Part shown: positions 1 through 64,000 of the stretch, one piece after another | Layout of the letters: the number at the start of each line of letters is the position of its first letter | How positions within the stretch are numbered: position 1 is the stretch's first letter | Source of the DNA: Terriglobia bacterium | GTDB lineage: Bacteria > Acidobacteriota > Terriglobia > Bryobacterales > Bryobacteraceae | Assembly: GCA_021324185.1 (NCBI GenBank) | Contig: JAJPJN010000097.1 | Span: 1-64,000 of the forward strand | Direction: 5' to 3' | DNA length: 64,000 nt | The notes under the pieces: generated by a model | Seen by the model: only the letters and a program-made list of their open reading frames with translations | Databases searched by the model: none | Told to the model about the DNA's origin: nothing | Made by a program: the position numbers and the translations under genes

Positions 1-264
1 CAGGGAAAGCCGGAAAAAAATCGCCGCGCCATCGCAATGGTCACGCAGATGAACGAAGAGGGCTTCGGCGGCTGCACCAACATTGGCGAATGCACCGGCG
101 TCTGTCCGAAAGAGATCCCGCTCGAGGTGATTGCGGCGATGAACCGCGATTACTTCCGCGCAAGCTGGCAGGAACGCGACAATCTGGTTACCACCATGCG
201 CCCGTTCACCGAATGGAGCTATGGTTCCAAGCTGAAAGTCGATCCGGGCAGCGGCGACGGCTAA
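1..264 (+). CDS. sdhB: Succinate dehydrogenase/fumarate reductase iron-sulfur subunit, C-terminal part
   Basis: This is the last 87 codons of a gene entering from the left edge and ending at TAA 262-264. The visible motif is C-x5-C-x3-C-P (CTNIGECTGVCP), which in SdhB/FrdB proteins ligates the 3Fe-4S cluster and supplies the last ligand of the 4Fe-4S cluster. The following text (residues KEIPLEVIAAMNRDY) also fits the C-terminal helical domain. In the family this subunit carries electrons from the FAD subunit to quinone in respiratory complex II. The partner subunits would lie upstream, outside the window. The 2Fe-2S N-terminal domain cannot be seen. Confidence 0.9.
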   Translation, partial: QGKPEKNRRAIAMVTQMNEEGFGGCTNIGECTGVCPKEIPLEVIAAMNRDYFRASWQERDNLVTTMRPFTEWSYGSKLKVDPGSGDG

Positions 265-280
265 AGATCAGCCGGAACTC

Positions 281-1108
281 TCACTCGGCTACCGTAATCG
301 TCGGCCTGGTCCTCGCCTTGGTTGCTTCCGCTTTTTCAATCACCGTGCGGGCCAGCTTCTCAAAAATTTCCACTTGGCTGCTGCGCTGGTTCGAAGCTGC
401 AATCGGTTTGCCCGTATCGCCGCCTTCGCGCGTTTTTGGATCGAGCGGTATCTCGGCGAGTAGCGGCACCTTCATCTGTTCCGCGGTCCTCGCGCCCCCG
501 CCTTTGCCGAAAACATAAATCTTCTCGCCGTTGTGTTCCAGGTAACTCATGTTTTCGACAATGCCGAGCACGGGTTCGCGCACCTGCTCAAACATGAGAA
601 CTGCTTTGCGCGCATCTTCGAGCGCAACGTCGGATGGCGTTGTGACGATAATCGCCCCGGTTAACGGCGTGGTTTGTATCAACGTAAGCTGCACATCCCC
701 GGTGCCCGGAGGCAAATCGATTACTAAATAATCGAGCGGCCCCCAGTCCACGCTGCGCAAAAACTGTTGAATCACGCTGTTCAACATGGGACCGCGCCAA
801 ACCAGCGGCTTATCGCCCGGGTTCAGAAAGCCCATCGACATGAGCCGCACCCCGTGCGCTTCGAGCGGCTGAATGCGCTGGCCAATGGCGTGCGGGGTGG
901 CGCGAACGCCCATCATCAGCGGAACATTCGGTCCATATACGTCCGCGTCGAGCAAACCGACCGCATGGCCGAGCTTCTCCAGCGTAATCGCGAGATTGAC
1001 AGCGACGGTGCTCTTGCCCACGCCGCCTTTACCCGAGCCAATCGCCAGAATGTTCTGCACGCCGGGAATGGGTAATTTCGGCTGCTCCGCAGGATGCTGA
1101 GGACCCAT
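281..1108 (-). CDS. mrp: Mrp/ApbC-type P-loop ATPase (iron-sulfur carrier family) lacking cysteines
   Basis: A 275-residue MinD/Mrp-family ATPase. The deviant Walker A GSGKGGVGKST is at residues 24-34, with the family signatures LLDADVYGPNVP and VIDLPPGTGDVQL following. The ATG at 1106-1108 was chosen because it precedes the P-loop by the usual distance and lies 29 bp beyond the upstream gene; an open frame continues to 1315 but would run into that gene. Two family features are absent: the N-terminal MIP18/DUF59 domain, and the C-x-x-C that normally follows ENMSY and bridges an iron-sulfur cluster. The chosen protein has no cysteine at all. It is probably co-transcribed with the VWFA gene and tsaD. 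Assignment to the family is sure; a role in cluster transfer is doubtful. Confidence 0.9.
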   Translation of the reverse strand: MGPQHPAEQPKLPIPGVQNILAIGSGKGGVGKSTVAVNLAITLEKLGHAVGLLDADVYGPNVPLMMGVRATPHAIGQRIQPLEAHGVRLMSMGFLNPGDKPLVWRGPMLNSVIQQFLRSVDWGPLDYLVIDLPPGTGDVQLTLIQTTPLTGAIIVTTPSDVALEDARKAVLMFEQVREPVLGIVENMSYLEHNGEKIYVFGKGGGARTAEQMKVPLLAEIPLDPKTREGGDTGKPIAASNQRSSQVEIFEKLARTVIEKAEATKARTRPTITVAE

Positions 1109-1137
1109 ACAACTCAGGCTAACAGCAAACGCGGGAA

Positions 1138-3618
1138 TTACGGCAGGACGCGGGACGACGCCATAAACCGGCGGTAATCGCGGAACTGCATTTCGTTCTT
1201 GTAGAGCATCGCTTTGCCTTTCCTCAGCCGCAGTTCCGCGGAAAGCGGCAGCAGGAATTCCTGGTCGCCGATCTTTACGTAGTCGTAATCGACGTCGATA
1301 ACCGATTCTCTCCACGGTAAATCCTTCGGGATGTTATCGGCCTCAAGCGACACATGCCGCACCGCGAACGTGGCGGCATCAATGTACACCAAACCGTGAA
1401 AGCCGACGGTGGCGGTTCTGGTTCCATCCTCAGACTTTAGATCGTAACCGGATCGCGACCGCGGCGCCGAATAGGCAAAGACGTGAACCGGCGCGCCGTT
1501 GATTTCCGATTTGCCCTGCCACTTGAAAGTCGCGGCGGCGCGCTCGGAAAAGACAGCGGCTAAGAGCTGGCCGAAAACTCCGTTGGCGCGAACGCCGCCG
1601 AGTTTCGACCGGTCTGCCGTGACATGCTCGCCGTTGACCTCAAGCGTGGAATACTGTTCGCGCCCCGAAGTGTAGCCCACCAACTCGGTAATCGAATCGT
1701 GCCGCTTCCAGTTTCCCTTTCCCGTTCTGTCATAGAAGCGCTCTGTGCGCAACAGACACAAAAAATTCGGCAGCCCGGTTTGAAAGTCCATCGCTCTCGC
1801 TTTGGCGCCCGATAGCACCTCGGAGATCTCCTTCTCGTCAGGCGGCTGAACGCCGCTTTCAAGCTTCGGGGCTTTCGAAGCCAACAGGTGCGCAGGCTCC
1901 GGCGCCTCTATCGCCGGCAAGTCAGTTGCGCGATCGGCTACCGGTTTTAGCTGCGGGGATGCAATGGAGAACGGTACTCGTTGAGTGCCGATCGCGCTTG
2001 AGTTTTCATCTTCGACGGCCAGTTCTGCCCAGTAATCGCCTGGCGGCAATTCGAAGCGGCGCTGGAACGTGAAGAGCTGTGACTTGATCTCTTTCGTCTT
2101 CTCGATCGCGGTTTCATAAGGTGCATCCTGGCTGAGCTTCTGCACGATCTTGCCATCGGAAGTTCGAATGAGGGCCACCATGGCGAAATGAAACTTTGTC
2201 AGTTTCTCGTTGGCATAGCTTCTGGATGTGAGGGCCTCGAAGGGAAACTGCACAACCAGTGCCGCAGTTGTATTCGGGCCTTGCGTCCCATAGCGAAGCA
2301 CTTTAGCTTCTATCGGAATTGAATTGTAGACAGACGGGCTGTCCAACGCCTTGATCAGCGGGATTTCGAACGGCGCCACCTTCCAGCCGTCGGCTGCCGG
2401 CGTCCAGTCGTATCCGGAGCGCGTACGCGCCACGACATGCGGCCGCTCGACGCGGAGCGAAACCGGGCGGAAATGGCCATCGGCGGGCTCGGGCGCAGGA
2501 ACATAGACCGCTTCGTAGTACGTTTGCGCATCCTCTGCCACTTTGCTCATGGCGGCGCGCAAGTTGGCGGATTCAGCTATGTAAAATCCGCCGGTATCGC
2601 CCGCGAGCCGGCGCAAGGGTTCATTGCGCTCAAAATCGGGCTGAGCACCGATGTTGTCGAACTGCCCGCTGCGCATGGGCGCGCTGATCAGGCGCCCGGG
2701 GCCGGTGGGAGGCGGTGGCGTATAGCCGGCTGCTTTCATGGATGCCAGGTTGGCGGCGCCGAAACCCATTGCGGGAAGCGCACTGGCGGCTTCGGCATTC
2801 AGCCTGGCGCTGAGGCCGCTCACGTCCACCACGTAGATGCTCGTATTCGACCGGTTGGCTTCGGAGATGACCGGCCGCAGAGCCTCGGTTACGCCTTCCT
2901 GATTCGCTACGCCGGAACTGAAAAAGACGATCAGCTTGCGTCCGGCTATCTTCGCCTGTTCGGAAACCAGCGCCGAGATGCATGCGAGCCACGGTTTCAG
3001 GTGATTCTGCTGAACCAGATTTGCGGCGCGTGTTGCGGCCTCGACCGATATTCCCTGGAGCGGCGGAGGAAGACGTTCTGATCCAACTCCGTTGCGCGAT
3101 GCATCGGATGCGTGAGTCGCCTCGCGCTTTGCCCGTTTGGATGCTTCAATCGTTGCCAGGCGAAGAGCCTCCTCGAATCTCGCCGTGTCGCTGGTGAAAT
3201 CGGAGATGCCGGCTAGCCGGTCTTGTATTTGCCAGGCTGAATAGTACGTCTTTGTTGCCGCCAGAGTTTTGATCAGCGCCGAGGTAGCCCGGTAGGCAGT
3301 CCGGCCGGAATCGGGTTCGTTTGTATCGAGCAGAATAGAGACGGTGCGCAGCTCGTTACTACTATTTCGATCTGCAAGGCGAAACGCCCGAAGGACAACC
3401 GGTTTGCCGTCATCGGTGATGTGCACATCCTGCGGCGTCAAATCCAAAACGGGGCGTCCATGCTTATCACGGACGGTGATGTCCACCCGGACCTCATTGA
3501 CGTCTTCAACCAGTGTTGGCCGTGGCGGCGCGACAGTGGTTTGTGTCTGCGCGCTGGAGCAACACAGGAGCAGCGCGAAAAAAGCCAGCCAGAGGCGGGT
3601 AGACCGTTCGGACAGCAT
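1138..3618 (-). CDS. Secreted VWFA-related acidobacterial protein
   Basis: An 826-residue exported protein. It opens with a signal peptide (charged start, then a leucine-rich core ending near residue 25) and a segment with the wording VDITVRDKHGRPVLDL, typical of the von Willebrand factor A-like domain family common in Acidobacteria. The VWFA-like part extends to about residue 390 (ILLDTNEPDSG, KLIVFFSSG). The C-terminal half (about 400-826) is a beta-rich region of unknown role. It lies 7 bp downstream of tsaD and 29 bp upstream of mrp, consistent with one transcript. Function is unknown; the family is usually assumed to act in adhesion or surface protein contacts. Confidence 0.8.
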   Translation of the reverse strand: MLSERSTRLWLAFFALLLCCSSAQTQTTVAPPRPTLVEDVNEVRVDITVRDKHGRPVLDLTPQDVHITDDGKPVVLRAFRLADRNSSNELRTVSILLDTNEPDSGRTAYRATSALIKTLAATKTYYSAWQIQDRLAGISDFTSDTARFEEALRLATIEASKRAKREATHASDASRNGVGSERLPPPLQGISVEAATRAANLVQQNHLKPWLACISALVSEQAKIAGRKLIVFFSSGVANQEGVTEALRPVISEANRSNTSIYVVDVSGLSARLNAEAASALPAMGFGAANLASMKAAGYTPPPPTGPGRLISAPMRSGQFDNIGAQPDFERNEPLRRLAGDTGGFYIAESANLRAAMSKVAEDAQTYYEAVYVPAPEPADGHFRPVSLRVERPHVVARTRSGYDWTPAADGWKVAPFEIPLIKALDSPSVYNSIPIEAKVLRYGTQGPNTTAALVVQFPFEALTSRSYANEKLTKFHFAMVALIRTSDGKIVQKLSQDAPYETAIEKTKEIKSQLFTFQRRFELPPGDYWAELAVEDENSSAIGTQRVPFSIASPQLKPVADRATDLPAIEAPEPAHLLASKAPKLESGVQPPDEKEISEVLSGAKARAMDFQTGLPNFLCLLRTERFYDRTGKGNWKRHDSITELVGYTSGREQYSTLEVNGEHVTADRSKLGGVRANGVFGQLLAAVFSERAAATFKWQGKSEINGAPVHVFAYSAPRSRSGYDLKSEDGTRTATVGFHGLVYIDAATFAVRHVSLEADNIPKDLPWRESVIDVDYDYVKIGDQEFLLPLSAELRLRKGKAMLYKNEMQFRDYRRFMASSRVLP

Positions 3619-3625
3619 GAGGAAC

Positions 3626-4687
3626 TCAGGTCAACAGCAGGCTTGCCCGCGCTTTTAAATTGTACCCGGCGAAGTCTCGCGCGTGCAGCTTGGGAAAAGC
3701 CGCCGCCGCGATCATCGCCGCGTTATCTGTCGAGAGGCCCGGGGCAGGGAAATAGAACGGAAGCCCGTTGTCCCTTTTCGCCGCGTCACGAAGCCCCGCA
3801 TTTGATGCTACACCTCCGGAAACCAGCACCGAAGCTGCCCCGGTTTGTTCGGCAGCGGCAGTTGCGCGGCGCAAAAGCTCCTCAATCACCGTACGTTGAA
3901 AGCTCGCAAGCAGATCGCGCGTGGCTTGCGAAGTGGCCGCCAGCCATTCCTCCGTTGTGGCGTTGCGGATCTGTTTGCGACTGGCAATTTCTGCTTGCAC
4001 ATCGTGTTCCTCCGTCCAGCGGAGCACTGCCGTTTTCAATCCGCTGAAGCTGAAATCGAGCTCGTTGCCTTTCATTCGCGCCAGCGTAAATTTCACAGCC
4101 CGTGGATCGCCGGAGCGCGCCAGCTTGTCGATGATCGGGCCGCCGGGATAGCCGTATCCCAACAGCTTGGCGACTTTGTCGTACGCTTCGCCGGCCGCAT
4201 CATCGCGAGTTTTGCCTAATAGCCTGTACTCGCCTGGACGTTGCACTTCGAACAGATGAGTATGGCCGCCGCTCACCACCAGGGCGATGGCGGGCAACGG
4301 AATATCGGGGTGCTGGACCAGCACCGAATGAATGTGCCCCTCGACGTGATTCACCGCGATGAGCGGCAATTGCCGCGCAAAGCATAACGCCTTGGCGTAG
4401 GTGACTCCCACGAGCAGCGAGCCAACCAACCCCGGGCCTGCAGTAACTGCGATGGCGCTCAGATCATCGAGCCCGGCATGCGCCGCATCCAGTGCTTCGC
4501 GAACCACAGGCACAATGGCCCGCAGATGCTCACGCGAGGCCAATTCCGGAACTACGCCGCCGTATTTGGCGTGTACGTTGAATTGGGAGGCGACAATGCT
4601 CGATCGAATGTGGCGCCCGTCCTCGACAACGGCGGCAGCAGTTTCATCGCAGGAGCTCTCGATTCCTAAAATGAGGTTTTGACGCAA
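3626..4687 (-). CDS. tsaD: tRNA N6-adenosine threonylcarbamoyltransferase
   Basis: TsaD transfers the threonylcarbamoyl group to A37 of ANN-decoding tRNAs (t6A), working with TsaB and TsaE in the cytoplasm. All hallmarks are present: [11 protein letters not shown] at the N-terminus, the metal-binding [28 protein letters not shown] and [14 protein letters not shown]. The length (353 residues) is normal. The start was set at TTG 4685-4687, giving [14 protein letters not shown]; the open frame extends upstream to 4888 but that N-terminus is not family-like and would lie antisense inside queA. The 5' end overlaps the start of divergent queA by 9 bp. It is probably first in an operon with the VWFA gene and mrp. 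Confidence 0.92.
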
Positions 4688-5704
4688 CTTTCTGACTTCT
4701 ATTATGAGTTGCCGGACGAGCTGATCGCGCAGGAGCCACTCGCCGATCGCGCCGCCTCGCGCATGCTGGTTTTGTCGCGCGCGCAGGAATCGTTTCATGA
4801 CGATGCATTCGTCAATTTCGCCCGCTACTTGAAGCCGGGCGATTGCCTGGTTCTTAATAACACGAAGGTGTTTCCCGCGCGGCTGCATGGCCGGCGTAAC
4901 GACCCATCCGGAGGGCAGATCGAAGTTTTTCTGGTTCGCGCATTAAACGGAAGCGAGACCGAGTGGCAGGCATTGGTGCGGCCAGCCAAGCGTGTGCGTC
5001 CCGGCGAGAAGATTCTGTTTGGAGAGGATCTGGAAGCGGAAATTCTTGCCGCAGGCGAGTTCGGCGAGCGGACCATTCGCCTGATTTCGCGGCAGCCCAT
5101 TGCCGGTCTTCTGGAACGTCTGGGCCAAACTCCGCTTCCACCGTACATTCATCGCAGCCCCAGCGCCGCTGACCGCGAACGGTATCAAACCGTTTTTGCC
5201 AAACAGCGCGGCTCCGTTGCGGCGCCGACAGCCGGCCTGCATTTCACTACCGAAATATTCGACCGGTGCCGTGCCGCCGGTGCTGAGATTGCGTACATCA
5301 CGCTGCACGTCGGGCTGGGGACGTTTGCTCCGCTGCGGAAATCGGACGTTGCCGAAGTCCGGCTGCACGAAGAATATTTTGAGATTGCGAGCGCTGAAGC
5401 GGACAAAATGCGTGCAGCCCAGCGCTTAGTATGCGTAGGCACAACGAGCGTGCGGACCGTTGAAACAGCTATGCTGCGCGGCGGTTTGCGGGCAATGAGC
5501 GGCCAGACGAATCTGTTTATCCATCCGGGGTTCCACTTTCGCGCCACCGGCGCCATGCTGACGAATTTTCACTTGCCGCAATCCAGCCTGTTGATGCTGG
5601 TGAGCGCGTTCGCGGGGCGCGATTTCGTTTTACGCGCTTACAAACACGCCGTGGCCGGGCGGTACCGCTTCTACTCGTATGGCGACTGTATGCTTATTCA
5701 ATAG
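4679..5704 (+). CDS. queA: S-adenosylmethionine:tRNA ribosyltransferase-isomerase
   Basis: QueA moves the ribosyl part of SAM onto preQ1-modified tRNA to make epoxyqueuosine. The 341-residue protein shows the family N-terminus [17 protein letters not shown], the block [25 protein letters not shown] and the C-terminal [20 protein letters not shown]. The start must be TTG 4679: an in-frame stop lies at 4667-4669 and TTG is the only start codon before the conserved N-terminus. A weak GAGG at 4673-4676 lies close in front. The gene overlaps tsaD at its 5' end by 9 bp and the glycosyltransferase at its 3' end by 11 bp. Confidence 0.95.
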
Positions 5705-6704
5705 CGAAATATTTGCGGTAGACGCGCACGCCGTCGGCCACATACGTTTCGAGCGCCTGCAAGCCGTCATAGGGCGCATGCGGGTCGGACAACAGCTTGC
5801 GGCCCACGCGCGCGATCTGGGGGACGTCGTCAACATCTGCTTTCCAGTCATCAGGCGCCCAGTCGATCGCTTTTGAAACGACGGACGCAACGCCCTCGGC
5901 CACGCCGTCTGCGGTGACCATATTGAAGGATTCGGTGTAGCTCGGCTGCAAGAGAAGGTGCATGTGCGCGACCGTCTTGCGGAATTCGGGCCATGTCTGC
6001 CAGCCATTCAGGTGCAAGCTTACGCCGGGCAACCCGCTGAGCATTTCGTTTACTGCGCCGAGCACTCCATCGCCGCCTCCCTCGGTCCTGCCCGCCGAAA
6101 TCCAGAACTCCAGTGGAACCCGCAGCGCGCGCGCGATTTCCAGTGCGGCCCCGGCGGAGCTCATCAGGTTCTTCAACGGCCTGGTGGCGCCGAAAGCGCC
6201 GATCCGGAGGGTGCCGCAACTAAACGGTGGCCGCGGGCGCGGGTTCATGGAACCCAAATAGTAGAGGTTCGGCAGATAGGCGCAAGGCGCGCCGAACGCC
6301 TTATGAATCCAATGACAGAACCGCCTGGTGTTGCCGGCAAGGTGAATATTGGACGTCGCCATCTCGATATCCATCAACTGGCGCACCAGTTTTGTGCCGT
6401 TCCGATCCGCCTGCAAAAAGCCAACGTTGGAGTGGCAGGTGACAGCAAACTGCGTCTGCGGAAAATCGTTCGATAGCGCCAGCATCTCCAAAGCCGGAAT
6501 CCACGGCGCAGAAATGATGACATGTTTTTGCGGGCGTTTCCTGAGCCGCTCGCGCAGATCTGCGGCGCTGGTAATAGGCCATACCTCGGCGGGCATGCCG
6601 TTTGCCTGAAGTACCTTAGCGGTATTGATAGCGGCAACGCCCAGCCCGATATGGCTGATGTTTCGATTTGCCGCGAAATTCTTGTATGCGAGAACAATGC
6701 TCAT
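5694..6704 (-). CDS. GT-B type glycosyltransferase, probable
   Basis: A 336-residue protein with two Rossmann-like halves as in GT-B enzymes. The C-terminal half carries LRIGAFGATRPLKN (start of the nucleotide-sugar domain), LHLNGWQTWPEF and LLLQPSYTESFNMVTADGVAEG, which matches the E-x7 acceptor/donor motif region of GT4-like transferases. ATG 6702-6704 was chosen because AAAGGA stands 8 nt in front; the longer open frame to 6851 has no such site. The protein has no signal peptide or membrane helix, so it acts in the cytoplasm. Donor and acceptor cannot be told. It converges on queA with an 11-bp overlap, and its upstream side borders the insertion-sequence region. Confidence 0.7.
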   Translation of the reverse strand: MSIVLAYKNFAANRNISHIGLGVAAINTAKVLQANGMPAEVWPITSAADLRERLRKRPQKHVIISAPWIPALEMLALSNDFPQTQFAVTCHSNVGFLQADRNGTKLVRQLMDIEMATSNIHLAGNTRRFCHWIHKAFGAPCAYLPNLYYLGSMNPRPRPPFSCGTLRIGAFGATRPLKNLMSSAGAALEIARALRVPLEFWISAGRTEGGGDGVLGAVNEMLSGLPGVSLHLNGWQTWPEFRKTVAHMHLLLQPSYTESFNMVTADGVAEGVASVVSKAIDWAPDDWKADVDDVPQIARVGRKLLSDPHAPYDGLQALETYVADGVRVYRKYFAIE

Positions 6705-6893
6705 ACTGTTCGTCCTTTGCGCTCCCAGCATTGAACGCGGCAGTGTTGTGTACGCGGAAATTTCTCTGCTATGCGGTTGATTCCAGGGGAAAAGGTTTTT
6801 TTTCGGCGACTGTGACCGACTTGCAAAACTCACGGCAGGAGGTCTTGACAAAGGGCTTTGGCTGTGATTTTGGGCGATTGGCGTGATGTAGAA

Positions 6894-8217
6894 GGAAATT
6901 TTGCTGGAAAAAAGGGAAAATGGGCACGCCGCGACTGCGCCCGCGTGGGCGCCATACGGATTTCAGGCGGAAGGACGGCAGTTAGCCGGTGAGTTTGAGC
7001 AGTTGGTCGACTGTAAGGGCCAGCACCCCAAACATCAGGTGGGCCATGATCTTGCTGGCGCCGCGTACGCGAATCAGGCGTGCCCCGAACTCATCTTTTA
7101 AACGGCTGAAGACGCGCTCGACCATGCTGCGTTCGGCAAAGCGGTCCTGTTCGGCCCAGGTCATTTCCTCGGCGCGGAGCTCCGTCTCGGGCACGATTTT
7201 CCAGGAACGCGAGTTCTTACGCAGCGGCACCTTGTGCTCGCCGATCTTGCGCTGGCGCTTGGGGTGATCGGTAATGGGCCGGTGCCCCAGCGCCAGGCTG
7301 TGCTGGCGAATGGCGGCGGCATCATAGGCCGAGTCCATCAGGTCGTACAGGTAGGTCACGCGCTGGCTGGTGAGATTCATCAGCGGAATGGCGGCTTGTG
7401 AGTCGTGCACGCTGGCGCCCGTCAGCAGTGCGCTGATCGGAATCTGCCCGTCGGCGACATCCAGATGAAGCTTGTAGCCGCGCCAGTAGCGGAGATGCCC
7501 TTTGCTGCTCTTCTTGACCCGATGCCGCAATCCTGCGGCAACTCGGCTAGCTGCTGCGCCAGCGTCTGTTTGCGCTGCCGTTCGAGACGGGTGCCGCGTT
7601 GAGAGGCCTTGCAGCGCTTGGGCCGGCGCTTTTGCTTGGGGCCTTTCGGCTTTGGCTCGGGAAACTTCTCGCGTGCTTCAATGGCGGTTGAGTCGCGCGC
7701 AATGTGGCCGATGAGGCGCTCTTTCTGGGTGCATTCCACTACCGCAGCATGCAACCGTTGCGGCAGTTGGCTGTGGGCAAACTCAGCAAAAGCACGCGAA
7801 AACGTCGCTTCATGCGGAATCTGCGCTAGCGTGTTCCAGCCGCATAAACACCGCAACTGGCAATCCGTCTCCAAACGCCCTATCAGTTGGCGTGTGGTTT
7901 CTAATCCGTACACCGCCTTGGCCACAAACGCGTTCGCCAGCGCATCGCGATCTTTCGCCGGACGCCCCGCATAGCCACGCTGATTTCCACAATGCCGTCT
8001 CACACTCACTAACGCCAGCACCGCCACCAGCAAACGTGCGCGCTCGCCCAGCGGCCCGATCTCCTGCTCCAGCCGGCCAAATAAATGGCCCTGCAAAATG
8101 TGTCCGAATTGCAGCAATGTCTCGCCTACGGTACTCTGCATAGGGGCTCGCTCCTCGTTCTCTCGTTGCCTTGAAACAACAGATTACTAGGACCTGAGCC
8201 CTCTTTCAAACATTTCC
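6894..8217 (-). mobile_element. IS5/IS4-like insertion sequence, ends tentative
   Basis: The element contains the frameshifted DDE transposase at 6982-8141. The proposed ends are imperfect inverted copies, GGAAATTTTGC at 6894-6904 and GGAAATGTTTG read on the minus strand at 8217-8207. They share only the first six bases and two more, so the boundaries are weak. No target-site duplication was established. Confidence 0.4.
6982..8141 (-). pseudogene. DDE transposase (IS5/IS4-like), frameshifted
   Basis: Reading starts at 8141. The first frame gives the N-terminal DUF772-like domain and the first catalytic Asp region (IARDSTAIEAREK), then loses sense after CGIG at about 7515. The second frame (from 7530 down to 6982) continues with KKSSKGHLRYWRGYKLHLD, the second Asp in YDLMDSAYD and the Glu region ERSMVERVFSRLKDEFG. 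Rejoining the two gives a transposase of about 390 residues of normal architecture. The change is equivalent to one missing base at about 7513-7516. No slippery A-rich heptamer is present, so programmed -1 frameshifting looks less likely than a mutation or a sequencing indel. Confidence 0.8.
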
Positions 8218-8391
8218 ACTATCTCTTGTTCTATTTATTAATTTTGCAAGTCGGTCTCGTGAATGGCCCACGGCGGGGTCCGGCGCAACGGGGGATGAAA
8301 ACGCCGGTCATCAATGCAGTTTCGCAGTTGGCGATTCCCGGATGTGGTTCTTTTTCAGAGATATACGTCTCGGCGTTTTTGAAGGAACCGG

Positions 8392-9345
8392 GTGATCAAC
8401 CGCATTGGACGGCTGCTGGAGACAGTCAACCTCAAACTGGCGTCAGTGGCCAGCAACATTGTGGGTATGAGCGGCATGGCGATGTTGCGGCTGCTGGCCA
8501 GCGGGGTGCACGATGCGGAGCGCTTGGCCGAGTGTGCGCGGGGGCATATGCGGGTGAAGATTCCCGCCCTCATCCTGGCGCTGGATGGCCGGCCGGATGC
8601 GCATTTCCGCTGGATGCTCACGCAATTACTCGCCAAGCTGGATTGGCTGGATCAGGAGCGGGCGTGTGTGGAGGCACGCCTGGACAGCTTAGCCGCTCTT
8701 TATGAAGATCTGCTGCGGCGGCTGAGCACGATTCCGGGCGTGGACAGAACCACCGCCTTGGTGTTGCTGGCTGAATTCGGTGAGGACATGTCGCAGTTTC
8801 CCACCGCTGGTCATTTGGCCAGTTGGGCGGGTCTGTGTCCGGGCAACGCGGAGAGTGCGGGCAAGCGCTTTCCCGGACGCACGCGCAAAGGCGATCGCTA
8901 CGTACGGCGCATTCTGGTGCAGAGCGCCTGGGCGGCAGCGCGCTCCAGGGATTGTTTCCTGGCCGCCTTGTTCTTTCGCATTGCACAGCGGCGCGGAATG
9001 AAGAAGGCGGCAGTGGCGGTAGCTCATCGCATTGCCCTCGTCGCCTGGCACATTCTCGCTGAGCCCGGTGTCGAGTATCACGAGCGCGGCGGCGATTTCT
9101 TCGACCGCCGCAATCCCGAGCGCACCGCCCGCAAACTGTCCCGGCGACTGGAAGCCATTGGCTATCACGTCACTCTCGTGGCTCCGCGTAAAGCTGCCAG
9201 CAAGCAGCCCAAACCGCGCTGTAGCGCCAAGCCGCCCAGAATCACCGTGGATCCCAGCATCTGCCCGCGCTGTGCCCGCTGGGGCATCTCTCGTTGCATC
9301 TGCCTTCTCAAACGCAACAAGCGATCCACCCCTCCGCCCCCCTAA
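8392..9345 (+). pseudogene. IS110-family transposase, 5'-truncated
   Basis: The 317 residues match the middle and C-terminal part of IS110/IS902 transposases: the helical linker (NRIGRLLETVNLKLASV) and the Transposase_20 domain (IPGVDRTTALVLLAEFG, ASWAGLCPGNAESAGKR, RRILVQSAWAAARS). The N-terminal RuvC-like DEDD catalytic domain of about 130 residues is missing; a stop codon at 8380-8382 lies directly in front of the GTG at 8392, and neither other frame upstream restores the domain. The C-terminus is extended by a cysteine-containing tail. The remaining protein should be inactive. It sits just beyond the right end of the neighbouring insertion sequence. Confidence 0.8.
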
Positions 9346-9742
9346 CGCTCTCGTTTCTTCTATTTACCTCCCGGTGTTTTCGAAGGATCTGCAGCCGGTC
9401 ACCCCGACCCACGCAGCAAGTTCGTCGCCGACGGCCAGATCGATGGCGCGCGCACCCTTGTCGTCGAGAACGATTCGGTTTCAAGGGCCGCTTCGCGTTC
9501 AAATTTCTTCTGCATAGCTCTTTCGTAAACGTCTGGGTGCTCTTGTAGTAACTGCCCGAGGACGACGTTACCCCCGATGTAGTTTCCGACATTCGTTTGA
9601 GAAAGTGTTGTTTTTGGGGTTCTGAACGCCAGATCAGCGGGCTCTCGATCGCCGCTATCTATACTCGCTACATTAGCGCCGCTCCCGATAAGACCGGCTC
9701 GGAAATCGCGCAGCGCGAGCGCGACCGTCAGTTTCAATCACA
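9346..9742. other. Gene-poor stretch with unrecognised coding debris
   Basis: No intact gene was found here. Two stretches have protein-like composition: a plus-strand frame around 9394-9528 reading GHPDPRSKFVADGQIDGA, and a minus-strand frame at 9399-9737 reading TTLSQTNVGNYIGGNVVL. They overlap each other and neither could be assigned to a family. They are best viewed as remnants between the IS110 fragment and the PEP-CTERM region. Confidence 0.35.
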
Positions 9743-10003
9743 CCCACTCACCTGCCCATCCGCCAGGCGTACAAGCGGATGAATCCGCAGTACAAGGACC
9801 AGGATCAGGAAGTCACGCTCTGTTCCCGCTATCAGGAATCAGACGGCATTCAGTGGCCGCACGACATCCATCGCGAGCGCAACGGCGAGAAAATCTACGA
9901 GATGTTCTCCGATTCGGTGAAGTTCAACACCGATCTGACCGACGATTTGTTCTCGCTTCCCGAACCCGGCGCCGCGCCGGTCCGGAAGAAGCGAAAGAAA
10001 TAG
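9743..10003 (+). pseudogene. C-terminal fragment of an unidentified acidobacterial protein
   Basis: The readable frame gives THLPIRQAYKRMNPQYKD, then SRYQESDGIQWPHDIHRERN, VKFNTDLTDDLFSLPEPG and a basic end VRKKRKK. This is the style of the last beta-strands of lipoprotein-carrier-like (LolA-fold) proteins, but I cannot name the family. Sense is lost upstream of about 9743, so the N-terminal part is gone. The 3' end runs antisense through the tail of the fused PEP-CTERM gene for 109 bp. Confidence 0.45.
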
Positions 10004-11466
10004 CCGGAGCGCTGGAAAATCGCCATAGCGGCTAGGCCCGCAGCCACGAACCAAGCTGGCGAGGGCTCGGGAGTCGAAGCCGCCGCTGAATCGACTGTAC
10101 CAGCCGATTCCCATGTTGTAACCGTGACTTCTCCGGAATAATCCGTCACTGTGCCGGTACTCCTGTTCGTCACCGTGCCGAGGTTGACCGGAAAGTTAGT
10201 GGTGCTCGAAGCTGGGAAACCGTTATTCAGATTAGTGAAGCTTTCGCAGCCGAGAATCTTGGAATACGTTGTCGCGGCATCGACCGGATCGGTGATGATG
10301 GTGTCGCCCACGTCGTTGGCGCCGCCGCAAACCGTGCCAATGACGGAAGTCGCGGTTAAGCTGATCACTCCGGGGTCCAGGGCCGGATAGGACGGCGACC
10401 CATCTTGCGAATAGCTGCCTGAAGCTCCCAGAACGAATGGGAAATTGTAATTGAGCATTCCGTTATTTTGGAGGTATCCCAACGCGGTCAACTCCTCATC
10501 GATCGTCTTGCCATTATCCAGTGTGATTCCATCCGTCGCGTTATTGGGGTTTTGCAATAGCTGGTTGTACGTGTAGGTCTGCGGGCTCGTCGGGTAGGCC
10601 GCGTTGAAGATAGAGGAGTTCACGTTCGTTTCGATCACGATCGTGCCCAGATCGACGCCCACGATTGTGCTTGCTATCGCGGAAGGAGCCGCGAAAATGG
10701 ATGCCAAAGTCGCGCCCGCCAGCCCAATGCGACGAAGATCCATGCGCCTCATATTCAGTCCGCCCTTCTTTTTGCGTATCGCCAGGATCGCTTTGCGTAT
10801 CGCCAGGATCGCCGCCATTCCGATGCCTGTCAGAACCACGGCTTCCGGCTCGGGCGCCGTACTGTTGCCCGATTCGGTGTAGCTCACGGTTCCGGTTAGC
10901 GCCACCTCCGTGTAGCCGCGCGGATTCAGCGCTCCGTACGAACCCGCCTCCGTGTTGTTTACGATTAGCAGCAGCGTGTTCGAGCCGCCGATGTTGAAAC
11001 CCGTCGCCACGGCGCCCATCTCGGATGATGCGCCGCCGAAGCTGTAGCTGTTGTTCGGTCCTCCGTCGGTGAGCACCATGGAGCCGGCGACCGGAGCCGC
11101 CCCTCCCGCGCCGAGGTTGTACCCGTTCCCGATCTGCGTCCCATTCAGTTCGAGCACCGTGCGGTCGTCGGCTTGTAATCCGCTGAAGACGAGCGACGCG
11201 CTCGTGGTGTCCGCGGGAAGGGTGAAGGCGAAACTGGCGGTCCAAAAGCCATCAAACGCGCTGGTGCAGGTTGAACTCAGGCACGCCGATCCGTTAAAGG
11301 CGCTGATGAAGTTTCCTCCGGAGTAACCGGCATATGCTGTACCATTCGTAATGCTTTGGCTCGGGATGCCAATGGTCCACGTGCCCGTGGCGGTAGTCGC
11401 CGTAATCGTTCCCGCATAGCCGCTGGCGGCGATCAAAGCCGCCGGAAGCAGAATCATCCGAAACAT
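9895..11466 (-). CDS. Two PEP-CTERM exported proteins fused in one open frame
   Basis: A 523-residue frame that contains two complete exported proteins. Unit 1 (residues 1-238) has a signal peptide (MFRMILLPAALIAASGYAG), a beta-rich domain and a PEP-CTERM tail (PEPEAVVLTGIGMAAILAIR then KKK). Unit 2 (239-523) starts MRRMDLRRIGLAGATLASIF, a second signal peptide, and ends with TPEPSPAWFVAAGLAAMAIF followed by a basic segment and about 28 extra residues. In the family the tail is recognised by an exosortase that sorts the protein to the cell surface. The ATG at 11464-11466 has AAAGGAGGG upstream. No stop lies between the units, but AAGGGCGG stands before the second ATG (10750-10752), so separate translation is possible. 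No exosortase gene is in the window. Confidence 0.7.
   Translation of the reverse strand: MFRMILLPAALIAASGYAGTITATTATGTWTIGIPSQSITNGTAYAGYSGGNFISAFNGSACLSSTCTSAFDGFWTASFAFTLPADTTSASLVFSGLQADDRTVLELNGTQIGNGYNLGAGGAAPVAGSMVLTDGGPNNSYSFGGASSEMGAVATGFNIGGSNTLLLIVNNTEAGSYGALNPRGYTEVALTGTVSYTESGNSTAPEPEAVVLTGIGMAAILAIRKAILAIRKKKGGLNMRRMDLRRIGLAGATLASIFAAPSAIASTIVGVDLGTIVIETNVNSSIFNAAYPTSPQTYTYNQLLQNPNNATDGITLDNGKTIDEELTALGYLQNNGMLNYNFPFVLGASGSYSQDGSPSYPALDPGVISLTATSVIGTVCGGANDVGDTIITDPVDAATTYSKILGCESFTNLNNGFPASSTTNFPVNLGTVTNRSTGTVTDYSGEVTVTTWESAGTVDSAAASTPEPSPAWFVAAGLAAMAIFQRSGYFFRFFRTGAAPGSGSENKSSVRSVLNFTESENIS
10753..10768 (-). promoter_or_regulatory. Internal ribosome-binding site before second PEP-CTERM unit
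   Basis: On the minus strand AAGGGCGG precedes ATG 10750-10752 by about 7 nt. The ATG opens a clear second signal peptide, so this site may initiate the second protein independently of the upstream reading frame. Confidence 0.45.
10771..10812 (-). repeat. 21-bp perfect tandem duplication in PEP-CTERM tail
   Basis: Two adjacent identical 21-bp units (10771-10791 and 10792-10812) encode the repeated heptapeptide AILAIRK-AILAIRK at the cytoplasmic end of the first PEP-CTERM segment. The duplication keeps frame and lengthens the hydrophobic/basic tail. Confidence 0.95.
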
Positions 11467-11544
11467 TCGAGTGAAGCCCTCCTTTACAGATTCTGCGGGC
11501 GAGGGCGCTTTTTGGGAAGTAGCACGGCGTAACGCGCTCGCGCG

Positions 11545-11568
11545 GTTACGGTAACAGTTACGGTAACA
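11545..11568. promoter_or_regulatory. Tandem palindromic operator candidate GTTACGGTAAC x2
   Basis: The 12-mer GTTACGGTAACA is repeated twice without a gap. Each copy contains the palindrome GTTAC-G-GTAAC (11545-11555 and 11557-11567), so the dyads are spaced 12 bp, about one helical turn. A further half-site GTAAC lies at 11529-11533. The block sits in the divergent intergenic region, 78 bp before the PEP-CTERM start and 14 bp before the first possible start of the TPR regulator, where a repressor or activator dimer pair would be expected. Confidence 0.5.
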
Positions 11569-11582
11569 GCGCTTAAGATTCA

Positions 11583-13451
11583 ATGTGGTACAATCTTTTC
11601 ATCGTGGGCGGTCCCGCAGGTATTTCGCGTGATTCGTCCGTGGACGCCGAAGCGGTCCGGCGGCAGGTGGACTCGATTCTCGCCAGCCCGGGGTTCGGCG
11701 CCACGGAACGGCGCGGCCGTCTTCTCCGATACCTGGTCGAAAAAGCCCTCGCCGGCGAACCGGTCAAGGAGTATGGGATCGGCGTCGACGTTTTCGATAA
11801 GCCGATCGATTACGATCCGCGCCTCGATCCTTCCGTGCGCGTCGAAATCGGGCGCCTCCGCGCCAGGCTGAGCGATTACTACTCGATGACGGCAAGCGCG
11901 CCGATTCTTATCGAGATTTCCAAGGGCAGCTATGCGCCCGTTTTTGAGACGAAGCCTCCCGTGGCGCTCGTTGCCGAACCGGTCCAGCAGCCTCGCGAAA
12001 TTCAGCCGCCGCACGGGCAGGTATCGCGATGGATGATGGCCGCGTTCGCCGGTGTGTTGTTGCTCGCGACGATTTGGTTATGGCGTCTGGCGCCGTCGCA
12101 TGGGCGGATCGAATCCATTGTGGTGCTGCCGTTCGCGAATCTTACCGGCGATTCACGAAATGACTATCTGGCCGACGGCGCCACCGAACAGCTCACCGAC
12201 GCTTTGTCTCAAGTTTCCACGCTCCGGGTCGTCGCCAGGACTTCGGCATTCCAGTTCAAGGGGAAAAACGCCGATATTCGCGAAATCGGCCGTAAAGTGA
12301 ACGCGGATGCCGTCATAGAAGGAAGCATTTTACGCATCGATCAGAAGCTGCGGCTGACGGTGCAGATCAATCGCTCTCGCGACGGTTATCACATCTTCTC
12401 GCGAGTTTTCGAAGGCAGCGCGACGGAGCTGGGGCGCCTGGAAAATGAAATGACCGCTCCGGTGATCTCCGCCGTTCGCCCGGGGGCGGCCGTCGCGAAG
12501 AAGCCCAACCCCGATCCGCGAGCCTACGATCTGTTCCTGAAAGCGAGAGCCTACCGCGGCGACGGCACCCGCGCCGCGTCCGATCAGGCGATCGCGTATC
12601 TGCATCAGGCGATCGAGCGCGATCCCCGGTACGCGGACGCCTACGCCGCCCTCGCCGGTGTCTATTCCGCGGACGCCTTAAACCTTGCGTCGGATCCTAT
12701 CGATTACGCCAATCAGGCCAAAGCCGCCGCGGAAAAAGCGCTCGACTTCGATCCGCAATCGAGCGCCGCTTACGCCGCCCTGGGTTCGATGGACAGCTTG
12801 GTTTTGCTCGATTGGAAGCGCGGAGAACAGGAGCTTCGCAAAGCCGTCGCGCTGATGCCGCAGAGCGCGTTCGCCCATGGCCGGTTGGGCCTGGTTTTGA
12901 GCGCGCAAGGTCGATTTTCGGAGGCGATTCCGGAACTGCAGAAAGCGGCGGATCTCGATCCGCTGGTCGCGGCGCCGGCCGTTTCACTGGGACTCGTCTA
13001 TTTCATGTCGCGAAATTACGACGAGGCGCTGCGGCGCTTCACCGAAGCGCGCGATCTGCATCCGGAGGTGGTGATCGTCCACGCCTATATCGGGTTGGCC
13101 TACGAAGCGAAGGGGCAGGTCGATCAAGCCATGCAGGAATACAAAATCGTGGAGGCGAAGTCGCCCGACGCCGCGCGCGTCTTCACCGCCCATCTTCTCG
13201 CCGCGACTGGCGCGCGCGCCGAGGCGATGGCATTGCTCAAGCGGATGGAACAGCCGACCGGCGAACCGCCCAATGCATTCGACATCGCCGCCGTCTACGC
13301 CGCTCTCGGCGATAAAGATTCCGCGTTCCAATGGCTGGATCAAGCCTACCAGCGCCGCATCGTGTGGTTCCTGAAAGTCCACCCCTTTCTCGATTCGCTG
13401 CGCGGCGATCCGCGATTTGGCTCGCTGCTGCGCAAAGCGGCGCTGGAATAA
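11583..13451 (+). CDS. Membrane TPR regulator-like protein with FlgO/TolB-like domain
   Basis: A 622-residue protein of a type frequent in Acidobacteria. Residues 20-120 form an N-terminal domain (SPGFGATERRGRLLRYLVEK, DPRLDPSVRVEIGRLRARL) whose last helix resembles an OmpR-type winged-helix recognition helix. A single membrane helix follows at about 150-168, then a TolB/FlgO-like domain (IVVLPFANLTGD, about 178-290) and TPR repeats to the C-terminus (for example AFAHGRLGLVLSAQGRFSEA). This suggests a membrane-bound sensor-regulator with an extracytoplasmic TPR part. The start is uncertain: ATG 11583 overlaps a TACAAT -10-like hexamer at 11588-11593, so GTG 11604 or GTG 11640 may be the true start. 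It is divergent from the PEP-CTERM gene and shares the tandem operator with it. Confidence 0.75.
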   Translation: MWYNLFIVGGPAGISRDSSVDAEAVRRQVDSILASPGFGATERRGRLLRYLVEKALAGEPVKEYGIGVDVFDKPIDYDPRLDPSVRVEIGRLRARLSDYYSMTASAPILIEISKGSYAPVFETKPPVALVAEPVQQPREIQPPHGQVSRWMMAAFAGVLLLATIWLWRLAPSHGRIESIVVLPFANLTGDSRNDYLADGATEQLTDALSQVSTLRVVARTSAFQFKGKNADIREIGRKVNADAVIEGSILRIDQKLRLTVQINRSRDGYHIFSRVFEGSATELGRLENEMTAPVISAVRPGAAVAKKPNPDPRAYDLFLKARAYRGDGTRAASDQAIAYLHQAIERDPRYADAYAALAGVYSADALNLASDPIDYANQAKAAAEKALDFDPQSSAAYAALGSMDSLVLLDWKRGEQELRKAVALMPQSAFAHGRLGLVLSAQGRFSEAIPELQKAADLDPLVAAPAVSLGLVYFMSRNYDEALRRFTEARDLHPEVVIVHAYIGLAYEAKGQVDQAMQEYKIVEAKSPDAARVFTAHLLAATGARAEAMALLKRMEQPTGEPPNAFDIAAVYAALGDKDSAFQWLDQAYQRRIVWFLKVHPFLDSLRGDPRFGSLLRKAALE

Positions 13452-13594
13452 CGAGCTTTAGCGGCTTTTTTTTGCGCGGAACGCGCGCCTGATCTTCTCG
13501 CTTCATTCAACGCGATCGCGACGGCCTGCTTGCGGCTCTTCACTTTTTTCTTGCCGCCCGATTTGAGCTTCCCATGCTTGCATTCGTGCATCAC
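13346..13594 (-). CDS. Small basic DUF6496-like protein
   Basis: The N-terminal part reads MHECKHGKLKSGGKKKVKSR then KQAVAIALNEARRSGARS, which matches the DUF6496 pattern (MHEFKHGxLxSGS..KxVxxRKQAIAIALSEAR). Start codons GTG 13592-13594 and ATG 13589-13591 are adjacent; either could serve. Family members normally end soon after the lysine-rich KKAAKAR block, whereas this frame reads on for about 30 residues antisense into the end of the TPR gene, so its stop was probably lost. The function of the family is unknown. Confidence 0.6.
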   Translation of the reverse strand: MMHECKHGKLKSGGKKKVKSRKQAVAIALNEARRSGARSAQKKAAKARYSSAALRSSEPNRGSPRSESRKGWTFRNHTMRRW

Positions 13595-13633
13595 CTTGCT
13601 GACTTTGCCCCGTCCACACGATGATTTCTTGTT

Positions 13634-13876
13634 GCAGGCATAGTCATCGGCAACGGAATGGTCGGTATCAAGACCTACGATCCGCTGACGCTTGCCGCAG
13701 TGGTTGTTCTGCTGGCCGTGGTGGGGCTGGCGGCATGTTATGTTCCATCGATTCGCGCCACACGCGTCGATCCGTTAGTTTCACTGCGGTATGAACGATG
13801 GAAAAAAGTGCCTCAAAAAAAGCAAATGCGGCCCACAACGCCTCAACGTTGTGGCCGCACTAACTTTGAACTGTAA
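13634..13876 (+). pseudogene. C-terminal fragment of a MacB/FtsX-type ABC transporter permease
   Basis: The frame gives VAGIVIGNGMVGIKTYDPLT, a hydrophobic helix (LAAVVVLLAVVGLAACYVPS) and IRATRVDPLVSLRYE, the usual last helix and ending of acidobacterial FtsX/MacB-like permeases. Everything before the last helix is missing. The normal end (LRYE) is followed by read-through into unrelated sequence that includes the neighbouring terminator hairpin. Confidence 0.75.
13811..13859 (-). terminator. Rho-independent terminator of the small peptide gene
   Basis: A hairpin at 13827-13859 pairs TGCGGCC(C)ACAACG with CGTTGTGGCCGCA, with one bulged C and a six-base loop. On the minus strand it is followed by TTTGCTTTTTTT. 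It lies 29 bp beyond the stop of the 57-residue gene. Confidence 0.8.
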
Positions 13877-13887
13877 GCCGGTCGAGC

Positions 13888-14061
13888 TTAGTTGCTGGTG
13901 GTTGTGCTCGCCGTGCTGCTCTTGCTCTTCTTGCTCCGCTTGCTCTTCTTGGTGCTCTTCATGGTGTTAGTGTCGGTGCTGCTCGTCGACGTGTTCTGAG
14001 CGAAAACCACCGTACCTGACAGCATGGACAGGCCAAGGGCGGCGATCATGATCTTCTTCAT
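13888..14061 (-). CDS. Small secreted Ser/Thr/Lys-rich peptide, 57 residues
   Basis: ATG 14059-14061 is preceded by AGGAG at 9 nt (AGGAGATATCTCGA), a strong ribosome site, and the gene ends at TAA 13888-13890. The product has a clear signal peptide (MKKIMIAALGLSMLSGTVVF, cleavage after A-Q) and a mature part of about 35 residues made almost only of Ser, Thr, Lys and Asn, including MKSTKKSKRSKKSKSS. This resembles the short MxKDx-repeat exported proteins in style, without the exact repeat. It has its own terminator downstream, so it is likely a strongly expressed single gene. Its function is unknown; a polycationic wall- or polymer-binding peptide is possible. Confidence 0.75.
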   Translation of the reverse strand: MKKIMIAALGLSMLSGTVVFAQNTSTSSTDTNTMKSTKKSKRSKKSKSSTASTTTSN

Positions 14062-14089
14062 TCGAGATATCTCCTAATTTTTTAGTGAT

Positions 14090-14103
14090 AGCACTTTCGT
14101 GCT
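14090..14103. promoter_or_regulatory. Short inverted repeat upstream of the small peptide gene
   Basis: AGCAC-TTTC-GTGCT lies 29 bp before the start codon of the 57-residue peptide. It is either the start of a structured leader or a small operator; there is no T-run after it on either strand. Confidence 0.3.
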
Positions 14104-14228
14104 CTCAGAGAGTATCTTGGCAGACCAATAGTGAAGGAGTCCTGAAAAGCACATTAAACTGGTCTTAATGTTGGCATAAAGTGCGCCAATGGAGCCTTTG
14201 CAAACTTTTACAAATCAATAGTTTGAGT

Positions 14229-16082
14229 TCATAGGCGGCAGATGAGCAGCTCGCGCTCATAGACCATTTCGGGGGGGAGATGGTCGTGCAGGTCGATGAA
14301 CAATTCCTCATGGCCGATGACTTCATTGCGCCACTCGCTGCGGTGGAAGGCTTGCAGTTCCTCGAACTTTTCCATGGGAAAGTCCAGACCGTTCCAGTCG
14401 ATATCTTCGTAACGGGGGACCCAGCCAATGGGGGTTTCCTTCCCGGCCGCTTGGCTGTTGGCGCGATCCACGATCCACTTCAGCACGCGCATGTTCTGGC
14501 TGAAGCCCGGCCAAATGAATTTTCCGTCCGCATCTTTACGGAACCAGTTCACATGGAAAATGCGGGGCGTGACACTGAGCGAGCGCTGCATGGTGAGCCA
14601 GTGCCGGAAGTAATCGCCCATGTGATAACCGCAGAAGGGCAGCATGGCCATGGGATCGCGTCTGACTCGCCCCACGGCGCCCGCGGCTGCGGCGGTGGTT
14701 TCCGATCCCATGGTCGCGCCGACGTAGACTCCGGCGCTCCAGTTAAAGGCCTGGTAAACCAGGGGAGTGGTGGAGGCGCGGCGTCCACCGAAGATGAAGG
14801 CGCTGATCGGGACGCCCTGCGGATCTTCCCAGGCCGGATCGATGGACGGGCATTGCGATGCGGGGGCAGTAAAGCGCGCATTGGGATGGGCGGCTTTACG
14901 GCCGGTTTCTTTTCCGATTTTGGGAGTCCACTTGTTTCCCTGCCAGTCCCAACACTCGGCGGGCGGCTCGTCGGTGAGGCCTTCCCACCAGACGCCGCCG
15001 TCCGGGGTGAGGGCCACATTGGTGAAGATCGTGTTGCGCGACAAGGTGGCAATCGCGTTAGGATTCGTTTTCGGAGAAGTTCCCGGGGCAACGCCGAAAA
15101 AACCGGCTTCGGGGTTGATGGCGCGCAGTTGCCCGTTGGCGTCGGGCCGTATCCAGGCGATATCGTCGCCCACGGTCCAGATCTTCCAGCCTTCGAATCC
15201 CTTGGGCGGAATCATCATGGCGAGGTTGGTCTTGCCGCAGGCGCTGGGAAAAGCTGCCGCTACATATGTCTTCTGTCCCTCTGGCGATTCCACGCCCAGG
15301 ATTAACATGTGCTCCGCCATCCAGCCCTCATCGCGAGCGATGTTGGAGGCGATGCGCAGTGCAAAACATTTTTTGCCGAGCAGCGCGTTGCCGCCATAGC
15401 CGGAGCCGTAAGACCAGATCTCGCGGGTTTCGGGAAAATGCACGATGTACTTTTCCGGATTGCATGGCCAGGGCACATCCTCTTCGCCGGGCGCGAGCGG
15501 CGCGCCGACGCTGTGTACGCAGGGGACGACGCGCTTTACGTCCTTGTCAATTTCGCGGAAAACAGGCAGGCCGATGCGGGCCATGATGCGCATATTGACC
15601 ACCACGTAGGGCGAATCCGTCAGCTCGACGCCGATCTGCGAAAACGGCGAATCGATGGGTCCCATGCTGAACGGCAGCACGTACATGGTGCGCCCGCGCA
15701 TGCAGCCGCGAAACAGCGATTTCAGTTTGCGGCGCATCTCGAAGGGATTCACCCAGTTGTTTGTGGGACCGGCGTTGTCTTTCGAGAGCGAGCAGATAAA
15801 GGTGCGGTCCTCTACGCGGGCGACGTCGCTCGCATCCGAGCGCGCGTAATAGCAATTCGGCCACAGCTTCTGGTTGAGCTTGATAAACGTGCCCTTTGCC
15901 ACCATTTCGGCGCATAAGGACTCGTTTTCTTCCTCCGATCCGTCGACCCAGTGAATTGCCGCGGGCCGCATCAGATCGGCCATTTTTTCCACCCAGCGAA
16001 TGAGGTGTTTATTGGTACTGGGCGGGGTTTCGACCGCGCGAGCCTTACGGCTTCTGGGAACCGCTAACGTGGAGGATTTCAT
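14229..16082 (-). CDS. pckG: Phosphoenolpyruvate carboxykinase (GTP)
   Basis: PckG converts oxaloacetate and GTP to phosphoenolpyruvate, CO2 and GDP, the entry step of gluconeogenesis. The 617-residue protein has the GTP-type kinase-1 loop FPSACGKTN at residues 278-286, the metal site [26 protein letters not shown] and the C-terminal RVLKWIVDR. Its length fits GTP-dependent, not ATP-dependent, enzymes. The start gives [20 protein letters not shown], a slightly long N-terminus. It is divergent from glpX with a very short gap, so the two gluconeogenic genes may share control. Confidence 0.95.
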
Positions 16083-16114
16083 AGCTGCGATTTTACAGAA
16101 TGGAGGGTGGCTGT

Positions 16115-17170
16115 ATGGTGGGTGATACTGAGCAGGTGGCCATGTTGCACACTTCAGCTATTTCCAACGATTCCGAAACTAATCTGGAACGCGATCTTTC
16201 CTCACACTTTGTGCGGGTGGTAGAAGAAGCCGCGGTGGCGAGCGCCCGGACGATGGGTATTGGCGACCGCAAGCGCTCCGATCAAGCCGCCGTCCAGGCG
16301 ATGCGCCAAGCCTTCGAAACTGTTCCGATCAACGGCAATATCGTGATCGGCGAAGGCGAACGCGACGAAGCTCCGATGCTGTACATCGGCGAGCGCGTGG
16401 GCATGCCGTCTCAGAACGGCCGCGAGTTTCCCGGCGTTGACATCGCGGTGGATCCGTTAGAAGGAACGAATCTGTGCGCCACCGGCGCACCGAATGCGAT
16501 TGCCGTGCTGGCGGCTTCGGAACCCGGCGGGCTGCTGCACGCGCCGGATTGTTATATGGAAAAGATCGTTGCCGGGCCGGCGTGCCGTGGCGCTTTGGAT
16601 CTGGATGCGCCGGTGTCGCAAAATCTGAAGTCTATTGCGAGGCGACTGGACCGCGACGTGAAAGATCTGACCGTCATTGTATTGGACCGGCCGCGTCACC
16701 AGCAGCTTATTGAAGACATCCGCCGCGAAGGCGCGCGCATCCGGCTGATTGGGGATGGTGATCTTTCAGCAGCCATTGCGGTGGCGGTTCGCGGTAATGG
16801 TGTTCATGCGGTGATGGGAATCGGCGGCGCGCCGGAAGGTGTGCTGGCGGCTGCTGCGATGCGCTGCCTGCACGGCGAAATGGTAGGGCGGCTGGTGATC
16901 GACACGCCGGAGCTGGAGGAGCGCGTGGCACGCATGGGGATTAAGAATCCGAAGCGCATCTACACTGCCGGCGACCTCGCCATGGGAACGCACATTGTCT
17001 TTGCTGCCTGCGGGGTGACGGATGGGGCTCTTCTACGCGGCGTGCGGTTCTTCGGGGAAGGCTACCGGACGCATACACTGCTGATGACGTCGAGCCATAA
17101 CAGCGTCCGGTTTATTGATGCCGTACACATGACCCGCAAACCCGGCCCGCGCGGGGTTCGACTGTATTAA
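16115..17170 (+). CDS. glpX: Class II fructose-1,6-bisphosphatase
   Basis: GlpX hydrolyses fructose-1,6-bisphosphate to fructose-6-phosphate in gluconeogenesis. The 351-residue protein shows the family metal and substrate motifs [23 protein letters not shown] and the C-terminal [13 protein letters not shown] 16115 was chosen because GGAGGG (16102-16107) stands 7 nt before it; ATG 16100 and ATG 16142 are alternatives in the same frame. The gene is divergent from pckG, with 32 bp between the start codons. Confidence 0.92.
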
Positions 17171-17180
17171 ACGAGCTCTA

Positions 17181-18845
17181 CTAAACCAGCGAATCTTCTT
17201 CTTCGTGCTCCTCGCGAAGCTGCGTTTCGCTCATAAGCCCGAGGTGACGGAGCACGCGGCGCACTTTCTTTGGCGAGACCGACAGCTTATTGGCAACGCG
17301 CGATACTTTTCTGCCTTCGTGTTCCCAGACGCGCCGGATCACCAGCTCTTCAAAATCGGCCACCACGTCCTGCAATGACTTGCTGCCGACCTCGCCTTGC
17401 GACCAGGCTCTCAGGTTTGGGTCTTCAATCCCGGCATATAGAATACGGGCGCGCAGGAGTTCGACCTCCTGCCAGAGCGCGTCGTGGCGATCGTGATCGA
17501 GAAAGGCTTCCGCTCTATCGCAGCAGGCGCGCGCGGCCTCGGTGTTGTTGAAGAACCCGTTCACCTGCGTGGCTCCGAGACAGATATGCGCCTGTGCCTG
17601 CAAGCGCCGGCTCTCTGTGCGTTCGCCTAAATCCACCGCCTCGCGTGCGCAATCATGCGCGAGTTGTGCGTAGCGGCTGAAATCCGCGCCCTCTCCGATC
17701 TGCTCTTCGTAGCGGGCATTGGCAATCATGGCCTCGACGATCCGGGCGCGGCACATCAGCAGATAATCGGTCTTTCTGGCGCCCAGTTGGAAGGCTTCGG
17801 CGGCGCGTTGTTCGGCTTCGTCCAGATCGCCCAGATCGAGATGAATGTGCGCCAGGCTCACGTCGACATTGCCAGCGCCGTGATGATTACCCGCGCGTTT
17901 ATAGATGGCATCGGCTTCTGCCAGATCGGCCTGGGCATTGCGAAGCAGCTCGTGCATTCGCTCCAGTTGCCCGGCCTGGCCGCTGCGATCGCCATCGCGG
18001 CCGCCGGCGGTTTTTCCGGAGCGTAGCCGCTCGTACCGGGCATCGAGACTGCGGCGCAACTGCAGAGCCATAAAACGTTTCGCCTGCGCGATGTTGGTCA
18101 GCGAACGGGCTAAATAACCTTCGAGCGCCGGCCGTTTCTTGAACAGATCGATGGATGATTCGAAATAGCGGACGGCGTGATCGTAGCGGCCTTCGCGCAG
18201 GGCAATGCGTCCATAGGTGGATTGGATATTGCCGAGGGTGATGAGATCGTCCGTGTTGCGGAGGACGGCTTCGGCATCCTGCAGGATTTTGATCGCCTCT
18301 TTGGTCCGGCCTTTTTGAAAATGCAGCCAGCTTTCGAGCGTGCGCACGACGGCGGCAAGATAGGGCAGCCCGTTTCCGCTGGCTAGATCGAAGCCACGCT
18401 TTGTCACTTCGAGCGCCTGATCGTACTCGCCCGCTTTGCGCAGGCAGCGCGCTTTCCACAAAGTCGCGACGGCGGAATTGCGCGTGTCTTCCAGATCTTC
18501 GGCAATCTTCAGTGCCGCGTCGAGATGGCGGAGGGCCTCATTGAGGTCTTCGCGGCGCATGGCCAGGAGGGCTTCGGCCAAGCGAACATGCACGTAGGCT
18601 GCAAGCGGGATGCGGGAGCGCTCCGGGGCTGAAAAGCGCGCAAGCACACGGGCCAGCAGCCCGTTATCTTCGAAGCCGACGTCTACCCATTGCGCGAGCG
18701 TTCCGGCTGACCAGCCTGCCAGTGGGTCTGCTGTATCCAGATCTTCGAAGAGCCGGATGTTTTCGGCGAGCAGCGCAATGCCAGCCGATATCTGCCGCTC
18801 CTGTATGTATTTCTGAAGTTCCTGCAAAAGTTGGGGGCGGGTCAT
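17181..18845 (-). CDS. TPR protein with C-terminal Fis-type helix-turn-helix
   Basis: A 554-residue cytoplasmic protein. Residues about 60-480 are tandem TPR-like helices (ALRHLDAALKIAEDLEDTRN, LGNIQSTYGRIALREGRYDH). The last 65 residues (VVADFEELVIRRVWEHEGRK, then VSRVANKLSVSPKKVRRVLR) form a Fis-type helix-turn-helix like the DNA-binding end of NtrC-family activators, here without an AAA+ domain. It may be a regulator that senses a partner through its TPR part. It converges on glpX with a 10-bp gap. Its target is unknown. Confidence 0.75.
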   Translation of the reverse strand: MTRPQLLQELQKYIQERQISAGIALLAENIRLFEDLDTADPLAGWSAGTLAQWVDVGFEDNGLLARVLARFSAPERSRIPLAAYVHVRLAEALLAMRREDLNEALRHLDAALKIAEDLEDTRNSAVATLWKARCLRKAGEYDQALEVTKRGFDLASGNGLPYLAAVVRTLESWLHFQKGRTKEAIKILQDAEAVLRNTDDLITLGNIQSTYGRIALREGRYDHAVRYFESSIDLFKKRPALEGYLARSLTNIAQAKRFMALQLRRSLDARYERLRSGKTAGGRDGDRSGQAGQLERMHELLRNAQADLAEADAIYKRAGNHHGAGNVDVSLAHIHLDLGDLDEAEQRAAEAFQLGARKTDYLLMCRARIVEAMIANARYEEQIGEGADFSRYAQLAHDCAREAVDLGERTESRRLQAQAHICLGATQVNGFFNNTEAARACCDRAEAFLDHDRHDALWQEVELLRARILYAGIEDPNLRAWSQGEVGSKSLQDVVADFEELVIRRVWEHEGRKVSRVANKLSVSPKKVRRVLRHLGLMSETQLREEHEEEDSLV

Positions 18846-18956
18846 GTTGGCTCTAACAATCCTAGACTAGACCATTCCGGCACGGACACCTGGTCCGCAT
18901 CGGACGAGTCAGGTTGAAGCAGGGCCTAAAATCCAGCAAACTTGTAACCGGACGCG

Positions 18957-19670
18957 ATGATGATGCCTGAATGCAGCACAGTTGTCATTTTTCTTGGTCC
19001 GCCGGGTGCGGGGAAAGGCACACAGGCGGCTCGGCTATCAGAAGCCCTTGGCATACCGGCAATTTCCACTGGCGAGATCCTGCGCCAAGCCGCCCAGTCC
19101 GGCACGGAACTGGGAAAAGCTGTGCAGAGCGTAATGGCGTCGGGACAGTTGGTGAGCGACGATCTGATGAATGAAGTGGTGGCCGACCGGCTGAGCCGGC
19201 GCGATTGCCGCCACGGCTGCATTCTGGACGGTTATCCCCGGACCGTATCGCAGGCGCGCTTTCTGGAAGCGTTACTTGACCGGCTCAATCTGCCCGAACC
19301 GGTTATTTTCAATTTAAATCTCGCGCCGGAAAAAATTGTTGCCCGCCTGAGCCGGCGCCGGCAATGCCCGCAATGCGGCGGCATCTACAGCATCAAGCCG
19401 TATAGCGCGCCGCCGCGCTGCGAACGGGACGGCAGTGTGCTGGTTCAGCGTCCGGATGACGCGCCGGCAACCATTCGCCAGCGATTAGAAGTTTATCGCG
19501 CCACTTCTGAGGCTCTGGCCGATTTTTATCGCACGCGAAACTATTATGAGATCAGCGCGGCGCGCACTCCAAAGCACATCTCGAAAGAACTGTTGCGGCT
19601 GATTGCGACGCGCCGTCCTGCTGCGGTTGCGGCGGTTCGCCCGCCGCTGCAGGTTTCAGCGACGGCGTAG
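18957..19670 (+). CDS. adk: Adenylate kinase (orphan copy)
   Basis: Adk interconverts ATP, ADP and AMP. The 237-residue protein has the P-loop GPPGAGKGTQA, the AMP-binding ISTGEILRQAAQSG (Glu where Asp is usual), LDGYPRTVSQARFLE and a zinc-type LID domain with CPQCGG and a later CERDG (Cys-x2-Cys ... Cys-x2-Asp). Three tandem ATG codons begin at 18957. The setting is not the usual ribosomal-protein/secY operon, and an extra alanine-rich tail of about 20 residues is present, so this may be a second copy in the genome. Confidence 0.9.
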   Translation: MMMPECSTVVIFLGPPGAGKGTQAARLSEALGIPAISTGEILRQAAQSGTELGKAVQSVMASGQLVSDDLMNEVVADRLSRRDCRHGCILDGYPRTVSQARFLEALLDRLNLPEPVIFNLNLAPEKIVARLSRRRQCPQCGGIYSIKPYSAPPRCERDGSVLVQRPDDAPATIRQRLEVYRATSEALADFYRTRNYYEISAARTPKHISKELLRLIATRRPAAVAAVRPPLQVSATA

Positions 19671-19692
19671 CGCCTCGCACCGGGCGAAGCGG

Positions 19693-20169
19693 CTAATTTT
19701 TTTCGTTCTGCTGAAATTCAACCCCGTCTTTGATTTCGTTGATAAGTCGCCACAAACGCGTCTTAAAGGCCGTAATCTGCTCTCTTTGCTTCTGAAGCAG
19801 ATTAAAGGTCTGTCCGGTGGAAATGCCGGCCTCCGCATCGGCATAAGCAGCCAGTGCGGAATCCTCTCCGCTCTCGCAGGCGGTGAGAATCGGTTTCGGC
19901 GAATGCCTGGTCAATGCTGCTTTGAAATCGATCCATCCGCGATGCAGCGCACCGCCGGCAGTTCCGGCTTTTTCCGGTTTTCCGCCCAGACGATCGACTT
20001 CCCGCTGCAACTCCAGGGCAAATTTGGCGTGCTGCTTGGCGTAACCTGTTACGGTACTTTCTAATTCGGAGTTCTTCAGATTCTCAGCCGCCGTTAAAAA
20101 TCCTGCTTCTGCATCTTTATTGATTTCGATCAGGTGATTCAGGTAGTCGAGTACTTTGCTGTTGTCCAT
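19693..20169 (-). CDS. PA2169/DUF2383 family four-helix-bundle protein
   Basis: The 158 residues match the DUF2383 pattern: DYLNHLIEINKDAEAGFLTA at the start, the long amphipathic helices FALELQREVDRLGGKPEKAG and DSALAAYADAEAGI, and a closing LLQKQREQITAFKTRL. The family has a ferritin-like fold and is often associated with stress; its chemistry is not established. It follows the acylase gene by 35 bp on the same strand and converges on adk. Confidence 0.85.
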   Translation of the reverse strand: MDNSKVLDYLNHLIEINKDAEAGFLTAAENLKNSELESTVTGYAKQHAKFALELQREVDRLGGKPEKAGTAGGALHRGWIDFKAALTRHSPKPILTACESGEDSALAAYADAEAGISTGQTFNLLQKQREQITAFKTRLWRLINEIKDGVEFQQNEKN

Positions 20170-20204
20170 GCGTTCCTTTGTTGGAGGGCAAATAAGCAGA
20201 GAAG

Positions 20205-22403
20205 TTAGCTGCCCGGATGATATTGCTTCTCGATGTGGCGTTGTAAATCTGCGGGATAGTAATAGACCTCGCGCAGATTTCCGGTTGCGTAGCGTTGCGC
20301 TTCATCATCGAAATGCGGCGATTGCGGATGGCCGCTTTCTCCCCCGGCGGTGACGGCCCGGGCGCGCACTCTGCCTGCGAATTCAACGACGGCGACGAAG
20401 CTATTGCCGCTGGTTCCGTACCATTTCTTTGTGTTCGGATAAGGCCTCGCTCCGAAGGATGCGAGTGAACCCCAAACGGAGGATGTAAAGCCGACTGGAA
20501 TACTCGGGGCGGCATCATTGAAGTGCGGCGTGATGTCGTCGTCGAGGCGCTGAAAGCGGTTGATCTCACCCCAAGGCGTGTTCCATTTGCCGAAATCGGC
20601 CGCGAGCCGGTCTGAAGCGGCAGCGAGCGCTTGCAAAAGCTGTTGCGGGCTGGCTTTGCCGGAAGCAATATAATCTTCCACCGGAATTCCGGCGCGGCGG
20701 GCATCGGATCGCAGATGGCGATTCATCTCGTCGCCCCAAAAGACCGCTAGTGAGGTGGGAACGGAATCGACGCCCCAGCGCAGATCCCAGCCCTTGAGCA
20801 TTTCTATTTGTGATTGCAGCTTAGCTTTGAGCGGCTCCGAAGCGGCGGCGCTCTCCCAGGCGCGCACGAGCGGCGGAATCGTCTTCTCAAACCAGGGCAG
20901 ATAGGAGTCGTAGGCGGCCGTCATCAAAGAGTCCAGCGTGAAGTTCTTTTTATTCTCCAGAATGCGAATGGCGTGATAACCGCGCGGCGATTCAAAGCGG
21001 CCGGTCTCGACATAGACGGGGTAATCTTCCCGTTTGGGACTGCTCGGCCCGGCGGCGGACCAAGGCCAGTTATTGGAGTTGTAAATCCACCCGCTTTTCG
21101 GATTCAGCAAGTGTGGTGTTTCATCAACGGAAAGCAGCCCGTGCCATTCGGTGGCAGGGTTGCTGCCGTCCACGGGCTTTGTCCAGTCGAAATGCGGATC
21201 TCGGCGCGGAATAAAGTTGCCGTGAAAATAGGCGATGTTGCCGTCTTCATCGGCATAGATGGTATTGTTCGAGGAATTCGTGTGCAGCTCTAATATCTGC
21301 CGGAAGGCCTTGTAATCGCGCGCTTTCGTGCGCGTGTATGACTGCGTCAATGCTTTGACGGGCCCCTGCATGAGCCGGATGGCAATCCACTTACCGTTTT
21401 CTTCGCGAATGACCGGACCGTGCTGGGTTCGATAGACGGTAAATTTTTTCTCCGCCATGCCGTGATCGGTCGTGTACGGAACGGTGATCTCCCAGGCGGT
21501 CACGGGGCGTTCCTCGTTGCCGTATTTGTAATAGAAGGCATCGCCCTTCTTAGTAATCGTCTCGGCATATTCGTCGACTGCATCGACGCCGCTCGAAGTA
21601 TGCATCCAGCCGATGCGATCGTTGAACCCCTGATAGACAAAAAATTGGCCCCAGGTGACCGCGCCGTAGGCGTTCAGTCCCTCGTCGCTGGTCATCTGCA
21701 GTTCGGAGCGGAAGCAAAACGATGTGTGCGGATTAATGAGCAGCAACGCATGGTGGTCGACGGTGTTTGAAGGAGCGATTGCGATTCCGTTTGATCCGGA
21801 GGGCTCGCGCGGCCTGGCGGCATTCTGCGCGAGTGCGCTGTTGGCGCCCGACGCTTTGCCGTAAAACGCGGCCAATTGCTGCAGGTTGATCTTTTCGATG
21901 TCGCCGCCGATGCTGCCCTCGGTGAACGAGAGCGCCATCCACGGCTCGAAATGGTGGATTACGCGAGGCTTCACTTCCGGGTGTTTATAAAGGTAATAAT
22001 TCAACCCGTCGGCGAAGGCATTCATGAGCGCTTGCAGCCAGGCGGGACTGGCGGCGTAGTCCTTCTTGAGCATTTCGGGATCGACAAAAAGCTTCATGCG
22101 GAGATCCTGATAGATCTTCGATTCGCCTTCAGCTTCGGCGAGCCGTCCCATGGCGTTGATGTAATTCGTTTCGACGCGGTTGAAGTCGTCCTCGGCCTGC
22201 GCATATTCCATTCCGAACACTGCGTCGGCATCGCTCTTGCCGTGGACGTGGGCGATGCCCCAATCGTCGCGCGCAATGGTGACGCGCTGGGCTTCCTGCT
22301 CCCAGCGAGCTTTTTCCTGGTCAGTGGCCGACTGGAAGGCGAAGCACGTGGATGCTGCCAGAACGAGCAGCAGAAATCGTGGCAGTAAGTGATGTGTCTT
22401 CAA
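20205..22403 (-). CDS. Penicillin acylase family (Ntn-hydrolase) exported amidase
   Basis: The 732-residue protein belongs to peptidase family S45, which cleaves side-chain amides of beta-lactams, acyl-homoserine lactones or related N-acyl compounds. It has a signal peptide (KTHHLLPRFLLLVLAAS), the alpha-chain motif RDDWGIAHVHGKSDADAVFG and the autocleavage site PSGSNGIAIAPSNT, where the Ser of G-S-N becomes the N-terminal nucleophile of the beta chain. NPHTSFCFRSELQMTS and GASKHG-like late motifs are of the family type. TTG 22401-22403 was chosen since it puts a normal signal peptide at the N-terminus; TTG 22451 is the alternative. The substrate is not known. Confidence 0.85.
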   Translation of the reverse strand: MKTHHLLPRFLLLVLAASTCFAFQSATDQEKARWEQEAQRVTIARDDWGIAHVHGKSDADAVFGMEYAQAEDDFNRVETNYINAMGRLAEAEGESKIYQDLRMKLFVDPEMLKKDYAASPAWLQALMNAFADGLNYYLYKHPEVKPRVIHHFEPWMALSFTEGSIGGDIEKINLQQLAAFYGKASGANSALAQNAARPREPSGSNGIAIAPSNTVDHHALLLINPHTSFCFRSELQMTSDEGLNAYGAVTWGQFFVYQGFNDRIGWMHTSSGVDAVDEYAETITKKGDAFYYKYGNEERPVTAWEITVPYTTDHGMAEKKFTVYRTQHGPVIREENGKWIAIRLMQGPVKALTQSYTRTKARDYKAFRQILELHTNSSNNTIYADEDGNIAYFHGNFIPRRDPHFDWTKPVDGSNPATEWHGLLSVDETPHLLNPKSGWIYNSNNWPWSAAGPSSPKREDYPVYVETGRFESPRGYHAIRILENKKNFTLDSLMTAAYDSYLPWFEKTIPPLVRAWESAAASEPLKAKLQSQIEMLKGWDLRWGVDSVPTSLAVFWGDEMNRHLRSDARRAGIPVEDYIASGKASPQQLLQALAAASDRLAADFGKWNTPWGEINRFQRLDDDITPHFNDAAPSIPVGFTSSVWGSLASFGARPYPNTKKWYGTSGNSFVAVVEFAGRVRARAVTAGGESGHPQSPHFDDEAQRYATGNLREVYYYPADLQRHIEKQYHPGS

Positions 22404-22452
22404 TTCAATCAGCAGTATACGCCCGCGCGGTGGCGGAAGGACAATGATCAAA

Positions 22453-22550
22453 ATGTCTTATCGCATTCTTTCGCTCGATGGGGCGGAGGCAGTTGGGCGC
22501 TGCTCGAAGTGCTGAGCGCGGGCGCGGGGGAGCTATTTCGCGCGGCTGGT
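22453..22550 (+). pseudogene. 5' remnant of a patatin-like phospholipase gene
   Basis: ATG 22453 opens MSYRILSLDG, and after a frame change at the GGGG run near 22479-22482 the sequence continues GGGSWALLEVLSAGAGELFR. Together this is the oxyanion-hole and N-terminal motif of patatin-like enzymes (ILSLDGGGSWALL). Nothing of the remaining gene follows; ctaG occupies the DNA on the other strand from 22533. Confidence 0.4.
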
Positions 22551-23342
22551 CCTTTCGAGCAAAAGATCGCTTTCACGCATCCAGGCCGCAAAGAGATACA
22601 GGCCGGCAGCGAGATAAACCAGGCTTGCCGGCACCCACATAATTAGACCGCCGATCTGTTGATCCTGAAGCGGCGTCAATCCCCAGGCTTGTGTCGTATT
22701 GGCGTAGGGCGGGTACCACGGATGGGGCGCGAATGTCAGCAGCGCGCCCAAAATGCCGGTATGGGCGCCGGTGGTGAAGATGTACAGAACGCCGCTACCG
22801 TAGGCGCGCCGTCCGTGTGCGTAGAACAATGCCCACCAAAAGAGCAGGGCCGATAAAAAAAAGCTGAGATGCTGGGCCGCATGTACGAGATCGCTTTTGA
22901 GCGTAGCGTCGAAGAGAGGCGGCGCGTGCCACACCCAGATTGCCACGGCATGAATCCACCAGGCTGTCAGTGGCGTGGTGAGCCAGAGCCAGGAGCGGTG
23001 CACCAGGGCGCTTTTGGAGCAGCGCCCGGCGGTTCGCCGCCATTCGAAGGGCAGCGCCCATAGAAACGTAACCAGCGGCCGCGAAACCACCAGCAGTGGC
23101 GCGGAGATCAGCATGAGAATTTCGTGCTGCACCATGTGCGCCGAGAAAAGCTGTTCGCCGAGGGGGTGCAACGGAGACAGGAGTGCGATTACCAGGCTCA
23201 ACCAGCCTGCCCAGAAGCAGCTTTGCTGCAGGCGCGTCAATCCGGCATGCCGGCGCAAGCCGACGCTGTACAAGAGCGCAGCCATGACAAGCGGGATCAT
23301 AATGCCGGGATCGAAGTCCCAGTGCGTCCAGATGCCGCTCAT
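22533..23342 (-). CDS. ctaG: Cytochrome c oxidase assembly factor CtaG (caa3 type)
   Basis: The 269-residue, seven-helix membrane protein matches the Caa3_CtaG family, which is needed for CuB insertion or assembly of caa3-type oxidases. Characteristic blocks are SPLHPLGEQLFSAHMVQHEI, ISAPLLVVSRP, WIHAVAIWVWHAPPLFDATL and HAAQHLSFFLSALLFWWAL, with conserved histidines in the helices. Its ATG overlaps the stop of the preceding small membrane gene (ATGA), so translation is probably coupled. It is the last gene of the xoxF-cox operon. Confidence 0.92.
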   Translation of the reverse strand: MSGIWTHWDFDPGIMIPLVMAALLYSVGLRRHAGLTRLQQSCFWAGWLSLVIALLSPLHPLGEQLFSAHMVQHEILMLISAPLLVVSRPLVTFLWALPFEWRRTAGRCSKSALVHRSWLWLTTPLTAWWIHAVAIWVWHAPPLFDATLKSDLVHAAQHLSFFLSALLFWWALFYAHGRRAYGSGVLYIFTTGAHTGILGALLTFAPHPWYPPYANTTQAWGLTPLQDQQIGGLIMWVPASLVYLAAGLYLFAAWMRESDLLLERTSRAK

Positions 23343-23680
23343 TCACATGCCGCCAGCACAAACTCCGGTATGGCCTGGGCGATCACGATCATGCCGCAAC
23401 CGAGGCTGGTCACGATGCCGAGGATTGCGAGGAAATTGCTTCGCGGCTGAACTCCTTCGGAAGCGCTGGGCGGCTGTTCGCCTGCGGCCTTCCATTGAGA
23501 CCACGACAATGCCGCGCATCCAAGGCACAAAATGAGTCCCGCGATAGCGACCCCATGCAGAGCCCATTTGTTTTGAAAGGTGCAGGCCCAGGGCGCGAGC
23601 GCGAAGCGCGCTTCAAAGCTGCAGAGCCAAATGAACGGGCCGCCCAGAAAACCGGTCCAGAGAGCAAAGTTCCGGCTCAT
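23339..23680 (-). CDS. Small membrane protein of the oxidase operon
   Basis: A 113-residue protein with three predicted membrane helices (ALWTGFLGGPFIWLCSFEAR, ALHGVAIAGLILCLGCAALS, LAILGIVTSLGCGMIVIAQA). I do not recognise the family. ATG 23678-23680 overlaps the coxC stop (ATGA) and its own stop overlaps the ctaG start, so it belongs in the operon. By position it could take the place of the small oxidase subunit IV, but no sequence evidence shows this. A longer open frame to 23941 would overlap coxC entirely and was rejected. Confidence 0.75.
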   Translation of the reverse strand: MSRNFALWTGFLGGPFIWLCSFEARFALAPWACTFQNKWALHGVAIAGLILCLGCAALSWSQWKAAGEQPPSASEGVQPRSNFLAILGIVTSLGCGMIVIAQAIPEFVLAACE

Positions 23681-24294
23681 TGCTGTGTTTCGACCAGCAC
23701 CGGACCCCAATAAATAACGATGTATATCGGGATCCAGATCGCCACCAGAAAATACCAGACAATCGAATCGACATAAACGCCCAGGCGCTGCTTTGGCCCG
23801 TAGCGTCCAATCAGCACGAGGAGCAGCAGAACGCCCGTGAATACCAGATCGCCAATGTAATCGAAGGTGTGCAGCCCGAGAAACGCCCAGACATAGGAGC
23901 CCTGGGCATCGGTCATCCAGTTGAAATTGAGCGAGTGCCATTCGACGATACGCATCCAGAGCGCGATGCCGGCGAGCACAAGATTCAATGCCATGCCACC
24001 GATCATGCCGGAGCGGCTATCTCTCCTGGCCGCCTCGCCGGCCCAGTAAGTGCCTACACAACTGAGGATCAGGGGAATCAAGGCGAGACTTGGCAGCAGC
24101 TTGTGCGGAAACTGATCGCCGGGCGGGGGCCAGACGTCCATGCGCAGGCGCACGTAAAAATAAGCCCCGATCAGAATGCAGAACATGGTGCCTTCGATAA
24201 AGACGAACATGAACTGGCCCCACCAGAGTGGAGCCTGGGTGGAGATCTCGTAGGGTTTCAGATGACTGACGTCGAGTGTTCGAACGTTAGTCAT
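23677..24294 (-). CDS. coxC: Cytochrome c oxidase subunit III
   Basis: The 205-residue, five-helix protein has the subunit III landmarks WWGQFMFVFIEGTMFCILIG, YFYVRLRMDVWPPPG and LGLHTFDYIGDLV. It is the short form without the first two helices, as in many caa3 oxidases. Subunit III stabilises the catalytic core and the proton uptake path. The start overlaps the end of coxA by 8 nt (ATGACTAA) and the stop overlaps the next gene by 4 nt. Confidence 0.92.
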   Translation of the reverse strand: MTNVRTLDVSHLKPYEISTQAPLWWGQFMFVFIEGTMFCILIGAYFYVRLRMDVWPPPGDQFPHKLLPSLALIPLILSCVGTYWAGEAARRDSRSGMIGGMALNLVLAGIALWMRIVEWHSLNFNWMTDAQGSYVWAFLGLHTFDYIGDLVFTGVLLLLVLIGRYGPKQRLGVYVDSIVWYFLVAIWIPIYIVIYWGPVLVETQQ

Positions 24295-26194
24295 GGGCCG
24301 GGTCCAACGGGCGTTTCGGCCAGAACCAGCCGATGAGCGCCAAGGCGGAAATGATGGTGCCCCAAGTGATGTACCAGCCGTTGAAGACAGAGCCTGCGAA
24401 TCCCACGGTGACGCAGATGGCGGCGATCAATGGCCAGATACTCGGGCGGGGAAGGATGTAACGGTGGTGCGGCTGCGCGTCCATTAGAGTGGTGACCAGA
24501 ACTTCGCGCCGGTCCGTCCGTGTGCCGGTCACGAAGGTGCGCTCTTCTGCGGGCACCCAAAGCGGATAGCGGCTGGTCACGGCGGGCAAGTATTCAAAGT
24601 TGTAATTCGGCGCCGGAGACGCCGCGGCCCATTCGAGGCTATCTGCGTTCCACGGATTGTTACCGGCGATAGCGCCGAACTTACGGCTCCAGAACAGATT
24701 CACCAGAAAGAGCAAGCCGCCGAACGCGATGATATAGGCTCCAATCGTCGCGAGTAAATTGAGTTGATCCCAACCCATTTCTGGCGAGTAAGTATAAATG
24801 CGGCGAGGCATGCCCTTCAATCCAAGAATGTGCATAGGAAAGAAAGTCAGATTAAAGCCGGCAAAGAGGACCCAGAAGTTGATGCGTCCGAGCCTTTCGT
24901 TCATCATGCGGCCGGTGAACTTCGGAAACCAGTGATAGAAAGCGCCAAAGAGCGGGAAGACCGCGCCGCCGATAAGAACGTAGTGAAAATGCGCCACGAC
25001 AAAAAACGTGTCGTGCACTTGCAGGTCGAGTGGAACGGACGCCAGGATGACGCCTGTCAGCCCGCCGAGAACGAAGATAGCGATGAATCCGTAGACGAAC
25101 AAGAGCGCGGTGGTCAGGCGCGGTTTGCCGCTCCATAACGTCGCGATCCAGCAAAAGATCTGCACGCCGCTGGTGATAGCAATCATCATGCTGGAAGCGG
25201 TGAAGTAAGCTTCGCCGATCTGCGGCAGATCGGTTGCGAACATGTGATGCACCCATAAGCCGAAGGCGATAAAGCCATTGGCAATCTGCGCCAGGACCAT
25301 GGCCGTGTATCCGATCAGCTCGCGCTGTGCGTGTGCAACCACAATGGACGACACAAAACCCAGGGCGGGAATAAAGATGATATAGACCTCCGGATGCCCG
25401 AAAAACCAAAAGATGTGTTGATAGAGGAGCGGATCGCCGCCTTCCGCGGGATTGACGAACTGGGTGGCAACCGTTCTGTCGGAAAGTAAATAGGAGCTGG
25501 CCAGCACAATGGCGGGCATCGCGAAAATGATCATCCAGGATTGCGTCAGGATGGACCACACATAGAGCGGCATGCGATTTAAGGACATGCCGGGCGCGCG
25601 CATCTTTAAGATGGTGGCGATTAACTCGGCGGCAACGCAGAGCGCTGAGACTTCCGTAAAAGTAATCATCTGGGCCCAGTAATCCGTGCTCTTGCCGGGT
25701 GTGTATTGCGGGCCAGAGAGGGGCGGATAGGCAAACCAACCCACATCCGGGGCAGCGTTGGTGAAGACGCCCCAATAGAGGAAGAGCACACCGAAGAGAT
25801 ACATCCAATAGCCGAACGCATTCAGGCGCGGGAAGGCGACATTGCGCGTTCCGCACATCAGCGGAATCAGGTAGATCGCCATGCCCTCCATCATCGGGAC
25901 GGCGAACAGGAACATCATGGTTGTTCCATGGGTTGTGAAAATCTGGTTGTATCGTTCCGGTCCGAGATAACCGTTATTGGAGTGCATCAACTGCGTGCGC
26001 ATCATCAGCGCCTCAGCCCCGCCGGCCAGTAGCATGACGAAAGCCGTCACGATGTAACGCATTCCGATGGCCTGGTGAGTTGTGTAGGATAACCAGCCGA
26101 AGATGCCGCGCGGGTGGCGCCAGCTTTGGGCGAGCTGCTGAATATCCTGATCGAGAGTTGGGGTCTGGGGATAGATATCCTGAGTGGCCGTCAT
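24287..26194 (-). CDS. coxA: Cytochrome c oxidase subunit I
   Basis: The 635-residue catalytic subunit of an A-type haem-copper oxidase. Seen motifs are the low-spin haem ligand region TTHGTTMMFLFAVPMMEG, the CuB ligands with the cross-linked Tyr in WFFGHPEVYIIFIPALG, the CuB pair in GLWVHHMFATDLP, and the two haem ligands in HDTFFVVAHFHYVLIGG. A long C-terminal extension with two further helices resembles caa3 subunit I proteins. ATG 26192-26194 has GGAGAG in front and overlaps the coxB stop (ATGA); a longer frame to 26428 lies inside coxB and was rejected. It reduces O2 to water while pumping protons. Confidence 0.97.
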   Translation of the reverse strand: MTATQDIYPQTPTLDQDIQQLAQSWRHPRGIFGWLSYTTHQAIGMRYIVTAFVMLLAGGAEALMMRTQLMHSNNGYLGPERYNQIFTTHGTTMMFLFAVPMMEGMAIYLIPLMCGTRNVAFPRLNAFGYWMYLFGVLFLYWGVFTNAAPDVGWFAYPPLSGPQYTPGKSTDYWAQMITFTEVSALCVAAELIATILKMRAPGMSLNRMPLYVWSILTQSWMIIFAMPAIVLASSYLLSDRTVATQFVNPAEGGDPLLYQHIFWFFGHPEVYIIFIPALGFVSSIVVAHAQRELIGYTAMVLAQIANGFIAFGLWVHHMFATDLPQIGEAYFTASSMMIAITSGVQIFCWIATLWSGKPRLTTALLFVYGFIAIFVLGGLTGVILASVPLDLQVHDTFFVVAHFHYVLIGGAVFPLFGAFYHWFPKFTGRMMNERLGRINFWVLFAGFNLTFFPMHILGLKGMPRRIYTYSPEMGWDQLNLLATIGAYIIAFGGLLFLVNLFWSRKFGAIAGNNPWNADSLEWAAASPAPNYNFEYLPAVTSRYPLWVPAEERTFVTGTRTDRREVLVTTLMDAQPHHRYILPRPSIWPLIAAICVTVGFAGSVFNGWYITWGTIISALALIGWFWPKRPLDPAHD

Positions 26195-27231
26195 TTCAAG
26201 CTCTCCAGGTATTCCACGAGGGGATGCAGGTCTGTTGAACTGACTGGAACAGTGGCCATGTGATTCCCTGGCTTGACACTTTGCGGATCCAGAATCCAGC
26301 CGGCCAGATTGCCGGTGGTATTGGGCAACGTGTTGGCAGCGATTCCGCGGCGGCTGCCGAAGTGCGTCAGATCCGGCCCGTTCTGCCCCGATGCGGGCGT
26401 GCCTTGAATCGCATGGCAGTAAACGCATTCATAGTTCAGGAAGACCTGCTGGCCGCGCTGCTGCTCGGGAGTGGACGGCTTTGCGGCTGGTTGCAGTTGC
26501 GCCTTGTACCAGGCCAAAAACTTGTCCTCCGGTTCGGCTATCACCCAGACGGCCATATGGGCGTGTTGCAAACCGCAGAATTCAGCGCATTGGCCGCGAA
26601 ACTCGCCCGCATGATCGGCTTGAATCCATTGGGTGGTGACGCGCGATGGAATCAGATCACGCTTGCCATTCAGGTTGGGTACCCAAAAACTATGGATCAC
26701 GTCGTTTGAGAGGCCGCGTATCTGCACGGGTCGACCAACGGGTACGTGTATCTCATTGGCAGTTACAAGCACCTGTGAGGGATCGCTGTTCAAGTATTCG
26801 ATCTGCCACCACCATTGATTTCCGGTCACTTGAACAGTCAACTGGTTGGGCGCGGTGCTGAATTCGGAATTCTGTTTGCCCACTACGGAACTCGCGACAA
26901 TCAGGACGAAAAGAATGACGATCGTGAGGATGGTCGCGCCGGTGATGATGCGCCGCAGCCGCGAATCCGTTTCCTCCGATGCCTTGTGTGTGGTCTCGAT
27001 CCGCTGCTGATCGAAATCGCGACGAGGCCGGCGAAGGGTTAGCAGCGTCAGAATCATCACGATGATGAAGATGACGCCCAGCAGCCAAAAGAAGGACCAC
27101 CAGAGCGTGTCGATTCTCCCGGCTTGCGGCCCAGCCGGATTTACAGCAGATTGCTTGTTGTAGATACACCCCGTCAGAACTAACTGAGCTGCGGCCGCCA
27201 GGAAGCGAGTTACTGTGGGGGCTCTTTTCAT
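26191..27231 (-). CDS. coxB: Cytochrome c oxidase subunit II with fused cytochrome c domain
   Basis: A 346-residue caa3-type subunit II. It begins with a lipoprotein signal (lipobox LTGC), two membrane helices, then the cupredoxin domain with the CuA ligands H (NDVIHSFWVP) and C-x3-C-x3-H-x2-M (CAEFCGLQHAHM), and ends in a cytochrome c domain with CVYCH and a distal Met (NHMATVPV). The fused haem domain accepts electrons from a donor cytochrome and passes them to CuA. It overlaps the upstream cytochrome gene and coxA by ATGA junctions. Confidence 0.95.
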   Translation of the reverse strand: MKRAPTVTRFLAAAAQLVLTGCIYNKQSAVNPAGPQAGRIDTLWWSFFWLLGVIFIIVMILTLLTLRRPRRDFDQQRIETTHKASEETDSRLRRIITGATILTIVILFVLIVASSVVGKQNSEFSTAPNQLTVQVTGNQWWWQIEYLNSDPSQVLVTANEIHVPVGRPVQIRGLSNDVIHSFWVPNLNGKRDLIPSRVTTQWIQADHAGEFRGQCAEFCGLQHAHMAVWVIAEPEDKFLAWYKAQLQPAAKPSTPEQQRGQQVFLNYECVYCHAIQGTPASGQNGPDLTHFGSRRGIAANTLPNTTGNLAGWILDPQSVKPGNHMATVPVSSTDLHPLVEYLESLK

Positions 27232-27758
27232 TTCGTCGGTCCGGTAGTGCGGTTGACGATGGTCTGCGGGTTAGTCTGAATAGTGTCGAGCCGGGCAGCG
27301 GTAGCGGACCTCGGCTGTTCGCCATTCATGGACCGGACATAGGCAACGATTTGCCACACCTGATATTCCGGAATGCGACCGCCCCAGGCCGGCATTCCGT
27401 TGGGCCGGCCTTTGACGATGGTGTCGAAGAGATTGGCCGGTTCGCCGCCATAGATCCAGTGTTTTTTGATCAGCGGAGGACCGATTCCTCCACCGCCATT
27501 GAAATGGCAGCCGGAGCAGTTATACCAGTTATAAAGGCGCTGGCCTTCCGAGATATCGTACGCGCTGGCATTGTAGGGATTGTTTACGACCGGCTGGGAA
27601 TTGACGCGGCCGCCGGGCCGGAGGGCGTCTTCCTTTGCGGCATCGCCATAGATGGCGAGGCGCGTGGGTGAGGGCCGGATATCGCGATGCTGCCGCTGGC
27701 AGGCCGCCAGTAAGAGGCATGCAATGCAGAGCGCGTTACGGCACTTGAGGTACGGCAT
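27228..27758 (-). CDS. Cytochrome c lipoprotein, probable electron carrier of XoxF
   Basis: A 176-residue exported protein with a lipobox (LLAAC) near residue 20, the haem motif NCSGCH and a distal Met in NGMPAWGGRIP. It has one class I cytochrome c domain (about 65-150) with an acidic/proline-rich linker before it. The gene sits between xoxJ (23-bp overlap) and coxB (4-bp overlap), the place where xoxG occurs in other xox clusters, so it is the natural carrier from the dehydrogenase to the oxidase. I did not see specific XoxG signatures, so no symbol is given. Confidence 0.88.
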   Translation of the reverse strand: MPYLKCRNALCIACLLLAACQRQHRDIRPSPTRLAIYGDAAKEDALRPGGRVNSQPVVNNPYNASAYDISEGQRLYNWYNCSGCHFNGGGGIGPPLIKKHWIYGGEPANLFDTIVKGRPNGMPAWGGRIPEYQVWQIVAYVRSMNGEQPRSATAARLDTIQTNPQTIVNRTTGPTK

Positions 27759-28512
27759 AGCGAGTTAGGATCTCCTGCACAACCGTGGCTTGCGCCTGCA
27801 GAATGCGCTCGAGTTCCGATTTCAGCGCCATATTACCCTGGCGCACGGCCGCGGAAATGTCGTAAGTAAAAGGCACCCCTAGAAAGAGAGGCGGGCTCAC
27901 TGGTTTTATGTCGAGGGGAACCATTGCGTTTTGCGCAAAATATCCGGCGAATGGACCCCAGATGATAGCGACGTCAACATCCCCATTCTCGACTGCATCC
28001 ACTAACTTACTGGCTGGGTTTGGCTCGTCGTACGGGCCGAAAAGCGAGTAACCGGCTATGTTTTTAGAAATCCCGCGGCGCGCAAGCGCAAATGCGGGCG
28101 GAGCGAAATCATCGCCTACGACGTGAATGCCGATGCGGAGGTCCGCCAGGCGCGGATCGGCGAGGGAAGCGATCTGGAGTTTTCTATCGCGTCGTGTAAC
28201 GAAGACGTAAGTCGAGCGGTAGTAGGGCCGGGTGGTCAGAATATCTTCCATGCCGGCCGCGACCCCCATGACGACATCGCACGCGCCCGAGTCCAAGGAT
28301 TTCTTCGCAAACGATTTTCTTTCTGACCACCAGGTATATTCGAGCTTTGCGTTCATGTTTGCCGCGACTAACTCGGCCAGCTTGTTTTCAAATCCCTGGC
28401 CTTGTTGATTCGAAAACGGCAGATTATTGGGATCGGCGCAAACGCGCAATACGGCAGGCGCCGCGGGAAGTACGATGCACAGCAGGAGAAGGCTACGGCA
28501 GGCTGAACACAT
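27736..28512 (-). CDS. xoxJ: XoxJ/MoxJ-type periplasmic protein of quinoprotein dehydrogenases
   Basis: The 258-residue protein matches the quinoprotein dehydrogenase-associated substrate-binding family. It has a signal peptide (CRSLLLLCIVLPAAPA) and the signatures LRVCADPNNLPFSNQQGQGF, LEYTWWSERKSF, LDSGACDVVMGV and LTTRPYYRSTYVFVTR. MoxJ/XoxJ is thought to assist maturation of methanol dehydrogenase; the fold is that of amino-acid-binding proteins. ATG 28510-28512 overlaps the end of xoxF by 20 bp; the longer frame to 28596 is inside xoxF. Placement right after xoxF supports the call. Confidence 0.9.
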   Translation of the reverse strand: MCSACRSLLLLCIVLPAAPAVLRVCADPNNLPFSNQQGQGFENKLAELVAANMNAKLEYTWWSERKSFAKKSLDSGACDVVMGVAAGMEDILTTRPYYRSTYVFVTRRDRKLQIASLADPRLADLRIGIHVVGDDFAPPAFALARRGISKNIAGYSLFGPYDEPNPASKLVDAVENGDVDVAIIWGPFAGYFAQNAMVPLDIKPVSPPLFLGVPFTYDISAAVRQGNMALKSELERILQAQATVVQEILTRYAVPQVP

Positions 28513-30256
28513 ACAACATTCCGCCCTTCGTCGTATACTTGCCCAGATCAGACATAGCATTGACGAATCCGAGCGCGCCCGTTCCGTCGACTGCATTCAG
28601 GCCGCCGGAGACGATGGCGCCGGACCATCCACCCACGCCTGAAAGGACGGCCACATACTGCTTTCCATCCGGCCCCTTATAAGTAGCCGGCTGGCCGATA
28701 ATTCCTGAACCGGTTTTGAACTTCCACAACTCGCGGCCATTGCGCGCGTCAACGGCTTTGAACCAGCCGTCCATGGTCCCATAGAAAACAACATCGCCGG
28801 CTGTGGCGAGCGCGCCGCTCCAGACCGGGAACAACTCGTTGACACTCCATACGGTTTTTGCCTGCACCGGGTCCCACGCGGAGAACACGCCCCGGTTTCC
28901 GCCCGGCCCTGCGTACATCCGCACCGTCATTCCGACGAATGGCGTGCCGGAGATGTAATTTGCCTGGGTGGCCTGGGACTCATAACACAGGTTGTTGTGC
29001 GGAATGTAAATGAGCCCGGTCTTGGGAGAAAATGCCGAAGGCGTCCAGTCTTTTACGCCGGGAGGGGCCGGACAAGCATCGCGAACGGTGTTATAGCCGG
29101 TCTGCTTGGTGGGATTCCACTTAATAAGTCCGGTCTTTACGTCCACACCTTCACTTGTATTCACATATCCGAAGGTTTGCGCAGAAATTACCTCGCCGGT
29201 TGCCCTGTCGATGATATAAAGATAGCCGTTGCGATCCGGATGCGCCAGCACTTTTCTCGGTTGGCCGTTAATCGTCAGGTCGAGCAGAATGTTTTCGTTG
29301 ACTGCGTCGTAATCGTGCATATCATGCGGGCTGATCTGGTAAGCCCAGATTGCTTCACCGGTTTCGGGGCGCCGCGCGAATAAGGTGGACGACCATTTGT
29401 TATCACCTGGCCGTTGTTCGGGGTTCCAGGGTCCGGGATTCGACGTTCCGTAGTAGAAGAGATCCAACGTTGGGTCATAGGAGATCCATGACCAGGCCGC
29501 CGCGCCGCCGATCTTCCAGGTTTCACCTGGCCAGGTCTTCACGCCTAAGTCGGTTCCGCGGTCCTTTGAATAGAACGGCTTGAAATTAGCGTCGATCAGG
29601 ACGTCTTTATCGGGGCCAGTGGCGTAGGCGCGCCATTTGATTTTGCCGCTTTCTGCATCGAGGCCTGCGAGCCATCCACGAACGCCAAACTCGCCGCCGC
29701 TATTTCCGACCAGCACGACGCCTTTGGCAACAACCGGCGCCATCGTGATGGACTCACCCAGGTTGATGTCGCCAAGTTTCGTCCGCCAGATTTCTTTCCC
29801 GGTGTTGGCATCTACGGCAACGGTCTGTACATCGAGCGTGTTGTAAATAATCTTGCCATTCCAGTACGCACCGCCGCGGTTTACCGTGTCGCAGCAGGCC
29901 ACACCTTGCGAAGACGGCTCTGGATCAGGCTGATACACCCATCTCATTGGCGCTCCCGGTTTAGTAAGATCTAGCGCATACAAGTAATTAGGAAACGGCG
30001 TCACGATATACATCGTGTTATTCACGATGAGCGGCGCAGCCTCGTGACCGTGTGTCAACCCGGTAGAAAAGGTCCACGCTAACTTAAGCGAAGCGACGTT
30101 CGAGGTATTAATTTGTCCGAGCGTGCTGTAACGAGTACTGGCGTAGTTTTTCGCGGCCATTGGCCACTGGCCATCATCGGGCTGATTTTGTATTTGCGCC
30201 CCGAGCGGCCACAGCAACAACGTGCTTAGCAGGCCGGCGACAAACGTTCGTTTCAT
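28493..30256 (-). CDS. xoxF: PQQ-dependent alcohol dehydrogenase, lanthanide (XoxF) type
   Basis: An eight-bladed propeller quinoprotein of 587 residues that oxidises methanol or other alcohols in the periplasm. It has a signal peptide (MKRTFVAGLLSTLLLWPLGA), the vicinal disulfide in GVACCDTVNRG (Cys121-122), metal ligands Glu168 (LGESITMAP) and Asn273 (YYGTSNPGPWN), and D-Y-D at 315-317 (SPHDMHDYDAVNE). The second Asp of D-Y-D is the extra ligand that distinguishes lanthanide enzymes from calcium MxaF. ATG 30254-30256 was preferred over ATG 30277 since TATATA, a possible -10 box, ends about 10 nt before the latter. It heads the operon with xoxJ, cytochrome c and the caa3 oxidase. Confidence 0.93.
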   Translation of the reverse strand: MKRTFVAGLLSTLLLWPLGAQIQNQPDDGQWPMAAKNYASTRYSTLGQINTSNVASLKLAWTFSTGLTHGHEAAPLIVNNTMYIVTPFPNYLYALDLTKPGAPMRWVYQPDPEPSSQGVACCDTVNRGGAYWNGKIIYNTLDVQTVAVDANTGKEIWRTKLGDINLGESITMAPVVAKGVVLVGNSGGEFGVRGWLAGLDAESGKIKWRAYATGPDKDVLIDANFKPFYSKDRGTDLGVKTWPGETWKIGGAAAWSWISYDPTLDLFYYGTSNPGPWNPEQRPGDNKWSSTLFARRPETGEAIWAYQISPHDMHDYDAVNENILLDLTINGQPRKVLAHPDRNGYLYIIDRATGEVISAQTFGYVNTSEGVDVKTGLIKWNPTKQTGYNTVRDACPAPPGVKDWTPSAFSPKTGLIYIPHNNLCYESQATQANYISGTPFVGMTVRMYAGPGGNRGVFSAWDPVQAKTVWSVNELFPVWSGALATAGDVVFYGTMDGWFKAVDARNGRELWKFKTGSGIIGQPATYKGPDGKQYVAVLSGVGGWSGAIVSGGLNAVDGTGALGFVNAMSDLGKYTTKGGMLYVFSLP

Positions 30257-30316
30257 CGCGCCAGTTGACCTGGACATGCTAAAGATTCGTTATATAGAAA
30301 CAAAAGAATATGCGTA

Positions 30317-30351
30317 TGTTTCAGTTAGCCCGGTAAGCGGGTGATGAAACA
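30317..30351. promoter_or_regulatory. Nested inverted repeat at the xoxF promoter
   Basis: TGTTTCA (30317-30323) and TGAAACA (30345-30351) are perfect inverted arms 21 nt apart, and between them CCCG-GTAAG-CGGG forms an inner stem (30329-30341). On the minus strand the inner edge lies 20 nt before TATATA, so one arm overlaps the expected -35 position. There is no immediate T-run, so an operator is more likely than a terminator for the gene upstream. Confidence 0.45.
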
Positions 30352-30392
30352 TTTGTCACTCCGGCGCGGTGGCGACCTTCCACAGCAGGGCT

Positions 30393-31970
30393 TCAGAGCC
30401 TCAGGCGGGCTTCGTAGAGATCCGGTAGATCGTTTTCGAGGAGCACGACGTCCTGGGCATTCAAGTGAGCCGCCATCCAGGACTGTGCGGCTTGGAAAGT
30501 GGGGCAGGGCACAACAGTTCCGCGCGGGTTCGCATTCACATAGGCTTCTGTGAGGGACCGGATGCGCTCCGGCATCACGGGCAGAAGAACATCGACATTG
30601 GCAGCGGCGAGTTCACCAATCTTTCTGTGCTCTTCATTGTGCGCTGAACCCATCTCGACCATTCCCGGCGTCACCAACACGCGCCTGCCACCGTCGCGCC
30701 GCAGTATGTTCAGCAATCGTAAAGCTGCTGCGAAGCCGACCGGGTTCGAGTTATACGCGTCATCGATCATACGCGAACCGTTCGGCCCTGGCTTTACTTC
30801 CAGCCGGTGACTGATCTGCGGTACCGAGCTGATGGCCAGAATCGCGTCTCCCGCGCTGACGCCCAGCGTACAAGCGGCCGCAAACACCAAGCACATGTTA
30901 TTGATGTGGTGCTCGCCGAAGATGGGCGCTTTCAGAACGTATTCGTCGCCACGCCAGAGAACGCGCGCCTCAATTCCGGCTTCGCCTTGCGATGAAGCCA
31001 GGATGCGCAGAGCGGAACCAGCGCCGCGGCCTACGACGATCGTGTTGGCGTAGCGTTCGCGAAAAGCCATAGCATCGCGAAAATCGAGCACTTGTTCTGC
31101 CATTACTACGGGACCATTCCTGGCGGCAGCGGATTCGGCCAGCTCGAATTTTGTTTTGGCGACGGCGTCGAGCGTTTTGAATCGCTCGTAATGAGCCATG
31201 CCGACGGCAGTAATGATGGCGAAATCGGGCGGCGCGAGCCGGCACAAGCGCGCAATTGAGCCCGGTCCGTAGGCTCCCATTTCGCAAATAAAGAAGCGGT
31301 GGTGGGGCGCGAGCCGCTCGCGGACAATGCGCGCGATGCCCATGGGCGTATTGACGGAGCCGGGAGTGATCAAGGTGGGCGCCTGCAGTTCCAGCACATG
31401 TCCCAGCAGGTGTTTGGTCGAGGTTTTACCGAAGCTGCCGGTAATGCCGATTACCGTTGGTTTTAAGGACAGCAGCTTCGCGTGCGCCTCATTCCAAAAC
31501 CGCTTCTGCAACTTCCTTTCGTACGGGTTGACGATAGCGTTTCCAATCGTCAATGCAAACGGGATGGCCTGTACGGGAATGAGCCAGAAGATGGGATGCG
31601 GCAAGCGGGCCGCAAATATAAACGCGAGTACAACGAGCACCGCAAGGGCTGCCCAAAATATGCGTTTCGCGCGTCCGGTCATGACCAGCGGTTTTTTCGA
31701 GCGGATGCGCCGTGTGTGCTCCAGCCAGCAGAGCACGAGCAACACGAGCGCGACGATAATATCGGCAATCCGAACATCCAGCAAAATCGCCAGCTCCAGA
31801 GTTCCGGCTATGAAGATCACAAGCGATGCTTTGATGTCGAATGAGTATCGTGTGACCAGCCAGCGCAGGAAGCGCCTGGAATCGTACTCTTCCTGTTGGT
31901 AGATGTGCAGGTAGGTCAGTAATCTGCGATATGCAAATACGAGAAATGCAATCGCGACAAGGTAACTCAA
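30393..31970 (-). CDS. Membrane-anchored MurF-like Mur ligase
   Basis: A 525-residue protein. Residues 1-145 hold about four to five membrane helices (ASLVIFIAGTLELAILLDVR, IIVALVLLVLCWLE), unlike soluble MurF. The remainder is a Mur ligase with the ATP loop GITGSFGKTSTKH, the central EMGAYGPGSIARL, HINNMCLVFAAACTLG and the C-terminal MIDDAYNSNPVGF typical of MurF, which adds D-Ala-D-Ala to UDP-MurNAc-tripeptide. The membrane part suggests a specialised or lipid-linked substrate. The start overlaps the stop of the hydrolase gene (ATGA), and a D-Ala-D-Ala ligase-like gene is divergent next to it, which supports a dipeptide-handling module. Confidence 0.85.
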   Translation of the reverse strand: MSYLVAIAFLVFAYRRLLTYLHIYQQEEYDSRRFLRWLVTRYSFDIKASLVIFIAGTLELAILLDVRIADIIVALVLLVLCWLEHTRRIRSKKPLVMTGRAKRIFWAALAVLVVLAFIFAARLPHPIFWLIPVQAIPFALTIGNAIVNPYERKLQKRFWNEAHAKLLSLKPTVIGITGSFGKTSTKHLLGHVLELQAPTLITPGSVNTPMGIARIVRERLAPHHRFFICEMGAYGPGSIARLCRLAPPDFAIITAVGMAHYERFKTLDAVAKTKFELAESAAARNGPVVMAEQVLDFRDAMAFRERYANTIVVGRGAGSALRILASSQGEAGIEARVLWRGDEYVLKAPIFGEHHINNMCLVFAAACTLGVSAGDAILAISSVPQISHRLEVKPGPNGSRMIDDAYNSNPVGFAAALRLLNILRRDGGRRVLVTPGMVEMGSAHNEEHRKIGELAAANVDVLLPVMPERIRSLTEAYVNANPRGTVVPCPTFQAAQSWMAAHLNAQDVVLLENDLPDLYEARLRL

Positions 31971-32749
31971 GGTTGTATCTGCCCCAAAAAGCGCCGGACC
32001 CTCATCGCGACCTGATGCCGGCCATCTGTAAGGATGCTCAAATGCGTGAATCCTTCGAGTAGGACTAGCTCAGACCTTGGTATCAGTTTGCTCAAACGTT
32101 CGCCTATCTCAGGCGGCGTTTCAGTATCGTTCGTTCCATAGATCAGCAAAGTGGGGCAGTTGACTTGCCGTGCCTGCCCGGTCAAGTCCTCGCGGACGAC
32201 GCGCAGAAGGATGGGCCGCATGGCGCCGGCCTGCCGGTAATCGGCACTGCCGAATCTTTGCCGCAAACGGTCCAGTTGCGGACCCTCGCGCACGAAGCGC
32301 CTGGCGATTTTGAAAGCGGCGATGCGGGTATTTTTCTGCACGCGCTCAAGCAAGCTTCGGTTTCGCTGCAACCCTGCCGATGCGATCAGAACCAGCCCGG
32401 TTAAGAGATCGGGATAGCGGGCGGCGAGCTGGATGCCGACTCTTCCGCCGAAGCTGTGGCCGATCCAGACAACCTTAGCGGGAGATAATGCGCGCAACCA
32501 TTCGGCAACGGCGTCTGCATACTCGGCTGTGCCCCAGGTGGGAGGCGGCGGCGCTGAGCCTCCGAAGCCGGGAAAGTCGATCAGCGAAGATGCGTAGAAC
32601 GGCTCGAGAATCCCGGCAAGAGGTTCAAATGCGGCGGCCGATTGTCCCCAGCCGTGTCCCCAGATCAGATGTAAGGCGCCGGGCTTCGGCTTTCCCAACT
32701 CAGTCACTGAAAAAGTAGTGCCCGCGACGACTATATGTTGCGCGTTCAT
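31967..32749 (-). CDS. Alpha/beta hydrolase
   Basis: A 260-residue alpha/beta-fold hydrolase without signal peptide. The nucleophile elbow is GHSFGG, the acid is in IYGTNDTETPPE and the histidine is in EGFTHLSIL; the oxyanion motif is HGWGQ. It is translationally coupled to the MurF-like gene (ATGA overlap) and separated by 26 bp from the divergent ATP-grasp ligase. The context suggests a peptide, ester or amide substrate related to those two enzymes, but the sequence alone gives no specificity. Confidence 0.85.
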   Translation of the reverse strand: MNAQHIVVAGTTFSVTELGKPKPGALHLIWGHGWGQSAAAFEPLAGILEPFYASSLIDFPGFGGSAPPPPTWGTAEYADAVAEWLRALSPAKVVWIGHSFGGRVGIQLAARYPDLLTGLVLIASAGLQRNRSLLERVQKNTRIAAFKIARRFVREGPQLDRLRQRFGSADYRQAGAMRPILLRVVREDLTGQARQVNCPTLLIYGTNDTETPPEIGERLSKLIPRSELVLLEGFTHLSILTDGRHQVAMRVRRFLGQIQP

Positions 32750-32775
32750 TTGTATCTCTCTGCTACATTGGACAC

Positions 32776-33990
32776 TTGAAAACGCGAGTGGCTGTCCTTT
32801 TCGGCGGCCGTTCTCCCGAGCATGACGTCAGTATCGTAACAGGTCTGCAGGCCCTGGAAGCTCTGGATCAGGAGCGGTTCAACGGCTTTCCCGTCTACGT
32901 CAGTACAGACGGAAAATGGTTCACCGGCGATGCGCTGCGCCAGCGCGCAAACTATCTGCCAAAAGACCCGATTATCAAAACGCTCGCGCCCGTTCTTTTG
33001 GACACTTCGCCCAGCGTGGACGGGCGCGGCCGTCTTCTGCCCGTCAAACCGGGGGGCTTCTTTGCGAAACCGAAGCCCATCGAGTTCGATGTTGCGCTTT
33101 TTGCGTTTCATGGCTTGTTCGGCGAAGACGGGCGCATGCAAAGTCTGTTTGAGCTAGCGAACGTGCCCTATACGGGAATGCGGCCGCTTGCTTCGAGCGT
33201 GCTGATGGATAAAGCTGTGACCAAGCGCATGTTGGCGGAGACCGGAATCGCTCTGCTGCGCTATGCGATTATCGAGCGGCCTGCGAGCGGGCTGCTGCCG
33301 GCGGCGCAAGAGGTAGAAGCGCGCCTGAATGGACTCGAGTTCCCGCTGATCGTGAAGCCGCTGCATTTGGGGTCAAGCATCGGAGTGGCGAGAGCTTCCC
33401 ATATGGACGAGCTGCGCGGCGGGCTGTCGGTCATTTTTCGCCTCGACACGCACGCGATCGTTGAGCCATTAGTGCAGAACCTGGTGGAATATAACGTCGC
33501 CGTCCGCACCTCGCCGCGGGGGATCGAAACATCTGCGATCGAGCGGCCGAAATCGGAAAAGGAGCTGCTTGATTTCAAAGCCAAATATCTTTCCGGCGCT
33601 AGCAGTTCGAGTAAGAGTGGCTCTAAACAGCCGGGCGCGACGATCAGTGAAGGCATGCTCTCACTGACGCGTGAAGTGAATCCTGCCATTCCGGAGGAAA
33701 TCTCGGCGAAAATCCACGCCTGGGCGAAGGTCTGTTTCGCCGCAGTTTACGGAACGGGCGCGCCGCGGATCGATTATCTGTGCAACCAGGAGACGGGCGA
33801 GATCTGGCTGAATGAAGTGAATCCCTGTCCCGGTTCGTTTGGCTATTTTTTGTGGCAGGCCGGGCCGCATCCGATGCTGTTTGCGGAACTGCTTTCGGCG
33901 CTGATCGATGAAGGGTTTGCGTGCCAGCGCACAATTCAACTGCCGCCCGATCCCACGCATCCCGATGCGCGGCTCTTCCCGCGAGGTTAA
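32776..33990 (+). CDS. D-alanine--D-alanine ligase-like ATP-grasp enzyme
   Basis: The 404-residue protein has the D-Ala-D-Ala ligase architecture: VAVLFGGRSPEHDVSIVTGLQ at the N-terminus with the catalytic E in S-P-E-H, ALFAFHGLFGEDGRMQSLFE, YTGMRPLASSVLMDKAVTKR, the ATP-binding FPLIVKPLHLGSSIGV, and WLNEVNPCPGSFGYF, where N-x-x-P-G is the Mg and omega-loop site. It is longer than usual Ddl (about 310-370), with an insert around 270-300. TTG 32776 starts it. Because other features are Ddl-like, the product is a D-Ala-D-X dipeptide, but the partner residue is not certain, so no symbol is given. Confidence 0.85.
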   Translation: MKTRVAVLFGGRSPEHDVSIVTGLQALEALDQERFNGFPVYVSTDGKWFTGDALRQRANYLPKDPIIKTLAPVLLDTSPSVDGRGRLLPVKPGGFFAKPKPIEFDVALFAFHGLFGEDGRMQSLFELANVPYTGMRPLASSVLMDKAVTKRMLAETGIALLRYAIIERPASGLLPAAQEVEARLNGLEFPLIVKPLHLGSSIGVARASHMDELRGGLSVIFRLDTHAIVEPLVQNLVEYNVAVRTSPRGIETSAIERPKSEKELLDFKAKYLSGASSSSKSGSKQPGATISEGMLSLTREVNPAIPEEISAKIHAWAKVCFAAVYGTGAPRIDYLCNQETGEIWLNEVNPCPGSFGYFLWQAGPHPMLFAELLSALIDEGFACQRTIQLPPDPTHPDARLFPRG

Positions 33991-33991
33991 C

Positions 33992-34375
33992 GTGACGGCT
34001 GGTAAGCGGGCGGCGATTGATTCGAGGATCGAACGCCGGCTGGGGAAATTAGCCACAAGCAAGGACGCGTTGCGCGATGCCGCGTTCCGGCGGGTCATCG
34101 CTTCGATACCGAAAGGAAAAGTTGCGACTTACGGGCAGGTGGCCGCGGCTGCGGGTTATCCTTTGTATCACCGCGCCGTGGCCAGACTTCTGCGTACCGA
34201 TCCACCGGACCGGCTGCCGTGGCAGCGCGTGGTTGGCGCTGGTGGCGAGATAAAGCTACCGTTGGAGGCCGGCGCCGAACAGCGACTTCGGCTGCGGATG
34301 GAAGGCGTGACTTTTCGCGGCAAGCGAGTGAATCTTGATGCTCACCAGCATGTGTTTCGAACCTGGGAACTCTAA
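33992..34375 (+). CDS. Alkyltransferase-like (ATL) MGMT-fold DNA-binding protein
   Basis: The 127 residues match the C-terminal DNA-binding domain of O6-alkylguanine-DNA alkyltransferases: AAFRRVIASIPKGKVATYGQ, VAAAAGYPLYHRAVARLL, then LPWQRVVGAGGEI. The reactive Cys of the P-C-H-R motif is replaced by Trp (PWQRV), as in ATL/YbaZ proteins, so it can bind alkylated guanine and flag it for nucleotide-excision repair but cannot remove the alkyl group. GTG 33992 follows the ligase stop by one base, with GAGG in front. Confidence 0.88.
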   Translation: MTAGKRAAIDSRIERRLGKLATSKDALRDAAFRRVIASIPKGKVATYGQVAAAAGYPLYHRAVARLLRTDPPDRLPWQRVVGAGGEIKLPLEAGAEQRLRLRMEGVTFRGKRVNLDAHQHVFRTWEL

Positions 34376-34402
34376 TCAGAACAGAGCCTCAATCTCTACG
34401 CG

Positions 34403-34432
34403 GCTGAACCGGCAGTCGTGTTCAGCGGTTCA
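34403..34432. promoter_or_regulatory. Inverted repeats in the higBA promoter region
   Basis: GCTGAAC (34403-34409) pairs with GTTCAGC (34420-34426), and TGAACCG (34405-34411) pairs with CGGTTCA (34426-34432). These alternative dyads lie 32-62 bp before the toxin start, in the position where antitoxin repressors usually bind. Confidence 0.4.
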
Positions 34433-34464
34433 ACCCCGTTCAAAAGTATTGCAAGAATGCGATA

Positions 34465-34803
34465 ATGCAGACGGATGGATGGGTCGTAGAGCTGCTCGAT
34501 GATCGCGTCCGAGACGAGCTCGAGGTCCTGCCCTTGGACATGAAGGCGCGTTTTCGGCGTATCGTCGAACTGATCCAAGCTTACGGCCTTGAACGAGTTC
34601 ATGAACCGCACGTTAAGCACTTGAAAGGCCCTCTATGGGAAATGCGCATGAAAGGCAAGGACGGAATATCAAGGGCGATCTACGTCACTGCGAAGGGTCG
34701 CCGCGTGGTCGTCGTCCGCGTGTTTGTTAAGAAGACCCAGAAGACGCCCCAACGGGAGATTGAACTCGCGTTGCGAAGATCTCAGGAGGCTCAGGACCAA
34801 TGA
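34465..34803 (+). CDS. higB: RelE/HigB-type (Gp49-like) toxin
   Basis: A 112-residue basic protein of the phage-derived Gp49-like/HigB family: LDMKARFRRIVELIQAYGLE, VKHLKGPLWEMRMKGKDGIS, RAIYVTAKGRRVVVVRVFVK and KKTQKTPQREIELALRR. The family cleaves mRNA on the ribosome. The gene comes before the antitoxin gene and overlaps it by ATGA, the typical higBA order. No ribosome site precedes ATG 34465, and a GATAAT hexamer overlaps it, so the message may have little or no leader. Confidence 0.88.
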   Translation: MQTDGWVVELLDDRVRDELEVLPLDMKARFRRIVELIQAYGLERVHEPHVKHLKGPLWEMRMKGKDGISRAIYVTAKGRRVVVVRVFVKKTQKTPQREIELALRRSQEAQDQ

Positions 34804-35096
34804 AGCGCACGACTGTTGATGATCTCCACAAGAAGTGGATGAAGAACCCGAAGTACCGGCGCGAGTATCAAGCGCTGGAGGAGGAATTCTCGCTCGCTGC
34901 CGCGCTGATTGAGGCCCGTGCCCGCGCAGGTCTCACCCAGGAGCAGGTGGCACGGCGTATGAAAACCACGCAGGCCGTGGTCGCGCGTCTGGAAGGCGGA
35001 GGAAGCATGCCGTCGACACGCACTCTTGAAAAATACGCTAAGGCGACCGGAACGCGCCTCAAAATCAGTTTCGAACCGGAAGCGGCACGGCCGTAG
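34800..35096 (+). CDS. higA: XRE-family antitoxin
   Basis: The 98-residue protein has an N-terminal helix contacting the toxin (about 1-40) and a helix-turn-helix (LTQEQVARRMKTTQAVVARL then EGGGSMPSTRTLEKYAKATG). It should neutralise the preceding toxin and repress the operon through the inverted repeats upstream. Translation is coupled by the ATGA overlap. Confidence 0.9.
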   Translation: MKRTTVDDLHKKWMKNPKYRREYQALEEEFSLAAALIEARARAGLTQEQVARRMKTTQAVVARLEGGGSMPSTRTLEKYAKATGTRLKISFEPEAARP

Positions 35097-35159
35097 AAGC
35101 GTCTTCTTACACGCCACAGGTGGGCGCACAACATAAATATCGCGGTTGACCTTCCGCCT

Positions 35160-35171
35160 AGAAACGTTTCT
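35160..35171. promoter_or_regulatory. Perfect 12-bp palindrome AGAAACGTTTCT
   Basis: The palindrome lies 60 bp before the AsmA-like gene and directly after TTGACC (35146-35151), which could be a -35 box. A transcription-factor site is possible; no good -10 was seen at the matching distance. Confidence 0.3.
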
Positions 35172-35210
35172 CTGCCGTTCGGGTCCCCACAGTAGACGGC
35201 CTTAGCCTTT

Positions 35211-35230
35211 GCCGAGAAGGAGGACTCGGC
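35211..35230 (+). promoter_or_regulatory. Hairpin presenting the Shine-Dalgarno sequence in its loop
   Basis: GCCGAG (35211-35216) and CTCGGC (35225-35230) form a perfect six-pair GC-rich stem. The eight-base loop is AAGGAGGA, a full ribosome-binding site, and ATG 35232 follows one base after the stem. The structure either presents or limits the ribosome site of the AsmA-like gene. Confidence 0.55.
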
Positions 35231-35231
35231 T

Positions 35232-36839
35232 ATGCCTGCCATTACGACGGTAAGCACAGCGCATTCACCACAGGAGTGGCTTGTCTGGCTGAAGCGCCGC
35301 TGGGCCGTTCTGGCGGGGGGAGCGCTCGCCGCCGGATTCATTGCGTATGCCGTTGTTCTTGCACTGAACTGGCCGTTCACCAAACAATCGGTTATTGACG
35401 TTTTGCAGGAAGCAACGCTGCGCAGCGTGAACGTTGGCAATTTCCAGAAGACGTTTTTTCCTCCCGGCTGCATCGTCGAGCGCGTCCGATTCGAACACCA
35501 CTTACACAAAGAGAAGCCGCCGATCATTTACGTAGACCGGCTGATTATCCACGGCAGTTATTGGGGTTTGTTCACGGCGCAAAACAGGCTTGCGCTTGTC
35601 AAAGCGGTGAACATGCACGTGCTTGTTCCGCCCGCCGAAGTGCATGGCAAACCGGATCCGCTGATGCCACTCAATCGAACCTCCTCCTCCGTCAAGAGAT
35701 TGCGAATCGACAAAATCGTGGCCGACGGCGCCGTTCTCGATTTTGCGCATGAGGACGGTTCGAAGCCTTACCGGATGACCGTCGATAAGCTTACCGTCTT
35801 CGATGTGAGCAACAACTCCGCTATTCCATACAAGACCGTTCTTACAAACTCGATACCGCAAGGCACAATCCGATCTGCCGGTGTTTTCGGACCTTGGCAT
35901 CCGAACCATCCTGCCGATACACCGGTGCATGGCGCATACGAGTACCAGAACGCCAGTCTGGGGGCTTTGAAGGACCTTAACGGAATCCTGCAAGCCGAGG
36001 GGAAATTTGAAGGCAACCTAGGCGAGATTCGAACCAATGGAAAGGCGGATGTGCGTGGTTTTCACATCAGCGACACGAGTCATTACCGGGAGCTGTCGGC
36101 CGTCTTCCAGGCGCGGGTAGACGGAACGAACGGAAACACGATGTTGGATAACGTAAGCGCGCATTTCGATCACTCCTGGTTGATCGTGAAGGGCTCTGTC
36201 GCTGGCCAACAAGGTGAAAAAGGGAAAGCGGTGTCGCTCGACCTGCTCTGTAGGAGCGGGCGAGTAGAAGATGTCCTGGATCTGTTTATCGCGGCGAAAC
36301 TCTCGCCCATCGTGGGAGCGCTGCAGATGGACGGACATTTATACGTGCCGCCCGGTAAGGCGGATTTCTTAAAGCGAATGCACTTATGGGGTGATTTCCA
36401 CATCGAGCAGGGCCGGTTTACGAACTCCGAAACACAAGGCGACCTCAACCGGTTGAGCGCCAGCGCGAAAAAGAACAATTCTGAAAACAACGATGTAACG
36501 GCATTATCGAATTTGACCGGTCATGGGGATATCCGCAACGGCATTGCGACGCTCACGGGGCTGATGTTCAAAGTTCCGGGGGCGACCGCACGGATGAGCG
36601 GCACCTACAGCATCCTTCCGAGTTACAACGTGGATCTGCACGGCACGCTGTATACAGACGGCAAGCCCTGGACCGCGACAACAGGATTTAAATCGTGGAT
36701 GGTCCGGATCATCACGCCGTTTTTGAAAAAGCACCAGAATATCCGCATGGTGCCGTTCAAGATTACCGGGAATTACTACAACACGAACATCGGTCTGGAT
36801 CTTTGGTCGAAACGAAAGCCCAACGGGCAGCCGCGCTAA
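35232..36839 (+). CDS. AsmA-like membrane-anchored protein
   Basis: The 535-residue protein has one N-terminal membrane helix (AVLAGGALAAGFIAYAVVLA) and then a long beta-rich repetitive region. The segments VRFEHHLHKEKPPIIYVDRL and GKADVRGFHISD, and the C-terminal LTGLMFKVPGATARMSGTYS, VDLHGTLYTDGKPW are typical of AsmA/DUF748-like proteins. These proteins bridge the inner and outer membranes and are linked to lipid transport. An exceptionally strong ribosome site in a hairpin loop precedes it. The next gene converges on it. Confidence 0.75.
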   Translation: MPAITTVSTAHSPQEWLVWLKRRWAVLAGGALAAGFIAYAVVLALNWPFTKQSVIDVLQEATLRSVNVGNFQKTFFPPGCIVERVRFEHHLHKEKPPIIYVDRLIIHGSYWGLFTAQNRLALVKAVNMHVLVPPAEVHGKPDPLMPLNRTSSSVKRLRIDKIVADGAVLDFAHEDGSKPYRMTVDKLTVFDVSNNSAIPYKTVLTNSIPQGTIRSAGVFGPWHPNHPADTPVHGAYEYQNASLGALKDLNGILQAEGKFEGNLGEIRTNGKADVRGFHISDTSHYRELSAVFQARVDGTNGNTMLDNVSAHFDHSWLIVKGSVAGQQGEKGKAVSLDLLCRSGRVEDVLDLFIAAKLSPIVGALQMDGHLYVPPGKADFLKRMHLWGDFHIEQGRFTNSETQGDLNRLSASAKKNNSENNDVTALSNLTGHGDIRNGIATLTGLMFKVPGATARMSGTYSILPSYNVDLHGTLYTDGKPWTATTGFKSWMVRIITPFLKKHQNIRMVPFKITGNYYNTNIGLDLWSKRKPNGQPR

Positions 36840-36846
36840 CGGACGG

Positions 36847-37473
36847 TTAGCGAAGGATAGTTTTGGGCTCGCTGAGATACCCGGTGATCTGATTCTTTGT
36901 CACCCGGTTGACCACCAGCTCCAAGTTTTGCGAATGCGCCAGCGGGATAGAAACGCGTTCGTTCAGCTTCAGCCGCTTGAAATCGATGCGGCGCTCTTTG
37001 TAAAGCACGCTGGCCTGCACGAAGCCGTGTTTGGGGTCCGTGCGCCAGAGGCAGATCTCGACGGGTCCGACCGGACGAAAATTGCGCGAACGTGCCAGGC
37101 TGAACTCCACATAGGTGCGAGCGCCGGTACGCTCGAGGGCCAGGAGTTCCTCGTGCTTGCGGGCGACGGGTTCGGCCTGTCGGGCCTCATGCCGCCTTTC
37201 AGCAACAGCAGCGTGGGCGGGCTTCTCCGTTCCTGATAGCGCAGAAACTGCTGCCGGATTTGCGGCGACGGCATAGGAAAGCGGCTGTGGGGCTGTGTTG
37301 ACGCGGACCGCTGCTACCGGGTAGCCTTGATCCGAACGGTAAAGAATGGCAAAGACGGACGCGGCGCAAATCAGCGCAACCACGAGGCATAGGATGCACG
37401 CGCGGCGGAGGCTGAGCTTCCGGCCGTGGTAAAGATACAAATCGACCGGTAAGAATACGTGTGCGGAAGACAT
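36847..37473 (-). CDS. Unrecognised single-pass membrane protein
   Basis: The 208-residue protein has an N-terminal basic segment and one helix at about 25-47 (ACILCLVVALICAASVFAIL), a variable alanine-rich linker and a C-terminal domain (YVEFSLARSRNFRPVGPVEI, LAHSQNLELVVNRVTKNQIT) with alternating strands. The wording resembles a periplasmic beta-domain that may bind another envelope protein. I do not recognise the family. It converges on the AsmA-like gene with 7 bp between stops. Confidence 0.65.
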   Translation of the reverse strand: MSSAHVFLPVDLYLYHGRKLSLRRACILCLVVALICAASVFAILYRSDQGYPVAAVRVNTAPQPLSYAVAANPAAVSALSGTEKPAHAAVAERRHEARQAEPVARKHEELLALERTGARTYVEFSLARSRNFRPVGPVEICLWRTDPKHGFVQASVLYKERRIDFKRLKLNERVSIPLAHSQNLELVVNRVTKNQITGYLSEPKTILR

Positions 37474-37649
37474 CTATTTTTATACGATGCTTGCCTTAAA
37501 AATTTGTGACGTTCCCGCGTTGGGATTATGACTGTCCATATCCGGACATCCGGTTACGAAATGATAGCCTATGCGCGTTGAGAGCGCACGGGTAACGCGG
37601 CCGGGGCGGATGGAATGCCGAGTGCCCTAATGAAAATCTGGAAGCACCA

Positions 37650-38783
37650 ATGACAGCAGTAATGAACGGCGAAACAGCGGCTCGCAAGGTATTGGTCGTG
37701 GATGATCAGGAAGACGTGCGGCAGGCCTTACGGCTGCTGCTGAAGGGCTCGGGGTATCGCAGCGAAGAGGTAAGCTCGCCCCACGCGGCGCTGGCAAGCG
37801 CGGCCTATGGGGACCACGATCTGATCATCGCGGACATGAACTACACCTGGGACACAACGTCGGGAGAAGAAGGACTGCGGCTGCTGGACGGCTTGCGGGC
37901 GCAGCGGCCGGATGTGCCGGTGATCGCCATGACCGGATGGAGCACGATTGAGCTGGCCGTGGAAGCGATGCATCGCGGCGCCTGTGATTTCATTCCGAAG
38001 CCATGGGACAACCGGCATTTCCTGGCGGTCATCAAGAAGCACATCGACACGCCACCGGAAACAGGCAAGCCGCGGGATGCGGAGCTGGCGATCGCGCGCA
38101 AAGTACAGCGCACGTTGCTGCCTGCGCCCCACGTTTCACTCTGTGGTCTGGAGTGCGAGTGCGCCTCGCTGCCGGCAGGCGATATTAGCGGCGACTTATA
38201 CGATTTCCTGGGGATCGATTCGGAGGCAATGGCGTTTGTTTTGGGCGACGTCTGCGGGAAGGGAATTGGGGCGGCCCTGCTGGTCGCCAATCTGCAAGCC
38301 ACTCTTCGGAGCCTGGAGGAGCTTGCGCGCGAACCGGCTAAATTGATGGACCGCGTGAATCGCCTGTTTTTCGAATGCACACGCCCGGAGCACTTCGCGA
38401 CGCTTTTTTACGGGGTCTACGATGCGCGTTTCCGGCGAATCCGCTATGTGAATTGCGGCCATCCGGCGCCGGTGCTGTTGAGAGCGGACCATACAGTCGA
38501 ATTGCTTCAGCCCACGGCTACCGTGCTGGGCGCCTTCAAGAAAGGCGGTTTTCCAGAAGAGACGGTGGAGTTGCGCTCGGGCGATCAGGTGATCGTGTAT
38601 TCAGACGGATTCTCGGAAGCGGATAGTGAAGACGAGAGCGGCGTCTGGGCCATCGAGACCATTCGACGGCTAGGCAGCGTCAGGAGTGCCGGGCTGGCGG
38701 GCGCGCTGGCCAATGAAGCGGCGTCTCTGGGGCCGCGGCGTGATGACATTACGGTAATGCATTTGAGGCAAGCGGCGGCTTGA
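37650..38783 (+). CDS. Response regulator with PP2C-type (SpoIIE/RsbU) phosphatase output
   Basis: The 377-residue protein has a receiver domain (about 12-135: acidic VVDDQEDV, phospho-Asp in IIADMNY, Thr in AMTGWS, Lys in FIPKPWD) and a PP2C-like phosphatase domain (about 150-375) with metal aspartates in AGDISGDLYDF, LGDVCGKGIGAALL, VYSDGFSEAD and RRDDITVMHL. Such proteins dephosphorylate anti-anti-sigma factors in partner-switching stress pathways. The receiver carries a loop insert with DTTSGEEG, seen also in NtrC-like regulators. A histidine kinase and an anti-sigma factor are not in the window. The gene overlaps the GH16 gene. Confidence 0.93.
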   Translation: MTAVMNGETAARKVLVVDDQEDVRQALRLLLKGSGYRSEEVSSPHAALASAAYGDHDLIIADMNYTWDTTSGEEGLRLLDGLRAQRPDVPVIAMTGWSTIELAVEAMHRGACDFIPKPWDNRHFLAVIKKHIDTPPETGKPRDAELAIARKVQRTLLPAPHVSLCGLECECASLPAGDISGDLYDFLGIDSEAMAFVLGDVCGKGIGAALLVANLQATLRSLEELAREPAKLMDRVNRLFFECTRPEHFATLFYGVYDARFRRIRYVNCGHPAPVLLRADHTVELLQPTATVLGAFKKGGFPEETVELRSGDQVIVYSDGFSEADSEDESGVWAIETIRRLGSVRSAGLAGALANEAASLGPRRDDITVMHLRQAAA

Positions 38784-39577
38784 AGACTTGTGTGCCTGCC
38801 GCCGTCCTCTCGCTCTGTCTGTTGCTCCTGACAATCGTTCCGGCGCCGGCGCAAACGCACCTGATCTGGAGTGACGAATTTGATGGAGCCGCGGGTACGC
38901 CTCCCGATCCGGCAAAGTGGACCTTCGACTTAGGCGCGGGCGGCTGGGGCAATCACGAACTGGAGCGCTATATGGATGCTCGCACGAACGTAGAGCAAGA
39001 CGGGCGCGGGCATCTGGTTATCCGCGCCACTCGAAGTCGAACCGGTGAATTTGAGTCCGCGCGGATTAAGACCCAGGACCGGTTCTCCTTTACGTATGGC
39101 CGCGTGGCGGCGCGGCTCAAGCTTCCTCGCGGGCAAGGCATGTGGCCGGCGTTCTGGATGCTAGGAAACGACATCAAGACCGCCGGTTGGCCGCAGTGCG
39201 GCGAAATCGACATCATTGAAAACATAGGCCGCGAGCCCGGTACGATCCATGGCACCGTGCATGGCCCCGGATATTCCGGAGCGCACGGCATCGGCGCGTC
39301 ATTTGTCTTCGAGAAACCGGAGTCGCCGTCTGATTCGTATCATGTGTACGCCGTAGATTGGCGGGTGAACCGAATGGATTTTCTGGTGGATGGCGTGGCC
39401 TATCAGACGATTACTCCGGAGAAACTTCCTGCTGGCGCGAAATGGGTCTACGACCACCCGTTCTTTCTGCTTGTGAATCTGGCGGTGGGTGGATCCTGGC
39501 CGGGCGCGCCCGATGCCTCCACCGTTTTCCCACAGGAACTGAGTGTCGATTGGGTGCGGGTCTACAGCAACCAATAG
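38780..39577 (+). CDS. Glycoside hydrolase family 16 (beta-glucanase-like), secreted
   Basis: A 265-residue exported enzyme. TTG 38780 overlaps the TGA of the phosphatase gene and gives a signal peptide (CVPAAVLSLCLLLLTIVPAP, cleaved after A-Q). The catalytic signature is GEIDIIENIG, the E-x-D-x-x-E of GH16, and neighbouring blocks (WSDEFDGAAG, YGRVAARLKLPRGQGMWPAF, FFLLVNLAVGG) also fit. GH16 enzymes cleave beta-1,3/1,4-glucans, agar or carrageenan; the specificity cannot be read here. GTG 38792 is an alternative start. Confidence 0.93.
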   Translation: MKTCVPAAVLSLCLLLLTIVPAPAQTHLIWSDEFDGAAGTPPDPAKWTFDLGAGGWGNHELERYMDARTNVEQDGRGHLVIRATRSRTGEFESARIKTQDRFSFTYGRVAARLKLPRGQGMWPAFWMLGNDIKTAGWPQCGEIDIIENIGREPGTIHGTVHGPGYSGAHGIGASFVFEKPESPSDSYHVYAVDWRVNRMDFLVDGVAYQTITPEKLPAGAKWVYDHPFFLLVNLAVGGSWPGAPDASTVFPQELSVDWVRVYSNQ

Positions 39578-39616
39578 GACAGTGCAGCCATTAGGCAAAC
39601 GTGTTACGTTCTGGAC

Positions 39617-40453
39617 ATGTCCTTGACGTTATCGCGCAGATCGTTTGTCGCCGCTGCTTTGCCTGCTTTTACAGCCTGGAAACTGGTTGCGGCGGAAAAG
39701 CACATCCCTATAGGCCTGGAACTCTACTCGGTACGCGACGAGCTGAAGAAGGACTTGACCGGAACTGTGGACGGGGTCGCCAAGATGGGTTACGAGTGCG
39801 TTGAATTTTTTGCACCGTACTTCCAATGGACCCCCGACTATGCCAAGCAGGTCCGCAAGCAGTTAGACGACCTGAAAATTCGCTGTTATTCCACGCACAA
39901 CAACATGGAATCGTTCGGCGCCGGCATGGAACATGCAATGGAGTTAAACAACATTTTGGGCACGAAGTACATCGTGCTTGCCAGCGCAGGCAAAGTCACG
40001 GGCATCGACGGCTGGAAGCAGGTAGCTGAAACGCTAAACAAAGCCAACGAGAAGATGTCGGCTTCCGGGCTGCATGCCGGCTACCACAATCATGCAGTGG
40101 AATGGAAGCCCATCGATGGCCAGATGCCGCTGCGCGTTTTGGCGGACAACACGGACAAGAGCATCATGCTGCAACTTGACGTGGGCACCTGCGTGGAAAC
40201 GGGCAATAATCCAGTGGAATGGATCAACAACCATCCGGGCCGCATCCGTTCGCTGCATTTGAAAGACTGGTCGCCGGATAAGGGGTATCGCGTCTTATTT
40301 GGCCAGGGAGTCGTGCCGTGGAAGGAAGTATTTGCAGCCGCCGAATCGAAGGGCGGCGTGGAATATTACCTGATTGAACAAGAAGGCAGCGACTTGCCTG
40401 AGATGGAAACGGTTGACCGGTGCCTGATCGCGTTTCGCGAAATTCACGGCTGA
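39617..40453 (+). CDS. Sugar phosphate isomerase/epimerase-like TIM-barrel protein, Tat-type export
   Basis: The 278-residue protein starts with a twin-arginine-type signal (LSRRSFVAAALPAF) and continues with the xylose isomerase-like barrel: IGLELYSVRDELKKDLTGTV, VAKMGYECVEFFAPYF, YHNHAVEWKP and LDVGTCVETGNNPVEW, LHLKDWS, EYYLIEQEGS. Metal-binding E, D and H residues are in place. Members act on keto/aldo sugars or inositols; the substrate is unknown. It follows the GH16 gene by 39 bp and precedes the cobalamin riboswitch. Confidence 0.85.
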   Translation: MSLTLSRRSFVAAALPAFTAWKLVAAEKHIPIGLELYSVRDELKKDLTGTVDGVAKMGYECVEFFAPYFQWTPDYAKQVRKQLDDLKIRCYSTHNNMESFGAGMEHAMELNNILGTKYIVLASAGKVTGIDGWKQVAETLNKANEKMSASGLHAGYHNHAVEWKPIDGQMPLRVLADNTDKSIMLQLDVGTCVETGNNPVEWINNHPGRIRSLHLKDWSPDKGYRVLFGQGVVPWKEVFAAAESKGGVEYYLIEQEGSDLPEMETVDRCLIAFREIHG

Positions 40454-40499
40454 CGCTGTTCCGCGGTTCCACTTGCTTTACTTGTTTGCTACTCTGGTT

Positions 40500-40700
40500 A
40501 TCGCTGTTGGTACGGCGAAGTTGTTCGAAGCAACTCGTTGTTGAAAAGGGAACCTGGTGTGAATCCGGGACTGCCCCGCAGCGGTAATCAGGAACGAAAG
40601 CCCAAAATGGCACTCTGGGGTACAAAACAGGGGAAGCCGGGCCGTAGAGAAACAATCGACAAAAGATTGTCGCGCCTGTAAGTCCGAAGACCTGCCGCAG
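40500..40700 (+). ncRNA. Cobalamin riboswitch
   Basis: The core AAAAGGGAACCTGGTGTGAA ... CTGCCCCGCAGCGGTAA (40544-40588) and the downstream box AAGTCCGAAGACCTGCC (about 40680-40696) are the conserved cobalamin aptamer. Both elements are in the usual order, with a variable arm between them. It stands about 60 nt before the receptor start, where it would switch off translation or transcription when cobalamin is plentiful. Confidence 0.95.
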
Positions 40701-40759
40701 CCCGCACGGGATACCGCGCGGTTGTAGTGAAATTCGTGCAGCCTCGAGGGATGGCGGAC

Positions 40760-43119
40760 ATGTCTCGCACTTACTTATACGTATTTGTTTCTCTGTTTAG
40801 CGCTGTTTTCGCAGGTGCGGCAGAAAAAACAGCCACCATTTCCGGAGTTGTAACAGATCCTTCCGGAGCTTCGGTTCCGAACGCCAACGTTAATCTCCAT
40901 CAGATTGCCGGGAGCGCTTTACTCAGTACGGAATCGGATTCGTCAGGGCGCTATGAACTGTCCGGCGTTGCAGCGGGCAGTTACTTGCTGGGCGCATCGG
41001 CCCCGGGACTTAGCATGCCGCGGCTCCTGAGTCTTGCGGTAGCGGCCGGTGAAACACGTATCATCGAGTTACATCTGATCGTGAGTGCGGCCAGCTCGCA
41101 AGTGACTGTAACAGCGGCCGGAGAGCCGCAATCGGTCGATCAGGTTTCTAAACAACTGGATGTTGTGAATGCGGCCGATGCCGAGCAGCGCGGAATTTTT
41201 TCGGTCGCGCAAGCGATCTCGTTTTTACCCGGCGTCCGCGTCACAACGCGCGGCGGTCCGGGCGAATACACCGAAATTCAGACGCGCGGTCTTCGTTATA
41301 TCGATACCAGCATTCTGGTTGACGGATTCCGCTTCCGCGACCCGACCGCGCCGCAAGCCGATGCCAGCGCATTTGCCGGCCAGTTGTTTCTGACCGACAC
41401 ATCACGCATCGAAGTGCTGCAAGGTTCGGGCTCATCGCTGTATGGCACCAACGCGATGGCAGGCGTAATAAACATCATTACGCAGCCAGGCGGCGGCCCG
41501 GCGCACGGCGGTATCGACGTGCAAGGTGGCGGCCTGGGTTTGTTCCATGGCGTGGCGCGCGTGGCCGGCGGCGCATTCGCTAACCGCTTCGCATATTCAG
41601 CCGGCATCTCTAATCTGAACATCAGCAGCGGTGTAGATAGCGTGGAGGCGGCGCGCGATTGGAGCGGACAGGGCGAGGCCGCTTATACTCTCACGCCGAA
41701 GATTCGGATTTCCGCTTTGTTGCTTGGTAACGCGGGTTTCACTCAAATCCCCGTGAGCCCCATGCCGTCAACAACGGCTCCGAGCGCCGGAATCATTCCC
41801 GCCATCCCGCTCACAACATTTGTTCCCTCGCTGGGCGACCCCGATTCCGGTGTTTACTCCCACTACATCGATTCGCTCTATCGTTTCGAGCACGAGGTGA
41901 CCCCGCGCGTGTCGTATCGCATTGGCTATCAGATAGTGAGCAGCGAGCGCGATAACCGAAATGGCCCGGGGGGGGCCGGTTTTTACCAACCCGTATTCAA
42001 TCAATCGGATAAATACGTGGGCCGCATCGACACAGTGCAGGCGAAAGCGAATTACCTGTTCGGATCGCATCAGGTCCTCACTGCCGGATACGAGTTCGAG
42101 CAGGAGCGCTATACAAACATCACAACGGATTCGAACCCAATCCTGTCGCAGCGGGTTTACCAGCGCACGGCGGCGCGGCAGCGCGACCATGCGGCCTTTG
42201 CGCAGGACGAGATCCGGTTGCTCGATAAGCGCCTGGAGATTCTGTTATCGGGCCGGTTTACACAGGCGAATCTGGACCAGCCCACCCTTGTCGGCGCACA
42301 ATCCCATATGCCGGCATAAAGCTGGCTAATCCGCCTTCGGCACTTACCGGCGATGCATCGATCGCTTACTTTCTTGGCACGAGCGCAACCAAAATTCGCG
42401 CGCACGCGGGTAACAGCTTTCGCTTGCCGTCCTTATACGAGCGGTTCGGCGGCTTTCTATTTGATGGAATCGATTACGCCTATGGAGATCCGCGGCTGGC
42501 GCCTGAGCGTGCCGTTTCCGGCGATGCTGGTTTCGACCAGTATCTGTTTCAGCAGCACTTAAAAATCAGCGGAACTTATTTCTATACGCGCCTTCAGCAT
42601 GTAATCACTTATCTGAGTTTTCCGCCCGGATACGTGGATCCATTCGGGCGTACCGGCGGGTATGCGGGAGCGCCGGGCGGTATGTCGCGCGGGGTGGAAG
42701 TTAGCGGCGATTTTCACCCGGCACGCAGTACGAGCATTTACTCTACGTATACGTACACAAACTCAAAGGACCTGCATTCGGAATATTACACGGGCCTGCC
42801 CTATGCCCCTCTACAGACTCCGCGAGTTCTTCCGCATCAGGTTTCGATTGTCGCGACGCAAGGACTAGGCAAGCACATCGATCTAGGCATGGATTTCATC
42901 CGCGGGAGTAAGTTCCTGTTTCCGCTTTACGGCTACGCCTATCAGTTCAACGGTCCTCGCCAGCTTGGCTTCGATGCGGGCTATACGGCCAATTTCAATG
43001 AAAAGACGACTGTGCGGTTTTATCTTCGCGTCTCCAATGCGCTCGATCAGAGCTATTATGAAGACGGGTTCCGCACCCCTCCGCGCTGGGCGGTAGGCGG
43101 TATCCATTTCGCTTTTTGA
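40760..43119 (+). pseudogene. btuB: BtuB-type TonB-dependent cobalamin receptor, frameshifted
   Basis: ATG 40760 follows GAGGG at 9 nt and begins a signal peptide (MSRTYLYVFVSLFSAVFAGA). A carboxypeptidase-regulatory domain (about 24-105), the plug (SQVTVTAAGEPQSVDQ to NAMAGVINIITQPGG, about 115-235) and barrel strands follow. The first frame stops at 42319 (519 codons); the second frame from 42301 continues SPY-like AGIKLANPPSALTGDAS, then GNSFRLPSLYERFGGFLFDG and ends with a C-terminal aromatic strand (AVGGIHFAF) at 43119. One missing C in CCC 42303-42305 restores the reading. The cobalamin riboswitch upstream supports cobalamin uptake. The rest of both frames is clean. Confidence 0.9.
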
Positions 43120-43123
43120 AGTT

Positions 43124-43360
43124 ATGACAGTAGAAATTAAACGCTGCTTTATTTGAGCGGAACTGAAAGCTGGGGCCGTGAGCCTCAAGGAAAGGATCGA
43201 ACGGGAACTCGGGGTGCCTGTTCGAGTGCGCGCCGGTGCGCCGGGATCTTTCAACGTTTTCGTAGATGGAAAACAGATCTACAGCAAAAAACGCAACGAG
43301 GATCTGCCCAATCCGGACGAAATCCTCCAACTAGTGCGCGAAAAAGCTTCCGCACGATAA
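43124..43360 (+). CDS. SelW-like (Rdx family) selenoprotein, Sec encoded by TGA
   Basis: ATG 43124 lies 4 bp beyond the btuB stop. The 78-codon frame contains an in-frame TGA at codon 11 (43154-43156) and reads VEIKRC-F-I-U then AELKAGAVSLKERIERELGV. The remainder, VRVRAGAPGSFNVFVDGKQI and YSKKRNEDLPNPDEILQLV, matches the Rdx/SelW family end to end (thioredoxin-like fold, C-x-x-C or C-x-x-U redox motif). Without Sec, only a fragment from GTG 43178 would be called, lacking the redox motif. A SECIS-like hairpin follows the TGA. These proteins act in thiol redox; the partner is unknown. Weak GAAG precedes ATG, so coupling to btuB is likely. A host with SelA, SelB, SelC and SelD is needed. Confidence 0.8.
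43157..43190 (+). promoter_or_regulatory. Candidate bacterial SECIS element
   Basis: Twenty nt after the TGA, GGGGC (43172-43176) pairs with GCCTC (43182-43186, with one G-U), extended by a U-A pair. The apical loop is CGTGA, with G at the second position as required for SelB recognition. Spacing and loop fit the published bacterial SECIS rules (16-37 nt from the TGA). Confidence 0.6.
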
Positions 43361-43452
43361 AGATCGGGCAAAAAGGTCTCCTTTGCCGGGCGGAGGCAGG
43401 CGAAAGTGCCTGTGCTGGCATGGGCATTCTCGTAAGCTGGCAATAGCTGCCC

Positions 43453-46122
43453 ATGAAGCTCAAGCTCGCTCTTTCTATCGGAATACTGTCACTATTCGGA
43501 TTTGCCAGGCAGACGCCGGCTCCGTCCTCTGTCGAGTCAAACGTCACGCGTGCCACGCTGGACAACGGCCTGCGCGTGGTGATTGTTCGTGATCCGCTGG
43601 CGCCCGTCGCCACAGTCGAAAACAATTACCTGGTCGGCGCTGATGAAACACCGCCGGGCTTTCCGGGTCTTGCCCACGCTCAGGAGCATATGGCGTTCCG
43701 CGGCTGCTCGGGTTTGACGGCGGATCAAATTGCGGCCATCTATGCCCAGCTCGGCGGCTACATGGATGCCGATACGCAACAGAACATCACGCAGTATTTC
43801 GTAACCGTGCCATCGCAGGATCTCGACGTTGCGCTGCGGGTTGACGCGGCCTGCATGTCGAACGTCGAAGATTCCCAGGAGCAGTGGGCGCAAGAGCGCG
43901 GCGCCATTGAGCAGGAGGTCTCACGCGATCTTTCGAATCCGATCTATAAATTCATCACACGACTGAATCAGGACATGTTTGCCGGAACGCCCTATGCGCA
44001 GGACGCGCTCGGAACGGCGGCTTCCTTCGATCAGACGACCGGCGCCATGCTGAAGGCATTCTACGCGAAATGGTATGCGCCAAATAACTCGATCCTCATC
44101 ATCACGGGCGATGTCGATCCTGCGGCGACGCTGGCAAAAATCCGCCAGCTTTATGGAAGCATCCCACGCAAAAATCTGCCCCCCAGGCCGGAAGTCAATC
44201 TGCAGCCGGTGAAAGCGGAATCGTTTACGCTCGACAGCAACCTGCCGTATCTTTTGACGATTCTTTCGTTTCGCTTTCCGGGGACGGACAGTCCTGATTT
44301 TGCGGCAGCGCGCGTTCTAGCCGACGTGCTTTCCAGCCAGCGGGCCAAACTCTACGACCTGGTGCCGCGGGGCAAAGCTTTGGGAACCGAATTTGCGCTA
44401 CTCGAAACCTACCCCAAGGCAAGCGTTGGTTTCGCGCTGGGCGCGATTCCGGCGGGCGCCGATCCGGCTTCCATCAATGCAGAAATCAAGAACATCATGG
44501 CGGATTACGTGGCTCATGGCGTTCCTGACGATCTGGTAGAGGCAGCAAAAAAAGGCGAAGTGGCCAGCGCTGAATTTTCGCGCAACTCGATTACGAATCT
44601 GGCGGCGCTCTGGTCGCAAGCATTGGCTGCCGAAGGCCGCCAGTCACCGGAACAGGACGTGGACGACATCAAGCGCGTGACTGTAGACGATGTGAACCGC
44701 GTGGCAAAAAAATACCTGCAAACGCAAAATGCAATTCAGGCCGTTCTGAAGCCGGTCCCATCAGGTGAGCCGGCGGCGGCAAAAGGCTTCGGCGGTTCGG
44801 AAAAGGCCACCAGCACGCCAACCAAACCAGTGGCGCTTCCGGAATGGGCGGAAGCGGCTGTGAAATCCCTGCGCATTCCCAAGGCCACGGTGAACCCGAA
44901 CGATGTCAAGCTCTCAAACGGCATTCGCCTGATTGTTCAAACGGAAACAACCAGTCCGACCGTTACGGTTGTGGGCTCGATCAAAACGCAGACCCAGCTC
45001 GAGACACCTCCCGGCCAGGACGGCGTGTCGGACGTGCTGGAAGGTCTGTTTTCTTATGGGACGAAAACGTTGGACCGCCTGGCGTTCCAGAAAGCTCTGG
45101 ACGACATTGCGGCTTCCGAATCCGCGGGTGCGAATTTCAGCCTCAAAGTGCTGAAGCAGGATTTCAATCGCGGCGTCGAGTTGCTTGCTGATAACGAACT
45201 GCATCCAGCGCTCCCCACCGACGCGTTCAAAGTAGTTCAGCAGCAAACAGCGCAGTTCAGCGAAGGAGAGCTGCAAAGTCCCGGCTACCGCATGGATCGG
45301 GCTTTGCAGAAAGCGCTACTTCCTCCCGGCGATCCGCTGCTGCGTGAGACCACGCCGAAAACAATTTCTTCGCTGAACTACAACGACGTCACCGCATATT
45401 ACGCGAAGACTTTCCGGCCCGATTTGACAACCATCGTCGTGATTGGCGATATCACGATGGAGCAGGCCCGCCCCGTCATCGAAAAGTATTTCGGCGCGTG
45501 GCAAGTCTCGGGCCCGAAGCCCGACGTGGTGCTTCCTCCTGTTCCCGCCAACAAAGCGAGTGCGGTCAATGTGCCGGATCCGAGTCAGGTTCAGGACACG
45601 GTCGAGCTTGCAGAGGAACTTGAAATGAACCGCTTTAATCCCGATTATTATGCCCTGGTGGTTGGCAATCACGTGCTTGGGGGCGGTTTCTACGCCACTC
45701 GGCTCTATCGCGATTTGCGCGAAAAGGCCGGCTATGTGTATAGCATCGAGGATTCGCTCACGGCAGGCGAAACTCGCTCGGTTTACAGCATCGAATACGG
45801 CTGCGATCCGAAGAACGTATCGAAGGCCCGCGTGATGGTGGAGCAGGAGCTTTACGACATGCAGAAGACCACCGTGACTCCGTCTGAACTGCAGCAGGCG
45901 AAGGCGCTTTTGCTGCGGCAGATTCCGCTCGCCGAATCCAGCGAAGATGCTGTGGCAGGCGGTTTTATTTCGCGCGCGCGAATTGGTCTGCCCCTGGACG
46001 AACCGTCCCGCGCCGCTGAAAAGTACTTCAATATGACGGCCGATCAGGTACGCGCAGCGTTCGCCAAATATCTCAGCCCGGCGAATTTCGTTCAGGTCGT
46101 GCGTGGGCCGGCGCCGCAATGA
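43453..46122 (+). CDS. M16 family metallopeptidase, two-domain, exported
   Basis: The 889-residue protein has a short signal peptide (MKLKLALSIGILSLFGFA) and two M16 halves. The N-terminal half has the inverted zinc motif H75-A-Q-E78-H79 (GLAHAQEHMAFRG) and the distal Glu in ERGAIEQEV. The second half (from about 475, LSNGIRLIVQTETTSPTVTV) lacks a zinc motif and keeps the R-Y-like substrate region of the family. Together they form the clam-shell peptidase chamber for small unfolded peptides. It overlaps the amidase gene by ATGA. Confidence 0.93.
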   Translation: MKLKLALSIGILSLFGFARQTPAPSSVESNVTRATLDNGLRVVIVRDPLAPVATVENNYLVGADETPPGFPGLAHAQEHMAFRGCSGLTADQIAAIYAQLGGYMDADTQQNITQYFVTVPSQDLDVALRVDAACMSNVEDSQEQWAQERGAIEQEVSRDLSNPIYKFITRLNQDMFAGTPYAQDALGTAASFDQTTGAMLKAFYAKWYAPNNSILIITGDVDPAATLAKIRQLYGSIPRKNLPPRPEVNLQPVKAESFTLDSNLPYLLTILSFRFPGTDSPDFAAARVLADVLSSQRAKLYDLVPRGKALGTEFALLETYPKASVGFALGAIPAGADPASINAEIKNIMADYVAHGVPDDLVEAAKKGEVASAEFSRNSITNLAALWSQALAAEGRQSPEQDVDDIKRVTVDDVNRVAKKYLQTQNAIQAVLKPVPSGEPAAAKGFGGSEKATSTPTKPVALPEWAEAAVKSLRIPKATVNPNDVKLSNGIRLIVQTETTSPTVTVVGSIKTQTQLETPPGQDGVSDVLEGLFSYGTKTLDRLAFQKALDDIAASESAGANFSLKVLKQDFNRGVELLADNELHPALPTDAFKVVQQQTAQFSEGELQSPGYRMDRALQKALLPPGDPLLRETTPKTISSLNYNDVTAYYAKTFRPDLTTIVVIGDITMEQARPVIEKYFGAWQVSGPKPDVVLPPVPANKASAVNVPDPSQVQDTVELAEELEMNRFNPDYYALVVGNHVLGGGFYATRLYRDLREKAGYVYSIEDSLTAGETRSVYSIEYGCDPKNVSKARVMVEQELYDMQKTTVTPSELQQAKALLLRQIPLAESSEDAVAGGFISRARIGLPLDEPSRAAEKYFNMTADQVRAAFAKYLSPANFVQVVRGPAPQ

Positions 46123-47453
46123 GAATTGCCCAACTCGCCCGGGCATTGCGAGCCCGCGAACTGAGCTGCGTTGAGCTCATCGAGAGGACTCTCCGAGAAA
46201 TAGAAGCCCGCGATATTTATCGGAGTTTCATTACGAAAACTGCGGAAGATGCGTTGCAGCAGGCGGCGCTGCGGGACAAGGAGCTTCGCTCCGGCACGGA
46301 CCGCGGCCCCTTGCACGGCATTCCAATCGCGCACAAGGATTTGCTTTACACACGCGGCGTGCGTACAACGGCAGGATCGCTCGTCTTTCGCGATTTTGTC
46401 CCGGAGTATGACGCGGGCGCAGTTATACGGCTCAGAGAAGCGGGAGCAATTAGCATCGGCAAGACGAACCTGCACGAACTTGCTTACGGTGTCACTTCCA
46501 AGAATCCTCACTTCGGCTTTGTTTTGAACCCGCGCGATACAAAGCGAATAGCCGGTGGATCGAGCGGCGGATCAGCGACTCTGGTGGCCGCAGGCTTGCT
46601 CCCGCTCACAACCGGCACAGATACCGGCGGTTCCATTCGTATCCCGGCGTCATTCTGCGGGATTGCCGGTCTGAAGCCGTCTTACGGGCGCGTAAGCTGC
46701 AAAGGCGTTTTGCCGTTGTCCTTCGGTCTCGACCATGTGGGGCCGCTTGCTTCGTGCGTCGAAGACTGCGCAATAGCGATGGACGCTCTGGTTCCGGGCG
46801 AGAAGTTCCATCTGCCCGCACTGGAGAACCTCAAGGGCATTCGAGTGGGCGTGCCGGAGAATTTCTACTTTGATCGGATCGATCCGGAAGTAGCCGCGGC
46901 GGTAAATGGGGCGCTCGCGTCATTTGAGAGACTCGGCGCTGCGATCGATGGAATAAAAGTCCCCGATCCTGTCGAGATGAATGCCGCGGCACGCATTGTT
47001 CAGCTTTGCGAAACGTCGGCTCTTTATGCCGATCATGGCGATGCTTCCCTGTTCAGCCGCGAGGTTTGGGATCTTTTGCAGCAAGGCCGCTTAGTGGCCG
47101 GCCACGATTACGTCAATGCGCAGCGCATGCGTGCAGTCTTCAGCCGCGAATGGGACGCGATTTGGAAAAAAATCGATATCGTCGCAACACCCACGACGCC
47201 CACTGGCGCGCCTTTGCTTGAACAGAGAAAGATCACGCTCAACGGCAAAAACGAAGACGTGCGTCTGGCCTCAACTCGCCTGGTACGTGCATTTAATTAC
47301 CTGGGCGAGCCGGCGCTCTCGATGCCCTGTGGCGCGACATCGCAAGGGTTGCCTATCGGTTTGCAGTTGATCAGCGCGCCATTCACTGAGCCGCGCCTGC
47401 TCCAGGTCGCTCAGACTCTCGAAAGCGATTTGAGGATCGATTTCACCAGATAA
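46119..47453 (+). CDS. Amidase signature family enzyme
   Basis: A 444-residue amidase with the Ser-cisSer-Lys triad: Lys73 (GIPIAHKDLLYTRG), the glycine-serine-rich IAGGSSGGSATLV (Ser148-149), and the nucleophile Ser172 in TGTDTGGSIRIPA. Family members hydrolyse amides or serve as GatA in Glu-tRNA(Gln) transamidation; this copy is not next to gatB/gatC, so a simple amidase is preferred. No signal peptide is present. Its ATG overlaps the peptidase stop, and its end overlaps the methyltransferase gene on the other strand. Confidence 0.9.
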   Translation: MRIAQLARALRARELSCVELIERTLREIEARDIYRSFITKTAEDALQQAALRDKELRSGTDRGPLHGIPIAHKDLLYTRGVRTTAGSLVFRDFVPEYDAGAVIRLREAGAISIGKTNLHELAYGVTSKNPHFGFVLNPRDTKRIAGGSSGGSATLVAAGLLPLTTGTDTGGSIRIPASFCGIAGLKPSYGRVSCKGVLPLSFGLDHVGPLASCVEDCAIAMDALVPGEKFHLPALENLKGIRVGVPENFYFDRIDPEVAAAVNGALASFERLGAAIDGIKVPDPVEMNAAARIVQLCETSALYADHGDASLFSREVWDLLQQGRLVAGHDYVNAQRMRAVFSREWDAIWKKIDIVATPTTPTGAPLLEQRKITLNGKNEDVRLASTRLVRAFNYLGEPALSMPCGATSQGLPIGLQLISAPFTEPRLLQVAQTLESDLRIDFTR

Positions 47454-48010
47454 ACGGCACCAGCGCCTTCACATTGTGTTTGTATGAAAGATACTGATCC
47501 CCGAACTGCTCCTGCATGAAGCGCTCTTCGAGCAGCGATTTCATGCGAAAGCCGATAGTCACCAAAACTACGCCTACAAAGCAGCGCAGCCGGCCAAAGG
47601 TGATTGATGTTCCTAGCGCGGCAAACGCAAATCCCGTGTAGATCGGGTGGCGAACAAGCGCATACGGCCCTTTTGCGTATCAGTGTGTGGTCCTGCTTGA
47701 CGGTTACGGAGGCGCTCCAGTTGCCACCGAGAGACAAGCGCGCCCAAATCGCGAATAGAATGCCCGCCAACGTGAGGGCGCAGCCGAAATATGCGATTGC
47801 TTCAGCCGGTGGAATAATCGTTTCGTTCAATGGACCGAGCGGCCAGCTTGTGTTGAAGATGAGTATAAAACCGAGCACGATGATGCACGAATGAAGCAGC
47901 CGTGAGCTGGCGGACTGCACTCGCACGGCAGGCTTCGAAAGAAGACTGGTGGCCAGCCAGAAAACGGAAATGACGAGCCAAGAGTAATTAACGAGGGTTC
48001 GAACGTTCAT
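47443..48010 (-). pseudogene. Isoprenylcysteine carboxyl methyltransferase-family membrane protein, frameshifted
   Basis: The first frame from ATG 48008-48010 gives several membrane helices (LVNYSWLVISVFWLATSLLS, FGCALTLAGILFAIWARLSL), NWSASVTVKQDHTLIRK, and then loses sense. The second frame continues GPYALVRHPIYTGFAFAALG, the ICMT signature, and ends FGDQYLSYKHNVKALVPFIW at TGA 47443-47445. One extra base in the run of four T at 47671-47674 (AAAA on the coding strand) explains the break. The family methylates isoprenoid or other acceptors with SAM at the membrane. It overlaps the ROK gene by ATGA and the amidase by 11 bp. Confidence 0.85.
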
Positions 48011-48885
48011 AAACGGCTTGCCCTCTCTGCCAGAACCAGGGCCCCCAGGATGCCCGCCTGGTTTCCAAGTTGCGGTGGCCGGATAAAGTCATCCAGTCCC
48101 TGGAGCAGACTGGGATGCCGCACGTATCCGTTCAGCAGGTGAACGAATTCTTTTCGAATGAGTTCGAACAGATGTGGCTGCTGCATCACCCCACCTCCTA
48201 ACAAAATACGCTGGGTCGATAGCGTCACTGTCAGATTCACTAATCCAAGCGCGAGATAATGCGCCTCCAACTCCCAGGCCGGATGATCGGGAGCCAACAC
48301 GCCTGCCGGAGAACCCCAGCGCGCTTGAATTGCGGGCCCGCAGGCCAAACCTTCCAGACAATCGCCATGGAACGGACAAACGCCGGGGAATGGATCACGC
48401 GCCGTATCGTGCGGGATGCGCAGGTGCCCCATTTCGGGGTGGACCATGCCGTGCACCACGCGCTCATGAACGATCGCTCCGCCGCCAATACCTGTTCCGA
48501 TGGTCAGGTAGACGGCATCTGAGAGCCCTTTCGCGGCGCCCCAGCGGGCTTCGCCTAAAATGGCCGCATTTACGTCCGTATCGAATCCGACTGGAACGCC
48601 CAGGGCCTTGCGCACCGTGCCCGCCAGATCATAATTGGCCCATCCGGCCTTGGGCGTAGAAGTGATGTGACCATATCCGGGAGAAGCGGGATCGAGATCC
48701 ACCGGGCCAAAGGAGCCGATGCCGACGGCCTTCAGGTTGCCGGCAACTCGCTCGAAGAAGCCTATGACTTCGGGCAGAGTTACTTCGGGTGCGGAGGTCG
48801 GGAATTGCGCAGTGTGGATGTCGTTTGGACCGGTTCCAACGCCGCATACAAATTTAGTGCCCCCGGCTTCAATGCCTCCAAACAT
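48007..48885 (-). CDS. ROK-family sugar kinase (fructokinase/glucokinase-like)
   Basis: The 292-residue protein has the ATP-binding FGGIEAGGTKFVCGVG, the catalytic GFDTDVNAAILGEARWG (proton-abstracting Asp), TIGTGIGGGAIV, and the zinc-type GVCPFHGDCLEGLACGPA with H-PEMGHL before it, which is typical of the ScrK/YdhR fructokinase subgroup. Hexose-6-phosphorylation with ATP is expected. Its ATG shares one base with the stop of the DUF3565 gene. Confidence 0.93.
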   Translation of the reverse strand: MFGGIEAGGTKFVCGVGTGPNDIHTAQFPTSAPEVTLPEVIGFFERVAGNLKAVGIGSFGPVDLDPASPGYGHITSTPKAGWANYDLAGTVRKALGVPVGFDTDVNAAILGEARWGAAKGLSDAVYLTIGTGIGGGAIVHERVVHGMVHPEMGHLRIPHDTARDPFPGVCPFHGDCLEGLACGPAIQARWGSPAGVLAPDHPAWELEAHYLALGLVNLTVTLSTQRILLGGGVMQQPHLFELIRKEFVHLLNGYVRHPSLLQGLDDFIRPPQLGNQAGILGALVLAERASRL

Positions 48886-49118
48886 TATTCGAGTATATGG
48901 AAGAGCGAACGGCTATCGCTATCAGCTTTGAGATCTACGTCGCATTTCACACAATTGAGCTTTGTGCCCAAAAAGCGGGATCTGCCCTGCTCGGTCTCCA
49001 CCCAGGACCGGTTCTGCCAAGGCGGGTCATGGCGAACGTGCCGCGTGTGGCCGCACTCCAGATCGGCAACCCAGTGACCTTCTTCGTCGCGATGAAATCC
49101 GACAATGGCGCGTTCCAC
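48885..49118 (-). CDS. DUF3565 protein (zinc-ribbon like)
   Basis: The 77 residues match DUF3565 throughout: AIVGFHRDEEGHWVADLECG, HTRHVRHDPPWQNRSW, then GRSRFLGTKLNCVKCDVDL. The invariant histidines and cysteines (C-G-H, C-x-x-C) suggest a metal site. The function is unknown. It is in one transcript with the ROK kinase, with a TAATG-type one-base overlap, and follows the DUF763 gene by 9 bp. Confidence 0.92.
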   Translation of the reverse strand: MERAIVGFHRDEEGHWVADLECGHTRHVRHDPPWQNRSWVETEQGRSRFLGTKLNCVKCDVDLKADSDSRSLFHILE

Positions 49119-49127
49119 AGCCCTGGA

Positions 49128-50351
49128 TCAGTTCGGCATAAATAGCGAAAGCTGCCGGTGGGGCGGTTGGGCCGCTTTCTTCCGCCTGTCGTCGACGACC
49201 GAGCGGCCGTTCAGGCTTTTCGAGATCGCGTGCTCCTGCTCCAGCACGGCTGCAAAGTCGGCTGTGGGTTCATACTGTTCCTCTACGCGCCGGACCAGTT
49301 GATCGAGGCGTTTGAATCCGTCCAGCTTATCGGTGCGGCCAAGCTTGGCTGCATCCAGTGCCCGCCGCAAAATACCGAGCGACTCATCGTACGTTTTCAG
49401 AGGAACCGGAAACGGGTTCCCGTCTTTACCGCCGAGGGCGAACGAGAAGCGCGCTGGATCGGAGAAGCGGCTAGGCGCGCCGTGTATTACTTCGGCCAGC
49501 AGCGCCATCGTTTGTAAGGTTCGCGGGCCCAGGTTTTCAGCCAGCAAAAGCGATGCGAAATCGCGCAACTGCCGCTCATAACTGACGGCCAACACCGCTC
49601 CCAGGCGCTTCAAATCTACATTCTCGGCGCGCACGTCATGATGTCGCGGCAGCGCCAGCTTCTGCACCGTGGCCAGCGTCTTCGCCGGGTCGGTTCGGGA
49701 AATCTCGAGCAAAGCTTCCTGGGCCGCGGCTGCGCGGCGGTCCACTAGATTGAGAATGATGCCCTCGTTTGCGCCTACAATCGCTGTGTGCGGCTCGCTG
49801 ACAAAGTTGCGCACCGAAGCCGAATGCCAGTGATAACGGCGCGCTAAACCGGTCTGCTCATTCAAGCCTTGTTGAATAACGACCCAGTCACCTGAGGCGA
49901 TTACCGCGAAGCCATGCAAATAGATCTGAAACCCATCGCCAATGGCATTGTTATCGATCTTTGCCGTGAGCCGGCTGGTGCGCACCAGCACGGAGCCATC
50001 GAGCCCCGTACGGTCCGCGATCGCCAGCAGCTCTTCCGGCGTCTTTCGCGATTGCTTTCCGCGGCCTCCACAAAAATAGACGCCTAATTCGTGCGCCAGT
50101 GGATTCAGCCCGCGTTTCAAAGCGCCGAGGACAGATGTAGTGATGCCGGAAGAGTGCCAATCCATGCCCATCACGCATCCGAGCGCCTGGAACCAGAACG
50201 GATTGCTGAGGCGCGATAAGAACTCGGCCGCGCCGTAATGCCCGATGATGCGTTCTCCGATCGCCGCGCCCATGCGGGTCATGCGTTCCGCAAGCCACGA
50301 CGGCACGCGCCCGCCATGCAGCGGCAGATCAGCAAAGCCGGAACGTCTCAT
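49128..50351 (-). CDS. DUF763 domain protein
   Basis: The 407 residues start RRSGFADLPLHGGRVPSWLA, the strict signature of DUF763 proteins, and continue with EFLSRLSNPFWFQALGCVMG, MDWHSSGITTSVLGALKRGL and LGVYFCGGRGKQSRKTPEEL. The length is normal. The family is wide in archaea and bacteria and often near DNA-metabolism genes; its biochemical role is not known. It begins an operon with DUF3565 and the ROK kinase. Confidence 0.93.
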   Translation of the reverse strand: MRRSGFADLPLHGGRVPSWLAERMTRMGAAIGERIIGHYGAAEFLSRLSNPFWFQALGCVMGMDWHSSGITTSVLGALKRGLNPLAHELGVYFCGGRGKQSRKTPEELLAIADRTGLDGSVLVRTSRLTAKIDNNAIGDGFQIYLHGFAVIASGDWVVIQQGLNEQTGLARRYHWHSASVRNFVSEPHTAIVGANEGIILNLVDRRAAAAQEALLEISRTDPAKTLATVQKLALPRHHDVRAENVDLKRLGAVLAVSYERQLRDFASLLLAENLGPRTLQTMALLAEVIHGAPSRFSDPARFSFALGGKDGNPFPVPLKTYDESLGILRRALDAAKLGRTDKLDGFKRLDQLVRRVEEQYEPTADFAAVLEQEHAISKSLNGRSVVDDRRKKAAQPPHRQLSLFMPN

Positions 50352-50448
50352 GTCTCCACTTTCAGTGTGACAGTACGCCGCTGGACATAGCTAAGGCAGT
50401 GTGATGCTGGCGTAATTAGCGCAGTTCATAAACATCTAGGATCCGCAG

Positions 50449-50504
50449 CAATCGCCAGCAGATCTCGCCTGCTGCGATACTCGTTCGAGATGAGCTGGCG
50501 ATTG
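50449..50504. promoter_or_regulatory. Long two-part hairpin upstream of the MutS-like gene
   Basis: CAATCGCCAGC (50449-50459) pairs perfectly with GCTGGCGATTG (50494-50504). Inside it, after an AG/GA internal loop, ATCTCG (50462-50467) pairs with CGAGAT (50486-50491), leaving an 18-nt loop. The structure is 30 bp before the MutS-like start. No T-run follows, so it is not a simple terminator. Confidence 0.6.
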
Positions 50505-50534
50505 GCATCTTGCAACGGTGTGCGCTTCGACTGA

Positions 50535-52316
50535 ATGTCCCCCCTCGACGAATATCGTTCCCGGCTGAATCGCTGGCGCGAGCAACATGCCGTTCTGCAG
50601 CGGCGATTCATTCTGATCGGCAACTGGCGGCTGATACTCGGCGTTGCCGAAGCAATCCTTGCCTGGCTGGTGTTTGGGGAGGACTTTTTTTCTGCGTGGC
50701 CGCTGCTGATTCCACTGGCTGCATTCCTGGTGCTGGTGATCTGGCATCTCGGTGTGATTCGCCGCCGCACGTTTGCGGAACGCGCCGTCCGGTATTACGA
50801 ACGCGGCATAGCACGGCTCGAAGACAGGTGGCCCGGAATCGGGAATACCGGCGATCGGTTCCGCGATCCGGATCATCCGTATGCGGAAGACCTCGATCTG
50901 TTCGGAAAAGGTTCGTTGTTCGAACTGGCTGCTGCCGCGCGTACGAAGGCCGGCGAAGATACTCTGGCCTCCTGGCTGCTCGCTCCCGCAACCCGCGATG
51001 AGGCAAACGCAAGGCAGCAGGCCGTTGGGGAACTACGCTTGCGGCTCGATCTGCGCGAAGAGCTGGCGTTGCTTGGTGAAGATATCTGCGCGGAACTGGA
51101 TGTGGAGGCCACGGAGCATTGGGCTGCCGGCCCGCCGCTCGCTTTTCACCCTCTGCTTCGCGGCCTGGCGCTGCTTCTTTCGATCGCGGGCATAGCCGCA
51201 ATCGTTGCCTTCTTTGCGCACCTTCTACCGCTTTGGCCCATTCTGATAATCCTGGCGTTGGATTTCACGCTCATCTTCTATTTGCGCGCCCGAATCGCCC
51301 GAGTCACTCAGATCATCGACACCGCGGCGCAAAGCTTGCGGATCATCTCACTTATGCTCGGCCGCATCGAACGGGAGCGATTCGAATCACCCAAGCTGCA
51401 ACGGCTTTGCGCGGCTCTCCAGGTGGAAGGCATTCCGGCATCGAAGCGGATCGCACATCTGGGCCATTGGATGGATTGGCTCGATTCGAGCGACCATATC
51501 TTTGTCCGTGTGATTCGCCCGGTCCTGCTGTGGCGGGAGCAAATTGCCATGGCGGTGGAAGCATGGCGGCAGCGAAACGGCAGGCTTGCGGTTGAATGGA
51601 TGAAATGCATTGCGGAATTTGAAGCGTTATCGTCTTTTGCATCGCTCGCATTCGAGCGCCCTGGCTGGTGTTTCCCCGTCCTGGAGAATTTGCGCTCGTG
51701 CTGGACGGCAGAAGCTCTTCAGCATCCGCTTCTTTCACCCGTCACATGCGTGCCCAATGACGTGGCATTTTGCGACGGGCTGCAGCTTCTGATTGTGAGT
51801 GGATCAAATATGTCGGGAAAAAGCACGCTGCTTCGCTCCATTGGCCTGAACACGGTGCTGGCATGGGCCGGGGCGCCGGTCGCGGCGCGAAGCCTGAAAA
51901 CCGGTTGCTTTCAGGTGGCAACCTCGATGCGTGTGGTTGATTCTCTGCAAGATAAGCGGTCGCGTTTTTACGCCGAGATTACGCGCATCCGGCGAATTTT
52001 CGAGCTGCTGAAAAACGGTCGGCCGGTCTTGTTCCTGCTGGATGAGCTGCTCAGCGGCACGAATTCGCATGACCGTCTGCTGGGGGCGACGGGTATCGTC
52101 CGGAACCTCATACAATCGGGCGCTATCGGTCTCATCACCACGCATGATCTCGCGCTTGCCGACATAGAACGTGATCTCGGCTCGCAGGCCCGCAACGTGC
52201 ATTTCGACGATCGCTTCGTCGACGGCCGCATCGAATTTGATTACAAACTAAAACCGGGTATTGTGAGGCGCAGCAATGCGATTGAGCTGATGCGGGCGGT
52301 TGGTTTGCAAGTCTAG
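50535..52316 (+). CDS. Membrane-embedded MutS-like ATPase
   Basis: A 593-residue protein. Two pairs of membrane helices are present, at about 30-75 (LILGVAEAILAWLVFGEDFF, WPLLIPLAAFLVLVIW) and 200-250 (LALLLSIAGIAAIVAFFAHL, WPILIILALDFTLIFYLRAR). The C-terminus is a MutS ATPase with SGSNMSGKSTLLRSIG (Walker A), DKRSRFYAEITRIRRI, LFLLDELLSGTNSHDR (Walker B) and LITTHDLALADIE. The mismatch-recognition domain of MutS is absent. The substrate is unknown; it should not be taken as a mismatch-repair protein. ATG 50535 has no clear ribosome site. Confidence 0.88.
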   Translation: MSPLDEYRSRLNRWREQHAVLQRRFILIGNWRLILGVAEAILAWLVFGEDFFSAWPLLIPLAAFLVLVIWHLGVIRRRTFAERAVRYYERGIARLEDRWPGIGNTGDRFRDPDHPYAEDLDLFGKGSLFELAAAARTKAGEDTLASWLLAPATRDEANARQQAVGELRLRLDLREELALLGEDICAELDVEATEHWAAGPPLAFHPLLRGLALLLSIAGIAAIVAFFAHLLPLWPILIILALDFTLIFYLRARIARVTQIIDTAAQSLRIISLMLGRIERERFESPKLQRLCAALQVEGIPASKRIAHLGHWMDWLDSSDHIFVRVIRPVLLWREQIAMAVEAWRQRNGRLAVEWMKCIAEFEALSSFASLAFERPGWCFPVLENLRSCWTAEALQHPLLSPVTCVPNDVAFCDGLQLLIVSGSNMSGKSTLLRSIGLNTVLAWAGAPVAARSLKTGCFQVATSMRVVDSLQDKRSRFYAEITRIRRIFELLKNGRPVLFLLDELLSGTNSHDRLLGATGIVRNLIQSGAIGLITTHDLALADIERDLGSQARNVHFDDRFVDGRIEFDYKLKPGIVRRSNAIELMRAVGLQV

Positions 52317-52318
52317 GC

Positions 52319-53086
52319 TCATGCCTCGATCTGAACCAGGATAGGCGCGTGATCGGAGGGTTTTTCCATGGCTCGCGCTGCCTTGTCAATCTCACAATCT
52401 TCTAGCCGCGTGGTGGCTTCCGGCGACAGTAGAAAATGATCGATGCGGATGCCGCGGTTGCGCTCAAAGGAGTTGCGGAAGTAATCCCAATAAGTAAAGT
52501 GCCCGCCCTGTCCCGGATGCAGAAAACGAAACGCATCGGTGTAGCCGAGCGCCAGCAGAGCACGATAGCGAATTCGCGGCTCGGGTTGAAACAGCGCGTC
52601 GTGCATCCAGGATGCCGGTTTATGACAGTCGATATCCTCCGGGATGACATTGAAATCGCCGCCCACAACCGTAGGTATTCCGCTCTGCAGCCAAATCTTC
52701 ATCTGCTCATAAAGGCGATCCATCCATGCCAGCTTGTAAATGAACTTGTCGCTCCCGATCGGATTCCCATTGGGGGCGTAGATATTGGCGATACGAAGAT
52801 GATCGACCGTTACTTCGAGAAAACGCGCATGGCTGTCCGCCTCGTCGCCGACCAGAGTTGTCGAGATTACGGCAAGAGGCCGGCGGGATAATACGGCAAC
52901 ACCGTTATACGATTTCTGCGTAACCGCTGCGCTTGCGTACCCAAGCTTCTCAAAGAGCGCTGATGGAAATTCTTCGGCTTTCAACTCCTGAAGCAGAAGC
53001 ACATCCGGATTGTGTGCACCCAGCCAGCGCGTGACGTGCTCCAGGCGCGCGCGAATCGAATTGACATTCCAACTGGCAATCAGCAT
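52319..53086 (-). CDS. xth: Exodeoxyribonuclease III
   Basis: The 255-residue endonuclease/exonuclease/phosphatase-family enzyme has the AP-endonuclease motifs LIASWNVNSIRARLEHVTRW, LLLQELKAEEFP, VVGGDFNVIPEDID, RIDHFLLSPE and PSDHAPI. It cleaves at abasic sites and removes 3' blocking groups during base excision repair. It converges on the MutS-like gene, with 2 bp between stops. Confidence 0.95.
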   Translation of the reverse strand: MLIASWNVNSIRARLEHVTRWLGAHNPDVLLLQELKAEEFPSALFEKLGYASAAVTQKSYNGVAVLSRRPLAVISTTLVGDEADSHARFLEVTVDHLRIANIYAPNGNPIGSDKFIYKLAWMDRLYEQMKIWLQSGIPTVVGGDFNVIPEDIDCHKPASWMHDALFQPEPRIRYRALLALGYTDAFRFLHPGQGGHFTYWDYFRNSFERNRGIRIDHFLLSPEATTRLEDCEIDKAARAMEKPSDHAPILVQIEA

Positions 53087-53125
53087 GTGGCATCAGTGTA
53101 CGCGTTTCCGCAAAAAGCGGGCCGA

Positions 53126-54514
53126 TCAATTCGCAGTTGAAAGACGTTTCACAAGTTCGTATAAGAAAGTCTGACCCTGGTAAAACGATTCCACCGGCAT
53201 CCGTTCATCGCGACCATGCGCGCGCACATCATCACGATCTAAAAAGAAGCCTTGGATGCCATATGTCGGGATACCGGCTTCGCGCAGGTACCGTCCATCC
53301 GATGCTCCAGTCGACATTTCGGGAACGGTAATCACGCCCGGCCACATGCTATCGGTGACCTGCGCGAACGCTTTCATAATGTCGGGGCGCATCGGCGACG
53401 GCGGCGCCTTGCCTTCATTCGTTTTAATGCTGACGAGTACCTGATCGTCAGCCGCCACTTTTTTCAACGTCGCAAGCACGTGTTCGACTGTATCATCCGG
53501 GAAGATGCGGCAATTGATGTTTGCGGCTGCGAGTTGGGGCAGCGCGTTCGGCGCATGCCCGCCTTCCAACTGAGTGGCGACGCAGGTGGTCCTTAGCATA
53601 GAGTTCATGCCCGGTGATTGCCTGGCAACACGCTCCATGGCCTGTTCGTCGCCGCGCGCCACTTTGGCGAGATCGGCTCTCAGGGAGCCAGTTTCGATTT
53701 TTGACAACTGCTCGAAATAGGCGCGCGTCACCTCGTTAAGTTGGAACGGAAAGTTATAAGCGGATAAGCGGTAGAGCGCTCCCGCCAGGTGGTAAATGGC
53801 GTTGTCCGGGACGGGACGGGAACTGTGTCCCCCTTTGTTCCGAACTTCGAAGCGGAAATCGGCATACGTCTTTTCTGCAAGCCCAATTTCGTTGGCGATG
53901 CGTTTGCCATTGATCATTTCGCCCTTACCGCCTTCATTGATCGCGAACTCGGCATCGATCAGGTCGCGATGGTTTTTGAGCAGCCAATCTACGCCGTTGT
54001 ACGGCCCGCCGCCTTCTTCATCGGCCGTAAGGGCGACGATCAGATCGCGGTCCGGATGGAAGCCTTCGCGTTTATAACGGATGAGATTTGCCACCCAGAT
54101 GGCGGCTTGCGCTTTATCATCCGTCGTACCCCGGCCGTAAAAATAACCATCCTTTTCTATGAACTGGAAGGGATCCATGCTCCAGTCTTCGCGTCTGGCT
54201 TCGACAACATCTATGTGCGCGAGCAAAAGAATTGGTTTGTGCGCGCCGGTGCCGTGATAGCGCACCACCACGTTGTACTTGGTAGGGCTTGCTCCGCCAA
54301 CGAAAATGTCTTTCTCCGGAAAACCCGCGGCCTTGAGCCGGGCGGCGACCGCTTGGGCTATTGGGGTGGTGGCTCCTGTGCTAAAGCCGGACTTGCTCTC
54401 GACCATCTCGGCATAAATCGACCGCGCCAGCCGTTGGTCGGCCTCAGGCGGCAGCAAAGAAGCAGCCCGTAGTGACACATATCCGCATAGCAGAACAGAT
54501 GACAACTTCCACAT
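53126..54514 (-). CDS. M20-family metallopeptidase, exported
   Basis: The 462-residue protein has a signal peptide (WKLSSVLLCGYVSLRAAS) and the M20 metal motifs LLLAHIDVV (H and D), YGRGTTDDKA (bridging Asp), LTADEEGGG (catalytic and metal Glu), EFAINEGGKGE, and RAHGRDERMP (last His). The dimerisation domain is inserted at about 215-330 (FEVRNKGGHSSRPV). Such enzymes release amino acids from dipeptides or acylated amino acids in the periplasm. It is separate from xth by 39 bp. Confidence 0.92.
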   Translation of the reverse strand: MWKLSSVLLCGYVSLRAASLLPPEADQRLARSIYAEMVESKSGFSTGATTPIAQAVAARLKAAGFPEKDIFVGGASPTKYNVVVRYHGTGAHKPILLLAHIDVVEARREDWSMDPFQFIEKDGYFYGRGTTDDKAQAAIWVANLIRYKREGFHPDRDLIVALTADEEGGGPYNGVDWLLKNHRDLIDAEFAINEGGKGEMINGKRIANEIGLAEKTYADFRFEVRNKGGHSSRPVPDNAIYHLAGALYRLSAYNFPFQLNEVTRAYFEQLSKIETGSLRADLAKVARGDEQAMERVARQSPGMNSMLRTTCVATQLEGGHAPNALPQLAAANINCRIFPDDTVEHVLATLKKVAADDQVLVSIKTNEGKAPPSPMRPDIMKAFAQVTDSMWPGVITVPEMSTGASDGRYLREAGIPTYGIQGFFLDRDDVRAHGRDERMPVESFYQGQTFLYELVKRLSTAN

Positions 54515-54542
54515 TGCAGCTATTGTGGCATGCGGTTGCGCT

Positions 54543-56171
54543 TCATACCGGCGTATAAATCATGCGCGAAACAGAGGGCGGGCGGCCGTCTTTCTGAAAC
54601 GATCGCACTTTTTCAATTACGGCTGTGTCCTTCATCGTCAGGCGTTCGCGTTGCCGCAGATATTCGGCCCAGGATTCGACCAGGAAATTTTCGACATAGC
54701 GCTCAGGGTTTGCGGAATCGTGATACAGCGCCCAACGGATGGCGCCATCGCGCAGACGGATGGGCCGCACGCATTCAATCGCTTGGAGAAATGCGTTCTC
54801 AGTGCGCGGATCAATATCGTACTCGACGGAGATCAGTACGGGACCGTCTTCAGGCCGAAGCTCGATGAGAACAGTGGGATCCGATCGATTCAGCCCGCGC
54901 GCGGAGGAAAGATCCGCCATCCGGCCAGAAGGAATGCGGAAGCGCCTGGCAGCAGGAAGGCCGAGCAGCAATCCGCCCGCGGCGGCATAGAGTGCGATGG
55001 CCGTGCCGAAGTGTTCAGCTACCGCGCCCCAGATTGCGCTGCCAATGGCCATGCCTGCCTGAAACACCATTTGATAGCTTCCCAATAAGCGCGCCTGAAC
55101 CCAGGCCGGCGCAGAAAGTTGCACGGCGATGTTGAAGGTAGAAGTTGTACTTGTCCAGGCGAAACCTCCCAGCAGCAAAGCCGGAACCACATAAATGGTT
55201 CGATGCGCGAAACCCATCACTGCGAGCACGAGTGCAAAAATGACGGAAGCGCTGACGACGATTACGTCCGATGTAAAGCGCGCCCGGACGTGCGGCAAAA
55301 GAATCGCGCCGGCGACTGCGCCGAGCCCGATACAGCCGTTCAAGAGCCCGTAACCCAGCGCGCCGGATTTGAGATCCTGCTGGGCCACGACCGCGAGCAG
55401 CGCCCACATCGCAGCCACACAGCTTGTCAGAAGAAACGCGCGCACCAGAATGCGCTGGATCTCCGGCGCATACGAAACATAACGGATCCCGGCGCGGATA
55501 GAACCCAACATGCGTTCTGCCGGCAGATCGCTGGTGTGCAGAGGTTTGCGGCGCCAGACGTACAGGACAAATATGACGCAGATGAAAGAAGCGGCATTGA
55601 CCGCGAACACCGCGCCGCCGCCCAGCATGGGGCTGGCAAAAAATGCCATGGTCAGGCCACCCAGCGCCGGTCCCACTGCCCGCGCGAGGTTATATCCCGC
55701 GCTGTTGAGCGATATGGCCTGAGGTAGTTCCGATCGTGGTACGAGTTCTGGAACGATTGCCTGCCAGGCGGGATTGTTCATGGCCGCGCCAATGTTCAAC
55801 ATCAGAGTCAAAAACAGCAGCATCCAAGGCCCGATCACGCCTAAAAACGCGAGCACGCTGAGAACGGCGGCAATCACCAGCATCCAGCTCTGCCAAAAAA
55901 TCAAAAGCTTTCTGCGATCCAGAATGTCGGCCGTGGCGCCGGCCGGAAGACCCACTAACAACACTGGCAGGCTGGCCGCGGTTTGCATTAGCGCGATTAG
56001 CAACGGCGAGCGTGTCAGAGACGTCATCAGCCATGTTGCTCCGGTGTCCTGCATCCAACCGCCAATATTCGACAGAACGGAGGCAATTAGCCGGTTCCGG
56101 AATAGGGGCTGGCGCAACGGACTCCAGGCCGAATCTGCAGGCTGTCCAGTTACAACGGTTTCGCCGGTCAT
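54543..56171 (-). CDS. MFS transporter of the enterobactin-exporter type with C-terminal extension
   Basis: The 542-residue protein has twelve predicted helices with the family pattern PLFRNRLIASVLSNIGGWMQ, GLPAGATADILDRRKLLIFW (loop 2-3) and PELVPRSELPQAISLNSAGY, typical of MFS_3/EntS-like exporters. After the last helix at about 420, a soluble domain of about 120 residues (VLISVEYDIDPRTENAFLQA, ALYHDSANPERYVENFLVES) resembles an antibiotic-monooxygenase-type ferredoxin-like fold. ATG 56169-56171 was chosen; the frame is open up to 56216. The substrate cannot be told. Confidence 0.85.
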   Translation of the reverse strand: MTGETVVTGQPADSAWSPLRQPLFRNRLIASVLSNIGGWMQDTGATWLMTSLTRSPLLIALMQTAASLPVLLVGLPAGATADILDRRKLLIFWQSWMLVIAAVLSVLAFLGVIGPWMLLFLTLMLNIGAAMNNPAWQAIVPELVPRSELPQAISLNSAGYNLARAVGPALGGLTMAFFASPMLGGGAVFAVNAASFICVIFVLYVWRRKPLHTSDLPAERMLGSIRAGIRYVSYAPEIQRILVRAFLLTSCVAAMWALLAVVAQQDLKSGALGYGLLNGCIGLGAVAGAILLPHVRARFTSDVIVVSASVIFALVLAVMGFAHRTIYVVPALLLGGFAWTSTTSTFNIAVQLSAPAWVQARLLGSYQMVFQAGMAIGSAIWGAVAEHFGTAIALYAAAGGLLLGLPAARRFRIPSGRMADLSSARGLNRSDPTVLIELRPEDGPVLISVEYDIDPRTENAFLQAIECVRPIRLRDGAIRWALYHDSANPERYVENFLVESWAEYLRQRERLTMKDTAVIEKVRSFQKDGRPPSVSRMIYTPV

Positions 56172-56246
56172 GGTACGGCAGGCACAAGGCCAGTTTAGGG
56201 TACGCTGTCTTTTCACGAAGTCAAACAGATAAGATTGAGTGATTTA

Positions 56247-58748
56247 ATGCTGCGGGGCGTCGTGTTTCTCTCTCTTTTATTCGCGCTTGCGCTGCTGGGG
56301 GCGGCGCCCGTCCTGGAAGCACAAGGCTGCCTTCCGGGAACGCTGCGCGTCGTTGTCAAGGACTCGCAGGAGGCGCCTATCTTCGATGTGCAAGTCCAGA
56401 TCTCCTCGGCAGACAAAAAACTGGGGCCGGAAGTTACTCATGCCGAAGGCGTGGCGGACTTCGCCAATGTGCCTTGCGGAACCTGGACCGTTAGCGCTAC
56501 CAAATCAGGCTTCGAAGATGCCACGGGAACGGCCCAGATCGAGTCCGCAATTTCTCGCGAGATCACCCTCGTAATGAATCCGCAGATTGTTCGGTCAAGC
56601 GTGAACGTCGAAGAAAAAGCGCCGCCTGTTGCCCAGAATTCTTCGGTACAAACCGAAGTCCACCCTTCTGAAGTAAGAACTCTTCCCACTAATCCGGCCA
56701 CGGTGGGCGAAACGCTTCCCCTGGTTCCCGGTGTGGTTCGTAATGCGCAAGGCGAATTGATCATCGACGGATCGGGTGAACAGCGCAGCAGCCTGGTAGT
56801 TAACCAGAGTGATCAAACCGATCCTGCGACCGGCCAGTTCGGGCAAACAGTTCCGATTGACAGCATCGATACGGTCAACGTGCTGAACACGCCGTTTTTA
56901 GCGCAGTACGGCCGTTTCACCCAGAGTGTCGTAGCGATTGAGACCAAGCGCGGCGGTGAAAAGTGGCATGCTGACCTGAACGATCCGTTCCCGGATTTCC
57001 GGGTCCGCAGTTGGCATCTGGTGGGAATTCGCAATGAGACGCCGCGATTCGCCTTCGGTGGCCCGATCGAGCGAAACCGGCTCTATTTTAATTCCGCCAT
57101 TGTGTACATCATCGACAAGGTCCCCAGCCGGACGCTCGGGTTTCCGCGCAATGAATCGAAACACGAATCGATCAATTCCTTTTCCCAGCTTGATTACATT
57201 GCATCCAGCAAGCAGATTATTACCGCCACCTTTCATTTCAGCCCGCAACACATTAATTTTGTAAATCCGGATTATTTCAATCCGCAGCCGGTTACGCCCA
57301 CTTACGCGCAACATAATTACATCGGCACCGTTTCGGACAACTATGGACTCTGGGGCGGAACACTCAACAGCTCCGTTTCCCTTCAGCGATTTGATGCCTA
57401 CATCAGCGCGCAAGGTCGGGCCGACATGGTATTGACGCCTGAAGGCAACCAGGGAGATTACTTTGCAACTCAGACCCGGTCGGCCAAACGCACAGAATGG
57501 CTAGAAATCTGGTCCCCGGCGCCATGGACGTTCGTCGGTGTACACCAATTCAAGATCGGCAGTTCTCTTACTTATTCGAGTGATCGCGGCCAGTATTCAT
57601 TCCGACCGGTGAACATTGTCAATTCCGCCGGGCAGTTACTCGAAAATATATCTTTCACCATGCCGCCGCCGTTCGGGCGCTTCGATACCGAGGTTACTGC
57701 ATATGCTCAGGATCACTGGTCGGCAACACCTCGTATCGCGTTTGATTACGGCATTCGATTTGAACATCAGAAACTGGCGGATAGTTTTCGGATCGCCCCG
57801 CGCGTCGGAGTTGCAATCACTCCGTTTTCCGATGCGCGTACCGTATTTCGCGCCGGCTACGGCCAGTTTTACGATCACATCCCGTTAGATGTCTATACAT
57901 TTGGCCGGTATCCGATCCGAACCATTACAGATTACGATCCGGCCACGGGCATTCCTTTGGGTCCTCCCGTTACGTACACAGATGTGATCGGAAGTATCAC
58001 GGGCCCAACGTCCTTTTTGGTGCGGGGAGAGCGAATAGCAGGAGCGTTCTCACCACGCGGAAGCACTCTTAACTTACAAGTGGAACATGCGTTTTCGCAT
58101 TCGGTAGATGCTCGCGCCGTTTACTTAAATAATCGTTCTGTGGGTCTGATCGTGCTCGATCCGGATCTGCTTGGCAAAACTCATGAGCTTGTTTTGAATG
58201 GAGACGGCAGTTCGACGTACCGGCAGTTAGAACTGACCGGCCGTTACCGGATCAAAGAAGGACAGCAGCTTATCTTCTCCTATACGCGCAGCCGCGCCGA
58301 GGGAAACTTGAATGGTTACGACAACTTCGTAGGTAACTTTCCGCGAGCCGTACTTCTTCGACCTAACATTTACTCCGTATTGCCCGGAGACGTACCGAAT
58401 CGATTTCTGATGTGGGGTAGCTTTGAGCCCCACATCTGGAATCTGACCGTGGCTCCCATCGTCGAATATAGAACCGGTTTCCCGTATGCGATCTACGATG
58501 TATATCAGAGCTACGTGGGCACGCCTTATCTCACTCGCTTCCGCGATTTCTTTTCCGCCGACGCCCGCCTATCCCGAATTTTCAAAGTGACGGACAAGTA
58601 CTCTGTGCGACTCTCTGTAACCGGCTTCAATCTCACGAATCACTTCAATCCGTTGCTGGTTCATGACAATACCGCAGATCCGCAGTACGGCGTCTTTTTC
58701 GGTAATTATCACCGGCGCTATCGCTTCGATTTCGAAGTTCTGTTCTGA
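56247..58748 (+). CDS. TonB-dependent receptor with carboxypeptidase-regulatory N-terminus
   Basis: The 833-residue outer-membrane protein has a signal peptide (LRGVVFLSLLFALALLGAAP), a carboxypeptidase-like beta-sandwich (about 30-115: LRVVVKDSQEAPIFDVQVQI), a plug-like region (TLPTNPATVGETLPLVPGVV, GELIIDGSGEQRSSLVVNQS) and a barrel ending in the aromatic RYRFDFEVLF. This is the OmpA/TonB-like receptor type common in Acidobacteria. The substrate is unknown. TTG 56235 is an in-frame alternative to ATG 56247. Its stop overlaps the AlkD start (TGATG). Confidence 0.85.
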   Translation: MLRGVVFLSLLFALALLGAAPVLEAQGCLPGTLRVVVKDSQEAPIFDVQVQISSADKKLGPEVTHAEGVADFANVPCGTWTVSATKSGFEDATGTAQIESAISREITLVMNPQIVRSSVNVEEKAPPVAQNSSVQTEVHPSEVRTLPTNPATVGETLPLVPGVVRNAQGELIIDGSGEQRSSLVVNQSDQTDPATGQFGQTVPIDSIDTVNVLNTPFLAQYGRFTQSVVAIETKRGGEKWHADLNDPFPDFRVRSWHLVGIRNETPRFAFGGPIERNRLYFNSAIVYIIDKVPSRTLGFPRNESKHESINSFSQLDYIASSKQIITATFHFSPQHINFVNPDYFNPQPVTPTYAQHNYIGTVSDNYGLWGGTLNSSVSLQRFDAYISAQGRADMVLTPEGNQGDYFATQTRSAKRTEWLEIWSPAPWTFVGVHQFKIGSSLTYSSDRGQYSFRPVNIVNSAGQLLENISFTMPPPFGRFDTEVTAYAQDHWSATPRIAFDYGIRFEHQKLADSFRIAPRVGVAITPFSDARTVFRAGYGQFYDHIPLDVYTFGRYPIRTITDYDPATGIPLGPPVTYTDVIGSITGPTSFLVRGERIAGAFSPRGSTLNLQVEHAFSHSVDARAVYLNNRSVGLIVLDPDLLGKTHELVLNGDGSSTYRQLELTGRYRIKEGQQLIFSYTRSRAEGNLNGYDNFVGNFPRAVLLRPNIYSVLPGDVPNRFLMWGSFEPHIWNLTVAPIVEYRTGFPYAIYDVYQSYVGTPYLTRFRDFFSADARLSRIFKVTDKYSVRLSVTGFNLTNHFNPLLVHDNTADPQYGVFFGNYHRRYRFDFEVLF

Positions 58749-59461
58749 TGCCCCGCAGCCGGCGCAACGAACTGGAGCGGGAGCTCGCTAAAGCTGCGGA
58801 CCCGAAACGCGCAAAAAATCTCACTTGGTTCTTCAAAACCGGTAAAGGCGAGTACGGCGAGGGCGATCGCTTCATCGGCCTGACAGTACCCACAACGCGG
58901 CGAATCGCTCTGCGGTATCGCGATCTTACGCTAAACGATTTGGCGGCACTTCTGCTCTCACCGATACACGAATATCGAATGGCGGCTTTAGAGATCCTGG
59001 TAGCTCAATTCGAAAGGGCGCGTGAACCGGAGAGGACGCGATTCGTAGAGTTTTATTTGCAACAAACGGGGAGCATCAATAACTGGGACTTAGTGGACAC
59101 TTCAGCCCCATACATACTGGGTGAGTATCTTTTGACGCGGCCCCGTCAAATTTTAGATGAGCTTGCGTCCTCTGTCAACATCTGGGAGCGCCGGATTGCG
59201 ATCGTCGCAACTCTCGCTTTTCTAAAAAAGGGACAAGTAGCCTACACGTTCCGTATCTCCGAACGCTTGCTTCGTGACTCCCACGACCTGATCCATAAAG
59301 CCACCGGTTGGGCGCTGCGCGAAGCTGGGAAAGTCGATACCCCGGCGCTGTTGCGTTTTCTTTCCAGGCATTACGCGCAAATTCCCCGCACTACGCTACG
59401 CTATGCCATCGAGCGCTTCCCACGCGAGCAGCGCCACGCGATCTTGTGCGGGAAGTTTTGA
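58748..59461 (+). CDS. DNA alkylation repair protein AlkD-like
   Basis: The 237 residues are HEAT-like helices with the AlkD motifs WFFKTGKGEYGEGDRFIGLT, VPTTRRIALRYRDL, GSINNWDLVDTSAPYILGEY (the W-D pair of the active face), RRIAIVATLAFLKKGQ and HKATGWALREAGK. AlkD-type glycosylases excise N3- and N7-alkylated purines without base flipping. It is coupled to the receptor gene by TGATG. Confidence 0.93.
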   Translation: MPRSRRNELERELAKAADPKRAKNLTWFFKTGKGEYGEGDRFIGLTVPTTRRIALRYRDLTLNDLAALLLSPIHEYRMAALEILVAQFERAREPERTRFVEFYLQQTGSINNWDLVDTSAPYILGEYLLTRPRQILDELASSVNIWERRIAIVATLAFLKKGQVAYTFRISERLLRDSHDLIHKATGWALREAGKVDTPALLRFLSRHYAQIPRTTLRYAIERFPREQRHAILCGKF

Positions 59462-59671
59462 TCAGGACTGGGCCGTTTCTGTCTTTTGCGGCCGGTGCTT
59501 CTCGATCCACGCGTCTAGCCCGGACGTTCGCCCGCTCAGAAATTTGACTGCAAACGGGATTTCATCGGGATGGCTCGCCGACCAGGCGATGATCCGCTCG
59601 AATTTTGTGATGTCATCCTGGATCGCGCTGATCTCGACCAGTTCCTCTTCTATAATCTGCGGGTCTCGCAC
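59462..59671 (-). CDS. Small uncharacterised protein
   Basis: A 69-residue acidic protein with GTG start at 59669-59671 and coherent composition: EEELVEISAIQDDITKFERI, then AWSASHPDEIPFAVKFLSG and a charged end. No signal peptide or family was recognised. It directly abuts the AlkD stop on the opposite strand. The absence of a visible ribosome site keeps confidence moderate. Confidence 0.5.
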   Translation of the reverse strand: MRDPQIIEEELVEISAIQDDITKFERIIAWSASHPDEIPFAVKFLSGRTSGLDAWIEKHRPQKTETAQS

Positions 59672-59757
59672 GAACCGAATCTAACATGGACCGGCGGGCA
59701 GACGGATCCTGTATTTTCTGCAGCCATGCCCGCGCCAGCGCGCGCGACAATGGCCTA

Positions 59758-61188
59758 ATGCGCCGGGCTGTTGTTATCGGGAGTGGACCGAACGGCCTTT
59801 CAGCCGCCATCACGCTGGCTCGAGAGGGACTCGACGTCGAGGTACGAGAGGCCGAAACAGTGCCGGGAGGCAGCGCCCGCTCGGCTGAACTGACGCTCCC
59901 GGGTTTTGTTCACGACATCGGATCGGCTGTTTACCCATTCGCACTTGCATCTCCATTTTTTTCAAAACTGCGTCTGGATTTGTATGGTCTCGAATGGGTC
60001 CACCCTTCCGCTCCCTTAGCGCATCCTTTGGACGATGGAACGGCTGTTGTTCTGGAGCGGAACATTGGGGCTACCGGCGCCAATCTCGATGCAGCCGATG
60101 TCCGGGCGTATAGCGACCTGTTCTCCCCCATCGTTGAGAACTGGGATGTTTTGATTCCCGATCTTCTGCGGCCCGTCTTCCATGTGCCACGGCGTCCGGT
60201 GCTGCTCGCGCGCTTTGGCTTTCGAGCGCTACAGCCGGCGGCAATGCTTGCGAAATCGGCATTCAAAGGCCTGCGCGCACGGGCGCTCTTTGCCGGATTG
60301 GCCGCACATTCCATTTTGAAGCTGGAACAGCCGCTTAGCTCCGCCTTCGCGCTGATGTTGGGTGGCGCCGCTCATGCCGTGGGATGGCCGTTTGCCGGTG
60401 GAGGCGCGCAGAGCATCACACATGCTTTGATTTCCATATTGACCGGATCAGGGGGCCGCATTGCGACCGGCGCGCGCGTAAACACACTCGACGAATTGGA
60501 TTCGCCGCAACTGACGCTCTGCGGTATCAGCCCGAAAGGATTGCTGCGGATCGCGGCCAAACAGCTTGCCGGAAGGCCCTATGCCGATCTGCTGCGGCGA
60601 TTTAAATACGGCCCTGGAGCCTTTAAGATGGACTGGGCGCTGCGTGAACCGATCCCGTGGCGCGCCAAAGATTGCCTTCGCGCGGGCACCGTACACGTGG
60701 GAGGAACGCTCGAAGAGATTGCGGCATCGGAACGCACGGCTTACACCGGCAAGGCGCCCGCCCGCCCCTTTGTTCTTTTGGCCCAGCCGAGTTTGTTCGA
60801 TCCATCGCGCGCGCCCGCCGGCCGGCACACGGCGTGGGCTTATTGCCATGTGCCTAATGGCTGGCCGCATTCGGCGCAGGATGTAATCGAGGGACAGATT
60901 GAGCGATTTGCGCCGGGATTCCGGGAATGCATTCTGGCGCGCTCTTGTCTCGGCCCGCTGGATCTGGAGGCACAAGATGAAAACCTCGTGGGTGGCGACG
61001 TGAACTGCGGCTCGCCCACGCTGGGCCAGTTCATCTTTCGTCCCACTTGGAGAGAATACGCAACCCCGCTGCGCGGTGTTTATCTTTGTTCGGCGGCCAC
61101 TCCACCGGGCGGCGGAGTTCACGGCATGTGCGGCTATAACGCTGCTAATGTGGCGCTGCGCCGTTTGCAGCGGCGGCCATTACTGTGA
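59758..61188 (+). CDS. FAD-dependent phytoene dehydrogenase-like oxidoreductase
   Basis: A 476-residue flavoprotein with the dinucleotide-binding AVVIGSGPNGLSAAITLARE at the N-terminus, GGSARSAELTLPGFVHDIGS (FAD binding), GGGAQSITHALISIL in the centre, and a C-terminal GVYLCSAATPPGGGVHGMCG that closes the FAD site. This pattern is of the CrtI/phytoene desaturase-related group, whose members desaturate or isomerise carotenoids and other lipids. No other carotenoid gene is nearby. ATG 59758 was chosen as it immediately precedes the FAD motif; the open frame reaches 59686. Confidence 0.88.
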   Translation: MRRAVVIGSGPNGLSAAITLAREGLDVEVREAETVPGGSARSAELTLPGFVHDIGSAVYPFALASPFFSKLRLDLYGLEWVHPSAPLAHPLDDGTAVVLERNIGATGANLDAADVRAYSDLFSPIVENWDVLIPDLLRPVFHVPRRPVLLARFGFRALQPAAMLAKSAFKGLRARALFAGLAAHSILKLEQPLSSAFALMLGGAAHAVGWPFAGGGAQSITHALISILTGSGGRIATGARVNTLDELDSPQLTLCGISPKGLLRIAAKQLAGRPYADLLRRFKYGPGAFKMDWALREPIPWRAKDCLRAGTVHVGGTLEEIAASERTAYTGKAPARPFVLLAQPSLFDPSRAPAGRHTAWAYCHVPNGWPHSAQDVIEGQIERFAPGFRECILARSCLGPLDLEAQDENLVGGDVNCGSPTLGQFIFRPTWREYATPLRGVYLCSAATPPGGGVHGMCGYNAANVALRRLQRRPLL

Positions 61189-61208
61189 AGCAGCATGGAC
61201 TCGTTCAG

Positions 61209-62117
61209 TTAGCGCCTCAAGCGTCTAACCCCGCAGGCATCACCTTGTGCTCCAATGTCTAGCACGATAATGTCATTGAAGCCAGCTCGTTCTAGCGTTG
61301 CATATGACAATCTACACTGACTTACTGGGATGCGGGAACAGTCGACAAGCAACTTCGCTTTCGCTGGAATCTCGATTCTCGCTCTAACACTTAGTTCGTC
61401 AGCAGGAACGTTGATCGCAAGAGGCTGGTGGGCGGCGGCGAACTTCTGACGGTCGCGAACATCAACTACGCGCCGGGACAGCATCAATTCCTGCAATTGT
61501 TCGATTGTAATTTCGTGAATTAGGGCAGTTGTAGGAGCAAATTGAACGCCCGGCTTAACGGACGGTAAGGGGTCTTTCAGGGTTGCTATCGTGTGTGACC
61601 GTGAGTTGAACCGGGTCAGTACCACTACGCGTTCAAGGCGAGGGAGCATCCCTTGCCAGAGCCCCGTGACGCGGCCACCCGAATCGAGCAAGATTAGTGT
61701 CGGAGTACCAACCAGATTCAAATTCCGAAATGATCGGTGGAGCACGTTTTGGACTGGCAGCGACATACCGGAAGCGATTTGGTCAATCTGGCGCTGCTCG
61801 GGAACAATAACGACAAAGTTGACTTCCGCTCGACGGCATTCGGCTCTCAGCTTTTGTAGGAAATACAGGTAATCCCTGGGGTAGTTGTCTCGAAGATCGA
61901 GGGCAGCAACCAAGCAGCTCCCGCTGCAGGACGGCAGCAATCCGACTGAAACCCGATCATCGAGATGTATGTTCCGTTTCGAAAGCGAGGAGCCTGCGAG
62001 CGACGGGACATAGTGAACAGCCAGGAAAACGAGGAAAGCGCCGGCCGCAACTATTGCAGTTTCTCGTATCCAACTAATTAAGCGCACTTGGTACTTCAAT
62101 TGTGCTAAGGCTCCCAA
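61209..62117 (-). CDS. Membrane thioredoxin-like protein with C-terminal rhodanese-like domain
   Basis: A 302-residue protein with one N-terminal membrane helix (ETAIVAAGAFLVFLAVHYVP). Residues about 55-190 form a thioredoxin-like domain in which the redox pair is C64-S-G-S-C68 (Cys-x3-Cys instead of Cys-x2-Cys) and the cis-proline block is VGTPTLILLDSGG. Residues about 205-302 look like a rhodanese domain (ITIEQLQELMLSRRVVDVRD, with Cys in LLVDCSRIPVSQC). Periplasmic thiol or sulfur handling is inferred. It overlaps the TonB-like gene by 13 bp and belongs to an operon with the six-cysteine peptide. Confidence 0.7.
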   Translation of the reverse strand: MGALAQLKYQVRLISWIRETAIVAAGAFLVFLAVHYVPSLAGSSLSKRNIHLDDRVSVGLLPSCSGSCLVAALDLRDNYPRDYLYFLQKLRAECRRAEVNFVVIVPEQRQIDQIASGMSLPVQNVLHRSFRNLNLVGTPTLILLDSGGRVTGLWQGMLPRLERVVVLTRFNSRSHTIATLKDPLPSVKPGVQFAPTTALIHEITIEQLQELMLSRRVVDVRDRQKFAAAHQPLAINVPADELSVRARIEIPAKAKLLVDCSRIPVSQCRLSYATLERAGFNDIIVLDIGAQGDACGVRRLRR

Positions 62118-62548
62118 GCTTGTCGGCGACTAAAAATTTGTCTTGGCGTTTCTACCAGTCCGTGTCCATTTTCAATTCTGAAGTAGTAGAATAGCTTTCC
62201 TCTACCCGTGGCGGGCGAGCCATCAATGATCAATTTTCGGAACACTGTTCCGCGAACGGCGTCCTCGACGCTGCGTGCAAGTAGCGGGTCTGGAATCTGC
62301 TCTAATGCTGACCGTGTGATATGGCCGTCGGAATCCACGACAACACTCGCTACGGCCAGCCCCTCCTTCTTCTGCTTGATAGCTTCGGCCGGGTACACAG
62401 GTAGTGGTGCCGAAATAGCGAAGGACTCTGCCCCAAGCGCGCCAATCATACTGATCTCGTGTTTTGTCGCAGTTCTATTACAGGCGGATAGCGTAATGAG
62501 CGGGACAATAGACCAACCAAGTGGCCAGATAATTAAATGACCGATCAT
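62105..62548 (-). CDS. TonB C-terminal-like lipoprotein
   Basis: The 147-residue protein has a lipobox (TLSAC, Cys23) and a TonB-C-like domain: PLPVYPAEAIKQKKEGLAVA, SVVVDSDGHITRSALEQI, VRGTVFRKLIIDGSPATGRG, KLFYYFRI. In the family this fold contacts periplasmic or outer-membrane partners; here the transmembrane helix and proline linker of a true TonB are replaced by a lipid anchor. It lies 9 bp downstream of the peptide gene and overlaps the next gene. Confidence 0.75.
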   Translation of the reverse strand: MIGHLIIWPLGWSIVPLITLSACNRTATKHEISMIGALGAESFAISAPLPVYPAEAIKQKKEGLAVASVVVDSDGHITRSALEQIPDPLLARSVEDAVRGTVFRKLIIDGSPATGRGKLFYYFRIENGHGLVETPRQIFSRRQAWEP

Positions 62549-62557
62549 GTGACAAAG

Positions 62558-62797
62558 CTATTCGGCGAACGACATACAATCGTTACCGGTTAAGATACAT
62601 CCCCAGATGAATGGGGCGGCATCGGAGCAATTGTAGGCTCCCGAGTTGAAGCCGTCTGTACAGAAGCCCGGCGCTGCGCAACCCCAGCAAGCGTCCGCCT
62701 TCGCGGCAGTAGCCGGATACACCGCCGCTGCTAGCCACCCCAGGGAAAGCATGGCAGCCAGCCTTACGATCAGTTGAATATTACCTTTACGGATCAC
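62558..62797 (-). CDS. Small secreted six-cysteine peptide
   Basis: GTG 62795-62797 is preceded by AAGGAGAAGGAG, a strong ribosome site, and gives 79 residues. A signal peptide (IQLIVRLAAMLSLGWLAAAV, cleavage near A-K-A-D) is followed by a mature part of about 46 residues with six cysteines in the pattern C-x2-C-x5-C-x10-C-x9-C-x6-C, rich in Gly, Ala and aromatic residues. Three disulfides or metal/thioether links are possible. I do not recognise the family. As first gene of the operon it may be the substrate on which the downstream redox protein acts. Confidence 0.65.
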   Translation of the reverse strand: MIRKGNIQLIVRLAAMLSLGWLAAAVYPATAAKADACWGCAAPGFCTDGFNSGAYNCSDAAPFIWGCILTGNDCMSFAE

Positions 62798-62854
62798 GTG
62801 CTCCTTCTCCTTTCGAATAGGTCCCAAAAAAACTTAGTAAGATATTCTTGCATG

Positions 62855-62866
62855 TTTTTTTTTTTT
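62855..62866. repeat. T12 homopolymer tract upstream of the peptide operon
   Basis: Twelve uninterrupted T (A12 on the minus strand) lie 58 bp before the peptide start, in an AT-rich stretch that is otherwise rare in this window. It is in the promoter region between two divergent genes and may vary in length. Confidence 0.9.
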
Positions 62867-62979
62867 GTGTGGCAAGCTATTTTTTGCATATTTTTCGACA
62901 CGGGTAAAAAACGGCTCGTGATCCGCGCCGTTCTACGTTTGTTCGCCTGTAACTGAGATCCGCAGGACTTAAGGAAGCG

Positions 62980-64000
62980 ATGCCTAACGCAAGACTCGCA
63001 AAGTGCCTATCGGGTCCACTTCTGTTTGTATCTGTAAACGCGGCCATGCCGGCCCAGTTTCCCTCTGCGGGTTCTGCTCCGAAGCCCGAGGAATATGCCG
63101 TGTCGGGTCGCGCGACGGATTCAGTAACCGGCGCTCCTGTCAGAAAAGCGACGATCCGGCTCAGCTCTGTGGCCCTGACTTCTTCAAGCCCAAAATCGCC
63201 CGGACTGGTCGCAGTCCGCTTAACCACGATCTCGGATCAGGATGGGAAGTTTCGATTTGAGCATCTACAGCTTGGTGAATACCGCCTCAGCGGCGAACGA
63301 TCCGGATATGTTGCGACGGAGTACGGAGCGAAAACAAGTTGGGAACTTGGTCGCATATTAGTGCTCGGACCCGAAAGCCACAGCGCAGAAGTGGCCGTCG
63401 AACTCGTTCCTCAAGCAAGTATCGACGGAAAGGTGACGGACGCGGATGGCACGCCAGCTTCCGCTGTCATGGTGCACGCTGTTGCACAGACCTGGGCACG
63501 TGGGAAGATGCGTTATGCGGTCCGCGCATCGGCCTCGACAAATGACTTGGGTGAATATCGATTGTCCGGTTTACCGCCCGGGCAGTATTACATTTCCGCA
63601 ACACCACGTGACTCTTTAATACCGGCAGTAACGTACTCTGAGGGGACGGCTGCTCATGGCGGGCAGGAGGCCAGGATCGTTCGCACTTTCTTCCCTCGTG
63701 CCGCCGATTTCGGGACTGCACTTCCACTGAAGGTACAGGCTGGCCAGGATGCAACCGGCACCGACATACGACTCCGAATCGCGGCTACTTATCATGTTCG
63801 GGGAAAGATCACGGGTGATCTCTCGCCTTACACGGCACTTAGTTTAAATATCATGCCCAGAGATCTGGACGTGATGATCTTCGGAGGACAGGCAAATGTT
63901 AATCAAGATCAGGTTTTCGATATTGCTGGTGTTGATGCTGGGGCCTATTCAATTAATCTGCTGGGCATGGAGAACGGAGTAGGCCGGGCAATTGCCCATC
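62980..64000 (+). CDS. Secreted carboxypeptidase-regulatory-repeat protein, partial
   Basis: The gene starts at ATG 62980, with AAGGA 4-5 nt in front, and is open to the right edge (340 codons seen). A signal peptide (LSGPLLFVSVNAAMPAQF) is followed by at least two carboxypeptidase-regulatory-like domains: YAVSGRATDSVTGAPVRKAT with KFRFEHLQLGEYRLSGERSG, and ASIDGKVTDADGTPASAVMV with DLGEYRLSGLPPGQYYISAT, then a third start YHVRGKITGDL. This is a common acidobacterial surface or transport-related protein; function is unknown. Confidence 0.8.
   Translation, partial: MPNARLAKCLSGPLLFVSVNAAMPAQFPSAGSAPKPEEYAVSGRATDSVTGAPVRKATIRLSSVALTSSSPKSPGLVAVRLTTISDQDGKFRFEHLQLGEYRLSGERSGYVATEYGAKTSWELGRILVLGPESHSAEVAVELVPQASIDGKVTDADGTPASAVMVHAVAQTWARGKMRYAVRASASTNDLGEYRLSGLPPGQYYISATPRDSLIPAVTYSEGTAAHGGQEARIVRTFFPRAADFGTALPLKVQAGQDATGTDIRLRIAATYHVRGKITGDLSPYTALSLNIMPRDLDVMIFGGQANVNQDQVFDIAGVDAGAYSINLLGMENGVGRAIAH

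Follow-up and report, generated by a model that had tools for sequence, protein, structure and literature searches.

An in-frame UGA predicted to encode selenocysteine in an acidobacterial SelW-like gene with a conserved SECIS-like hairpin

Introduction

The window analysed here, a stretch of 64,000 nucleotides from a Terriglobia bacterium, contains a short reading frame whose sole interruption between its ATG and its TAA is a TGA at codon 11. Does this UGA end translation, mark a decayed gene, or stand for an amino acid, and if so, which? The initial annotation had placed the TGA in a C-F-I-U motif and proposed a SelW-like selenoprotein with TGA-encoded selenocysteine (Sec). It had also expected ordinary gene calling to return only a 60-residue fragment that lacks the active site. 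Reading the frame bears out the position of the TGA and of the motif, and the mechanical list of open reading frames (ORFs) contains exactly such a fragment (Table 1).

Table 1. Coordinates of the features at and around the SelW-like gene in the window
Feature	Position	Strand	Details
Cobalamin riboswitch	40490-40713	+	RF00174, 94.6 bits against a gathering threshold of 31.5; upstream of the receptor gene
TonB-dependent receptor, in two frames	40727-43119	+	Frames 40727-42319 and 42424-43119; ORF list and TonB plug/barrel domains
SelW-like gene, predicted selenoprotein	43124-43360	+	78 residues by TGA read-through, TAA stop at 43358-43360; scores exceed the PF10262 and TIGR02174 cut-offs; orthologues in 7 other species of the genus
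Predicted C-F-I-U redox motif	43145-43156	+	Cys codon TGC 43145-43147; putative Sec codon TGA 43154-43156
SECIS-like hairpin	43172-43186	+	5' arm 43172-43176 GGGGC, loop 43177-43181 CGUGA, 3' arm 43182-43186 GCCUC
60-aa ORF with GTG start, without the CxxU motif	43178-43360	+	Mechanical ORF list, in place of the SelW-like gene

Results

The read-through product, MTVEIKRCFI-U-AELK...KASAR, has Cys at residue 8 and the TGA-encoded residue at 11, both invariant among 13 aligned SelW-like members. Scored with Cys written for Sec, it exceeds the cut-offs of both family models, PF10262 (Rdx; 40.3 bits against 22.6) and TIGR02174 (CXXU_selWTH; 39.5 against 34.2), which agrees with the Rdx/SelW membership first proposed for it; 12 of the 13 aligned members match TIGR02174 at E values up to 0.001. 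An AlphaFold2 model built from the 13 sequences (mean pLDDT 83.2, pTM 0.68) has strands at residues 3-7, 33-37, 42-47 and 50-56 and helices at 12-29 and 64-76. The first strand is followed by a loop that holds the motif, at residues 8-11, and this is the place of CxxC or CxxU in a thioredoxin-like fold. The 21 best PDB matches of the model are all SelW-family chains (TM score over the query 0.68-0.81), among them 2fa8, 3dex, 2oka, 2obk, 2ojl, 2p0g, MIEN1 (2ljk) and mouse SelW (2npb), and thioredoxins follow next. A sequence-only comparison with the PDB gave weak matches, the best being 2ljk at an E value of 0.0014.

We then asked how widely the TGA is shared. A protein similarity search of 60 genomes (the window's own and 59 relatives) matched nine. 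Eight of these, the window's own genome and 7 of the 16 other members of the genus, each carry one TGA in the match, and codon-by-codon reading places it at the same codon in all eight; the ninth match, in a genome of another genus (G022), is weak and has no stop. The remaining 9 of the 17 genus genomes gave no detectable copy; five of them are less than 90% complete and four stand at 92-93%. One genus member, G008, has a second, partial match without a stop (L018, G008:C101:5513-5635). This C-terminal SelW fragment closely resembles the intact copy of that genome, lacks a CxxU in the frames that were read, and is either a partial duplicate or a remnant.

Across the phylum Acidobacteriota, the SelW-like profile matched in 102 of 396 genomes. 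The 30 best-scoring loci are the window's own and 29 others, and all 29 have TGA at the family position. A contig search with a single protein as query confirmed no locus, and one with an alignment as query gave 11 loci, 7 of which duplicate L010-L016 and were left out of the tree; the named relatives are mostly Acidobacteriota metagenome-assembled genomes (MAGs). In total, the codon that is TGA in the window is TGA in 48 of 49 aligned rows, 7 duplicate rows included, and in 41 of the 42 sequences in the tree, the exception in both being the Cys-type L017. Among the phylum's match rows that start no later than profile position 10, a hand count gave 48 with a TGA and 6 without, so TGA-less forms exist in the phylum.

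This distribution bears directly on the possibility that the locus is a pseudogene, a CxxC-type Rdx gene whose second Cys codon has mutated to a stop. A single base separates TGA from either Cys codon, TGC or TGT, and a truncated ORF is all that the mechanical list offers here, both of which suit a pseudogene. It would not explain a single TGA kept at one and the same codon in seven other species of the genus and in nearly all tree sequences, nor the purifying selection on both flanks of the TGA, and we consider it most improbable.

That selection was measured in 10 clade members, located with a pattern that includes the TGA. Codons 2-10 have 0.116, 0.042 and 0.523 substitutions at codon positions 1, 2 and 3, and codons 12-70 have 0.326, 0.195 and 0.563; the 30 nt upstream of the ATG diverge equally in all positions (0.78, 0.77 and 0.76). 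These position-specific rates indicate that selection acts at the protein level on one and the same frame before and after the TGA, starting at about the ATG. Codon 11 is TGA in all 10 members, an invariance partly built in by the locating pattern; since the members were chosen with TGA in the pattern, the independent evidence for the TGA is that of the protein and profile searches described above. The same rates speak to a second alternative, in which only the 60 residues from the GTG at 43178 are translated, as the mechanical ORF list has it, and the upstream codons are an untranslated leader. An untranslated leader should not conserve second positions so much more strongly than third positions when no such difference is seen in the 30 nt upstream of the ATG, nor should it retain the motif E-I-K-R-C while the synonymous codons vary. 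We give this alternative very little credence. In close homologues, the TGA and the N-terminal codons are both conserved, as the initial annotation's reading would have it.

If the UGA is decoded as Sec, the genome should encode the means to do so. The assembly (G000; 4,703,675 bases, 184 contigs, 96.85% complete) contains all four of the genes that had been proposed for a search, each above its curated cut-off: tRNA-Sec, the product of selC (72 bits against a family cut-off of 47; called by ARAGORN as tRNA-SeC with anticodon tca), selA (500.9 against 267.9), selB (376.7 against 242.25) and selD (364.5 against 125). The N-terminus of SelD reads MATRLTANTKAGGCASK, in which we take the Cys to mark the Cys form of the protein. 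We dropped co-occurrence with selA as discriminating evidence because selA is too common, lying above its cut-off in 55 of the 60 genomes, including all 8 with the SelW-like gene.

The same genome holds a further gene with an in-frame TGA, an FdhA-like gene on contig C68 (L073, around 10137-10886), with the TGA at locus position 1921 in the context NQARI-U-HSSTV, presumably the usual Sec site of FdhA. TIGR01591 matches it in separate pieces that do not reach the cut-off (170.9 bits for the best, against 666.25), and the gene has a strong AGUUU-loop hairpin. We regard it as a candidate second selenoprotein of this genome.

A third alternative is that the UGA is read non-specifically, or as another amino acid such as Trp or Cys, and that Sec plays no part. 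The evidence for Sec in the product is indirect, which leaves some room for this reading. The full Sec machinery weighs against it, and so does the use of TGA as a plain stop: the upstream receptor in the window and the orthologues L013, L064 and L066 all terminate in TGA. A simple search found no stem longer than 2 bp after the terminal TGA of the receptor or of these three orthologues. What also argues against it is a synonymous constraint, described next, that sits where a bacterial SECIS belongs, and we rate non-Sec read-through as highly unlikely.

The initial annotation did not mention a hairpin downstream of the TGA, where one is conserved across the relatives. It has a 5-bp stem and a 5-nt loop, and the spacer from the UGA to the 5' arm is 15 nt, so that the hairpin begins at base 16 downstream of the UGA. 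Most members read GAGGC-CGUGA-GCCUC, and the window has GGGGC-CGUGA-GCCUC. As in a bacterial SECIS, the hairpin lies just 3' of the UGA and carries a guanosine in a small apical loop, here the second base of CGUGA.

Folding by itself said little about this element. In the window, the 47-nt stretch from the TGA is no more stably folded than shuffled sequences (z 0.08), and in several members the minimum-energy fold of the 45 nt after the UGA differs from the hairpin. A consensus fold gave the hairpin together with a second helix that pairs the UGA region. None of the 5 pairs has changed on both sides (covariation term -0.19); compensatory changes are absent because the hairpin bases hardly vary. 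Since single-sequence folds were uninformative and the consensus fold lacked compensatory pairs, we turned to synonymous constraint. No other 5-codon window of the gene is as conserved at synonymous level as codons 17-21: in the 10 clade members, 192 synonymous pairs are identical against 66.0 expected (2.9-fold), and in the 8 genus members 115 against 39.3, values that 0 of 2000 shuffles reached in either set. In the remaining codons, synonymous identity is 1.09-1.11 of expectation. Pairing is kept in 96.9% of 65 cells, and in 21.5-46.2% when the hairpin register is slid. The pattern TGA-N15-GRGGCCGTGMGYCTC, which was written from these genes, has 8 matches in the 60 genomes, exactly these eight genes; a reversed control pattern has 1. 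Backed by the synonymous constraint, the hairpin is best described as a SECIS-like element.

To place the gene among its relatives, we built a tree of 42 sequences and 78 columns, rooted at the midpoint; 20 of its 39 inner branches are open, and L036 and L017 sit on long branches. It separates 14 sequences, which we call KRC-type, from the 28 others with a support of 99/100. The 14 comprise the 8 of the genus, a Bryobacteraceae MAG, two copies from a MAG labelled Nevskia soli, a genome of the same class as the window's (G324), a Rokuibacteriota MAG and L036. The other 28 are 27 TGA-bearing sequences and the Cys-type L017; all 27 read YCxxU, and 23 of them YCxVU.

The two groups also differ in their loops. 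Among the KRC-type sequences, 12 of 14 have CGUGA or CGUGC at offset 23, the exceptions being L071, with the loop CGGCG, and L032, without a hairpin in this register. In 18 of the 27 other TGA-bearing sequences, the best hairpin with a 5-nt loop lies at offset 24, with loops GGUCU (7), AGUCU (6), AGGUU (2), AGUUU, AGUGU and GGGCU (1 each), 15 of which fit AGUxU or GGUCU; in the remaining 9 the best hairpin lies at other offsets, mostly with short stems. Tentatively, the KRC-type (mostly KRCFFU) could be a functionally separate Acidobacteriota subfamily of SelW-like proteins, with a copy in a Rokuibacteriota MAG, that stands outside the YCxxU group common across the phylum and has a distinct CGUGA/C loop; a single SelB would then serve both kinds of hairpin within one cell, CGUGA in the window's gene and AGUUU in the FdhA-like gene.

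Two further observations concern members of the group. L064 and L066 are near-identical KRCFFU SelW copies that cluster with Acidobacteriota sequences and come from the MAG labelled Nevskia soli (Pseudomonadota); a mislabelled bin, contamination or transfer could each account for this. Genome G178 carries, beside a KRC-type SelW (KRCVTU; L036, on contig C18), another SelW-like match that contains a single TGA (G178:C9:428494-428709). L036 is very divergent as a protein, yet it keeps a CGUGC hairpin.

The gene had also been described as lying directly behind a cobalamin receptor gene. The adjacency is there: the receptor stop occupies 43117-43119 and leaves 4 nt before the SelW ATG, a gap that makes co-transcription of the two possible in the window genome. 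With TonB plug and barrel domains and a cobalamin riboswitch upstream, the receptor's identity is plausible. The receptor is split into two frames, reflecting either a pseudogene or an assembly error, and its neighbourhood is not shared. We compared, all against all, ORFs of at least 100 aa within 3.5 kb in 11 related loci (L061-L071; L032 and L036 were left out, and some contigs end near the gene) and, on the window's side, ORFs of at least 150 aa in 38001-50000. There was no neighbourhood common to these loci, and the only match was an amidase pair (window 46119-47453 and a Rokuibacteriota ORF). On this basis we rejected a shared operon or partner for the SelW-like gene, and likewise a cobalamin link as a general feature, as the receptor neighbour occurs only in the window genome among the loci compared. 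A promoter and terminator scan at the locus found no promoter-like site and one minus-strand terminator-like site, at chance level. The gene looks free-standing.

Discussion

What does the UGA mean? The conserved TGA with both of its flanks, the Sec machinery, the constraint on the hairpin and the UGA-plus-hairpin pattern, confined to the eight genes among the 60 genomes, together argue that it is Sec. As read from sequence, codon 11 almost certainly specifies Sec in a small selenoprotein with the thioredoxin fold of the SelW/Rdx family. The initial annotation's central claim is supported. The two outcomes that were to speak against it, a genome without Sec machinery and close homologues in which the TGA region is not conserved and the N-terminal part is not translated, were both looked for, and neither was found.

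In the mechanism that we envisage, the gene is expressed and SelB with Sec-tRNA would decode the UGA as Sec, directed by the hairpin that starts at the 16th base after it. Sec and the Cys three residues upstream would form a CxxU redox pair, which may make and break bonds, selenenylsulfide or mixed, to a small thiol or to a protein partner.

The locus adds a well-supported selenoprotein gene whose active site is cut off by plain ORF calling, and genes with an in-frame TGA of this SelW-like family run through the Acidobacteriota. In its mark on the synonymous codons, the hairpin gives a clear example of a stretch under dual constraint, as protein and as RNA, and the CGUGA loop appears to be a variant SECIS loop that is testable against SelB.

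Published work has met this family before. A passage of a 2026 review names SelW-like CxxU proteins (PF10262) as a bacterial selenoprotein family 'predicted with high confidence' (PMC13188914), and a bacterial SelW-like family is also described in another paper (PMC1088965). Elsewhere it is reported that Cys homologues of SelW-like selenoproteins are few or absent in organisms that use Sec (PMC1794560) and that these selenoproteins are abundant in marine samples (PMC2398784). For the acidobacterium Occallatibacter riparius, one passage counts three known selenoprotein genes, whose names that passage does not give (PMC12013277). A literature search in general terms, covering few subscription journals and no supplements, found no mention of a KRCFFU SelW, which is weak evidence of absence.

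How, then, does the window protein compare with known systems? The Campylobacter-type SelTWH model (NF041051) matches it over positions 1-69 of 70; the score of 39.9 bits is far under the equivalog cut-off of 88, and the protein is therefore not an NF041051 equivalog. With the Cys-type Rdx proteins Atu0228 of Agrobacterium (2fa8) and SAV_2001 of Streptomyces (3dex) it shares the fold, within the range of TM scores given above, whereas they have CTQC in place of its CxxU and are 25-27% identical to it. It is closest to the bacterial SelW-like selenoproteins of PF10262 and TIGR02174, which it resembles in its model matches, fold, N-terminal CxxU, hairpin after the UGA and Sec machinery, and from which it differs in sitting in the separate KRC-type group with the CGUGA/C loop. 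As the SelW-like CxxU family is already recognised, the gene of the window is an added member, from a divergent group with a loop of its own, and not a new kind of selenoprotein.
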